Source of the DNA: a virus
Virus record (IMG/VR): IMGVR_UViG_3300036820_000641
Span: 1 to 37,061 of that record
Direction: 5' to 3' (one strand)
Length of the DNA stretch: 37,061 bases
Below, piece after piece: positions 1 through 37,061 of this stretch. Below the pieces are notes generated by a model. That model searched no databases. It was not told the origin of the DNA and saw nothing but the letters and a program-made list of their open reading frames with translations. Position numbers and translations under genes: made by a program. Within the stretch, counting starts at the first letter, position 1. Every line of letters begins with the position of its first letter.

Positions 1-348
1 TCAGCCGGGAACGGCGGGCACCGTAATGCGCAAATCAGGTTCCGTGTGAATGAAAGTCACCACAAGATGAAACGGAACGATACCCCGCCCTACTTCCGAG
101 GCGAAGGCCTCGTTTATATACTGATCCAGCGATGCAAGACTCCTGTCCGCAACCTTCAGTCCTGTATCAATAAGGGCGTTACGCAGCGACGAGACTCTTG
201 TGGACCCCACCTCCGCGCTGATGAACAGCGTAATGTTCGAAAAGAACCGGAAGTCAATGATGTCGGCGACGGCCTCCTGCATTGCCTGAGAAACACGCGC
301 AATCATTTCTGTCCGGGGCAATCTCGTCGTGGCTTCGATGCGAAGCAT
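1..348 (-). CDS. Hypothetical protein, 115 aa
   Basis: An intact ORF reads from ATG at 348 to a TGA occupying the first three bases of the window. I do not recognise the family. The predicted protein has a mixed alpha/beta composition with no signal peptide, membrane segment or cysteine motif; hydrophobic strands occur near residues 35-45 and 92-103. It lies 43 bp downstream of the damaged antitoxin gene and on the same strand, so it may once have shared that transcript. It is probably a host-flank gene rather than a phage gene, because the tail fibre gene at 2.0 kb is the last clear phage gene. No strong ribosome binding site is visible before the ATG. Confidence 0.55.
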   Translation of the reverse strand: MLRIEATTRLPRTEMIARVSQAMQEAVADIIDFRFFSNITLFISAEVGSTRVSSLRNALIDTGLKVADRSLASLDQYINEAFASEVGRGIVPFHLVVTFIHTEPDLRITVPAVPG

Positions 349-391
349 TCACGATTTCCCGATTTTGTGGAGGGAGATCATCTCCGGTGTG

Positions 392-751
392 CTACCAGCA
401 CAGCCCTTCAGCACCATCGCAACTAGGCGGCCAGTCGCTTCTCTTCCTGGTCCAACGCCTCGTGGAGAGCATTTTGATAAACGTCTGATATGCGAGGCCC
501 TTCCGCGCCGACAGTTGCCGTGCGCGTTCCAGGTCGGCGAGTGGCATCCGAATCGTAATATTCTTCGACGCGCGAGACTGCTTCAGAAGCTGCTGCGCAC
601 TCCCCCGCTGCGCCATGCCTTCCCGCATCGCTTTGATCAGGTTCTCCTCCACCAGATCCTTGTGTTCATCCCACCAGCGGGCTTCCTCCGCCTCGCTTTC
701 GAATTCGGGGATTTTGATTCTCCTTTCTGTCGCTGCCATATTCTTCACCAT
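392..751 (-). pseudogene. CopG-type antitoxin, C-terminus frameshifted
   Basis: The first ~95 residues match the layout of the CopG-like antitoxins that pair with BrnT toxins: a PEFxSExEEAxWW segment near residues 14-27, then a ribbon-helix-helix-like segment (ITIRMP, residues 65-70) that would bind operator DNA. The ORF then runs into a Trp/Arg-rich tail and stops at 392. In the adjacent frame the expected ending (HEALDQEEKRLAA then TAG at 423-425) appears, so one base has been lost in the CTCT tract near 465-470. The start ATG (749-751) overlaps the end of the BrnT-like remnant, as in an intact toxin-antitoxin operon. The DNA-binding half may still be made. A sequencing error is the main alternative. 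Confidence 0.7.
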
Positions 752-1014
752 TCTCTCTGCATGACATACTCAGCCGCTAACCGCTTGCCCGCCTCGAACG
801 CGGTGACAGTCCGAACGGACTCACCCCAGAATCCGGAGGGCGTCAGTGTGTCCGATTGAGGTCCAACTGCTCCTCGCCGTTCACGACTTCATAACGGAGA
901 TCACTCGCGTCAGTGAGTGAGAAAGATATGCGCCACCTCGTCGGGCGTGATCCTATGCCCGCGTATGTGTTCGATATTCGCCGCGTCCCAATCAAACGCA
1001 AGATCCTCCCCCAT
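745..1014 (-). pseudogene. BrnT-family toxin remnant, multiply frameshifted
   Basis: BrnT toxins are small RelE-fold ribonucleases encoded just upstream of their antitoxin. The N-terminus is readable from ATG at 1014 (FDWDAANIEHIRGH, then TPDEVAHIF) and ends at a TGA. A second frame carries DLRYEVVNGEE, a third carries IGHTDALRIL, and the original frame resumes with VRTVTAFEAGKRLAAEY and a TGA at 745-747 overlapping the antitoxin start. These blocks are in the order expected for BrnT, and the central VVWT-type strand between the third and fourth blocks is missing. At least three frame disruptions plus a small deletion rule out a single sequencing error. The toxin is inferred to be inactive. 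Confidence 0.75.
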
Positions 1015-1054
1015 TCATACATCATATGTATAAAATACTTATCTCAGCGAGCCG

Positions 1055-1373
1055 CTATTTCTGTTCACGCCCGTTCCAATTTTCGTCCCTAACCCACTGA
1101 AACAAATCGCTTTGGATCGTGGACTTCGCCACGGACCGCAAGCGGTCCGGAGCCTCAATGCGGATGATCTCGAACCCGTTCACTGGCCATGAACGCAGGC
1201 CGTTACTGTGCCGCGGCAGAGCGAGCCGATCTGCGGATATTGCTTCAACTTGGCCAAGCTCTTCTGCTTCGAAGAAAACGGAACGCGGCTGCGGATTCGC
1301 CCTTCTCCACCAGATAATATCGAAACTGCTCGATGATGTCGGCTTCGACGCGCGGAAAAAGTTCGACGATCAA
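1055..1373 (-). pseudogene. ParE/RelE-family toxin remnant
   Basis: Directly after the ParD-like antitoxin, a TTG (1371-1373) overlapping its stop codon opens a frame reading IVELFPRVEADIIEQFRYYL, typical of the ParE N-terminal helices, followed by VEKGESAAAFRFL. The frame then terminates. In the next frames LKQYPQIGSLCRG and GLRSWPVNGFEIIRI follow in ParE order, and the last frame closes with TAG at 1055-1057. The remnant spans ~106 codons, close to the ~95-100 of the family, so little sequence is missing but the frame is broken at least twice. ParE toxins act on gyrase; this copy should be dead. It is the second broken toxin in 1 kb. Confidence 0.7.
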
Positions 1374-1651
1374 CGACTTGGTTTTCGTACGGCATGCTCA
1401 GCAGCGATACGGTCCGTTTCCATCGCCAGTCGGCGCCAGAAGGTATCGTCGGCTTCGAAGGGCTCCCCGGATTCAAGACCTTCGAGAACAAGAGCCTTCA
1501 GTTCATCGGCTGTTCCGTCGAACCCGGGGGTAGCTACCGTCTCCACGATGGCAAGCGCGGCGTTAAGTGCCTCTTCAGTGGATTGATATGCTCCCGCACT
1601 GACCACAGCCTGGATTCTTCGTTCCTGTTCGAGGGTCAGTTGGAGAGGCAT
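1370..1651 (-). CDS. ParD-like antitoxin, 93 aa
   Basis: The protein starts with a short beta strand (MPLQLTLEQ) followed by QERRIQAVVSAGAYQSTEEALNAAL, split here only for length, the ribbon-helix-helix layout of ParD antitoxins. These dimerise, bind their own promoter and neutralise ParE through the acidic C-terminal half (residues ~45-85, rich in Glu/Asp). Length fits the family. The gene is intact although its toxin partner downstream is not, a common end state in which an antitoxin persists. The ATG at 1651 lacks a good Shine-Dalgarno; a better one (AGGAGG) lies before another ATG at 1680 that reads only 14 codons in a different frame, so the upstream end may also be eroded. Confidence 0.72.
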   Translation of the reverse strand: MPLQLTLEQERRIQAVVSAGAYQSTEEALNAALAIVETVATPGFDGTADELKALVLEGLESGEPFEADDTFWRRLAMETDRIAAEHAVRKPSR

Positions 1652-1999
1652 AGGGAGTTAGAGCCGATTACTGCCACCATATTACCTCCTGATCGGACTA
1701 ACAGAAATTCCGTTCACGCCGCTGCGACGCAAATTATCCCTGCTAACCCTCTGAAAACAGGCCTTCATCTGTCACATCTATGTCGGGCCCACCCATGACC
1801 GGGTGCAGAATGGTGTTGCGCCCCGAAATAATTTGCGACGCCGCGTGAAATATTTAAGATGAAACTTCCGTTACGGGGAGAGCAACAAAACACACGGCTC
1901 CGCTTGCTATTTCCGGGCAGCAACATCATCCAATTGGCGACGGTAAGTAGTGTCCCGGAGCCCAAATCTCATCACGATATTGATACAGGCAGCAGGTTC
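1652..1999. other. Gene-poor gap between ParD and the tail fibre
   Basis: No convincing gene. The longest reading frames here lack family features and start signals. The stretch contains an imperfect inverted repeat described separately and is a plausible place for the phage end, because the tail fibre is the last clear phage gene. No strong intrinsic terminator follows the fibre stop codon at 2000. Confidence 0.5.
1713..1850. repeat. Imperfect inverted repeat, possible transposon or phage-end site
   Basis: The arm at 1713-1737 on the plus strand runs TTCACGC..CGCAAATTAT. The arm at 1829-1850 reads the same way on the minus strand, with 22 instead of 25 bases. Both arms begin TTCACGCsGC and end CGCAAATTAT, separated by about 90 bp. 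From memory, Mu end sites have the similar order TTTCACG, about six bases, then GCGAAAA, which makes transposase-binding sites conceivable. A small MITE-like element is the alternative. Confidence 0.4.
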
Positions 2000-4762
2000 C
2001 TAGTTCTGTTGATGGACATGCCCAGGATCAGTAGGCGTCGAAGTGCAGGTTATTGTCGGCGTTCCCCCGCCTGGCGGAACTGCTGTTGACGTACAAGTGG
2101 TCGCCACCGTAATTCCCGTCGTCGCGCTGTTTGTGCCACCGCCCGAAGTTGCAGGCACAAACCCCAACGCGGTCTCCACCTGCGCCTGGGAAAGCGGCGA
2201 ACAGCCACTATTGGACGTTATCAACCCAGCGGCCACTCCCAGGCTGCACCCCCCTGTCGCGATAGAGCCGGTGATTCCACAGACCCCAGATGTGCAGTAA
2301 AGTGGAGCATCAAGCGAGAAAATGCTACTGACACTCACCTTTCGATTGCCTAAATAATCCAGGATTTCCAAAGGATAATCTGCCTGCCCGTTGACTGCCC
2401 AGATGGAGAACTTCGTGTTGACACCGGGGAAATGGCTCTGCACCTGCAAGGCGTCATAATTCATGGGGATTGGGGTGAAAGTGCCCCCTCCATACTGCAT
2501 TACCTTGTTCCAGCAGTACCCCGCCTCACATCCCCACGACATGTAACTGTTCGGGCTGCGCGTGCTGTGAAATAAAACCCCGCCGCCGGGGCCGAATGAA
2601 ACAGCAGCAGGGGCCGCGTGTGCCGAAACCGAGGTGCCGTTTTCACCCCGTGAAACGGGTACCGTAGTTCCGACAGGGGGTCCGACGACAGCAACCTGCT
2701 CGGGCGGCGTAGTATCCATGAGGTAAAGCAAATCATTCATCTGGATACCGGCAGCAGACATCACGCTGATAGTGGTGTCGGTCGTCAGCACGTTGGCCGC
2801 GAGGGTCGTATCGCCACCTAAAGGCACGTCAAGGAAGTTAAAGTGGAATGGCGCCTGTCCGTAGGCTGTTCCCCAAGAGCGGTTGTTCGTATTCGCCGCA
2901 AAGTTGTAAATCCCTGGATAGACTGGATTGCTATAGACTCCATTACTCTGGGCCAAGAGGTTAGTGTTCAGGCTGAGTTCTACGGCATTACCGACACCGG
3001 CCAGGTTCCAGCAGCTGATAGCGGCGCCATCGCAGGGATTGTTTTCGGGCTTGCTCCCCTGCCAGTTCTGCAGGGTGTAACCGTACGGAGCGGTCCCGTG
3101 CAAATCCGCGAAGTTTCCGCTTATCCAGTAGAAAAGCGCTGAATCAAAGGTATATGCGGAGCCATTTGCGCAGGAAGGAACGGGATTGAAGGTGAGTGCC
3201 TCGTATTGGTTGTTGGCGAACTGTACGATTCCAGCGCCCGGGCCTATATAGGCTGCGCAGCCGGGCGTGACAAAATCGTTATGGTAAATCCGATTTTGCC
3301 CGCTTCCGATCGAGTTTTTCAGCGTAATCCCATAACCACTGTCGTTGCCGTTAGCCACGCCGAAGTCATTATCGGCAACCTCCAGCAAATCAACCGTTCC
3401 ATCGATGTCCAGGCCTGTGCCCCACACTTCGATAGTATTGTCTCGGACGTTAAGTTGAATATTGTCGCCACGCACCTGAATTGCCGATCCGCTCGGGATG
3501 GCCGTATAGCTCCACCTGGGCGCCCCTGCCACGGGGCCAAACGATGTCGAATCAATCGCCACTGAAAACGTGGTAGCAGATAGAGCTGTAGCTGTCTGAG
3601 GGCCATTAATCCCAGCCCAGCCGCCGCCGAAGCCCGCCAAATATACAGCCCCGCTCACCGCTGCGGGTTGTGAAGTGGGAGTCGTAAACACGGCTGGATT
3701 TGCATTTGTGCCGGAACTGATGACGTTTGGCTTAGTACCGAACGCCCCAAGGAAACTGCCCCTTATCGTCGTATTGGCAGAAGTAGTACTTCCGTTGACG
3801 TAAATCCCCACTTGGCCGGGAACGTTCCCTGTAGCGCTGGCAAGCCAAAGCCTGTCGAAAGTGATGTCGCTCTGACTGTTTGTGTCGAATGCCGCGCCCG
3901 CCGCGGATGACAGAATCTTCGGCTGAATACCTGTTCCCTGAAGCAGAATATTCCCGCAAGGGGCAACGATCGTGGAATCGATCAGGTAGTTCTTCGCCGG
4001 CGCGGGAAAATCGAGTTGCCGCGATCCGCTAAGGCCGCAGAGATATTGCCATGCCGCCTCTATCGCTTGGACGCTGCTGCTGCCATCTCCCAACCCACCG
4101 AAATCCTTCACACTCACACGCTCGGCAAATTTGTCCTGCTGGGGCCGCACGACAGCGCCTACTCCCCGCTGAATGACACTTCCGGGGGCCGCGATAGATG
4201 TTACGTCAAGATTCCACACTGCGATAGTGCTATGTCCCGTGATCGCAGCCCAGGCGACCGTCAGCCCGTCATTCCCCGTCGCCACGCCGCCGGATGTCCA
4301 GGTGCCGGGGTCCGACGCGACAGGAACCGAAAAATGAGAGGAATCGATTACGGTGACAGGTAAAAGCGTCACATTGTAGCCGCTCGGGCTGGCACCGCCG
4401 ACGGTTACCAGCGTGCCGGTTGCCATCGCGTGCCCGACATCGGTAAATGTAACGCGCCCGGCACTCCAACTCGCACCGGTGATGAAACCAGCGCCATAAT
4501 ACAGCGGCTGAGGCGCGGTCGTCATGGCGAAGGGGCCGATCGGGGCCACGCCGTCGCGGTCGTAATTGACGGTGTCAGTTCCTCCCGTCGCGGCGACGGT
4601 GATCGTATAGCGATGATTTCGCGGCAGGCCCACATAAGAGCCCGTAACGGCAATATCATTCAGCCCTGTGCCGACGAATGCCGGAGCGCCAATCTCCGTT
4701 CGAACGATCTGCCCGTGGACGATGAAGCAACTGCAAAGAAGGAGGAACGATAGTTTTCTCAT
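2000..4762 (-). CDS. Tail fibre/spike with pectate-lyase-type beta-helix
   Basis: This 920-residue protein is the last tail gene and probably contacts the host surface. Residues 1-17 form a Sec-like signal peptide (MRK, then LSFLLLCSC). A Gly/Thr/Val-rich beta region follows, then from ~216 the VSVKDFGGLGDG motif that opens pectate-lyase-3 type right-handed beta-helices of phage spikes. The C-terminus has a QVETALGFVPAT repeat typical of tail fibres and ends DPGHVHQQN, resembling the His-x-His metal-binding tips of fibres. The start codon overlaps the upstream stop (ATGA), indicating translational coupling. A signal peptide is unexpected for a virion protein assembled in the cytoplasm. The depolymerase role is inferred; no catalytic residues were identified. 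Confidence 0.75.
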   Translation of the reverse strand: MRKLSFLLLCSCFIVHGQIVRTEIGAPAFVGTGLNDIAVTGSYVGLPRNHRYTITVAATGGTDTVNYDRDGVAPIGPFAMTTAPQPLYYGAGFITGASWSAGRVTFTDVGHAMATGTLVTVGGASPSGYNVTLLPVTVIDSSHFSVPVASDPGTWTSGGVATGNDGLTVAWAAITGHSTIAVWNLDVTSIAAPGSVIQRGVGAVVRPQQDKFAERVSVKDFGGLGDGSSSVQAIEAAWQYLCGLSGSRQLDFPAPAKNYLIDSTIVAPCGNILLQGTGIQPKILSSAAGAAFDTNSQSDITFDRLWLASATGNVPGQVGIYVNGSTTSANTTIRGSFLGAFGTKPNVISSGTNANPAVFTTPTSQPAAVSGAVYLAGFGGGWAGINGPQTATALSATTFSVAIDSTSFGPVAGAPRWSYTAIPSGSAIQVRGDNIQLNVRDNTIEVWGTGLDIDGTVDLLEVADNDFGVANGNDSGYGITLKNSIGSGQNRIYHNDFVTPGCAAYIGPGAGIVQFANNQYEALTFNPVPSCANGSAYTFDSALFYWISGNFADLHGTAPYGYTLQNWQGSKPENNPCDGAAISCWNLAGVGNAVELSLNTNLLAQSNGVYSNPVYPGIYNFAANTNNRSWGTAYGQAPFHFNFLDVPLGGDTTLAANVLTTDTTISVMSAAGIQMNDLLYLMDTTPPEQVAVVGPPVGTTVPVSRGENGTSVSAHAAPAAVSFGPGGGVLFHSTRSPNSYMSWGCEAGYCWNKVMQYGGGTFTPIPMNYDALQVQSHFPGVNTKFSIWAVNGQADYPLEILDYLGNRKVSVSSIFSLDAPLYCTSGVCGITGSIATGGCSLGVAAGLITSNSGCSPLSQAQVETALGFVPATSGGGTNSATTGITVATTCTSTAVPPGGGTPTITCTSTPTDPGHVHQQN

Positions 4763-7700
4763 GGAATTGGTTGATCTCCTGTACTGGAAAGCAAAATGTG
4801 ATTACCCGCGCCGTCGTAGTAGATCATCGCTGTGACCTGCGTGTTTGGCGGAGATTGTTCGGTGCTCAGGGCGAAAGTGAGCCCGTCGCCCGGAATCATG
4901 GCGTGGCCGCCGACACCGTCCTGAGAAACGGTCATCACCCACAGGAACGCCCCCAGCCCGGATGTGTTGATGGCTGAAATGCGGGTGTGCTCGGTCAGGG
5001 TGACCTTCATAGTGCGCGCAACCGTGAAATCGAGGCCGGCTGCGGCATCCACCACGGCGGCCGTAAAGTGAGGCAGGAAGGACGAACCCGCCGACACCCC
5101 CGTGGGAATCAGGCCGCCCACGCTCTGCGAGTAATTAATCGGGTCCTGATTCGATACCGCCGAGCCCGCATAAACGACGACGTTAAACAGCGCGATATTG
5201 GCGTTTTGGAGCTGCTCGGTCGCGCCCCACGACGCGGCGTCGACCGTCGCGAAAAAGTTGAGTGGAAAGGTGTAGGTGAAAGCGGCGCTGACAAGCTTAT
5301 AGATGTCGTCGCCAATTGCGTGATTCTCCGCCGCCGTCAGTCCCAACGCCCGCTCGATCGCGACGTCGGCAGACATTGCATCGGCGGTAACAAACATCAT
5401 TTCCCCACCGGCCAGAATCCAATCACCGTTCTTGATGATGCCGGTCATATCGGCGTCGAGATGGATCGTCTCCGCCGCGCCGGACACGGCCGTGTTTGCC
5501 AGCGCGGCCGTCAAATGGGCGGTCGGCGAGGCAGTGGCGTCCTGATAGAGAACCACAATCACAGCGGAGGTGATCTGTGACGTTCCCGTGATTGAGGCAA
5601 AGGTAACAGGCTTCCACGTCACAGTGCCCCCGCCTGCGCTCTTGATCCCGGAGATCGGCGTCGGAGGTGTGGGACCGGAGAACACAGCCGGTACCGTCAC
5701 AGTCACCTGAGGAGCCGTATCGTCATACAGGCCCGTGTCATAGAGCTGTCCGACGATGTCCACTTCGTCGTCGGCCGTGAATCCAAGCTCGATCGCGCGG
5801 AAAGGAACGGCCTGCAACCCATGCTCGACGGCGTCCACCGCGATCACGTCAGCGATTTCAATCGCCGAAGCCGAAATATCGCCCCTCAGTGAGACGAAAA
5901 TGCCCTGCCCGCGATACATGGCCAATTGCCACTGTCCGACGCGCCACGCCTGAAAGTAGCTGTCGATCGCCGAGCCGTCGAAATCCTGATCGTTGACCTT
6001 GCGAACCTTCGCCTGGTTATCGAAATCGTTGACGTAGAGCGTGCGCTGCGTGACCGCGGGGCTGTCGGGGTATTTGACGTTCACCCGGTTAATGGAAGAC
6101 TGGCGATCGCTGAGCGGGTACTGGACGGGCGTCGTGCCGACAATGTTCGAGTCGTTGAAATACATCGACACCTTAAGCAGCTCGTCGCCGATGGCGTGAT
6201 TTTTCGTGGCCGCGGCCGCAAGTGTGAGGCGGTCGGAGAGAACGACCGCGACCCTAAGCACTTCCGCGTTGATAGTGAACGTCGAAGCGATAAACAGGTC
6301 TCCAACACCGAACTGGCTCGGATCGGCGCACAGAATCTGCATCGCCCCCGGAACGCTGGCCGTCGACACGGCGGTGTGAGGGTTTGCCCGCTCACTGCAG
6401 ATTTGAATTTTCCCCTGCTTGTTGATCTTCAGATAACCGCGGAACGCAGGCAGAATCGTCTGATACAGAAGGTCAATTGACGATGCCTGCTGGGCGATCG
6501 CGAGGTTCACGGTGAACCGCTTTACATTGACGATGTCGGGCGCGCGCGAAGTATCGTCATCCACGCCGACAACAAAGGTTGCGTACGGGCCGTCCGCGGT
6601 CGGATCCTGAAACTGCACGCAGGTGCTGCGATAAGCGCGGTAATTATCCCCAATCGTCATCCCTGTCGGAAGAGAGGTGGGCGCGTAGATTTTCTGACAG
6701 TTGGTCGGGTCTTCAATGAACTCGTCCGTATAGGCCGATTCCACGTAATTCTGCACGTCGTCGAAGAAATCCCACGGAATGCCCATCCCGCCTTCGGCCA
6801 GTGGAAGCGTCATCAACGCACGCGCGTTCCAGATCGCGTTATCGGTCCAGGTCTTTACAACCCACGCCCCGGTTCCATCGAATTGATCGACCAGGAGGCC
6901 GCCGATCATCGCGGTGACGCTCGGAGCCGGATCGTCAGCGCCGACCGTGGATGGAATTGCCACCCCGAGATATGCGAGAAGGCTATACGGATATGAGGGC
7001 AGAATTGTGTCGGGCAACTGCGACCCCGTGCCTCCCAGATCCCCGAGATGCCCCTCGACGCCGGTGATGGTTACGTTGTTGGCAGTGAAAAACTCAAACC
7101 AGCCTATTGGCCCGACACAGAATGCGACCAGGGCCGCGAGATACGGTCCGAATGTCATTGAGTCTTCATCCGCGTGCTCCAGCGGTATCCCCTGCAGGAG
7201 CGCGCGCCCCAGCACGATAGGAATGGGCACGTCATACGGGGTATCGTCAAGCGAGCTGTAGGAGACCGTAATAGTGCTGGTCTTTTTTCGCGAGAAAAAC
7301 AGCAGAAAACGGGATTGAGTGACCTCTTTATATTGATAGGTCCCCGTGACAGGCATGAAGCGGAAACCACCGAACTTGTCGGTATTGGCGAGAGAGGCGC
7401 AGTTCGACCAGGAATGATCGCAATCGGTGGCTGTGCCGGAATATGTGCATTCGGGACCCCTGAACGGCCAGGGGCAGGTAGCGCCGAAAAGCCGGGCCGG
7501 GATATCGGAATCGATGCTGCCCAGATATTCGAGCGCGACAATTTCGCACACGTTCTCATCCACATTGCCCGGCCGCTGGATCTGACCGATAAAAAGGGGC
7601 AGCGAGTCGTCTGTAACGGTCCGGTCGATCTTACGGATCGTCAGGATGCCGCCCTCGACATCGTTAACCGCGATGAGCTGCGCGAGAGTGAGATCGACGT

Positions 7701-7917
7701 TCGAAAAGGTGACCGTCACCTGATCGAACTGTTCGCTCATATAGCGCTTGATGTCGGAGCGCGTCATCACGTAAGGAAGGTAGTGTTTGCCGTTCCAAGT
7801 GATGTCCTGATCCGAGTAGTAATAAGTGCCGCTGTCGAGCTGCAGCTCGTAAAGATCGACCGGTTGATTCGTCTGCGCGGCGAAAGCGGCCGCCAGATCG
7901 GGCAGCAGATCGATCAC
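4759..7917 (-). CDS. Fused minor tail protein: gpL-like N-terminus plus hub/tip region
   Basis: The first ~190 residues resemble lambda gpL: a beta-rich domain, then four cysteines (148, 157, 166, 173) followed by NTDKFGGFRFMP, matching the cysteine-rich domain of gpL-type proteins that holds an iron-sulphur cluster. From ~215 on, segments such as PIPIVLGRALLQG and MGIPWDFFDDV recall the tail-tip (gpJ-like) hub of siphophages, and the remaining ~500 residues are beta-rich with two VxxAAAxNHAIGDELLK-type repeats (near 600 and 880). At 1052 residues it appears to merge functions that lambda splits between separate genes. It overlaps both neighbours by ATGA-type junctions. The gpL part is fairly secure; the hub assignment is an inference. 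Confidence 0.68.
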   Translation of the reverse strand: MIDLLPDLAAAFAAQTNQPVDLYELQLDSGTYYYSDQDITWNGKHYLPYVMTRSDIKRYMSEQFDQVTVTFSNVDLTLAQLIAVNDVEGGILTIRKIDRTVTDDSLPLFIGQIQRPGNVDENVCEIVALEYLGSIDSDIPARLFGATCPWPFRGPECTYSGTATDCDHSWSNCASLANTDKFGGFRFMPVTGTYQYKEVTQSRFLLFFSRKKTSTITVSYSSLDDTPYDVPIPIVLGRALLQGIPLEHADEDSMTFGPYLAALVAFCVGPIGWFEFFTANNVTITGVEGHLGDLGGTGSQLPDTILPSYPYSLLAYLGVAIPSTVGADDPAPSVTAMIGGLLVDQFDGTGAWVVKTWTDNAIWNARALMTLPLAEGGMGIPWDFFDDVQNYVESAYTDEFIEDPTNCQKIYAPTSLPTGMTIGDNYRAYRSTCVQFQDPTADGPYATFVVGVDDDTSRAPDIVNVKRFTVNLAIAQQASSIDLLYQTILPAFRGYLKINKQGKIQICSERANPHTAVSTASVPGAMQILCADPSQFGVGDLFIASTFTINAEVLRVAVVLSDRLTLAAAATKNHAIGDELLKVSMYFNDSNIVGTTPVQYPLSDRQSSINRVNVKYPDSPAVTQRTLYVNDFDNQAKVRKVNDQDFDGSAIDSYFQAWRVGQWQLAMYRGQGIFVSLRGDISASAIEIADVIAVDAVEHGLQAVPFRAIELGFTADDEVDIVGQLYDTGLYDDTAPQVTVTVPAVFSGPTPPTPISGIKSAGGGTVTWKPVTFASITGTSQITSAVIVVLYQDATASPTAHLTAALANTAVSGAAETIHLDADMTGIIKNGDWILAGGEMMFVTADAMSADVAIERALGLTAAENHAIGDDIYKLVSAAFTYTFPLNFFATVDAASWGATEQLQNANIALFNVVVYAGSAVSNQDPINYSQSVGGLIPTGVSAGSSFLPHFTAAVVDAAAGLDFTVARTMKVTLTEHTRISAINTSGLGAFLWVMTVSQDGVGGHAMIPGDGLTFALSTEQSPPNTQVTAMIYYDGAGNHILLSSTGDQPIP

Positions 7918-8270
7918 GCAGTTACTTCCTGCAGCTCGACTGTTCCGTCGTAGAAGTTATAGCCGCTGTTCTTGAACGATGGAACGGCGTTATAGCGGAC
8001 AAGAATTACTTCGGCGCGGTCGGGGTGCGTCCAGTGAAACGAATCGCGCGTCGCGTTCTGGCCTGCAAAATGGTTAACAATATTCAACCGCTCCGCGTTC
8101 GTGATCGGCAGATCGGAACCGAAACTCAGCTTGAATATGCGTTTCTTGCCCGATCCCTTCAGCCGCCGTTGCTCACTGCCGTCGCGATGCGTCGAGACAA
8201 GTACTTCAGGCGCGATCTCGGTCTCTTCGATCGGATAGGAAGGGAGCGGAGCGCCGGGGAAATCAGCCAT
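7914..8270 (-). CDS. Minor tail protein, lambda gpM-like
   Basis: At 118 residues this fits the gpM family of minor tail proteins that sit between the tape measure tip and the distal hub. Visible marks are the charged DGSEQRR segment near 30-37, the KLSFGSDLP strand (~48-56), FHWTHPDR (~78-85) with the conserved aromatic-Thr-His-Pro, VRYNAVPSF, and the ending VELQEVTA. It is placed between the tape measure and the gpL-like protein exactly as M and L follow H in lambda. The gene overlaps the tape measure stop by 8 bases and its own stop overlaps the next start. Function is structural and inferred from family and order. Confidence 0.75.
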   Translation of the reverse strand: MADFPGAPLPSYPIEETEIAPEVLVSTHRDGSEQRRLKGSGKKRIFKLSFGSDLPITNAERLNIVNHFAGQNATRDSFHWTHPDRAEVILVRYNAVPSFKNSGYNFYDGTVELQEVTA

Positions 8271-11010
8271 TCGCCACCTGCTTGATCACGGTTCGCAGCG
8301 TGCCGTTCCCCGATACGTCTTTACTCACCGCATTAACCACAAATGCGCTGGTGGGCCTGACTTCGAGCTGGACTATATGCTGCGTCGGCTGAGCCTGGCC
8401 GGAGTTTTGCGCACCTCCGGAAGCTCCCACGTTGATAGTCGCCGGGTTGACGTTCGTAGAAGACGAGCCGGAAGACGCCGGCGAGGCGGCCGCGCTCGGC
8501 GCCGCGCTCGATGAACTCGACGCCCCCGAAAGAGCGCCACCGAGGGCCGCGAGAGCGGCTCCCGCAGCTATCGCTTCGATGCCGGTGGCGAAATTCGCGC
8601 CCATCAGCCGGCCGGTAAGCGTCAGCGCCGCCGCGCACTCCGCCACGCCAGTCTGAATTAACATGACCCCCATGTGTGTGAACATCTGCCCGATCATCGA
8701 AACAAACGACGCCAGCAGTTTCTTGCCTGCGTTATCCTGCCCACTCGTCAAATCCGAGAAGAAGGTACTGAATGACTGCCCCGCCTGGGACGAGAACTGC
8801 TTGACCTGATTTTTCATCTGGGTCATGGCGTCCTGGAAGGGGTGAAAGGTCATCTTGTTGAGCTTGTCCAGCTCAACCTGCAGTTTGTCGATCTGATTGA
8901 GTTGGTCCGTACTGATAATCGGCTGCGCCTTAAGTTCGGCGAGCTTCTTTTTTATGGTGTCGATTACAGCCGGAAGCTGACCCAGCACCGCCGCGGCGGT
9001 CTGCCCCGAAATGGTCCCTTTTGCGGCCATCTGGACAGCCTGCTGAATCTCCCTGGCCGTCGCGATCGCGTCCGAGATGGCCTTTTTCTCCTGCTCCTTG
9101 CGGAGTTGCTCGCGCTTTTGCGCCGCTTCCGCCTCCTGCCGAAGCTCCTCATTGTTGAGTTGCTGGATTGCGGTCAGATACTCATTATTCGCCTCGATTT
9201 GCAGTCGGATTGTCTCGGCACTATCGCCGCTGGAAAGCTCCTGTATCTTCTCCAGATGCTGCCGGAGTTGCTCTTCCGCCTTGCTGTATCCGGACGACGA
9301 GGCGTCGAGGAGTTGATTTTCAAAGTCGCGAACTTTCCCCAGGCGCTGCTGCTCGGCAGCATCGGCCTGAGCCTGCTCCTGATCGCGCGCCGCCTGGCGG
9401 CGCTGCCGGAACGCCGCCCATACTTCCTCTATCCCGGCGACTCGCTGAGTGGCCGTCAATTTGTCCAGCCGCGCGATCTCCGCGCCCGTTTTGGCTGCTT
9501 CCTCAAGTTCCTTTTGTTCCGGAGTAGCAACCGACTGGCTGTTCTGAAACATGATGCCGCGCAGCGTTTCGAGCTGCTGCGCCAGCGCCTTCGCCGATTC
9601 CTCGGCATCTCTGGAAGTATCTGCATTGGCTTTCAGCGCGCCATTTGCAGTGATTGTTTTCCCTCGCAGTGCTTCCATCTCGCCGGCGAGTTTGGCCGTT
9701 TGCGCCGCGAGATCGGAAGCCATCTTTGCGCCGTTGCCGACGCCGTCAAAGGAATGATTGAAACTGTTGTCGGCGAATTCCGCCACCGAGCGCATCTTGT
9801 CTTCGAACTTGCCGAGCCACTGCGCAGCCTCGCCGAACTTGCCCGATACATAGCCGAGCACGCCGACCATCCTGCCCAGAACATTCAACACAATCGCGCC
9901 GCCGCCCGCGAAGACATTTACGAAAGCGAAGAAGATCGCTTTGACGGCAGCCCAGACGTTTTCCCAGACCGGAGCGAAGAAAGCGATGTTTGAGGCCAGC
10001 GCAGCGATGGAGCGAAGCAGCGAAATCAAAGCGGCGTTCGTTGCCAGGGCGACTTGAGTTGACTTGTCGCCGGATACGGAAAGCCCCAGCAGTTGCTCCT
10101 GCAGATCCGCGAGAAGCGCCTGCAGGACGGAAGATTGTAATACCGCAGCGCCGAATTGATCGGTAAGGTCTTTCTGAGCGTTCTTCGCGGCCGTGAGCAC
10201 TTCGTCCAGCGTCAGATAGCTCGGCCCCAGCCGTTCCACGGCCTCGCTGGTCTTGCCCAGCAGTTCGTTGTAGAACGCCGTGAGTTTCGAACTGTCGGCG
10301 ATCTTGGACGCACTCACATCCATCTCGGACGCCATGGCGCTCACGGCGTCCGTTACCGCCAGATGGACGCCGATCGCCGGGCCGAGCGCGCGCGACTGTC
10401 CGCGGATAAGAGCTTCAGTGAGCGCGTCCTGCGCGGCTACGGCGTCCTTGCCCTGCGACTTGGCGAGACGGCCGACATTCTCCACCAGCTTGAGATATTG
10501 CTCGCCCTCCAGTGGCAACGCAGCAGACATAACGCGCGAAGCGTTACTCATCAGCTTTGTCGCCCCTACTTGTCCCTCCGTGGCATTTCGAAGCGCAACG
10601 AGCGAGACGGCCTGATTACCAGCGGCGGCCGTCAGTGCGTCGAAGGACTGCTTAACCTGGAAATATTCGGAGGCTTCCCTTACAGTCTCCGCCACAAAAT
10701 CCGCGCCTGCCTTTGCTGCGCGAATGAAGACTTCAGTCGCCGCGATCCCGAATGCGGCTGCCCCAAGGCTCATTTTTTTGAACGAGCTGTCACTCTCATC
10801 GGCCGCTTTGGATAACTGCGACCGCCACGACTCCAGCGAACCCACGGTCGATTCAAATGCCGCATCGATCCCGGCGGCGGCCGCCGCGCCGCCGTCCTTC
10901 ATCGAGGAGAAGGCATTCTGCATCAGTTTGCGCGTGTTCTCGACTCCGGCTTCAATGCCGTCCTCATACTTTGACCGGAGAACCGCCTCAACTGTGTTAT
11001 TCGCTGCCAT
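8263..11010 (-). CDS. Tail tape measure protein
   Basis: A 915-residue protein with the expected tape-measure composition: Ala-rich helices at the start (GGAAAAAGIDAAFE), two hydrophobic segments near 335-380 (LLRSIAALASNIAFFAPVW and FFAFVNVFAGGGA), a long Glu/Gln/Lys-rich coiled coil about 470-690, further hydrophobic Ala/Gly helices near 790-840, and a low-complexity Ser/Ala stretch (~845-870). It sets tail length and may help DNA entry. By the usual ~1.5 angstroms per residue, the tail would be roughly 130-140 nm, an estimate only. It follows the G/GT chaperone genes and precedes gpM, as in lambda-type tails. The start ATG at 11010 has a weak Shine-Dalgarno. Confidence 0.9.
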   Translation of the reverse strand: MAANNTVEAVLRSKYEDGIEAGVENTRKLMQNAFSSMKDGGAAAAAGIDAAFESTVGSLESWRSQLSKAADESDSSFKKMSLGAAAFGIAATEVFIRAAKAGADFVAETVREASEYFQVKQSFDALTAAAGNQAVSLVALRNATEGQVGATKLMSNASRVMSAALPLEGEQYLKLVENVGRLAKSQGKDAVAAQDALTEALIRGQSRALGPAIGVHLAVTDAVSAMASEMDVSASKIADSSKLTAFYNELLGKTSEAVERLGPSYLTLDEVLTAAKNAQKDLTDQFGAAVLQSSVLQALLADLQEQLLGLSVSGDKSTQVALATNAALISLLRSIAALASNIAFFAPVWENVWAAVKAIFFAFVNVFAGGGAIVLNVLGRMVGVLGYVSGKFGEAAQWLGKFEDKMRSVAEFADNSFNHSFDGVGNGAKMASDLAAQTAKLAGEMEALRGKTITANGALKANADTSRDAEESAKALAQQLETLRGIMFQNSQSVATPEQKELEEAAKTGAEIARLDKLTATQRVAGIEEVWAAFRQRRQAARDQEQAQADAAEQQRLGKVRDFENQLLDASSSGYSKAEEQLRQHLEKIQELSSGDSAETIRLQIEANNEYLTAIQQLNNEELRQEAEAAQKREQLRKEQEKKAISDAIATAREIQQAVQMAAKGTISGQTAAAVLGQLPAVIDTIKKKLAELKAQPIISTDQLNQIDKLQVELDKLNKMTFHPFQDAMTQMKNQVKQFSSQAGQSFSTFFSDLTSGQDNAGKKLLASFVSMIGQMFTHMGVMLIQTGVAECAAALTLTGRLMGANFATGIEAIAAGAALAALGGALSGASSSSSAAPSAAASPASSGSSSTNVNPATINVGASGGAQNSGQAQPTQHIVQLEVRPTSAFVVNAVSKDVSGNGTLRTVIKQVANG

Positions 11011-11136
11011 ATAATCAGCTCAGGATGCTTGCCTTGGCCATCGTCGTCTTCTTCGCCGCCGTATTAGCCTGGCGGGTCGTCGCGAAGACGGCGTTGCGGG
11101 CCGCTGTCCTCGCGATCGATCTGGCGATTGCGCCTC

Positions 11137-11861
11137 TCAGACTGATGCTTTGGGCATTGCGGCTTCGATGTCCCTCACTTCGTAAAACCGCGTGATTACC
11201 GCGATTGCCTGCCAGTCCTCGAATCCCAACCCTTCTCCGCTCAGGTCGTAACCCGCTTTGTGCCAGCCATAGAGACGCGTCAGGTTGTCCGTCCAGGTCC
11301 TGAACTCCCACGGGAAGTGGGCTTCCAGCTTGCGGAATTTGCAGATCCGGCAGTAACCTTCGTCGTCCCGATTGATGGCTGGACATTCGTCGCACGTCTT
11401 TTCCTGTTCGGCGTAATCGGCCTGGAGATAGTCGAGAACCAGCGCCGCTAGTTTTTTGTTGCGCCTTCGTCTTCGCCCACGTTGGCGGAATCCTCAAATT
11501 GCTGGGCGGCGCTGGATTTCCAGCTCAACGGGATCAGATCCTTCCACGACTGGACCGGCTCGCCCTGAATTCCCGACCAGTAAGTCTTGTCCTGATCTTC
11601 GAGCACCGTCCGCGCGTTCAGCGGCTTTTCCACGCCGTCCGCGCCCACGTAGGTCGCGTTCTCGATGTCGATAGCGATCTTGTCGATGAATTCCTGCCGC
11701 GCTTCATAGACATGGGATTTCACCTTGTTGCGTTTCGTCTCGAAGCGCGCGTTGAGAAATTTGCTGAGTTCGGCGGCCGAGGGAACCCGGCACACGAAAA
11801 CAACTGTTTCGCCGCTCACATCGACGGCGATTCTGCGATTGGGGGATGCTGCTAATGGCAT
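11137..11861 (-). CDS. Frameshifted tail assembly chaperone (GT-like), 241 aa
   Basis: Ribosomes translating the chaperone gene meet A AAA AAC just before its TAG. A -1 slip there continues into an open frame of 104 further codons with no start codon of its own, ending TGA at 11137-11139. The extension begins KLAALVLDYLQADYAEQEK and carries CDEC, then CRIC about 11 residues later, a four-cysteine zinc-binding-like pattern, followed by aromatic-rich sequence (FPWEFRTWTDNL, LYGWHKAGYDL). Position, slippery site and size match lambda G/GT, where the T domain links the tape measure to the tail tube subunit. The frameshift itself is inferred, but the uninterrupted coding-like frame supports it strongly. 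Confidence 0.82.
11448..11861 (-). CDS. Tail assembly chaperone (G-like), 137 aa
   Basis: I place the start at ATG 11859-11861, preceded by GAGGAG nine bases upstream, rather than a more distal in-frame start whose extra 20 residues look non-coding. The protein contains GETVVFVCRVPSAAE, a basic segment ETKRNKVKSHVYEAR and an acidic C-terminus ending GEDEGATKN, a composition usual for siphophage chaperones that coat the tape measure before tail polymerisation. The stop TAG follows directly after the slippery heptamer. It lies between the hydrolase gene and the tape measure, so the hydrolase has been inserted between tail tube and chaperone genes that are normally close. Confidence 0.75.
   Translation of the reverse strand: MPLAASPNRRIAVDVSGETVVFVCRVPSAAELSKFLNARFETKRNKVKSHVYEARQEFIDKIAIDIENATYVGADGVEKPLNARTVLEDQDKTYWSGIQGEPVQSWKDLIPLSWKSSAAQQFEDSANVGEDEGATKN
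11451..11457 (-). promoter_or_regulatory. Programmed -1 ribosomal frameshift site A AAA AAC
   Basis: The heptamer is in phase with the chaperone frame (codons AAA and AAC after ACA) and sits one codon before the TAG at 11448-11450. A AAA AAC follows the X XXY YYZ rule for -1 slippage. The reading frame reached after slippage stays open for 104 codons and encodes a plausible domain. Whether a downstream stem or pseudoknot stimulates slippage was not established. Confidence 0.82.
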
Positions 11862-11889
11862 TGAACTGTTCTCCTCTTTTTCTAAAAAT

Positions 11890-13101
11890 TTAAAACGCCC
11901 AGCCCGCCGGATGGGGGCCAAGAATGAACTCGAAAGCGTTGCTGATTGCGGTGTCGTTTATTCCTGCGCCGAGCCCGCCCTCGTGCGTGGCATCGGCTCC
12001 GGTTGCAATAACATAAGTCGGCGTCATGGGGCTGCTCAGCGCGGCATATGCTGCCATCGTGCAGACTTCCTGTCCGCCCGCCCCCGAGTTCCACGTAGGT
12101 TGCACTATCGTGTCCGAAGCACCCCAAAGGAAGTACCAATTGGGACTGAGGAACGCGGCGTTGGCGTTCGTAATGTTCTGGCAGGGACTGCCGTGGAGCG
12201 CGGCATCATTCGCGCGTATAGTGGCAAGGACATTGCTGTCCAACTGCTGCTGTATGGCCTGCGTAAAGGGCGCGGCTCCATTGCCGTCGTAGCCGCTATT
12301 ACCGGAAGGCAACGCCCAGGACATCGCCGGCCAGAGAGACGCACCTACGAAGCCGCCGGAAGGATAGGCAGCCGGGGCCGTGCAGGTTCCCGATGTTCCG
12401 TAGAATGAATTACTCGTATTGCCAACAACCCAAGCTGTGTTTCCGCCCCACGACGGTCCCATCGCGGCGAGTATTGACGGAGCGACTTGCGGCCCTCCGG
12501 AAATAAGGCTCGGAAGGTTTGCGAGAACCCACCAGGCTGCGCACTTGGCGTCCTGTGCGCCGGCCGGAAATGTGTTCGTGCCTATTGCCGTGGCGAGACG
12601 ATAATCGACCATGACGATGCCGACCCCGACGCCTCCGAGCCGATTCCGCCGCCGCGCATATTTTTGGACCGATTCGACGGCAACCAGCGGGGTGTCTCCG
12701 GCCCCGAAGCAGCCCTCCCGATACCCCCCGAATCCGCCGCCCCCGTGGTAGCAGATCACCCACTGGATTCCGGCCAGATCAACGTTGGTGGGCCAGAACA
12801 CGTCCAGGCAGTCGACATTCCCAAAGGTTGCACCTGTTGTGCAGGGAAAATCGGAGTCGTAGATTTGAGCGAATAGGCAACTCACCGAGGATGTGGTGCC
12901 GTCCGCATACATGATGGTTGTGTTGGGGATACTGTACGGCGTTGAAGAGCTTGCCGCCGCTCCGCAGTCAACCCATGGTGCGATTCCGGTGTGGGGATCG
13001 ACGGCCGGGCAGCCGCTCTGGTCGTTACGGTTGCAGCCTGAGCCGAACGCGGAAGGCACGGAGGCAAGAGCGAAAAACAAGATCAGCAGTGGGCTTTTCA
13101 T
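11890..13101 (-). CDS. Secreted alpha/beta hydrolase (esterase/lipase-like)
   Basis: A 403-residue protein with a Sec-type signal peptide (MKSPLLILFFALASVPSAFG). It shows the alpha/beta-hydrolase set: oxyanion-loop HGGGG at 119-123, MVDYRLA at 164-170, nucleophile elbow GPSWG with Ser217, a candidate acid at Asp330 (WGASD) and a candidate base at His373 (ATHEGG). Many cysteines (about 13) fit an exported, disulphide-bonded enzyme. It starts two bases after the stop of the collagen-like gene and precedes the tail chaperone, so it is transcribed with the tail. It may deacylate a surface polymer during adsorption or change the lysogen's surface; both are inferences. The substrate cannot be read from sequence. 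Confidence 0.72.
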   Translation of the reverse strand: MKSPLLILFFALASVPSAFGSGCNRNDQSGCPAVDPHTGIAPWVDCGAAASSSTPYSIPNTTIMYADGTTSSVSCLFAQIYDSDFPCTTGATFGNVDCLDVFWPTNVDLAGIQWVICYHGGGGFGGYREGCFGAGDTPLVAVESVQKYARRRNRLGGVGVGIVMVDYRLATAIGTNTFPAGAQDAKCAAWWVLANLPSLISGGPQVAPSILAAMGPSWGGNTAWVVGNTSNSFYGTSGTCTAPAAYPSGGFVGASLWPAMSWALPSGNSGYDGNGAAPFTQAIQQQLDSNVLATIRANDAALHGSPCQNITNANAAFLSPNWYFLWGASDTIVQPTWNSGAGGQEVCTMAAYAALSSPMTPTYVIATGADATHEGGLGAGINDTAISNAFEFILGPHPAGWAF

Positions 13102-13103
13102 GG

Positions 13104-14621
13104 TTAATTGGGGAAATACCCGGAAGCGCCGATCAACGACGCCGAGTTACCCGCCTGCGTCGTCTGGTTATAGAGAACATTCGGGTAGAGGCTTCCTGTA
13201 GTGGCAATCCCGGTAACGATGCCGGATAGCTGGTTGCCCCGGACCTGACCATTTGAAGCGTTCCAGAATCCGTTGCTTCCCGCTCCGCAGGAAAGCGTAC
13301 CCGGCGTGCTCACGATGCAATCCACCACGATTTCCCAGTTGCATACGCCGCTTGCGAAGCACAGCGTGGCCGTGAGGTAGTCGGTCAAAGCGACACAGCC
13401 GGTGCCTGCTCCGGTGCATAGCGCCGAATTAAACGACGCACTGGAATTGGTGCTGCTTACGGTCTGATCTACTTTGAATCGCAGTAGAAACTCGCGGCCT
13501 GTCGTAAGGGCGCTTGCAGGGAAATTGACGCCGCTGTTCATGGCAAACGGCTGGTTAGCGCCGCTACTGCTCAGCTTGTCCGTGGTGTCCGAAGCGTTCG
13601 CGAATGCCGCGAACATCGCGTTTTTGGCAAAGCAGTTGGTTACCTGCGCGCAGGTATAGTCCCCGGTACCTGCGACGACAGCGCCAGTCCGCGGCGATCC
13701 CGATGGTCCGAAGCTGCTGACGCCGCTCGCGCCACCTGCAGCCGCATTAAAGCCGGGCCAAATAAGCACCGTGAAAGTCGCGTTTGCCGCAGCTCCGGTG
13801 TCGGCAGTGCCGATTACCCATCCGCTGGAGGGAGCCGTTGCGCCCGCGTCTCCGCATCGACCACCGGTGGTCGGCGAATTGACAACGAAATGACCTTGCG
13901 TGACGCCAGCGGAATCTGCCTGGCAGGTCGCCGTGCCCGCCACGGCGACGGTCGGGCTGTCGGCCGTTCCGGCCCCACTCACGACAATTCCAACCGGAAT
14001 GGCGGTGTCGCTTGTTGTGGCGTTTACAAAGCTGCCGGATACCAGTTTCACGGTGCCGTTTAGCGTGGTGCCCGTGCCGGCATCGTTAGGTATGCTCGTT
14101 ACTACATTGCCTGTTCCGGCCGCCCCCGCGGCTCCCGTTGGACCTGTGGCTCCCGTTGGTCCGGTAGGCCCGGTCGCTCCTGTCGGTCCTACAGGCCCCA
14201 GCGCACGATGCCCGGCGTAATTCGATCCATCCGTCCAGATTGTCCAACCGTCCGCGTTCGAACCACTGAGGGCAACTATCGCGGTGGGCGCGCTCGCTGA
14301 GTTATTGAGAGTCAGCCCGTTCAGCGCGATCGAAAGAGTGGTCGAAGTGCTCCAATTAACCAGGCCGAACGGGCATGAGTCTATTGGCGGATTCACAAGC
14401 GTGACAGTCAGCGAAGAACCGTTGAATGGCACCATCTTTCCGCACCAACCCGACTGGACCGTTTGCGATGTCGTATAGACCGGCAGAAAGTCGCCCAGTC
14501 CGGCCGCTGGTCCGGTTGGACCGGCCGGCCCCTGAGGACCGGTTGGACCCGCTCCGCCGCTTGGGAACGGCGCCTGTGCAAACAGGGATACCGAAAAGAG
14601 AAGAATCCCGATGCCCTTCAT
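13104..14621 (-). CDS. Signal-peptide-bearing collagen-like tail/surface protein
   Basis: The 505-residue protein begins with a signal peptide (MKGIGILLFSVSLFAQ) followed at once by GPTGPQGPAGPTGPA, and a second collagen-like Gly-X-Y tract lies near residues 140-170 (repeats of GPTGPTGAT). Such tracts form triple helices in phage fibres and bacterial surface filaments. The remainder is Gly/Ser/Thr/Ala-rich and predicted beta, with few charged residues. Its ATG directly follows the TGA of the preceding gene. The location in the tail operon argues for a fibre or appendage, while the signal peptide argues for export in the lysogen. These cannot be separated from sequence alone. Confidence 0.68.
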   Translation of the reverse strand: MKGIGILLFSVSLFAQAPFPSGGAGPTGPQGPAGPTGPAAGLGDFLPVYTTSQTVQSGWCGKMVPFNGSSLTVTLVNPPIDSCPFGLVNWSTSTTLSIALNGLTLNNSASAPTAIVALSGSNADGWTIWTDGSNYAGHRALGPVGPTGATGPTGPTGATGPTGAAGAAGTGNVVTSIPNDAGTGTTLNGTVKLVSGSFVNATTSDTAIPVGIVVSGAGTADSPTVAVAGTATCQADSAGVTQGHFVVNSPTTGGRCGDAGATAPSSGWVIGTADTGAAANATFTVLIWPGFNAAAGGASGVSSFGPSGSPRTGAVVAGTGDYTCAQVTNCFAKNAMFAAFANASDTTDKLSSSGANQPFAMNSGVNFPASALTTGREFLLRFKVDQTVSSTNSSASFNSALCTGAGTGCVALTDYLTATLCFASGVCNWEIVVDCIVSTPGTLSCGAGSNGFWNASNGQVRGNQLSGIVTGIATTGSLYPNVLYNQTTQAGNSASLIGASGYFPN

Positions 14622-15035
14622 TCAGTAAGTCCCCGTCATGTAGCCGTTGAGTCCCGCGCCGTCGGCAACCCACCTGACGCCGCCTTCGCAAGACACCCCA
14701 TCCGCGGGGAGCTGCACGGGAACGTTATTCGCGCCGGCGGTGTACCCCGGAATGGTCGCCTTCACGAAGATGGTTCCCGTCGTCTTGCAGGTGACAGTGA
14801 CTGTGACCGAAGTCGAAGCGTTAGTGTTGACAAACCAAATGCTCCTGACGATGACTCGCGACTGCCTGTCCGCCGAGGGGGTCATTGCATCGGCGATAGT
14901 GGTCGGAACCGCGGCGAGCGGAATGTAATCGTGATGCGTGACGGCGTCCGGCATAGCGGCTTGCTGGGCGAGGAGCGGTGAAGCGATCAGCGAAGCGACC
15001 GCAAGAGTGAAAGCGAATAAGAGCAGGAATCGCAT
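14622..15035 (-). CDS. Small exported beta-rich protein
   Basis: A 137-residue protein with a clear signal peptide (MRFLLLFAFTLAVASLIAS, then PLLAQ) and a mature region of alternating beta-type strands (VIVRSIWFVNTNASTSVTVT, VKATIPGYTAGAN). Two cysteines (in VTCKTTG and VSCEGG) could form a disulphide. I do not recognise a family; the fold could be a small sandwich or adhesin-like domain. A strong AAGGAG precedes the ATG. It opens a group of three contiguous genes with signal peptides placed just after the tail tube gene, and the next gene begins immediately after its stop. Confidence 0.6.
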   Translation of the reverse strand: MRFLLLFAFTLAVASLIASPLLAQQAAMPDAVTHHDYIPLAAVPTTIADAMTPSADRQSRVIVRSIWFVNTNASTSVTVTVTCKTTGTIFVKATIPGYTAGANNVPVQLPADGVSCEGGVRWVADGAGLNGYMTGTY

Positions 15036-15050
15036 GTTTGTTTTCTCCTT

Positions 15051-16064
15051 TCAGGCCGTGGCCAGATAGCTGTGCGCGAAAAGGTTCGTTACCCGGATAT
15101 CGCACCCGCCGAAGGTCGGATCGCTGAGGACGGCGAACTTGCCCGCGATTTTGAGAATTCCATCCGCGACGCCTTTCTTCGTATCCTTGAAGACCGCACG
15201 CGGCAGCACGATATCCACCGTGTAATTCGCGGCGCCATTGGCGACGCCTCCGACAATCGGGATGTGAACCACATACTCGGTTCCAGCGAGCAGGGCGGCG
15301 CGCTGGGAACGATCTTCGAGTTCGATCTCAGCATCCAGTTCTACGGAATAGGTCAGGCCGCGGCGAATCGCTCCGACATTGCCGGTTGAATCGCCGACGT
15401 TATATTTGCCCTTTCCGTTGTTTTTGAACGCGAACTTGAAATTAACGAGCTGAGCGGAAATCGCCGTCGCGCCGGTGACGGCCGTCCCGTCGTAAGCTCC
15501 GCCCATCGCGAAGTTGCAATCGCCATAAGCGAGATACGATTCCGGATTCGCGGCGGGCTTCGCAGTGGCATCCGCGCCTTCGGATGCGCGGCCCATCAGA
15601 TCGGCCTCAAACTCCACAAACTGCCCGCGGGAGCCCGACAGCGTAAATCCGGTGCACGCCACGCCGGGATATGCAAACTGACTGCTGCCGTCGTTTTCCA
15701 CCAGCGTCCGATAGGGAAGCTCCACTATCCCGCTGTTCATCTGCAGCTTGTGACTGTAAGCCGTGGTCGCGCCGACGACGGTCGCCGTGTCTTCGCCCAT
15801 CGCCATGGAGGCGAAGAGCGCTACCACCGTGGGCGTCGCCTTGCATTTGTGCTTCCCCGAGAACTTCATATTGAGGAGCTTATGTTTCGTCGGCAGCAGG
15901 CTCCCCGTGATTTCCGTCGTGTTCTCGAAGAACGTCTCCGGATCGGGCTCCATCAGATCGGTTCCCTCGAAATTGAGCAGCTCCGTGACGGGCTGGGCCG
16001 TGCCGATCGCCGTCTGGCAGAGGTCCGAAACCGCCCGCCAGCCGCCGGTTAATGATTGAGGCAT
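15051..16064 (-). CDS. Major tail tube protein
   Basis: The 337-residue protein follows the tail terminator and precedes the tail tip genes, the position of the tail tube subunit. The N-terminus (NFEGTDLMEPDPETFFENTT) and FTLSGSRGQFVEFEADLMGR (~150) resemble siphophage tube proteins, which form stacked hexameric rings. The sequence is beta-rich with alternating hydrophobic strands and a basic NNGKGKYNVGD loop. The start is supported by AAGGAG ten bases upstream. The family call is based on composition, order and these motifs rather than a catalytic signature. Function is structural. Confidence 0.72.
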   Translation of the reverse strand: MPQSLTGGWRAVSDLCQTAIGTAQPVTELLNFEGTDLMEPDPETFFENTTEITGSLLPTKHKLLNMKFSGKHKCKATPTVVALFASMAMGEDTATVVGATTAYSHKLQMNSGIVELPYRTLVENDGSSQFAYPGVACTGFTLSGSRGQFVEFEADLMGRASEGADATAKPAANPESYLAYGDCNFAMGGAYDGTAVTGATAISAQLVNFKFAFKNNGKGKYNVGDSTGNVGAIRRGLTYSVELDAEIELEDRSQRAALLAGTEYVVHIPIVGGVANGAANYTVDIVLPRAVFKDTKKGVADGILKIAGKFAVLSDPTFGGCDIRVTNLFAHSYLATA

Positions 16065-16082
16065 CGTGAAATTCTCCTTTTC

Positions 16083-16556
16083 TTACGCCAATGGCGTGAT
16101 CTTCGTTATTTTTGCGGCCGTGGTTCCCACCGCGAAGCAGTGCGGATCATCCTGCAGCGTCGTTACGCTCGACGTAACGTTGCCAAACAGCAGCGTGTTA
16201 TTGCCGATCGTGTTGCTCGATCGCCGGAGACGGTCCAGTACATCTTCAATGGCTTCCTGCAGCCCCTTGGCCGCGAGCTGCGCATCCTTGCGATTCAGCG
16301 CCTTCGTGATGACCACAATAGAAACCGGAATTTCATGCTGTGTTTCCGAAGCCGTGAACGGGCTCCGTTGCGTCGGATCGAGCGTCGCGGAGAGATTGAC
16401 CGCGGGCAACTCGGTGGACCGGAATCCCTGTGTGAGCTTTTCTCCCGTAAACAGGCAGTCACGGATATCCGCCTCGAACGTCCTGACTGACGAAAGGCCG
16501 TCCTCGGCTTTTAACAGCGCAAGCAACGCGGCTTCCAGGTCGCTCTGTATGCTCAC
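16083..16556 (-). CDS. Putative tail terminator/completion protein
   Basis: This 157-residue protein begins with an amphipathic helix (IQSDLEAALLALLKAE) followed by strands including HEIPVSIVVITKA and a helix LAAKGLQEAIEDVLDRLR, a pattern shared by tail terminator and gp37-like proteins that cap the tail tube. It overlaps the upstream HK97-gp10-like gene by the ATGA junction and precedes the tube gene, the usual order in Mu-like and lambda-like modules. No diagnostic motif allows a firm family name. A neck protein is the main alternative. Confidence 0.55.
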   Translation of the reverse strand: MSIQSDLEAALLALLKAEDGLSSVRTFEADIRDCLFTGEKLTQGFRSTELPAVNLSATLDPTQRSPFTASETQHEIPVSIVVITKALNRKDAQLAAKGLQEAIEDVLDRLRRSSNTIGNNTLLFGNVTSSVTTLQDDPHCFAVGTTAAKITKITPLA

Positions 16557-17047
16557 GCGATTCCTTTCGCCAGCTCCTCGCGCACGATGACCTCGTAGCG
16601 CGGGATAAACTGCCGGATCGCATTAGCGAACGGCGCGCGGGCCTGCATCCCCTGAATGACGGCACGCTTACGAATCAGGGCTTTGCCGTTGCCGTCGAAC
16701 GCGCCCCACCACAGGGCCTTCTTGTTCGTCGGCAGAATCGTGATCGGCTGGCCCTTCGGACCGAAGACGCCCGTTCCTTCTTCGAGGTACCGCGCGTATT
16801 CGAGCGGCGTGCCGACGCGGCCTTCACCGATGTCATTGGAGATTTGCTGAATCAGCGCCGTGATCGACCGGACATATGTGCTGGTCTTCTTCGGGGCCAG
16901 ATCCTGCACCAGCGCGAGAAATTCGAAGACGCCGCGCTTCAGCGCGCTCGCCGGGACGCGGCGGATCGTCGAACCACGCTCCGTGAGGAGCTGGTTAACC
17001 TGAGCGCTCAGCTCGTCCGGATCGTCGAATTGGAAGTCGGCAGGCAT
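16553..17047 (-). CDS. HK97-gp10-like head-tail/virion morphogenesis protein
   Basis: A 164-residue protein with the hallmark segment LEYARYLEEGTGVFGPKGQ (~90-108), the Y-x-x-x-x-E-x-G-T region common to HK97-gp10-like neck and virion morphogenesis proteins, followed by KKALWWGAF and basic helices. It begins with an acidic segment (DDPDELSAQ). It lies between the endolysin gene and the tail terminator candidate, and its stop overlaps the next start. The protein probably helps join head and tail. It is slightly longer than the typical ~130 residues of the family. Confidence 0.7.
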   Translation of the reverse strand: MPADFQFDDPDELSAQVNQLLTERGSTIRRVPASALKRGVFEFLALVQDLAPKKTSTYVRSITALIQQISNDIGEGRVGTPLEYARYLEEGTGVFGPKGQPITILPTNKKALWWGAFDGNGKALIRKRAVIQGMQARAPFANAIRQFIPRYEVIVREELAKGIA

Positions 17048-17545
17048 TTACGTGATGTTGACCAGGGGTTTGCGCGCCTGGGCGATCGCGCCGCGCACTT
17101 CGGACATTTGCAGGATGCGCGCCAGTTTAGTGCTGTACAGAAGATTGTTCGGCGCATAACGCGGGGCGATCCGCTGCATAAGCATTGCCTTGTCGCCATC
17201 TTTCAGGTATTGAGCCCAGGCGGCCGCGCAGGGCTGCGCCGAGGTAATGAGCGCGGCGTGCCGGTCGAAACATGCCTGCAGCGTCGGAAACACTTCGAAC
17301 TGCTGCTCTTCCGTGACAGGTTGAGCGTTTGGGTGAGGGACTTCCTGAGTGGAGAGTGTTTGCGATGCCGTTCCCGTCGTGGCTTTAATGCCGAAGCAGT
17401 TATTGCCCGGCGCGTGTTCTCCCCACCCGGATTCCAAGGCCCACTGTGGAACGGTGAGTTCAGCCGGAAGTTTGGTGGTCTTCTCGCTGGCGACGGCCGA
17501 AGCCGCCGCCAGTCCGAGAGCCGATAATTGTGCGGCGCTCAACAT
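17048..17545 (-). CDS. Endolysin, glucosaminidase domain
   Basis: This 165-residue protein is a minimal GH73/FlgJ-type glucosaminidase: AQLSALGLAAASA, then the catalytic segment VPQWALESGWGEHAPGNN with Glu38 as the likely acid, NCFGIKA, a Phe-rich segment EEQQFEVFPTLQACFDRH, and the C-terminal helices AAAWAQYLKDGDKAML and ANNLLYSTKLARILQ-like sequence. It would cut the glycan backbone of peptidoglycan at lysis or entry. A holin candidate lies just upstream on the same strand. It is located inside the head-tail region rather than near the early/late junction. Ala/Leu-rich residues 1-20 may act as weak export sequence, unproven. Confidence 0.85.
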   Translation of the reverse strand: MLSAAQLSALGLAAASAVASEKTTKLPAELTVPQWALESGWGEHAPGNNCFGIKATTGTASQTLSTQEVPHPNAQPVTEEQQFEVFPTLQACFDRHAALITSAQPCAAAWAQYLKDGDKAMLMQRIAPRYAPNNLLYSTKLARILQMSEVRGAIAQARKPLVNIT

Positions 17546-17568
17546 TCCTTCCCTCTCTTTGTCAAAAC

Positions 17569-17601
17569 GTTCCCGGCGCGCTGTCGGGCGCGCCGGGGAA
17601 C
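17569..17601 (-). terminator. Strong hairpin, possible terminator between holin and endolysin
   Basis: Arms GTTCCCGGCGCGC and GCGCGCCGGGGAAC pair over 13 bases with one bulged base around a six-base loop. On the minus strand the stem is followed by CGTTTTGAC, a short T tract. This would end or attenuate transcription after the holin candidate, or the stem could control endolysin translation. The short T tract keeps confidence moderate. Confidence 0.5.
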
Positions 17602-17613
17602 CAACGTTGGCTG

Positions 17614-17910
17614 TTAACCCTCGGGCTGGGGATCGTCCCTGATCTGCGTCTTCTCCGGCTGTTCCTCAGTCTCGGCCTGAGCTTCCGCGACGGGAGCTGC
17701 GGGCTGCGTGGCCGCGGTCACTGCCTGATCGACGGTCCCGAGCACGGTCGCGCCTCCGGCCATCGCCGCCCCAACCGAGGGATGGGAAGCGCTGATTACC
17801 TGCCCTGTGGCCTGCAGTCCGACTGTGAGCAGTGCGAGGAAGATTCCCCAGTTAAAAGAAGCGTGCGCCGGGTGGGCCGGATTCGCCGCGGGATTCGTTG
17901 TATTGTCCAT
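17614..17910 (-). CDS. Putative holin, small membrane protein
   Basis: A 98-residue protein with a hydrophilic N-terminus, a hydrophobic segment FNWGIFLALLTVGLQATGQV (~19-38), a second weakly hydrophobic Ala/Gly/Val segment (~45-68) and a hydrophilic acidic tail (TEEQPEKTQIRDDPQPEG). Size and topology are compatible with a two-segment holin, and the next gene is an endolysin. There is no family signature, so the call rests on topology and linkage. A structural membrane protein is possible. Confidence 0.55.
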   Translation of the reverse strand: MDNTTNPAANPAHPAHASFNWGIFLALLTVGLQATGQVISASHPSVGAAMAGGATVLGTVDQAVTAATQPAAPVAEAQAETEEQPEKTQIRDDPQPEG

Positions 17911-17935
17911 TTGTTTTACCTTTCTTCTTTCTTTG

Positions 17936-18820
17936 TTAAACCGCTTTCACTCCCTGTTTCCGATACCTGTTCGCAGCGATCCGCGCGGCAGGCGCGATAG
18001 GAAGCTGCGTATATTGCGTCGTGGAATTGACCACGGAATTCGTGTCCGAGACGAGTCCCTGCTTGCCGAGGGTGTTGCGCAGGAACCCAACCTGCACCAT
18101 GCAGGCAATGGAGAGATCGCCGGGCACATTCGTGAATCCGGCGATATAACTAACCGAAACGTTTTGACGGCCCCAGCCGAAGATCTCGCATTCGGCGCGC
18201 AGCCGCGGGTTCCAATCCAGCGCGAGCGTGTCGTCGAACGCGATGTATTCCGGGTAAATCTTCAGCGTCGAGACATCCACCGGCTGGCCGTCGATCGATA
18301 AGACAGACACCGAAACAATCGGCGCGTGCCTGAGATAAAGCTGGAAACCACCATCGCCGTCATAAAGCTCGCCGTCAAGCGCTATCGGCTGGATATCGAG
18401 GGTGACAATCCGCGCAATTTGAGCGCTGGCGATCAGGATGAGCTGCCGGAGTTGATCGTCCATGTCCGTTTCATCAGCGCCGAGGCCGAGCGAACGTTTC
18501 AGTGCGGACAACCCGCACAGCGGGAATGCCTGTGCGACGGGAGGCCAGGCGTTGAGGTTGAGCGCGGAAGCGGCGGAAGGGTCTTCGGTGGGATTCGCCA
18601 CTGTGATCGACAGCGCGATCGCATCGCCGCCGAAATCCGGCACCGTCGCCAGAATTTGTATGTCGCTGACTACTTGAACATTTAAGCCGGGCAGCGCGAG
18701 GGAAGCACCCGCGAATAGCACAACGGCGCCCGCAACGAAACCCGTACCGGTCAGAGTGATCCGATCGCCGGGGTTTGCGGAAGCGGGAGCGACGTTAGTG
18801 ATATTCGCGGATGAGGGCAT
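17936..18820 (-). CDS. Head-tail connector (gp6-like) with N-terminal IPT/TIG domain
   Basis: Residues 1-90 form an IPT/TIG immunoglobulin-like domain: ITNVAPASANPGDRITLTGTGF with GAVVLFAG, VVSDIQILATVP and ITVANP. From ~105 a gp6-like connector follows: LCGLSALKRSLGLGADETD, then DDQLRQLILIASAQIARIV, YDGDGGFQLYLRHAPIVSVS and YIAGFTNVPGDLSIACMVQVG. The connector closes the portal and docks the tail. Fusion of a surface-type Ig domain to a connector is unusual; such domains usually decorate capsids or tails. It sits 10 bases after the preceding gene. Both domains look complete, so this is not a chance read-through. Confidence 0.74.
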   Translation of the reverse strand: MPSSANITNVAPASANPGDRITLTGTGFVAGAVVLFAGASLALPGLNVQVVSDIQILATVPDFGGDAIALSITVANPTEDPSAASALNLNAWPPVAQAFPLCGLSALKRSLGLGADETDMDDQLRQLILIASAQIARIVTLDIQPIALDGELYDGDGGFQLYLRHAPIVSVSVLSIDGQPVDVSTLKIYPEYIAFDDTLALDWNPRLRAECEIFGWGRQNVSVSYIAGFTNVPGDLSIACMVQVGFLRNTLGKQGLVSDTNSVVNSTTQYTQLPIAPAARIAANRYRKQGVKAV

Positions 18821-18830
18821 TTATGCCGCC

Positions 18831-19112
18831 TTATTCCTCGCGTTCTTTGGGCTTGCGTCGCAGCTCGAACTTCGCCTTGAGTTTCGCGGCCGCGTCGTTC
18901 GTAGCCGCCAACGTCGGGAAGAATTTCACAGGCGAGGTTTCCTCGCATGCAAGATCCTCGACGTCCGCCGGGACTTTCAAAGGCTGCAGCGGGCGGAACC
19001 GATAATCGCCCAGTGTGAGAGAGCCGGTTTCCTGCTGATATAGGCCGAACACTACAGGGCCTTCGTCTTTTTTCTTTTTGCTGTCGGGGACAGCAACGGG
19101 CGCTTCAGTCAT
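18831..19112 (-). CDS. Hypothetical protein, 93 aa
   Basis: An unrecognised small protein between capsid and connector genes. The N-terminus is Pro/Lys/Asp-rich (PDSKKKKDEG), followed by VVFGLYQQETGSLTLGDYRFRPLQ (broken here only by description) and a charged C-terminal helix with many Lys/Arg/Glu. Position suggests a small head or neck protein, but nothing in the sequence confirms it. No signal peptide or membrane segment. The gap before it (19113-19226) contains a GC hairpin and no gene. Confidence 0.5.
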   Translation of the reverse strand: MTEAPVAVPDSKKKKDEGPVVFGLYQQETGSLTLGDYRFRPLQPLKVPADVEDLACEETSPVKFFPTLAATNDAAAKLKAKFELRRKPKEREE

Positions 19113-19130
19113 TTCTTTTTGCCTTTCTGC

Positions 19131-19157
19131 GCGGCGGCTCTATTCGGTGGCCGCCGC
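19131..19157. other. GC-rich hairpin between capsid and the small head gene
   Basis: Arms GCGGCGGC (19131-19138) and GCCGCCGC (19150-19157) pair perfectly around an 11-base loop. On the plus strand it is followed by GGCTTTTC, on the minus strand by no T tract. It could attenuate the late transcript after the capsid gene or stabilise the capsid message end. The function is unproven. Confidence 0.4.
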
Positions 19158-19226
19158 GGCTTTTCTAACCGTCCACGCCTTCCGGCGCGGCTACGTCACT
19201 TCATCTACGGGGGGGTATAGCTTGCT

Positions 19227-20804
19227 TTACGCCTGCACCTTCGCGTGATCGTAAATTGCGATGGCGTCGGCATTCTCGATAGCCGCCGTCGCGCGCATCG
19301 ACAGAATGTAACTGGTACGGCGCAGGCGCGGCTCACGGAACGGCTCGATCTTGATCTCGCGGTGGATACCGAAGATCAGATTCTGCAGGTTCGTCAGCAT
19401 CACGAAGGTGCCGTCCGTATAGTCGGTCGATGAATACGTGAACGCCTGCGTCGTCGACATGTTGGGCATCTTCGCCACCGGCACGTTGCGGATCGGGAGA
19501 TCCACTGCGCCCGTGATGGCTTTGATGGCATCGGGAATTGCGATGGCGGCGATCGTATCGACGTAATCGAGATTCAGATCGTTCGCGAGGATCGCCCGCA
19601 TCTGCGTTACGTCCTGCCGATATTTGATGGGGAGCGCCTTCAGCAGCTTCGTCATCTTCTTGCCCGGAGGCGCCGCGCCTGCCCAATACCGGTCGGTATC
19701 GGCCATTCCCTCGATCACATGCGCACCGTTGGCCTTGGCCAGCTTGTACCAACCGTCCCAGCGGTCGAGAATGCCGGTGTCGGCGACCGCCGTGTCGGCG
19801 AGCATGGCCGCCGTCTCGATCTCGTTGGCTGCCGAGCGCCCGATCATGCCGAGCAGGTGCTGTACGAATGCCTCGCCCTCGATGTTGTCTTCGAGGGTGT
19901 CATCGCCGATCGCGACGATTGCCAGCATTTCCTGCGCAGTGAGAAGGACCTGCGACGGACCCGACAGCGAGACCGTATCACCCGGATCGACGCCCGGCGT
20001 TCCCTTGACAAGGACTTTGCTGCCGAGGCCGATCTTGTCGATTTTGTAGGTCGAGTTCGGCATCGTGACCGTGCGACACATCTTCAGCACCGTTGAAAGA
20101 TCGAAGATGTAGTCGATGAAATTACCCGCTTCTTCATTGGCGAGACCGTAGGTCCAGCCGCTCGAAGTGAGGGTGGCTTTCGTGAGCCGTTGTCCGTTGG
20201 ACAGTTCCGAACGAGCTGAAAGAAACTTCGTGAATTCCGGAAACTTCATGTCACCTCCGCTGATTTGCGCGACGCTGCCGATCGACTTGTCGAGACGCCG
20301 GGAGCCGGTGGATGTCTTTTCGACTACGGCAATGCGGCCGTCGAGCGCCGCGACGGCTTTCATCAGCGGCTCCAATTCCGCCTTCAGCGCCTTCGAGATG
20401 ACTTCGCTGTCAGCGGCAGGCACCGGAGCGGGAGCCACTTCCTTTTTCTCGACGGAATCAGAAACGACGATCACCATCGGCGCGTCGCTATCCGTTCCCG
20501 TACCGTCCGGTAGCTCCGTTACGGTCGATGTGGCGCTGGAAGTTGAGCTGTATGTGGAAGACGAATCGTAAGTCGTCGTCGCCTTCCGGATCGCTTCATA
20601 AACGGCGTCCTTGATAAACGCCGCCTTGGATTTCTTCTTCGGCCCTTCCGGAGCCTTTGTCTCTGCCATTGCGTCTTTCTCCTTTGGTTGGTTTTTAGGT
20701 GTGGACTTATAGAACAAAGCCACGGCTCCGGGGTTGGCCGGCTGTACGTCGTCGCCCCGAACAATCGAAAACTCGTCAAGTACCAGATTTCTGAGAATGC
20801 CCAT
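19227..20804 (-). CDS. Major capsid protein, HK97 fold, with N-terminal scaffold-like region
   Basis: The 525-residue protein follows the protease gene and has the HK97-fold layout. Residues ~45-165 are Lys/Glu/Ala-rich with a Ser/Thr run (~76-96) and a helix (SKALKAELEPLMKAVAAL), resembling a scaffolding delta domain. The capsid core follows from ~180, with FPEFTKFLSARSEL, VLLTAQEMLAIVAIGDDTLEDN, IIHR-like LIFGIHREIKIEPF, and the ending RTSYILSMRATAAI. The ATG at 20804 follows the upstream TAA directly and has AGGAGG 11 bases before it. A second, also well-placed AAAGGAG precedes an internal ATG at 20667-20669 (Met46), so a shorter product may be the main one. Cleavage by the S78 protease would remove the delta domain. 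Confidence 0.82.
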   Translation of the reverse strand: MGILRNLVLDEFSIVRGDDVQPANPGAVALFYKSTPKNQPKEKDAMAETKAPEGPKKKSKAAFIKDAVYEAIRKATTTYDSSSTYSSTSSATSTVTELPDGTGTDSDAPMVIVVSDSVEKKEVAPAPVPAADSEVISKALKAELEPLMKAVAALDGRIAVVEKTSTGSRRLDKSIGSVAQISGGDMKFPEFTKFLSARSELSNGQRLTKATLTSSGWTYGLANEEAGNFIDYIFDLSTVLKMCRTVTMPNSTYKIDKIGLGSKVLVKGTPGVDPGDTVSLSGPSQVLLTAQEMLAIVAIGDDTLEDNIEGEAFVQHLLGMIGRSAANEIETAAMLADTAVADTGILDRWDGWYKLAKANGAHVIEGMADTDRYWAGAAPPGKKMTKLLKALPIKYRQDVTQMRAILANDLNLDYVDTIAAIAIPDAIKAITGAVDLPIRNVPVAKMPNMSTTQAFTYSSTDYTDGTFVMLTNLQNLIFGIHREIKIEPFREPRLRRTSYILSMRATAAIENADAIAIYDHAKVQA

Positions 20805-21179
20805 TTACGCTTCCGCCTCCTGCGCCCATCCGCCGATCGAGAAACCGCTGATGTCGCCGTTGCGCGCCGCCTCTTTCAGCTCATCGGAATTGAGCTTCAC
20901 GCCGATATACCAGCGGAGTTTCATCCCGACGAAATGGAATGTCGATTCGACCAGGACACACGGCGCCGGTTCGCCGTCGTGGTTGTCCTGTATCGAGGCG
21001 GCGTTCGCGTAGTAGTCCTGTATGAATTGGTAAACGGCGGAGACCAACTCATCCTGCGGAACGGTGTCGCCCTGCAGATCCTCGATATCTGCCACCGAGG
21101 CATATCCCCAGATGATGCCCAGTTCATCGGATTTCCGGACAACCTCCATCCGGACGCGCACTTGCTTCGACTCAGCCAC
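20805..21179 (-). CDS. Prohead protease, XkdF-like (S78-type)
   Basis: A 124-residue protein with the XkdF/S78-2 pattern: IIWGYASVADIEDLQGDTVP, then the ASIQDNHDG stretch that includes a candidate catalytic His, VLVESTFHFVG, a LRWYIGVKLNSDELKEAARNG helix-like region and GFSIGG with the candidate catalytic Ser. These proteases mature the capsid delta domain, and the capsid gene is next, starting right after this stop. The GTG start at 21177-21179 is preceded by AAAGGGG seven bases upstream. The protein is shorter than many relatives, with little beyond the protease core. Catalytic residues are assigned by motif only. Confidence 0.72.
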   Translation of the reverse strand: MAESKQVRVRMEVVRKSDELGIIWGYASVADIEDLQGDTVPQDELVSAVYQFIQDYYANAASIQDNHDGEPAPCVLVESTFHFVGMKLRWYIGVKLNSDELKEAARNGDISGFSIGGWAQEAEA

Positions 21180-21269
21180 GGATCGACCCCTTTCCCGGCC
21201 CTGAGGGGCGTCCCAATTCGATTTGGGACACTTGCGAGGCAGTGGCGGGCGCGGAATCGCCCGGATCGC

Positions 21270-21362
21270 TTAAAACGTCCCGTAGCCGTTTTGTTTCGCG
21301 AACATTTCGGCAAGGCTTTGTTCGGAGAACACAACCGCCAGGAAATGATTCGGCTGAAACAC
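21270..21362 (-). CDS. Possible 30-residue ORF upstream of the protease
   Basis: In the 210-bp gap between two head genes, a GTG-started frame (21360-21362) ends at TAA 21270-21272. It encodes FQPNHFLAVVFSEQSLAEM followed by FAKQNGYGTF, with a more protein-like composition than the other frames. No good Shine-Dalgarno is seen. The rest of the gap, 21180-21269 and 21363-21389, holds nothing I can identify. Confidence 0.25.
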   Translation of the reverse strand: MFQPNHFLAVVFSEQSLAEMFAKQNGYGTF

Positions 21363-21389
21363 GCGCGAACTTCGGCAACCGGCTCCCGC

Positions 21390-21797
21390 TCATCCCTGGT
21401 ATGCCTCCTTCACGGCGCTCTCCAGAGAACTCACAGTGAAGCGCTCTTCGAACTCCCAAGCTCTGAGGTGCTGAATGCTTCCGGCCGCATTCGCGAACGC
21501 GCCTTTGGACTTCAGGAAATTCAGCATCGCGGTCGCAACGGCCGGCTCCATGAGGACCTGGGCTTTGCACGCGTTCCCGAGATAGTTGCGGTGTTTCAGC
21601 ACGGGAAACAATTTGCCTGAAATCCGGACCATCCTGACCAGCCCCTCGAACTCTATGAACGCGAGGCGCGGCGGCCGGGTAAGTGAGACGGCATCGAGCC
21701 GGATGCAGTTCTCGAACTCCACAGTCCGGGCGCATCCCTCAAAGATGCCGAGTTCGTCGTTACACGCAAAAATGACCGACATCGCCGCGCCGCTCAC
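21390..21797 (-). CDS. Hypothetical protein in head module, 135 aa
   Basis: I do not recognise the family. A GTG start overlaps the upstream stop (GTGA) and is preceded by GGAGGG; an ATG five codons later is an alternative. The protein combines strands at the start (SVIFACNDELGIFEGC, VEFENC) with MVRISGKLFPVLKHRNYLG, then helices (VATAMLNFLKSKGAF, SSLESAVKEAYQG). It has a likely compact alpha/beta fold with four cysteines. Its place between the minor head protein and the protease suggests a role in head assembly or a Mu G-type morphogenesis function, but that is only inference from order. Confidence 0.5.
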   Translation of the reverse strand: MSGAAMSVIFACNDELGIFEGCARTVEFENCIRLDAVSLTRPPRLAFIEFEGLVRMVRISGKLFPVLKHRNYLGNACKAQVLMEPAVATAMLNFLKSKGAFANAAGSIQHLRAWEFEERFTVSSLESAVKEAYQG

Positions 21798-22702
21798 TCG
21801 CCCTCCCAGATCCGGTCGGGATCGATCTCGAAGTCGTCGCTAACGATGGGCGAGATCCAGCAATGGCAATTCACCAGTTCATCGGCGGGAAGCGAGGGGT
21901 CGAGCGGATGATCCGCGCTATAGCCGCCACAGTCGAATGCGTCCGCGATCCCGATCACAGCGCCGGAAAGATCGGCATGATCCTCGCGCGTATCCTGCCC
22001 CGTGACGTTCCACCGCTTATTCTCGACGCCGTTGCGCCGGTAGGTTTCAACCTGCGCAACCTCCGAAGCAATACCTGTCTCGGTAAGCGCGAACCTCTGC
22101 GCCTGCCAATCCGTCTTGACGTCCAGGTCGCCGCGGAGCTGCTGGATGAAGTCGGCGTTATATGGATTGCGGCCGAGATCGTAAAACTGGTTCACAATCG
22201 TGTCGAAAACCGAATCGATGTGATTGCGCGTTGCAAAGACGGCGGCGGATGTGCGATCGAGGAGCTTCTCGCGGATCTGCTCGTTCTTCAGCTCAAAGTC
22301 TGGCGCGCCCACGCCGATCTGCTGCAGAGCGAACTTCGCCGCCTCGTTGAATGTGTCAAACGACGTGCCCTCGACAATGGTTTTCGCCTGCTTGTCCACG
22401 TCGCCGAAGAAATCGAAGTTGGTGAGCAGGTTCGCGATGAAGGTCTTGTCCGAATCGGTCATCGCTTTGCGCAATGACCTGGCGAACGAATCGGCGGCGA
22501 CCTCCAGTTGGATGTGACGCTGGATCTTCTCCCAGCCCTCATGCAGCGAGAGAAATGCAAACAGCGCATCGAGCCCATCCGACCAGTAGGAGACAACTTC
22601 TTTCTTCAGCGGTATCAGCGCGGCCGTGCGATTGAATCGCCGCGGCTGATTGACCCGCCGGATGACGGTGGCGAATGCGCTGTACGCCTGCACTTTTGTC
22701 AT
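21794..22702 (-). CDS. Minor head protein, SPP1 gp7/Mu F-like
   Basis: This 302-residue protein has a helical N-terminal half and the C-terminal domain characteristic of phage head morphogenesis proteins: RFALTETGIASEVAQVETYR (~205-224), GVENKRWNVTGQDTREDHADL, then HPLDPSLPADELVNCHCW with the conserved Cys-His-Cys near the end. Such proteins bind the portal and are packaged in a few copies. The start overlaps the portal stop (ATGA), placing it as Mu gp30 follows gp29. Function follows from family and order. The C-terminus is acidic and complete. Confidence 0.82.
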   Translation of the reverse strand: MTKVQAYSAFATVIRRVNQPRRFNRTAALIPLKKEVVSYWSDGLDALFAFLSLHEGWEKIQRHIQLEVAADSFARSLRKAMTDSDKTFIANLLTNFDFFGDVDKQAKTIVEGTSFDTFNEAAKFALQQIGVGAPDFELKNEQIREKLLDRTSAAVFATRNHIDSVFDTIVNQFYDLGRNPYNADFIQQLRGDLDVKTDWQAQRFALTETGIASEVAQVETYRRNGVENKRWNVTGQDTREDHADLSGAVIGIADAFDCGGYSADHPLDPSLPADELVNCHCWISPIVSDDFEIDPDRIWEGE

Positions 22703-24117
22703 CGAGCGCCCGCCATTTCGCGAATCTGCTTTTGCAGGCCGCCGAGATCGTCCGCCGTCGCCGTCGTCGCTGTCTTATAAGGGAGCACCTGTTCGGACCC
22801 GGCAATCGGTGGCAACTCGGGAAACCTCTTCGCCGCCACGGCGCCCGGAGTGACAACCTGATGCTCCAGATAGATCGCATCCACCTGCGCGTCCTGCAAG
22901 ACGTCGTCAGTGTTGTATGGCTCGAACTCGAAGTGGAAGTCGCCGGGCGCCGTGTCGAATGCATCGACAATGAGGCGGTCGATGTGGCTCGTTACCTCAT
23001 TCCGGCCGGGTGTGACGACGGAGTCCTTGTACTCGTCGTTCTGCTCGCCGCCATCCTTGCCGCCGAGCTTCCCCGTCTCGTGAATCCCCGCCTTCGAAGG
23101 AGGGACGCCGTGCGCCTGCAGAATCTCATCGCGGCAATCTGTGCGCAGGAGGCGGAATGAGCCTTCCTTTGCGTTGTCGCTGGTGAGCTTGTCGAACTTG
23201 ATCGTTGCGCCGTCCGGCGTGCGAAGGACCAGCGTTTTATGCGACTTCCCCTTCAGGTGCCGCTTGAAATAGTCGCGGATTTTCTCGTCGGCGTCGTCAT
23301 CCCACTCTCCGCTCAGCGTGACCGCATAATCCGGCACGGCATTGTTATTGAAGAAGTTCATATTGAACTCCGCCAGCAGGACCGAGATCACAATCGAATT
23401 CCAGGCGGGCATGATCGAGGGGATGCCGTAGTAGAGCGACCACGGGAAGTATTGGGTGAAGTGAGTGACAGAGGAAACGCCGTCCGCTCGCAGCGGATCG
23501 GTCGGCTTCAGATCGTCAAACTTTGCGGGATCGATGCCATATCGCCGAAAGTGCGCATATTCCCCGTTCTTTTGCTGAACGAAGCCCATATCGTCGAGGC
23601 GTATCCACATCTCGGTGCTTGGAATGTGGGCAAACTCAGCCGGCCGCCCCGTCGCATCGGGAACGATTTCCATATAGGCGTTGCCGATTGCCTCATAATC
23701 GGTCCAGACGTTCTCCATTCCCTTGGAGAAGCTGCGATCTTTGAAGGCGTGCTTCACCCACTCGGCAATTTCCGCTCTCTTTGCCGTGCCCCCCGCGCCG
23801 GTGATTTTCCACGGCCCACCCGCGATGTCCTTCGCTTTTGCCCGGACGGCGCGGCAGTGATACGTGTTCAGCGACGTGGCGTAGGCGTAGAGGTAGAAAT
23901 CGAATGGCCGCGCCGCGCACGTGACGCCGCCGAGCGTGACGCCGTACTTGTCTTTCAGGCGCTTACTGCCGGTCGATGCCGAGGGCGCGTCGGAAAGGGC
24001 CTTGCCGATCTCGAAATACTCGGACGGACCGGCGAGGCCGGCCAGCGCAAGCTGCCCGTTTACTTTCGCGATCGCTCCGGTGGAGGAATCGAGAACGAAG
24101 ACGCGGGCGACGCTCAT
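22699..24117 (-). CDS. Portal protein
   Basis: The 472-residue protein has portal features of the PBSX/HK97 type: ARPFDFYLYAYATSLNTYHC near 70-90, YEAIGNAYMEIVPDATGRPAEFAHIP (the wing/clip region, named in pieces), TQYFPWSLYYGIPSIMPAWN (~222-241), FFNNNAVPDYAVTLSG, and LRTDCRDEILQAHGVPPSKAG in the crown-proximal region. It lies between terminase and minor head protein genes, the standard place. It would form the dodecameric DNA gate of the capsid. Its start overlaps the preceding small gene stop and its own stop overlaps the next start. The length is usual for the family. Confidence 0.85.
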   Translation of the reverse strand: MSVARVFVLDSSTGAIAKVNGQLALAGLAGPSEYFEIGKALSDAPSASTGSKRLKDKYGVTLGGVTCAARPFDFYLYAYATSLNTYHCRAVRAKAKDIAGGPWKITGAGGTAKRAEIAEWVKHAFKDRSFSKGMENVWTDYEAIGNAYMEIVPDATGRPAEFAHIPSTEMWIRLDDMGFVQQKNGEYAHFRRYGIDPAKFDDLKPTDPLRADGVSSVTHFTQYFPWSLYYGIPSIMPAWNSIVISVLLAEFNMNFFNNNAVPDYAVTLSGEWDDDADEKIRDYFKRHLKGKSHKTLVLRTPDGATIKFDKLTSDNAKEGSFRLLRTDCRDEILQAHGVPPSKAGIHETGKLGGKDGGEQNDEYKDSVVTPGRNEVTSHIDRLIVDAFDTAPGDFHFEFEPYNTDDVLQDAQVDAIYLEHQVVTPGAVAAKRFPELPPIAGSEQVLPYKTATTATADDLGGLQKQIREMAGAR

Positions 24118-24326
24118 CTGTACCTCTGATTGGTTCGCGGATTCGTATCAAGCTCTTCAGACTGTTTCGTCCGCATCGCCTGTTTACAACGCGAACAAGT
24201 TACTGCCGCAGCGCTCAGCGTCCATGTCGCACACCGCAGATTTACCGGGCGCGGATTACCCCCAGAGCACAATGCGGACACATCTCCGTTCGGGGCGACC
24301 AGCATTGCCATGTGAACCGTCTTCAC
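24114..24326 (-). CDS. Small cysteine-containing protein between terminase and portal
   Basis: A 70-residue protein with four cysteines: two spaced (Cys20 and Cys32) and a CxxC pair (TCSRCKQ near 43-49), suggesting a small zinc site. The GTG start overlaps the terminase stop (GTGA) and its stop overlaps the portal start, so it is embedded in the packaging operon. I do not recognise the family. A role as a terminase or portal accessory is conceivable but not shown. The C-terminus is polar and Arg-rich. Confidence 0.55.
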   Translation of the reverse strand: MKTVHMAMLVAPNGDVSALCSGGNPRPVNLRCATWTLSAAAVTCSRCKQAMRTKQSEELDTNPRTNQRYR

Positions 24327-25792
24327 AGGATTCGCACCCGCCCCTTCTTCCCCTTCTTCCCTCTCAGCAGGCGGATCGCGCGCTCGACGGCATCCGGGCC
24401 GTCGTCATGGGAATCGCGGGAGCAGCCGAGCGCCTCGAATTCGTCCATGCACTTCTGAACGTCGGGCGTCCAGTACGAACTGCTCGCCGACGGGAAGTAA
24501 ATTCGGCCCTGCTCGGCCATCGGCGCGAGTGTCGACATGCGCTTCAGCTTGTCGCTGCTGAGATCCTCGGCGGCGACGGCGGGAATCTGCAGATTGCTCT
24601 TCGCGCTTTCCTCATCCACAAGCTGCTTGAGCGCCGTCTGGTAAGCGATGGTCTCGATGCCGAACTTCCGGATACGCGGGAACTCGCGGCACGTCGCGAT
24701 CACGAGCTGCACCTGCTGCTGGATCTTCAGCTTCTTCAGGACCATCCGCAGGATGTAATAGTTGCCGCCGCGCTCGCCGACGACGGCGACAGCCGTATCG
24801 TCATTTTTCGCCTTGAGGCCGATGGCCGGATCGATCGCGGCAACTTCATCCAGCTCGCCCTCGACATCTTCGTCGCGGAAGTACTTCCAGTTGTTATTGC
24901 TGAAAATCTGATCCTCTTCGTTCGCCGGGTTGTTTTGAAACTCGGTTTCGAAGTTGCGGGCGCCAATCTCTTTCTTTTTGGCTTCGAGCCGCGAGAGTGG
25001 CCAGCGTGCGGGCCATAGCGGCTTGCCGTCCTCCTGAATCGCCTTCCAGACGCGCGTGAAGAAAACATCGGTCTGCGCGAGAAGGCGGACCAGCACGGAG
25101 TCGTGATGCAGAATCGTGCCGATCATGAAGAACTTGCCGTCCGGCCCGACGATGTTCAGCACAACGCGCTTCAGCCAGCGTTCCAGCTTGTCGCGGCGAT
25201 CCCGGCTTTCGACCAGCTCGTCATCTTCGATATCGTCGGCAATGACGAGATCGGGCCGGTATTGCTTGTAGCGCATGCCGCGCATGGACTGCCCGCGGCC
25301 GCGCCCAACCACCTTGATGCCGCTCGATGTGACGAACTCACTCTCGGCCCATTTGCGGTTGCCGACGAGATCGCCGAAGTCCTCGCGGATCAGTTCGTTT
25401 TCTTCCAGCTCCTGGCGGATATCGTCAACATTCTGCGCCGCGACCTGGTCGGCCTCGCGGATGATGACGACGAAGTGCCGGAGGCCGTAGCAGATCTGAT
25501 GGAGCGGGAAGGCGAAACTGACGTGGGTGGACTTGGCATGCTCGCGGGGCGCGGCCGCAACCCCGCGATCATGCGCCTGCACCATCTCGATCAGCTCCTC
25601 ATGGAACTCGGCGCCCTGAGCCGAGAAGTAAGGAGCCAGATAGTACCGGCAGAAGAAACCAAAATCGTGCCGCCCGCGCTCGATGCGCTCGGCCTTCGAA
25701 AGCTTGGAGCCGCCCACGCCGCCGACAAGACGCGCGGCGCGCTGCCCGACTTCTTCGGAGGTGATCCCGCGGACTGGGGTACGCTTCTTCAT
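24323..25792 (-). CDS. Terminase large subunit
   Basis: This 489-residue packaging motor has an ATPase domain with an adenine-side segment and a Walker A-like APREHAKST at 81-89, then VVIIREAD, and a Walker B DLVIADD at 181-187 followed by acidic residues. The ARDRRDKLERWL region and FMIGTILHHDSVL fit motif III, the coupling region. The nuclease domain begins near VAAIDPAIGLKAK (~308), the first metal-binding Asp in the RNase H fold, and continues with ETIAYQTALKQ and a C-terminal acidic-Asp region (SHDDGPDAVE). It is similar in layout to Mu gp28-like terminases. ATGA overlap links it to the preceding gene. Confidence is high. Confidence 0.9.
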   Translation of the reverse strand: MKKRTPVRGITSEEVGQRAARLVGGVGGSKLSKAERIERGRHDFGFFCRYYLAPYFSAQGAEFHEELIEMVQAHDRGVAAAPREHAKSTHVSFAFPLHQICYGLRHFVVIIREADQVAAQNVDDIRQELEENELIREDFGDLVGNRKWAESEFVTSSGIKVVGRGRGQSMRGMRYKQYRPDLVIADDIEDDELVESRDRRDKLERWLKRVVLNIVGPDGKFFMIGTILHHDSVLVRLLAQTDVFFTRVWKAIQEDGKPLWPARWPLSRLEAKKKEIGARNFETEFQNNPANEEDQIFSNNNWKYFRDEDVEGELDEVAAIDPAIGLKAKNDDTAVAVVGERGGNYYILRMVLKKLKIQQQVQLVIATCREFPRIRKFGIETIAYQTALKQLVDEESAKSNLQIPAVAAEDLSSDKLKRMSTLAPMAEQGRIYFPSASSSYWTPDVQKCMDEFEALGCSRDSHDDGPDAVERAIRLLRGKKGKKGRVRIL

Positions 25793-26109
25793 TTCGCGAA
25801 CCTGTCCATTGCCGGTCGCCGGGCCAGTTCGGCGCGGAGCGCGTCTATCGTATCGTTGTGCTGGTCGACAACCGTTTGCAGCCGCGCCGCCTCGGCATTC
25901 TTAATGCGGATCAGCTCCGCGACCGGACCGGACGCGCCGCGGTATACGTCTGTGACGATCGGGTTCTCACCGGCGACCATCTCCCTGATGCACTGCAGCT
26001 CCGCTTCCGCATTGAGGTAGGCCTGCGCGAGCGGGCGAATACCATCCATCAGGTTGTCGGCGGGAACGCCGCCGTAAAGGATTTTCTGCGCGACTTCTTT
26101 CGATGTCAT
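25789..26109 (-). CDS. Hypothetical helical protein in packaging operon
   Basis: A 106-residue protein of mostly helical composition: ADNLMDGIRPLAQAYLNAEAEL, then a C-terminal heptad-rich region (AARLQTVVDQHNDTIDALRAELARR) consistent with a short coiled coil. Start and stop both overlap the flanking terminase genes by ATGA junctions. It may be a packaging cofactor in the Mu gp26-28 region. No family motif is visible and no other function is supported. Confidence 0.55.
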   Translation of the reverse strand: MTSKEVAQKILYGGVPADNLMDGIRPLAQAYLNAEAELQCIREMVAGENPIVTDVYRGASGPVAELIRIKNAEAARLQTVVDQHNDTIDALRAELARRPAMDRFAK

Positions 26110-26621
26110 TGGCCGAACTTCTCCGCTACGGATTCAGCCGCCTGCCCGATCGCGGCCGCGTTTTCTTCCATTGCCAGTGCGAGGCCGGGGATCTGGCGCA
26201 TCTCGATCAACAGGAACTCAATCGCGTCGTTCAGCACGCGCGTGGCGACCTTATCGGCGTCGCGACCGGCGAAGTGCTCGCGGGCCAGCTCGGCGATCCG
26301 CTTGGCGATCGCACCGAATGCGTAATACGTCTGGTTGTCGGCGGCGTCTTCGGTGATCAGCTTGAACAGCCGCTTCCGCGCCTCTTCCAGGTCCATCAGC
26401 AGGGTCTGGTTGATCGCGCGGCAGGTGTCCTCGAATTCGCGCAGCTTGGCATCGGCAAGAGCGCGGCGCTGACGCCAGTCGTTCTTCGTCTCCCACTCGT
26501 CCCACGTGGACCCGGCGAATCCCGCATAGACCTTGCGGATCTCCGGCAGCGCCTTCGCCTTGGACCAGCCGCGGGCGTAGAAGCTGTAGACGAAATCGAC
26601 CGCTTTGGCGTCGTATGCCAT
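26106..26621 (-). CDS. Terminase small subunit-like protein (Mu gp27/DUF3486-like)
   Basis: I take ATG 26619-26621 as the start; upstream in-frame residues look non-coding and overlap the previous gene. The 171-residue protein opens with VDFVYSFYARGWSKAKALPE, a DNA-binding helix pattern also seen in small terminase subunits, followed by STWDEWETKNDWRQRRALAD and long charged helices (ARKRLFKLITEDAADNQTY, IAKRIAELAREHF). DUF3486/Mu gp27-like proteins with this layout precede the large terminase, as here. It would recognise packaging sites. The Shine-Dalgarno is weak, and the assignment rests on composition and order. Confidence 0.65.
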   Translation of the reverse strand: MAYDAKAVDFVYSFYARGWSKAKALPEIRKVYAGFAGSTWDEWETKNDWRQRRALADAKLREFEDTCRAINQTLLMDLEEARKRLFKLITEDAADNQTYYAFGAIAKRIAELAREHFAGRDADKVATRVLNDAIEFLLIEMRQIPGLALAMEENAAAIGQAAESVAEKFGQ

Positions 26622-26628
26622 CGGGAGC

Positions 26629-26841
26629 TTATGCCTGAACCGTCCTGTCGTTGATGGAGCGGAGCATCTCCAGCTCAATGCGCGATCGCTCCAATACGAG
26701 CGTCCGTTTCACGCGCTGACATCTGCGCACGAAGAGCAGCTCACGCAGGTGGATGACCAGGCTGTTTGTCTCCAGCCATTTCGGCCATGAGGGAATCAAG
26801 CGCTCGGGAGCGCTGCTCGGTGAGCTGCTCGAGGCGTCCAT
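26629..26841 (-). CDS. Small basic protein overlapping the membrane/coiled-coil gene
   Basis: The reading frame ending TAA at 26629-26631 encodes VIHLRELLFVRRCQRVKRT, followed by LVLERSRIELEMLRS, a basic amphipathic helix pattern that looks genuinely coding. Its start is unclear: the only in-frame ATG close by (26839-26841) lies inside the preceding gene, and residues before ~ETNSL look non-coding. No lipobox or signal peptide is present, so it is not an Rz1-type partner. It sits between the membrane protein and the small terminase gene. Confidence 0.42.
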   Translation of the reverse strand: MDASSSSPSSAPERLIPSWPKWLETNSLVIHLRELLFVRRCQRVKRTLVLERSRIELEMLRSINDRTVQA

Positions 26842-26965
26842 GCAGCAACTGGTTTTCGCGGTAGAGCGTCCGGACCGCATAGAGGAGTCCGAGGCAGGCG
26901 AATATGAGAAGCGCGGTCGCGAGGCCGTAACTTTTTGAGATCGCATCGAACTCACTTACCCCCAC
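26741..26965 (-). CDS. Membrane protein with coiled coil, i-spanin-like
   Basis: With a GTG at 26963-26965 the product has 74 residues: a short N-terminal segment (SEFDAISKSYG), one membrane helix (LATALLIFACLGLLYAVRTL) and a C-terminal coiled-coil-like region (RENQLLHGRLEQLTEQRSRALDSL). This is the topology of Rz-type i-spanins, which span inner membrane and periplasm at lysis. However, no Rz1-like lipoprotein is seen nearby and the endolysin is 9 kb away, so this is only a possibility. The start is uncertain: another in-frame GTG lies a few codons upstream. The stop is followed by the overlapping gene. Confidence 0.5.
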   Translation of the reverse strand: MGVSEFDAISKSYGLATALLIFACLGLLYAVRTLYRENQLLHGRLEQLTEQRSRALDSLMAEMAGDKQPGHPPA

Positions 26966-27245
26966 GCCGCGCACCCTGCCGGACCCTCTCGGCCAGCGAC
27001 AAATCGTTATCCAGCAGATCGTGTTCGCGATTGATTTCGTTGTAGGCGCGGAGCACGCTGACAACGCCTTCGTCGGCTACACGGCGGGAGGTGTCCTGCG
27101 TTCGCGCTTCGTGCCGTCGCAGGAGATTGTTGAGGGCAGCGGCCGCTTCGATGATCAGCTCATCGCGGCGCGTGCGTTCGTCTTCCGGCTTGGCGAAGAT
27201 TTCCTTCTCAAGCCACTCGTCAATTTGTTCGCGCAGACTGGCCAC
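26952..27245 (-). CDS. Hypothetical acidic/basic helical protein, 97 aa
   Basis: The GTG start (27243-27245) is preceded by AAAGGG four bases upstream. The protein is helical and highly charged (REQIDEWLEKEIFAKPEDE, then RRDELIIEAAAALNNLLRRHE). No family was recognised. It is the first gene after the early/late gap and its stop overlaps the membrane protein start region. It may be a small late-operon accessory protein. Nothing supports a catalytic role. Confidence 0.55.
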   Translation of the reverse strand: MASLREQIDEWLEKEIFAKPEDERTRRDELIIEAAAALNNLLRRHEARTQDTSRRVADEGVVSVLRAYNEINREHDLLDNDLSLAERVRQGARRGGK

Positions 27246-27402
27246 GGTGCCCTTTCAGATCGCTTGGCGACGCGCGAAGACAGACAAGCTGATCTGGCGC
27301 GCCGCCATCAACAGGAGTGATGCGATTGAAGCCAGAATGCCAGAGGCGCGGGAAATTGCCTATGCCATTTCGGGCGTTTCGGGCGTTTCGAGTGGAATTA
27401 TT
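27246..27402. other. Gap before the late region, tandem repeats only
   Basis: No gene of usual size. A 17-codon ORF (ATG 27306-27308 to TGA 27255-27257) is present but lacks support. The notable content is a pair of overlapping TTCGGGCGTTTCG repeats listed separately. The region lies between the HTH protein gene and the first late gene, a natural site for a late promoter, although no clear -35/-10 was recognised. Confidence 0.4.
27369..27390. repeat. Two overlapping TTCGGGCGTTTCG repeats
   Basis: Copy one spans 27369-27381 and copy two 27378-27390, overlapping by four bases. A third copy with one extra T lies upstream of the HTH gene at 27662-27675. Because copies flank both ends of a small DNA-binding protein gene, they are candidate operators for it. 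Confidence 0.55.
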
Positions 27403-27651
27403 TTAAAAGGGATTTACTTCGACTTGCGGAGCCCGATTGCGCCCCGCTTCGATCAGCGAATAGAGGCTTTTTTTGTCTACACGCCAACGGCCAACGGGCT
27501 TGAACGCCAGCACGCGATCGTCTTCACACCAGCGGCGCATCGTTTTCTCCGACACTTTGGCGATCCGCGCGGCCGTGAACGTGTCCAGCGATTCGTCCAG
27601 GGGAAGGACGAGGTTGAGTTTGAGCTGGATGGGGACGGGCGGGCGATCCAT
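27403..27651 (-). CDS. Excisionase-type small HTH DNA-binding protein
   Basis: An 82-residue protein whose segment TFTAARIAKVSEKTMRRWCED (~24-44), followed by RVLAFKPVGRWRVDKKSL, is the winged HTH pattern of excisionase/HTH_17 proteins: recognition helix, then the K/R-rich wing with the GRWRVDK turn. It would bind DNA and may govern the early-to-late switch or excision, since it sits exactly at that boundary. Repeats of TTCGGGCGTTTCG flank the gene on both sides and may be its sites. The ATG (27649-27651) has no strong ribosome binding site. The HTH call is fairly secure; the role is inferred from position. Confidence 0.72.
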   Translation of the reverse strand: MDRPPVPIQLKLNLVLPLDESLDTFTAARIAKVSEKTMRRWCEDDRVLAFKPVGRWRVDKKSLYSLIEAGRNRAPQVEVNPF

Positions 27652-27661
27652 ATGGGGAAAG

Positions 27662-27675
27662 TTCGGGCGTTTTCG
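27662..27675. repeat. Third TTCGGGCGTTTTCG repeat copy
   Basis: This copy has an extra T compared with the two downstream copies and lies 11 bp upstream of the HTH gene start codon. The position fits an autoregulatory operator. Confidence 0.5.
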
Positions 27676-27678
27676 GTT

Positions 27679-27792
27679 TTACTCGGGCATCGCTACCAGC
27701 AGCGCGATCGTGAGACCGAAGAGAAGCCAGAGGACCACATCGAGAAAATACCCGGCTATTATGTCAATCCGAAGCTTTTTGTCGTAACCCAT
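27679..27792 (-). CDS. Small single-span membrane protein, 37 aa
   Basis: An ORF too short for usual gene lists: ATG 27790-27792, stop TAA 27679-27681. It encodes a charged N-terminus (MGYDKKLRID), then IIAGYFLDVVLWLLFGLTI and ALLVAM, ending PE: one long membrane helix. AGGAG lies 12 bases before the start, somewhat far. The gene fits neatly between GemA-like and HTH genes, where no other frame is coding-like. It may be a small holin, antiholin or toxin-like membrane peptide; none is proven. Composition argues against a random frame. Confidence 0.55.
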   Translation of the reverse strand: MGYDKKLRIDIIAGYFLDVVLWLLFGLTIALLVAMPE

Positions 27793-27825
27793 AGAGTTCC
27801 AGTACTCCTAACCGTTTAAATCCGC

Positions 27826-28293
27826 TTATTGGTGCAGGCCGTCGCGGCGATTCATCGCTTTGAGAGCCCAAAACACTTTGTTGAAATCGCTCAGCGTCAC
27901 GAGCACCGGCTTGCCGAGCTGGCGCGCAATGAAGCCGGTGAGCGTGGCATCGTCCCACTGACGGAGATCGGCGGCTTCGCGGAGCATCTGCCTCTCGCGA
28001 TCCGTGGCGGGATAGATTGCGTCGGCGCTGGCGTCATGATTCCGGCGTCCATGCGCCGCCTGCGCATCGCGGCGACGCCAGTTCGAATGCGGAGCGGCCT
28101 GATTGCCCCTGATACCGTCGAGCAGCCGGTATGCTTCACCCTTCGTGAGGTCTTTCAGAGAAGTCTTTTTGCAGCCTGCGAGGATGGCCTCGTGAAGCTC
28201 TTCGCGGGAAACCTTGTGTTCGCGCGCCGCGCCGTGGATCGCGCGGAGGAGCGGAGTGTCGATGGGCTGTGAATTGAGACGGGGCGCAGGCAT
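27826..28293 (-). CDS. GemA/Mu gp16-like regulatory protein
   Basis: I use ATG 28291-28293. The 155-residue protein starts with an acid/basic helix region (LLRAIHGAAREHKVSREELHEAI) and GCKKTSLKDLTKGEAYRLL, the N-terminal pattern of DUF1018/GemA proteins (helix, then KTS-KDLT-EA-LL). The C-terminal part, ERQMLREAADLRQWDDATLTGFIARQL, then FNKVFWALKAM, matches the second conserved part. Mu GemA relates to host gene expression and DNA topology. It closes the early region just before the small membrane protein and HTH genes, as gp16 does in Mu. The family call is moderately firm. Confidence 0.72.
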   Translation of the reverse strand: MPAPRLNSQPIDTPLLRAIHGAAREHKVSREELHEAILAGCKKTSLKDLTKGEAYRLLDGIRGNQAAPHSNWRRRDAQAAHGRRNHDASADAIYPATDRERQMLREAADLRQWDDATLTGFIARQLGKPVLVTLSDFNKVFWALKAMNRRDGLHQ

Positions 28294-28298
28294 GGATG

Positions 28299-28424
28299 TT
28301 ATTCCTCCTCTTCCCCGTCCCACTCGAAACAGCAGCAGTCGCAGTCTTTGATTTCACATTCGTGCCGGCCCCAAGGGCCGCTTCGATGTTCTTCGTCGAC
28401 GTGCCCACAGGTGCACGTTTTCAC
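28299..28424 (-). CDS. Cys-rich zinc-binding-like miniprotein, 41 aa
   Basis: The GTG (28422-28424) overlaps the upstream stop (GTGA). The product reads KTCTCGHVDEEHRSGPWGR, then HECEIKDCDCCCFEWDGEEEE, with seven cysteines and several histidines, surely able to hold one or two zinc ions. Cys/His pattern CxCxH...HxC...CxCCC is unusual for a phage of this class. The acidic C-terminus is striking. It lies in the run of small early genes after the Gam-like protein. I do not know the function. The track-length version of this ORF has an extended N-terminus that looks non-coding. Confidence 0.6.
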   Translation of the reverse strand: MKTCTCGHVDEEHRSGPWGRHECEIKDCDCCCFEWDGEEEE

Positions 28425-28627
28425 GCGATGCGCTCCAACGCGATTGGCGCTGTCTCGCTGCCCGCGAGTTTCCCGTCGGGGATCTCGCAGGATTCCACCG
28501 AAAGGCTGTCCGCACCCACGCAGCACAGCCTGCGAAGAGCGAGTCGCATCGACTCTTCGATATCCCTGATATGGCGCACGGTTGGCACGCCGGTCAATTC
28601 AAGAGTTGCTGAAAAACGTACCGTCAT
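28421..28627 (-). CDS. Hypothetical early protein, 68 aa
   Basis: ATG 28625-28627 is preceded by AGGAG seven bases away and overlaps the previous stop (ATGA). The sequence mixes a strand (VRFSATLELTGV), a helix (HIRDIEESMRLALRRLCCVG) and a final strand (SLSVESCEIPDGKL). It has a ferredoxin-like beta-alpha-beta feel, but no family was recognised. It is part of a tightly overlapping chain of small genes between Gam and GemA homologues. Nothing else can be said from the sequence. Confidence 0.58.
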   Translation of the reverse strand: MTVRFSATLELTGVPTVRHIRDIEESMRLALRRLCCVGADSLSVESCEIPDGKLAGSETAPIALERIA

Positions 28628-28875
28628 CTGACCGCTCCTTCTGGGGCGATACACCGCCCTACAAAATCCGCCTGCCTCCAGCCGAGATCCCACGCCCAAG
28701 CCATCCATTCGTTCGCGATTGACTCGATCCCGCCCGCAAAGGGATTCTGATCTCGCGGCTTCTCGCAGCCACGCATCACGGCTCCGAAGTCGGCGGCGTC
28801 GTGCATTTCGGCATCGTGGTCCTTACCGGGAAAGCGCGCCTCGATCGAGGGTCCGGTTTTGATTCGCCCTTTCAT
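28624..28875 (-). CDS. Early protein with ribosome-modulation-factor-like segment, 83 aa
   Basis: ATG 28873-28875 follows AGGAG at seven bases. The middle-to-end segment KPRDQNPFAGGIESIANEW, then MAWAWDLGWRQADF resembles RMF/CrpP-type small proteins (KPR-x-x-NPF, W-x-x-GW). RMF dimerises ribosomes; similar phage-borne proteins are common in Mu-like phages. The N-terminus has MKGRIKTGPSIEARFPGKD and an acidic stretch HDAEMHDAADF, which is not part of RMF, so only part of the protein fits. Function is therefore inferred with caution. Confidence 0.5.
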   Translation of the reverse strand: MKGRIKTGPSIEARFPGKDHDAEMHDAADFGAVMRGCEKPRDQNPFAGGIESIANEWMAWAWDLGWRQADFVGRCIAPEGAVR

Positions 28876-29090
28876 CGGTAGTCTCCTGTGGGAACAAGCT
28901 GCCCGCTCCATTGCGCCAGCGTCCACCGAAGGACGGAACAGCAGCGCGATAGTTCGTCGAGGACTTCAGCCAGCGATTCATTGACGATGCTGCCCGACTT
29001 TCTCTCGCCGGAGGTTGGATCGACAAGTTCATAAGTAGCCACATACACCCGGCAACACTTGTGGACCTCGACCCGAAATGGGATTTTCAC
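28872..29090 (-). CDS. Hypothetical early protein, 72 aa
   Basis: This protein begins with strands (MKIPFRVEVHKCCRVYVATY), then SIVNESLAEVLDELSRCCSV, an amphipathic helix with two Cys pairs (CC and CC), and ends RWTLAQWSGQLVPTGDYR. It overlaps the Gam-like gene end and the next start by ATGA junctions. No family is recognised. The two CC pairs could hold a metal or be incidental. Confidence 0.52.
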   Translation of the reverse strand: MKIPFRVEVHKCCRVYVATYELVDPTSGERKSGSIVNESLAEVLDELSRCCSVLRWTLAQWSGQLVPTGDYR

Positions 29091-29587
29091 GCGGCGTTCT
29101 CCTCTGCCTTTTGCGGATACGTCTCATAGAAGAACGTTTCCGTCTGGTGCATCTTCACGCCGATGGAGCTGAGCGCCCCGTCCGAGAGGTTCGCCTTCTT
29201 CAGCGCTTGTTTGTCCACCTCCTGTTTTGTGCGGATGAAAATTGTCGGGATAACGCCGAGAACCTTCTCCCAATTCCAGCCCTTCAGCAAACGAAGCGAA
29301 GGCGCGGAGATCTTGATACCCGCGCGACCGAACCGCAGCTCGATGGACTTCTTCTTCTTTTCGATCTCCGAGCGGTTGGCCCGGTAATACAGCTCCATCT
29401 GCTCGGCGAGAAGATCGCGCCGTTCGACCAGCACCTTCGTCCGGGCGGCGAATTTCCCCTCTGCCGTGATGATGTCGTTCTGACGGTCCACGTCGGCGCG
29501 CGCCACCTGCGCGTTGATCAGGCCGATCTCGCGCAGTGCGCCGTCGAACTCGCCGAGATTCTGAATGACGGAAAGCGGTTTGTTCAC
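29087..29587 (-). CDS. gam: Gam-like host-nuclease inhibitor
   Basis: The 166-residue protein fits the Mu Gam family (Ku-like DNA-end binder): ALREIGLINAQVARADVDRQ, then an extended helix with GKFAARTKVLVERRDLLAE and YYRANRSEIEKKKKSIELRF, then the strand-loop SLRLLKGWNWEKVLGVIPTIFIR. Gam coats double-stranded ends and protects phage DNA from RecBCD-type nucleases. It follows the MuB-like gene with ATGA overlap, in the same early operon. The GRAGIKISAPSL insert between helix and strand is as in relatives. Length is right. Confidence 0.82.
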   Translation of the reverse strand: MNKPLSVIQNLGEFDGALREIGLINAQVARADVDRQNDIITAEGKFAARTKVLVERRDLLAEQMELYYRANRSEIEKKKKSIELRFGRAGIKISAPSLRLLKGWNWEKVLGVIPTIFIRTKQEVDKQALKKANLSDGALSSIGVKMHQTETFFYETYPQKAEENAA

Positions 29588-30702
29588 GCCGCCCTCCGCG
29601 CTGGAGCTTCACCCGGCAGACTGTCAACGATCTCCCGCGTGATCCGTTCACCGGCCGTCGCGCCGTTCGCATACAGCCGCACCATGGCGCGGATACACAT
29701 GGCGTTGATGACCAGCGGACGTCCGAGCGGCGGCCGGCGTCCCTGACGGAAGCGTTCGAGGAAAGCGGCGAGTCCCGCGGGATCGAAAAGCTTCTCGATG
29801 GACGATCCCGCGCGCTGCAGTTTGAACTGCAGGTATTCGTCAACGGGAACGGGCGGAACTTCCACCGTGCGGATGCGATTGCCGATCTCCGGAAATTCCG
29901 AGAGCTTCGTCTTGAGCGTGGGCAGACCGATGAGGATGATGGCCAGCAGCCGGAAGCGGCCGATCTTCTCCTCGAAGAACGTTTTCAATTGGCGCAGCAC
30001 GGACTGCGAACAGAAGTGCGCGTCGTCGATGTAGAGGACGGCCTTGCGGTCATTCTGCGCGGTGCGAATGTTACGCAGAGCGGTCGAGAGCTGGCGTCCG
30101 CGATCCTCCGCATTGGCCTTGATGCTGATGTCTTCGCCGGAGAGGCCGTAGATGAGCGTGCGGGCAAGATGCTCCGGTGTCAGCTTTTCGCGCGACTTCA
30201 CGTTCGGTTTGCAGATCACCGTGTCTTCGCGATTGCCGTAGACGGCTTCGATGCCGTCCCAGATGGTCGTTTTGCCCGATCCGCTTTCGGCGATGACAGC
30301 GAGGAAGCCGCGCTGCTCGATGGTGTCCTTGATGGCCTGTTCGACGGCGTCGTAGCCGCGGAAGTGCATGACGTCGTCGTCGGTTTCAACGTCGTTGATG
30401 AACGGGTTGGAGCGCAACCCGAAGAGCTGCATTACCGATCTGTCAAGCTGCATGAGGTCAATCTCCTGAAGTGGTTCCGTTTGCGGTTGCGGTCCTTCCC
30501 GGAGCGCGGGGAAATCGATGTGAATTTTGGAGTCGTACGAGAGCGCGTGAATGATCTTGCGCTTGAGTTCCGCGACGGCGACGCGCGCGGGCCATTCGCC
30601 GCGATCCACGAGCCTGTGAATGGCGGTCTTGGAGATCCCGACCATCATTCCGAGACGGCGCGTGGAGACTTTGCGGGAGTCCATTGCCTGCTTGACGGTC
30701 AT
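29584..30702 (-). CDS. MuB-like AAA+ transposition ATPase with N-terminal HTH
   Basis: The 372-residue protein starts with an HTH domain (STRRLGMMVGISKTAIHRLV, ~13-32) and continues with an AAA+ core: Walker A AESGSGKTT at 138-146, Walker B AVLYIDDAHF at 221-230, then FRLLAIILIGLP (sensor-1 region) and EIGNRIRTVEVPP (~265-277) with arginines typical of the arginine finger region. MuB recruits target DNA and activates the transposase. This HTH-plus-AAA layout is also common in MuB homologues of other transposable phages. It is downstream of the transposase gene. The ATG overlaps the previous stop (ATGA). It would act with the transposase at target capture. Confidence 0.85.
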   Translation of the reverse strand: MTVKQAMDSRKVSTRRLGMMVGISKTAIHRLVDRGEWPARVAVAELKRKIIHALSYDSKIHIDFPALREGPQPQTEPLQEIDLMQLDRSVMQLFGLRSNPFINDVETDDDVMHFRGYDAVEQAIKDTIEQRGFLAVIAESGSGKTTIWDGIEAVYGNREDTVICKPNVKSREKLTPEHLARTLIYGLSGEDISIKANAEDRGRQLSTALRNIRTAQNDRKAVLYIDDAHFCSQSVLRQLKTFFEEKIGRFRLLAIILIGLPTLKTKLSEFPEIGNRIRTVEVPPVPVDEYLQFKLQRAGSSIEKLFDPAGLAAFLERFRQGRRPPLGRPLVINAMCIRAMVRLYANGATAGERITREIVDSLPGEAPARRAA

Positions 30703-30917
30703 GGACGGCTCTTTCGGCTTAGACGCTGGAGCGCCTTAGCGCCGCGTTCCAGCATTCGATCATGCTTGACTGCAACTTCAATCCCGATGCGCCAGCTTCT
30801 TTTCACATGGGGAGTCGCCAACGGCCACGGAGCGATTGCCTTTCCGAACGCCTCCATTTCCGCCTGACGAGCGGCCTCATAACCGGCGACGACAGACGCA
30901 ATGAGAACTCTGGGCAT
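30699..30917 (-). CDS. Hypothetical early protein, 72 aa
   Basis: A basic protein that starts with a hydrophobic helix (PRVLIASVVAGYEAARQAE) and continues with SWRIGIEVAVKHDRMLERG and RLSRKSRP. Its stop overlaps the MuB-like start and its ATG directly follows the stop of the 33-residue ORF. No family recognised. A role as a small DNA- or RNA-binding helper is conceivable given the C-terminal charge. Confidence 0.5.
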   Translation of the reverse strand: MPRVLIASVVAGYEAARQAEMEAFGKAIAPWPLATPHVKRSWRIGIEVAVKHDRMLERGAKALQRLSRKSRP

Positions 30918-31019
30918 CTACTCGAAGACCCCCTTGCGCGGGCCGATTGCGTGCAGCTCGTGATGACACTCGCCGATCCGCAGCCAAATAAACAGATTGA
31001 AAATGCACTCGAAAAACAT
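30918..31019 (-). CDS. Small early ORF, 33 aa
   Basis: ATG 31017-31019 to TAG 30918-30920, ending exactly at the next ATG. The Shine-Dalgarno AAGGAGG lies 11 bases upstream, inside the end of the preceding micro-ORF. The sequence starts MFFECIFNLFIWLRIGE, a hydrophobic aromatic stretch, followed by CHHELHAIGPRKGVFE. It could be membrane-associated or hold a metal (Cys/His). Exact operon fit is the main support. Function unknown. Confidence 0.5.
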   Translation of the reverse strand: MFFECIFNLFIWLRIGECHHELHAIGPRKGVFE

Positions 31020-31022
31020 CGC

Positions 31023-31076
31023 TTAAATCGCCTCCTTGGTGACTTTCTGGTAGAACGCGGCGTCCATTGCGTTCAC
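31023..31076 (-). CDS. Micro-ORF, 17 aa, possible leader peptide
   Basis: A GTG overlapping the upstream stop (GTGA) opens 17 codons ending QKVTKEAI and TAA. The last codons carry AAGGAGG, the ribosome binding site for the next ORF. It may act mainly to couple translation. The same KEAI/KEAM ending recurs in two neighbours. Confidence 0.32.
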   Translation of the reverse strand: MNAMDAAFYQKVTKEAI

Positions 31077-31354
31077 AGGCTGCTCATTCTTTCCAGCGCT
31101 TCGGTTTCAGCCTGGGCCTTCAGCGCGCGATATGTAATTGCCATTCCGATCAGTGCGGACATGCGCTCCGCGTCGCCGCATTCCTGCGTCATGGCGGTAA
31201 CGGATTCGAGGATCTCCGGATTTTCCTTTGCAACCGTGAGAACCGCGTCTGTGAGCGGTCCACCGGAGTCATCCATCTCCCCGGCAGCCATCTCTTCTCG
31301 GATGAGGTCGCACATCGCCATGAGCGCGGTCTCGTGGGTAACGGTGGGCAGCAT
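31073..31354 (-). CDS. Hypothetical early helical protein, 93 aa
   Basis: An acidic helical protein with ALMAMCDLIREEMAAGEMDD, GGPLTDAVLTVAKENPEIL and MSALIGMAITYRALKAQAE. No signal peptide; one weak hydrophobic helix. Not recognised. It begins three bases after the stop of the preceding gene. Its high Met content (nine) is unusual. Function unknown. Confidence 0.52.
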   Translation of the reverse strand: MLPTVTHETALMAMCDLIREEMAAGEMDDSGGPLTDAVLTVAKENPEILESVTAMTQECGDAERMSALIGMAITYRALKAQAETEALERMSSL

Positions 31355-31356
31355 GG

Positions 31357-31560
31357 TTAGCGCACCCCACGGAACAGCGCCGCATAGATCATGCCCTCGT
31401 TAAGTTGCTTGCTAACCCTGCCGTGGACAGAGACAGCGGCGATCGACCGTCCGCCTCCCGATGCAACCCACGCCTGCAGATCGTGGGAGAACGCCCATCG
31501 CACAACAGGCTTGCGCTCCAGTCGCGGCCGGAAGTTAAGTACCCGCGTCGAGCCGGCCAT
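31357..31560 (-). CDS. Hypothetical early protein, 67 aa
   Basis: ATG 31558-31560 is preceded by AAGGAGG at seven bases; the longer upstream extension looks non-coding. A basic beta-type small protein: VLNFRPRLERKPVVRWAFSHD, LQAWVASGGGRS, and a C-terminal KQLNEGMIYAALFRGVR. No family recognised. The start overlaps the previous stop by one base. It may be a nucleic-acid binding factor by charge only. Confidence 0.5.
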   Translation of the reverse strand: MAGSTRVLNFRPRLERKPVVRWAFSHDLQAWVASGGGRSIAAVSVHGRVSKQLNEGMIYAALFRGVR

Positions 31561-31772
31561 CAGATCGCCTCCTTCGTGACGGGCACGGTTACGGGCGGCT
31601 CGACAGCGCGGCCGATCCGCATTTCGGGCCAGTCGTAATCGAACTCCCGGCCGCAATCGAGGCAAACGATGTACATGCCGCGCCGCTTCTCCGATTTCTT
31701 TCGAGAGGGCGTCAACGGAAACGTCGTTCGCTTATGGCCACAGGGAAACAGCAGCCGCAGAATCCAGTTCAT
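31560..31772 (-). CDS. Zinc-ribbon small protein, 70 aa
   Basis: The sequence begins MNWILRLLFPCGHKRTTFP and later has MYIVCLDCGREFDYDWPEM, a split ribbon with CGH and CxxC. The N-terminal hydrophobic helix and one zinc site suggest a small membrane-near adapter or transcription factor-like protein. It directly follows the transposase stop (TAAATG) and ends VTKEAI with embedded AAGGAGG for the next gene. I recall similar small proteins in Acidobacteriota, which I cannot verify here. Confidence 0.55.
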   Translation of the reverse strand: MNWILRLLFPCGHKRTTFPLTPSRKKSEKRRGMYIVCLDCGREFDYDWPEMRIGRAVEPPVTVPVTKEAI

Positions 31773-33455
31773 TTACATCGCCTCCTTGCCGCGAAACTCC
31801 ACGACGCGTCCGGTAATCCCGCGCTGTATCCGATCGACGGCCGCATAGACTTCCGCTTCGGTGACCTGTTCGCCGAATGCGCCGTTGACGAACTCGGCCT
31901 CCGGTGCTGTGAGCGTTCGGCCGATCAGCTCCATCGCCATTTCCCGCGCCGCGATCCGCGTCATCACCGGCGCGGCCGGCTTCTCGATCTCGACGCCTTC
32001 ACCCGCGGTGGGAATGCCGACTTCCGGCGTGCGGTCCAGGTGGTAGCCGAAGGCCTCGACGCCCCGGCCGTCCACCAGCTCCTTCGCCGCGCGTTGCGCT
32101 TCGTGTGCAAAGGTGACAGCCGCCGTGTGTTTGACGCCTTTATATTCGACGCCGATGGTCGCGGCCGTCGCAGGAAATCCGAACTCGTCCAACTCGATCG
32201 GCGAGCACAGATGGACGGTCGCGTTCGGTTCCCCTTCCGCGCGCACCTGAATCTCGGGGAAGCTGAATGGGCTGTACTGCACTTCCACCCACGTGTTGGG
32301 CAGGAAGCATTCCGGCACCCTGTATTTCTGTGCCTTGAAGCGGACGATGCGCGAGCCGCCCACCTTGCAGCGTTGCGGCTCGGAGAGCGCGATGGCTTTG
32401 AACGTTTCGAAGTCGCACCGCAACTCGCGCAATTGCGATTCCGGACGCCGCCCGATGTACCAGGCCCACATCGTTGAGCGCTCCGATCCGTGGCGCGTGT
32501 GGCGCTGCACGCCGCAGTAGTGCGCGGCGAACTTGATCGCCCATTCGTTGAGCTGCTCGATCGACTGCGGCGGCTGCAGCCGAAGCCGCGTCTCGAAGTG
32601 AGCTTCCCACCAGTTGTGCGAGACCTCGACCGCGCCCTTGCTCCGCGCGCCTTCGCAGATGTTGAGATGAATGCCGAGGCGATTCATCAACGCCGCCGTC
32701 GCCCCGGCCTGCATCGCGGAGCCGCGATCCGCCATCAGGATCGACGGCACGCCGCGGAACGGATATTGCCGTGCGATCGATTCGCCATTGAGCTTCTTTT
32801 CTGACCAGGCATAATAAAGCCCTTCGAGAAGCGCCTGCACGGTCTCACCCGCGGAGACCGTGTAGTGGGCATAAAAGCAGCCCGTCGCATGATCGACAAC
32901 GATCATGCGAAGGATGCGCGGCACCCCAGCCGCGGGCAGTTTGTTTTTGTAAATCAGGTGCTCGTACATCGGGCGATTGTTCTCGACCTTCCAATTCACG
33001 GCCAGCGAGAAATCCACCTGGTGAACGTGGTTCGGTCCGAGCGATCGCAGTTCGATATGAGGTGTTGCGGCCGTCTGGTCGCGGCGACTGCCGGACTGCT
33101 CACGCAGCCAGCGGTTGTAGAGCGACGGGGAAACCTCCGGCGCCATGTCGTTCTTCACGGCGATCTCGATTGCATCCTTCGCGGGCATGACGATGCCTTT
33201 GCGAAGAGAGAGCGAGCTGGCCTGCACGGCCGCGATGACAGCCAATTGCTGATCGTCGATTCCTGCGCGTCGGCGTCCGCGATCGGAGCGCTCGTGCGAA
33301 CGGCAACCGACGCTGTTCAGCTTGCGGCTCAGCGTGGCCGGTGAGATTTGATAGAGCGAAAGAAACTCACGTTTCGCCGATGCCTTCGCGCGGCCTTGCA
33401 GGGCGGTGAGGTTGATGGCGAGTTCGTTGATCGCGGCGGCTGGGATCTCAGGCAT
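31773..33455 (-). CDS. MuA-like DDE transposase
   Basis: The 560-residue protein has an N-terminal DNA-binding region (STLxR-type helix near SPATLSRKLNSVG and DRGRRRAGID), an RNase H-like core with HQVDF (Asp148), ILMADRGSA (Asp243) and GAVEVSHNWWE (Glu277), then a C-terminal Mu-type beta barrel (VGGSRIVRFKAQKYRVPE, NTWVEVQYSPFS) and a tail helix. Asp243 to Glu277 spans 34 residues, the common rve spacing; MuA itself has about 55. It replicates and inserts the phage. It uses GGAG six bases before ATG. No other recombinase was found. Confidence 0.9.
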   Translation of the reverse strand: MPEIPAAAINELAINLTALQGRAKASAKREFLSLYQISPATLSRKLNSVGCRSHERSDRGRRRAGIDDQQLAVIAAVQASSLSLRKGIVMPAKDAIEIAVKNDMAPEVSPSLYNRWLREQSGSRRDQTAATPHIELRSLGPNHVHQVDFSLAVNWKVENNRPMYEHLIYKNKLPAAGVPRILRMIVVDHATGCFYAHYTVSAGETVQALLEGLYYAWSEKKLNGESIARQYPFRGVPSILMADRGSAMQAGATAALMNRLGIHLNICEGARSKGAVEVSHNWWEAHFETRLRLQPPQSIEQLNEWAIKFAAHYCGVQRHTRHGSERSTMWAWYIGRRPESQLRELRCDFETFKAIALSEPQRCKVGGSRIVRFKAQKYRVPECFLPNTWVEVQYSPFSFPEIQVRAEGEPNATVHLCSPIELDEFGFPATAATIGVEYKGVKHTAAVTFAHEAQRAAKELVDGRGVEAFGYHLDRTPEVGIPTAGEGVEIEKPAAPVMTRIAAREMAMELIGRTLTAPEAEFVNGAFGEQVTEAEVYAAVDRIQRGITGRVVEFRGKEAM

Positions 33456-33672
33456 TCCTGGCTCCAGGCGCCGTCGTTGAAGCGACGAGAACGCGGCAGT
33501 GTTCCCACCACCGTTGGCGGTGTGTCATCTCGCGCAAGGTCTCGATTTGATAACCGGCTTTCGCTTCTCTTTGGGCGGCTTCGAGTGTGTTCCACGCCCC
33601 GCAACACAATCCGTCGGGATTGAAGATTTGGTAGACGAGCCCACTCTCGACGAAGTCCCTGAGATCAGGCAT
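33448..33672 (-). CDS. Hypothetical early protein, 74 aa
   Basis: ATG 33670-33672, selected because upstream residues look antisense to another gene. It contains LRDFVESGLVYQIFNPDGLC, an aromatic-rich start, then NTLEAAQREAKAGYQIE, and a basic end HRQRWWEHCRVLVAST. It overlaps the next gene (transposase) by eight bases and the previous by eight. No family is recognised. The sequence pattern suggests a small alpha/beta fold. Confidence 0.5.
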   Translation of the reverse strand: MPDLRDFVESGLVYQIFNPDGLCCGAWNTLEAAQREAKAGYQIETLREMTHRQRWWEHCRVLVASTTAPGARNA

Positions 33673-33895
33673 GGGCGCCTTCAAGTTGCTGATGGATTTC
33701 GTCGATCCAAATGTCGCGTTCCCACTGCGAGAAGAACGGGCATGCAGCGCCGAGCGCCAGATCGACATCGATCTCCCGTTGGCCTTTCGTCGTGGCCAAA
33801 ACGCGCGCCACGGTTTCGCGGGAAATTCGGCGCACGGATTCCCGCCGCTCGACCTTCTCGTCTCGCCGCGCGGTAACGCCGTCAACAAAGTTCAA
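33665..33895 (-). CDS. Hypothetical early protein, 76 aa
   Basis: The likely start is TTG 33893-33895, overlapping the end of the preceding gene; an upstream ATG gives only antisense-like residues. The product has a basic middle (TARRDEKVERRESVRRISRE, then TVARVLATTKGQ) and an acid-aromatic end QWERDIWIDEIHQQLEGAHA. It is probably helical. No family is recognised. Start choice is uncertain. Confidence 0.45.
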   Translation of the reverse strand: MNFVDGVTARRDEKVERRESVRRISRETVARVLATTKGQREIDVDLALGAACPFFSQWERDIWIDEIHQQLEGAHA

Positions 33896-34142
33896 GCTGC
33901 ACCGCCTTTCGGCCTTCGGCTTCAGTGACAGCGCGAACCGCCGCGGCAACCGCAATCGCGTATTCGAGCGTCGGATGAATTTGGTTCCTGCGCAGACCTT
34001 CGTGCCAGGTGCGCCAGACGTCCTTCTGGAGCGACGGCGGCACCATCGCCCAGTGCTCGTAGCACATCAGGAACTTGACCAGGATCAGGCGACGGCAGCT
34101 CTCGGCGTTGCAGGTGTGCTTCAGAAGCGGAGGCGCGATCAT
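33882..34142 (-). CDS. Small early protein with Cys/His pattern, 86 aa
   Basis: ATG 34140-34142 overlaps the stop of the XRE gene (ATGA); the longer upstream ORF is not supported. It contains KHTCNAESCRRLILVKFLMC and YEHWAMVPPSLQKDVWRTW, a pattern (C-x4-C-x-n-C-x2-HW-x-VP-x2-L-x2-VW) seen in small phage proteins of unknown function. The Cys/His set probably binds zinc. The C-terminal helix is Ala-rich (AIAVAAAVRAVTEAEGRK). Role unknown. Confidence 0.6.
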   Translation of the reverse strand: MIAPPLLKHTCNAESCRRLILVKFLMCYEHWAMVPPSLQKDVWRTWHEGLRRNQIHPTLEYAIAVAAAVRAVTEAEGRKAVQLELC

Positions 34143-34684
34143 TCGGACGGCTCGCTGCCGGACACACTCATCGAATCCTGTAATTCCACGTCCTCCATAT
34201 CGCAGCCGGGCGTCTGACAAACAAGCCCGCGTTCCCCGCTGTCCGGGCCGGCGAAGTGCGCCAGAGTGTGGCCGCAGGACGTGCAGGCGTTTTCTTCAGG
34301 CGACGCCGCTGGCATAAAGCTGCCGTTGTTCTCCGCTCCCTCTTGTGCCAGTTCGAGACGCGCTAGAAGGTCAGTTACCCGACGGTGGAAACGCAGACAG
34401 TCTTCGGCCACCTGTTTGAGTTCGTGGGCAAGGACATCGTTCGGCGTAAGGCGTGGTCCGGATGGCATATCCAGCGAGACCGGCAGCAGAGCGCCGACTT
34501 CGCTCTCAAAGACCGTACCGACAGATAAGCGATGAAGAGCGATAAGAACGGTCAGGCTCGGCACATTGTGCCCCTTCTCATATCTGCTGATCATTGAGTG
34601 GCGGAGGCCAAGGCGGCCGCCAAAGACCGTTCCTGACTCGCCCCGCTCTTTGCGCATCGCTCGAATTAATTCGGGAAGCGTCAT
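34139..34684 (-). CDS. XRE-type HTH regulator with C-terminal zinc ribbon
   Basis: Residues 1-60 form an HTH: RAMRKERGESGTVFGGRLG, then LRHSMISRYEKGHNVPS, matching the XRE fold. The same unusual GESGTVFG-x-R-x-GLRH-x2-IS-x-YE-x-G signature occurs in the repressor candidate at 36.2 kb, so the two are paralogues. The C-terminal part has CTSCGH and CQTPGC, a zinc ribbon absent from the other. It may act as an early regulator or antirepressor. The start overlaps the neighbour by ATGA and it is not autonomous in position. Confidence 0.72.
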   Translation of the reverse strand: MTLPELIRAMRKERGESGTVFGGRLGLRHSMISRYEKGHNVPSLTVLIALHRLSVGTVFESEVGALLPVSLDMPSGPRLTPNDVLAHELKQVAEDCLRFHRRVTDLLARLELAQEGAENNGSFMPAASPEENACTSCGHTLAHFAGPDSGERGLVCQTPGCDMEDVELQDSMSVSGSEPSE

Positions 34685-35556
34685 TTCTTCCCCTTCTGTT
34701 GGTACTCGGAGAGGAGATTGCGGCTCGTATCGGGCTCGTTATTCAGCCACAGTGCGTCGGAGGGGTCGGGCAGGTTGGCCCCGCGCCCAAAGTTCGCCCT
34801 CGCGTCATCCGCCACCTGCAGCAGCGAACGGTAGAGGTATTCGCACAGGCCGATGTAGCGCGCTTCGTTTTCGGGCGACAGTTCGCGTTCGCGGACCTTG
34901 TTCAGCAGCGACATTCCGAAGTCCCAGTTGCTCTGGACTCGGAGGAGAACCTGATGGTCTTCGTCGGCGTCGGCAAAGGCTTTCGGCGAGAGCGCCTCGC
35001 GCAGCTTGCGGTTCGCTTCCGCCGCGCCCTTCCGGGCGTTGTCGCGTTCGGTGATGGCTTTGGTCTTCTCGACGTCGGCAGTCAGCGCAGACGCCTCTGC
35101 GTCTTTGGCCTGCTTGATCAGCGCCTTTACCGCCTGCTGGAGGCGTGGGGCGTTGGTGGTCGTGAGAGGGATCTTCTCGCCGCCGATATCGAGCCCGTCC
35201 TTATCAACCTGTTCGGCTACCGCAATGAGGCTATTGGCGGAGATTCCTGTGAGGCGTGCGAGGTCGAAGATCTTGTCGCCGAATGTGGAGTAGTTGTCGA
35301 TGATTTGATCGGCGGTCTTGTGATCGATGCCCAGATGCAGGATGCAGAATTTATGCCAGTCCATGCCGAGGTCACGGTAGATCTTCGCGTCCTTTATGTG
35401 TTTCAACGCGGCGGCATCGGCAGCATCGACCATCGCTTTCGCCATGCGGATGCCCTGACTCCGGCCTATCCAGAGCTGTGCTCGCTCCCTCGCTTTGGCA
35501 GTTTCGACGGCGAGATGATCACCTGCAATCTGGAGAGTGTTTTTGCCTGAGCTCAT
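34681..35556 (-). CDS. Coiled-coil early protein, putative DNA-binding
   Basis: A 291-residue protein with no recognised family. Its N-terminal half is helical (DHLAVETAKARERAQLW, MAKAMVDAADAAALKH) and contains DHKTADQIIDNYSTFGDKIF with an ISANSLIAVAEQ helix, possibly an HTH-like segment. Residues ~135-195 are a heptad-rich coiled coil (QAVKALIKQAKDAEASALTA and EKTKAITERDNARKGAAEA). The C-terminus includes LSPENEARYIGLCEYLYRSLL. It is positioned early, just past twin palindromes at 35.57-35.65 kb. It could be a replication or regulatory factor; that is inference. Confidence 0.58.
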   Translation of the reverse strand: MSSGKNTLQIAGDHLAVETAKARERAQLWIGRSQGIRMAKAMVDAADAAALKHIKDAKIYRDLGMDWHKFCILHLGIDHKTADQIIDNYSTFGDKIFDLARLTGISANSLIAVAEQVDKDGLDIGGEKIPLTTTNAPRLQQAVKALIKQAKDAEASALTADVEKTKAITERDNARKGAAEANRKLREALSPKAFADADEDHQVLLRVQSNWDFGMSLLNKVRERELSPENEARYIGLCEYLYRSLLQVADDARANFGRGANLPDPSDALWLNNEPDTSRNLLSEYQQKGKK

Positions 35557-35570
35557 CTAAAATCTCTTTC

Positions 35571-35587
35571 TGGGGAGGACTTCCCCA
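35571..35587. promoter_or_regulatory. Imperfect palindrome TGGGGAGGACTTCCCCA
   Basis: A 17-bp near-palindrome upstream of the 34681-35556 gene, about 64 bp (six helix turns) from a perfect 18-bp version. Paired sites at this spacing fit an operator. The adjacent winged-helix or Cro-like proteins are candidate binders. Confidence 0.55.
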
Positions 35588-35634
35588 AGTCGGCGTTCGG
35601 AAACGTTGAGAAATAAGGACATATGCAGTGAATG

Positions 35635-35652
35635 TTGGGGAGGCCTCCCCAA
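35635..35652. promoter_or_regulatory. Perfect 18-bp palindrome TTGGGGAGGCCTCCCCAA
   Basis: An exact palindrome between the winged-helix gene and the next early gene. It shares TGGGGAGG-x-CT-x-CCCCA with the site at 35571-35587. Too short and loopless for a good terminator; best read as a protein-binding site. Confidence 0.6.
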
Positions 35653-35654
35653 AA

Positions 35655-35885
35655 TCAGAACCCCCTCAGGTCGGGAGCGAAGTCCAGGACCTTGCGCCCG
35701 AGGACATATACCGGATGCCCGGTTTCACTCACCTTTTCGAGCCAGCCGGCGCGGGAGAGATAAGTCAGATATCGGGACGCGCTGGCCTTGTCCCAACCGG
35801 GCGCGCGCGAGAGCAGCGCTACCGTCATGCGGCCCATCTTGTGGGTCTTCTCGACTGCGAAAAGCGCCCGCTCAACGGCCTGCAT
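35655..35885 (-). CDS. Winged-helix DNA-binding protein, 76 aa
   Basis: ATG 35883-35885, preceded by AAAGGAG ten bases upstream inside the end of the previous gene, gives 76 residues. The pattern is a winged helix: MQAVERALFAVEKTHK, then MTVALLSRAPGWDKASASRY (HTH) and LSRAGWLEKVSETGHPVYVLG (wing). IclR/MarR-type small regulators look alike. It directly precedes the two palindromes and may bind them. The gene is the second of the early operon. Confidence 0.68.
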   Translation of the reverse strand: MQAVERALFAVEKTHKMGRMTVALLSRAPGWDKASASRYLTYLSRAGWLEKVSETGHPVYVLGRKVLDFAPDLRGF

Positions 35886-36114
35886 TGAAGATGGGCTCCT
35901 TTCCATTGAAACTCTGGGCCGCGATTGAACACCCGGTGAGTTGCTCGATGGCTTCGCGTAACGGGGCCGCTTTTCGTTGGCCCGAAAGAATGTAGCGAAG
36001 ATAGCGGGTGGAAATGTTGAGCTTTTCTGCCAGACTGACTTGTGTGAGGCCGTTCCTGAGGAGCGCGATTTTGAAATCGACTATCGTGCTACCCTCACGG
36101 GTTGTTCCTGACAT
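35872..36114 (-). CDS. Ner/Cro-like HTH protein, 80 aa
   Basis: An 80-residue HTH protein: FKIALLRNGLTQVSLAEKLN, then ISTRYLRYILSGQRKA, the lambda-Cro/XRE pattern. As the first leftward gene, divergent from the repressor, it fits the position of Mu ner, which shuts down early transcription. It overlaps the next gene by 14 bases. The annotated ATG lies only six bases beyond the -10-like hexamer, so the transcript may be nearly leaderless or start farther in. The sequence is not close to Mu Ner itself. Confidence 0.72.
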   Translation of the reverse strand: MSGTTREGSTIVDFKIALLRNGLTQVSLAEKLNISTRYLRYILSGQRKAAPLREAIEQLTGCSIAAQSFNGKEPIFNAGR

Positions 36115-36120
36115 GGAACG

Positions 36121-36149
36121 ATTGTCTACTTACAGACATTAAAAGTCAA
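36121..36149 (-). promoter_or_regulatory. Early promoter, leftward, with operator-like repeats
   Basis: On the minus strand TTGACT (36144-36149), a 17-base spacer and GACAAT (36121-36126) form a good sigma-70-type promoter toward the early genes. Around it are three TGTCT/AGTCT-type half-sites (near 36122-36128, 36133-36140 and 36154-36160), consistent with repressor and Ner binding between the divergent genes. No comparable plus-strand promoter is obvious. Confidence 0.6.
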
Positions 36150-36162
36150 GGCATAGACTACA

Positions 36163-36687
36163 TTGAATAGCTCCTTGGATTCGGCTATCCGGATGATCCG
36201 CAAACGGCTCGGGGAAACCGGAACCGTTTTTGGCGCGCGTTTCGGCCTCCGACATAACACGATCAGTCAGTACGAATCAGGGAAGGCGACGCCCAGCACG
36301 GGTATTCTTCTAAAGCTGTACCGGCTCGCCGAAACGGAAGCGGAGAAGCGCCCCCTTTTGGCGGAGTTGGGCGACTCGGCTGAGGCCCTGATCTCGCGAG
36401 AGCAGGACTTGGAGTCGATCGCGGGAAAGGTGAAGAAAGAGTTTGACGCACTGACAGGGGCTCGTGCCTCAAATCCGAACGCACGGAAGCGCTTCTATGA
36501 CCTGATCCTCGCCGTGCTTCGACAGCCTGACGTCCCTCTGTGGCTGCTGGATCTGATCGATCTATGGCTTCAGGTCCGGGATGAGGCCGATGCGCGCCAG
36601 ACGTTCGAAGAAGGTTTCAGTGGGCTTTGGTTGAGAGTCTCAAAACTGAAACGCGAAAAACACCTCTCGAAATCCAGCGCGAATTAG
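36163..36687 (+). CDS. XRE-type regulator, probable phage repressor, 174 aa
   Basis: The only clear phage gene on the plus strand, divergent from the early operon. It starts with TTG 36163-36165. The N-terminal HTH is IRMIRKRLGETGTVFGARFG, then LRHNTISQYESGKATPS. The C-terminal ~100 residues are helical with no LexA/S24 peptidase motif, so RecA-type self-cleavage is unlikely. The second half includes FYDLILAVLRQPDVPLWLLD. It is paralogous to the HTH protein at 34139-34684. Genetic position and direction make it the c-type repressor. Induction mechanism is unknown. Confidence 0.75.
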   Translation: MNSSLDSAIRMIRKRLGETGTVFGARFGLRHNTISQYESGKATPSTGILLKLYRLAETEAEKRPLLAELGDSAEALISREQDLESIAGKVKKEFDALTGARASNPNARKRFYDLILAVLRQPDVPLWLLDLIDLWLQVRDEADARQTFEEGFSGLWLRVSKLKREKHLSKSSAN

Positions 36688-36704
36688 AGCATAATCGACA
36701 CATT

Positions 36705-37061
36705 ATGATGATTTGCACTCGTTGCGGCAACGCTGGCGAGACCGGCCTGTTTAAGAGGAAAGGCAGCGGGTTTATAGAACTGCTGCTTTGGCTCTGCGGC
36801 ATCATCCCCGGTTTGATCTATCACCTTTGGAGAAACGGTTCAAGCGGCCGGCGCTGCCCGGCCTGCGGTTCATCTGAGATTGTTCCTTTTGCCAGCCCTG
36901 TTGGCCGCGAGCTTCAGCAGCGTTTTGGCGTCACTGAGACGGTAATCAAAAAGAAGGCTGCCGCCCAAAGCTCCGATCTTCGGAACGGCTATATTGCGCT
37001 CGCCGTTATCGCTTGTATCTTCGTCGCTGTTCTCCTGACCGTGAACGCGTTTAGTCATTAG
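36705..37061 (+). CDS. Zinc-ribbon membrane protein, 118 aa
   Basis: With ATG 36705-36707 (no strong ribosome binding site), the protein begins MMICTRCGNAGETGLFKRKG, then SGFIELLLWLCGIIPGLIYH, a membrane helix, then RRCPACGSSEIVPFASPVG, and ends with a second helix (GYIALAVIACIFVAVLLTV). Two CxxC knuckles on each side of a hydrophobic hairpin give a folded zinc site at the membrane. Such zinc-ribbon membrane proteins are known in bacteria and phages. Located beyond the repressor, it may be an exclusion/moron gene or host flank. The window ends with its stop codon. The function is not proven. Confidence 0.62.
   Translation: MMICTRCGNAGETGLFKRKGSGFIELLLWLCGIIPGLIYHLWRNGSSGRRCPACGSSEIVPFASPVGRELQQRFGVTETVIKKKAAAQSSDLRNGYIALAVIACIFVAVLLTVNAFSH

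Follow-up and report, generated by a model that had tools for sequence, protein, structure and literature searches.

By sequence comparison, HTH1, an early protein of a Mu-like phage, has the same kind of DNA-binding domain as HTH2, the lysogeny repressor candidate of the phage, and the two have a nearly private signature in common. We tentatively propose, at slightly less than even confidence, that HTH1 acts in this B3-like transposable phage as an accessory early regulator of the Cro-like type, which either descends from the repressor's DNA-binding domain or is matched to it.

The window, i.e., the whole stretch of 37,061 nucleotides that was analysed, corresponds to a transposable Mu-like phage with a B3-like gene order. 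The HTH2 gene (36163..36687, plus strand) diverges from the first early gene, on the minus strand, which codes for a Ner-like protein (35872..36114; phrog_1468 transcriptional repressor, E 3.7e-10) that matches the product of the gene at the same place in the related locus L007 at 34% over 53 aa. The other early genes follow on the minus strand. They encode a small winged-HTH protein of the IclR/MarR-like type (35655..35906; PF09339, 27.3 bits for a cut-off of 22), also recognised in related loci; p300, a conserved protein of ~300 aa (34681..35556; phrog_4623, E 7.4e-7) with homologues in L005, L007 and L008; HTH1 (34139..34684); and a 112-aa protein with a C/C/C/H pattern discerned by eye (33882..34220; phrog_18063, E 1.7e-13) and a relative in L006 (42% over 73 aa). 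The early genes reach transposase A (31773..33455, minus strand; phrog_310, E 3.4e-40) and transposition protein B, an AAA ATPase (29584..30702, minus strand; phrog_296, E 4.5e-28; PF13401, 50.5 bits), as in B3-like and Mu-like switches. Thus, the proposal of an earlier note that the two HTH proteins are arranged across the early operon holds, with HTH1 among the early genes and opposite the repressor. Four phage records were used for comparison, among the matches listed (25 of 58), and the transposase search of genome contigs yielded one locus.

As in the window, B3, PM105 and Fc02 (Beetrevirus) have a repressor gene divergent from a small HTH or Ner-like gene, then a winged-HTH gene, a ~300-aa gene and transposases A and B; Fc02 transcription is described in PMC9936078. 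What sets the window apart from B3-like phages is the presence of HTH1 between p300 and transposase A: in 30 related loci with a readable marker, B3 and PM105 included, the interval from the winged-HTH or ~300-aa gene to transposase A yielded no Cro/C1 gene. In the window p300 is separated from transposase A by 1226 bp, and elsewhere the gap does not exceed 23 bp for 17 of the 19 loci with a recognised p300 and amounts to 115 and 206 bp for the remaining two. In addition, a CII-like gene present in L007 and L008 is missing from the window. The start of HTH1 overlaps the end of p300 by 4 bases (34681-34684), and hence the two genes are probably co-transcribed and translationally coupled.

HTH1 comprises 181 aa, with a Cro/C1-type HTH at residues ~1-55 (HTH_3, PF01381, 28.9 bits for a cut-off of 23), a linker and a C-terminal cysteine cluster. 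The cluster, read from the sequence as C-x2-C-x18-C-x4-C, had been called a zinc ribbon; the cysteines are there, but no significant zinc family was found for them in Pfam or PHROG. HTH2 (174 aa, TTG start) has its HTH at residues ~5-57 (PF01381, 25.7 bits for the same cut-off) and resembles the divergently encoded candidate repressors of L007 and L008 across ~160 residues. Its AlphaFold2 model, built from 3 rows, has residues 11-70 in blocks of pLDDT 87-94 and an all-helical C-terminal part of lower confidence, with helix 2 at 20-25 and helix 3 at 31-38. In Foldseek searches the HTH of HTH2 superposed on P22 c2 (rmsd 1.3 over 52 columns, E 0.61) and similar domains, with no match at E <= 0.001 in PDB or BFVD.

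The two proteins are identical at 28 of 53 residues (53%; BLASTP, E 2e-17 taken as a single comparison). The alignment covers only residues 2-54 of HTH1, and no similarity was detected beyond the HTH, where a repressor paralogue would be expected to have a homologous C-terminal part. The shared GTVFG-x-R-x-GLRH region was confirmed to be uncommon, as the earlier note had stated. The back-translated pattern matched twice in the window, at 34598..34633 on the minus strand in HTH1 (GTVFGGRLGLRH) and at 36220..36255 on the plus strand in HTH2 (GTVFGARFGLRH), for an average and a maximum of 0 in 100 shuffles. It was found in 0 stretches of the IMG/VR scan, which may not include the closest relatives of the window, and in 0 of 200 bacterial genomes, all from one order. 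The note had also equated the signature with the recognition region. In the HTH2 model it is not the recognition helix; it extends from helix 2 through the turn as far as residue one of helix 3. At the signature HTH1 and HTH2 have 10 of 12 residues in common, the highest value among the 210 pairs formed by 21 Cro/C1 domains, the next being 9 of 12. The identities are not significantly clustered along the two domains, as 2716 of 20000 shuffles reached 10 in a 12-column window. The same codon is used at 11 of the 28 identical residues, for 11.4 expected. Recent gene conversion was therefore rejected, and the randomised synonymous sites indicate that the pair is old.

Searches for other relatives of HTH1 returned little. 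Ten stretches of viral contigs fitted a pattern, none of which was confirmed, and the phage collection gave none. The plasmid collection gave one Leptospira record (40% across 72 residues; 49 bits, compared with 62 for the match to HTH2), and a single genome of the 398 sampled from the phylum of G001 matched at E <= 1e-3, with 29% identity. For HTH2, the searches yielded two loci, one record that was 28.5% identical across 71% of the query, three records, and 3 of 398 genomes; except for the 28.5%-identity record, these matches extended little, if at all, beyond the HTH. A profile built from the four HTHs found six viral loci, including L007, L008 and L003 again. PADLOC matched only the HTH part, and these hits were regarded as generic.

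A tree was built from 21 rows, corresponding to 25 domain rows minus six, plus the two window domains. The rows left out were L057, L058 and L060, which duplicate L007, L008 and L003, and L045, L052 and L055, whose domain E values exceed 5e-3; the L065-L067 domains were found later and are absent from it. With all columns, HTH1 and HTH2 are sisters (98/94) within a clade that also contains candidate repressors from two related phages (87/89; bootstrap rough), so the two HTHs do not fall into distant families. However, when the 12 signature columns were removed, the pairing occurred in 0% of 200 bootstrap trees, although the best tree joining the two was only 0.46 log-likelihood units lower (p-AU 0.47). 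With all columns, a tree grouping HTH2 with L007 and L008 to the exclusion of HTH1 was not rejected (4.20 lower, p-AU 0.34). The paralogy claimed in the earlier note therefore rests on the signature, and the AU tests reject neither placement of HTH1. Outside the signature, HTH1 is identical to the Leptospira plasmid HTH at 20 of 39 positions versus 18 of 39 to HTH2, and HTH2 is closer to L008 (23/39).

Three palindromes lie between the repressor and the Ner-like gene, in the region of a candidate early promoter, TTGACT-17-GACAAT (36121..36149, minus strand). The candidate operator O1, TGTCT-N6-AGACA (36123..36138), is inside the promoter, with its centre at promoter position 19.5. O2, AGTCAAGGCATAGACT (36144..36159; 6 of 8 pairs), is 21 bp from O1 and covers the -35 element, and O3, GTTCC-N6-GGAAC (36104..36119), is 19 bp from O1 on its other side and covers the Ner start codon. 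The case for O1 and O3 rests on their position, since the pattern counts are not beyond chance (1 match for 0.59 expected and 2 for 1.30, respectively). The early-promoter palindrome is found at the identical offset in the window, L007 and L008, with different sequences. It is plausible that HTH1 and HTH2 share operators, for which the palindromes at 36104-36159 are candidates.

Helix 3 is identical between HTH1 and HTH2 at 5 of 8 residues, and we take two of the three differences to fall at main base-reading positions, of which there are four. The cI of L003 has RHNTISQYE in common with HTH2, and its candidate site, TTCAT-N5-ATGAA by eye, was not found at the switch of the window. Thus, even proteins with a recognition helix in common need not use the same site, or else O1 is not the one bound by the repressor. 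The sites recognised can vary between related switch proteins: according to PMC4997575, Cro of phage phiKO2 bound only one of the operators to which the repressor CB bound.

A pair of twin palindromes upstream of p300 (35571..35652; 35571-35587 and 35635-35652, with centres separated by 64.5 bp as judged by eye) had also been put forward as possible sites for both proteins. They occur at the same place in L007 and L008, with different sequences, and no HTH1 was found in those two loci, which makes them unlikely HTH1 sites. They probably serve proteins other than HTH1 and HTH2.

HTH1 could instead be a Cro/C1-type regulator that was acquired and acts on targets of its own, in other phage or host promoters, the signature reflecting a shared subfamily or convergence in helix 2 and the turn and not a shared operator. 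The loss of the pairing without the signature columns, the three differing residues of helix 3, and a slot where the 30 related loci yielded no Cro/C1 gene, as would be the case for acquired cargo, lend this explanation some weight. Nevertheless, we consider it somewhat less likely than our proposal, because the absence of the signature from all other scanned viral contigs makes its chance reuse in one 37-kb genome unlikely, and because no closer relative of HTH1 turned up in the 398 genomes of one phylum or in the phage and plasmid collections. A role as a near-neutral remnant or an antitoxin-like module of MqsA type (HTH plus cysteine cluster), outside the switch, is quite improbable. HTH1 does weakly match the MqsA-family model TIGR03830 (22.3 bits, E 8.8e-5, with HTH2 scoring 31.8), but this is below the cut-off of 61.8, and the match is limited to the HTH portion of the model (positions 67-109 of 127). 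Moreover, the domain order is reversed, the cysteines of HTH1 following the HTH, the ORF is intact, and the neighbouring p300 and 112-aa proteins have no Pfam or PADLOC match.

It is also unlikely that HTH1 works at the protein level as an antirepressor, pairing with HTH2 through the HTH domain and blocking operator binding. In this fold the signature lies on the DNA-facing side of the HTH and not on the presumed dimer surface, which argues against such a mechanism, and the AlphaFold2 model of HTH1 alone (pLDDT 49.5) was unusable and gave no interface support. There are precedents, however. According to PMC11149083, Mor of TP901-1 and phi13 is an HTH protein that opposes CI through a complex with it, and TP901-1 Mor does so although it has not itself been demonstrated to bind DNA strongly. 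In addition, a preprint (PMC10462132) reports two-hybrid tests in which Caulobacter and phage paralogues formed heteromers.

Our proposal that HTH1 takes part in the repressor's switch is supported by the 53% identity, the nearly private signature, the all-column pairing, the early-gene position and the three spaced palindromes. It is weakened by the dependence of the pairing on the signature, the partial identity of helix 3, and the slightly closer Leptospira HTH outside the signature. HTH1 resembles the Cro and Ner lytic repressors in being an early Cro/C1-type protein beside a lysogeny repressor. It differs in being the product of the fourth early gene, the first place divergent from the repressor being held by the Ner-like gene, and in its cysteine-cluster extension. 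The same preprint (PMC10462132) describes phage and host Cro/C1-type paralogues of Caulobacter that bind overlapping sites. Phage phiCbK TgrL is similarly an early phage paralogue that has targets in common with a resident family. That family consists of host proteins, whereas here the resident would be the phage's own repressor, and the shared targets are candidates.

We envision that HTH1 arose as an old copy of a repressor HTH domain, or that the signature was transferred to or selected in it. HTH1 would be produced only after the repressor releases the early promoter, and it would bind at least one candidate operator between the repressor and ner (36104-36159), which would contribute to turning off the repressor and to dampening the early promoter. 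A structural or dimerisation role may fall to the cysteine cluster, replacing the helical C-terminal part of the repressor. In a far more speculative scenario, to which we give very little credence, the phage split its repressor into two proteins that read a single operator, with the early copy as a metal-dependent competitor that tunes the choice between lysis and lysogeny. Under that long shot, the early copy would have kept the signature only and lost the helical C-terminal part, and the cysteine cluster could respond to metal or to the redox state.

Should HTH1 and HTH2 read the same operator, this phage would be an example of one that makes a competitor from the DNA-binding domain of its own repressor and places it among the repressor-controlled genes, alongside Ner. 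HTH1 and HTH2 also provide a compact test case of how far a helix-2/turn signature predicts shared operator specificity, and the palindromes of different sequence at the same offset in three related phages are useful for mapping the switches of transposable phages.

The window comes from an IMG/VR virus record of 37,061 bases whose minus strand encodes a Mu-type transposase A (31773-33455; phrog_310, E 3.4e-40) and a transposition protein B (29584-30702; phrog_296, E 4.5e-28). Transposase matches at E 1e-20 or better came from 58 phage records, 51 of them named Pseudomonas phages, with identity below 60% throughout. The early minus-strand genes run in the order Ner-like (35872-36114), small winged HTH (35655-35906), ~300-residue protein (p300; 34681-35556), HTH1 (34139-34684), 112-residue protein (33882-34220), transposase A and transposase B, and HTH2 (36163-36687, plus strand) diverges from the Ner-like gene. 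The early order of phages B3 and PM105 is similar except for HTH1 and the 112-residue gene. A small protein encoded 3′ of the repressor (36705-37061, plus strand), possibly a membrane protein, contains two CxxC pairs and hydrophobic stretches, with LITAF-like and Pmp3 model matches below those models' cut-offs.

The earlier note singled out HTH1 and HTH2 as a pair with a rare signature, GTVFG-x-R-x-GLRH. This observation was correct and the pair is unusual. Residues 2-54 of HTH1 and 4-56 of HTH2 are 53% identical in pairwise alignment. The back-translated signature has exactly two matches in the window (100 shuffles: mean 0, maximum 0), and matched no stretch in the IMG/VR scan and 0/200 genomes from the order that includes G001, the sole genome in which the genome scan detected the transposase. 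Identity over the signature, 10/12, is the highest of 210 pairs among 21 Cro/C1 domains (runner-up, 9/12). We modeled HTH2 with AlphaFold2, including in the input the divergently placed repressor candidates from two relatives, the phages L007 and L008 (pLDDT 87-94 for residue blocks 11-70). As the model places helices 2 and 3 at residues 20-25 and 31-38, the signature covers helix 2 and the turn, together with the first residue of helix 3. The helix 3 sequences, HNTISQYE (HTH2) and HSMISRYE (HTH1), agree at five of eight positions.

Paralogy of the two proteins, also proposed, was only partly borne out by phylogeny. Over ~160 residues, HTH2 is 35% identical to the L007 repressor candidate and 34% identical to that of L008, both of which occupy the same place. 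With all 56 columns, HTH1 and HTH2 were sisters (98/94) within the L007/L008 repressor clade (87/89), bootstraps that the program flagged as rough; constraining HTH2, L007 and L008 to group without HTH1 was 4.20 log-likelihood units worse and not rejected (p-AU 0.34). The pairing hinges on the signature columns: once these were removed, HTH2 grouped with L007 and L008 (88/94), HTH1 was unplaced and the pairing occurred in 0/200 bootstrap trees, with forcing it costing just 0.46 log-likelihood units (p-AU 0.47). At non-signature columns, HTH1 agrees with a Leptospira plasmid HTH at 20/39 positions, with HTH2 at 18/39 and with L007 at 44%; HTH2 agrees with L008 at 23/39. Codons are shared at 11 of the 28 identical HTH1/HTH2 residues, no more than the 11.4 predicted from codon usage, which marks any duplication or exchange as old. 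The data fit two histories: HTH1 is an old duplicate of a repressor HTH in which selection maintained the signature, or it was acquired and gained the signature by convergence or transfer. In the alignment, the L007 (1262-1948, minus strand) and L008 (347-1078, minus strand) repressor candidates end in C...CPHC or C...CPYC, a pattern that HTH2 lacks and whose spacing is unlike the C-x2-C-x18-C-x4-C of HTH1; the pattern bears on the origin of HTH1 without settling which history applies.

Transposase searches yielded 32 loci with a recognized transposase besides the window; an upstream marker was recognized in 30, namely p300 in 19 loci and the winged HTH in 11. A four-HTH profile (E 0.01, ORFs of at least 45 residues) detected no Cro/C1 ORF in the interval from marker to transposase A at any of these 30 loci, which are non-independent (several close relatives, two from one genome); the same profile recovers HTH1, itself a profile member, in the window. 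In L005, a locus with a 70% identical transposase, just one 68-residue gene follows the p300 homologue. The 112-residue gene has a relative in L006, a metagenome contig that starts too near for HTH1 to be judged. These comparisons suggest that HTH1 is an accessory insertion. A CII-like gene (PF06892) is present in L007 and L008 but was not recognized in the window. Transposase similarity in L006 (550-1077) ends after 173 residues, and the locus L039 (1648-2885) has short extra p300 and transposase pieces ahead of a longer transposase ORF.

The palindrome pair upstream of p300 (35571-35587 and 35635-35652) is real: a pattern taken from the two sites themselves gave four strand matches, against an expectation of 0.06. 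L007 (3233-3321) and L008 (2947-3032) have pairs of different sequence at the same place 5′ of p300, with centers ~63 and 64.5 bp apart by eye (64.5 bp in the window), and HTH1 was not found in either phage. The twin palindromes are thus more likely to be sites for the winged HTH, p300 or Ner. At its Ner start, L007 carries the palindrome core GGTCAACTTGACC a third time (2002-2014). By eye, a box upstream of early genes, CTTTGTTTTCA / TTTGTTTTTCAG, is common to L007 and L008; it lies between the paired palindromes and before the CII-like gene, and may be a promoter or a processing element. L008 also carries a 300-base direct repeat (2282-2581 and 2652-2951; 98% identical, step 370) containing the winged-HTH gene, and the palindrome 3′ of the repeat unit is duplicated too.

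At the repressor-ner switch, the candidate early promoter TTGACT-17-GACAAT (36121-36149) holds the palindrome O1, TGTCT-N6-AGACA (36123-36138), centered at promoter position 19.5, counted from where the -35 begins. Its counterparts are TTGAAA-17-CATAAT in L007 (1965-1993) and TTGACC-17-TAGAAT in L008 (1100-1128), and all three phages examined have a palindrome at this offset, each of different sequence. Candidate O2 (36144-36159) lies over the -35, 21 bp from O1, and candidate O3 (36104-36119) over the Ner start, 19 bp away on the opposite side. All three are candidate sites for HTH2, Ner or HTH1. O1 and O3 are not rare by pattern count alone; the occurrence of two perfect 5-6-5 palindromes in a 76-bp stretch, versus 59 across the window, is notable. 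In alignment, cI-like proteins of viral contigs L003 (RHNTISQYE) and L004 (KHNTISQYE) nearly match HTH2 in the recognition helix. By eye, TTCAT-N5-ATGAA lies beside both genes (5850-5864 and 5849-5863, respectively), but it was not found at the window's switch, a caution in reading candidate sites from helix likeness.

Gene order, domain similarity, signature and candidate sites form the established part. In Fc02, a related phage, ner starts the early operon, which is turned on once the repressor is lifted (PMC9936078). HTH1 would be made early and may act at the repressor-ner candidate operators as an accessory Cro-like regulator. The phiKO2 Cro bound just one of the operators of CB (PMC4997575) and Mor is an HTH antirepressor that works through protein contact (PMC11149083), both of which count against a simple reading; the Caulobacter/phiCbK paralogues have common sites and form heteromers (PMC10462132). 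Among the papers listed from a library without most subscription papers, no title or abstract opening described a transposable phage whose early genes encode a further repressor-like HTH protein bearing a cysteine cluster. Operator competition between HTH1 and HTH2, as suggested earlier, is a reasonable and testable idea, not an established one. The pair is unusual but amounts to a variation on a familiar type of switch.
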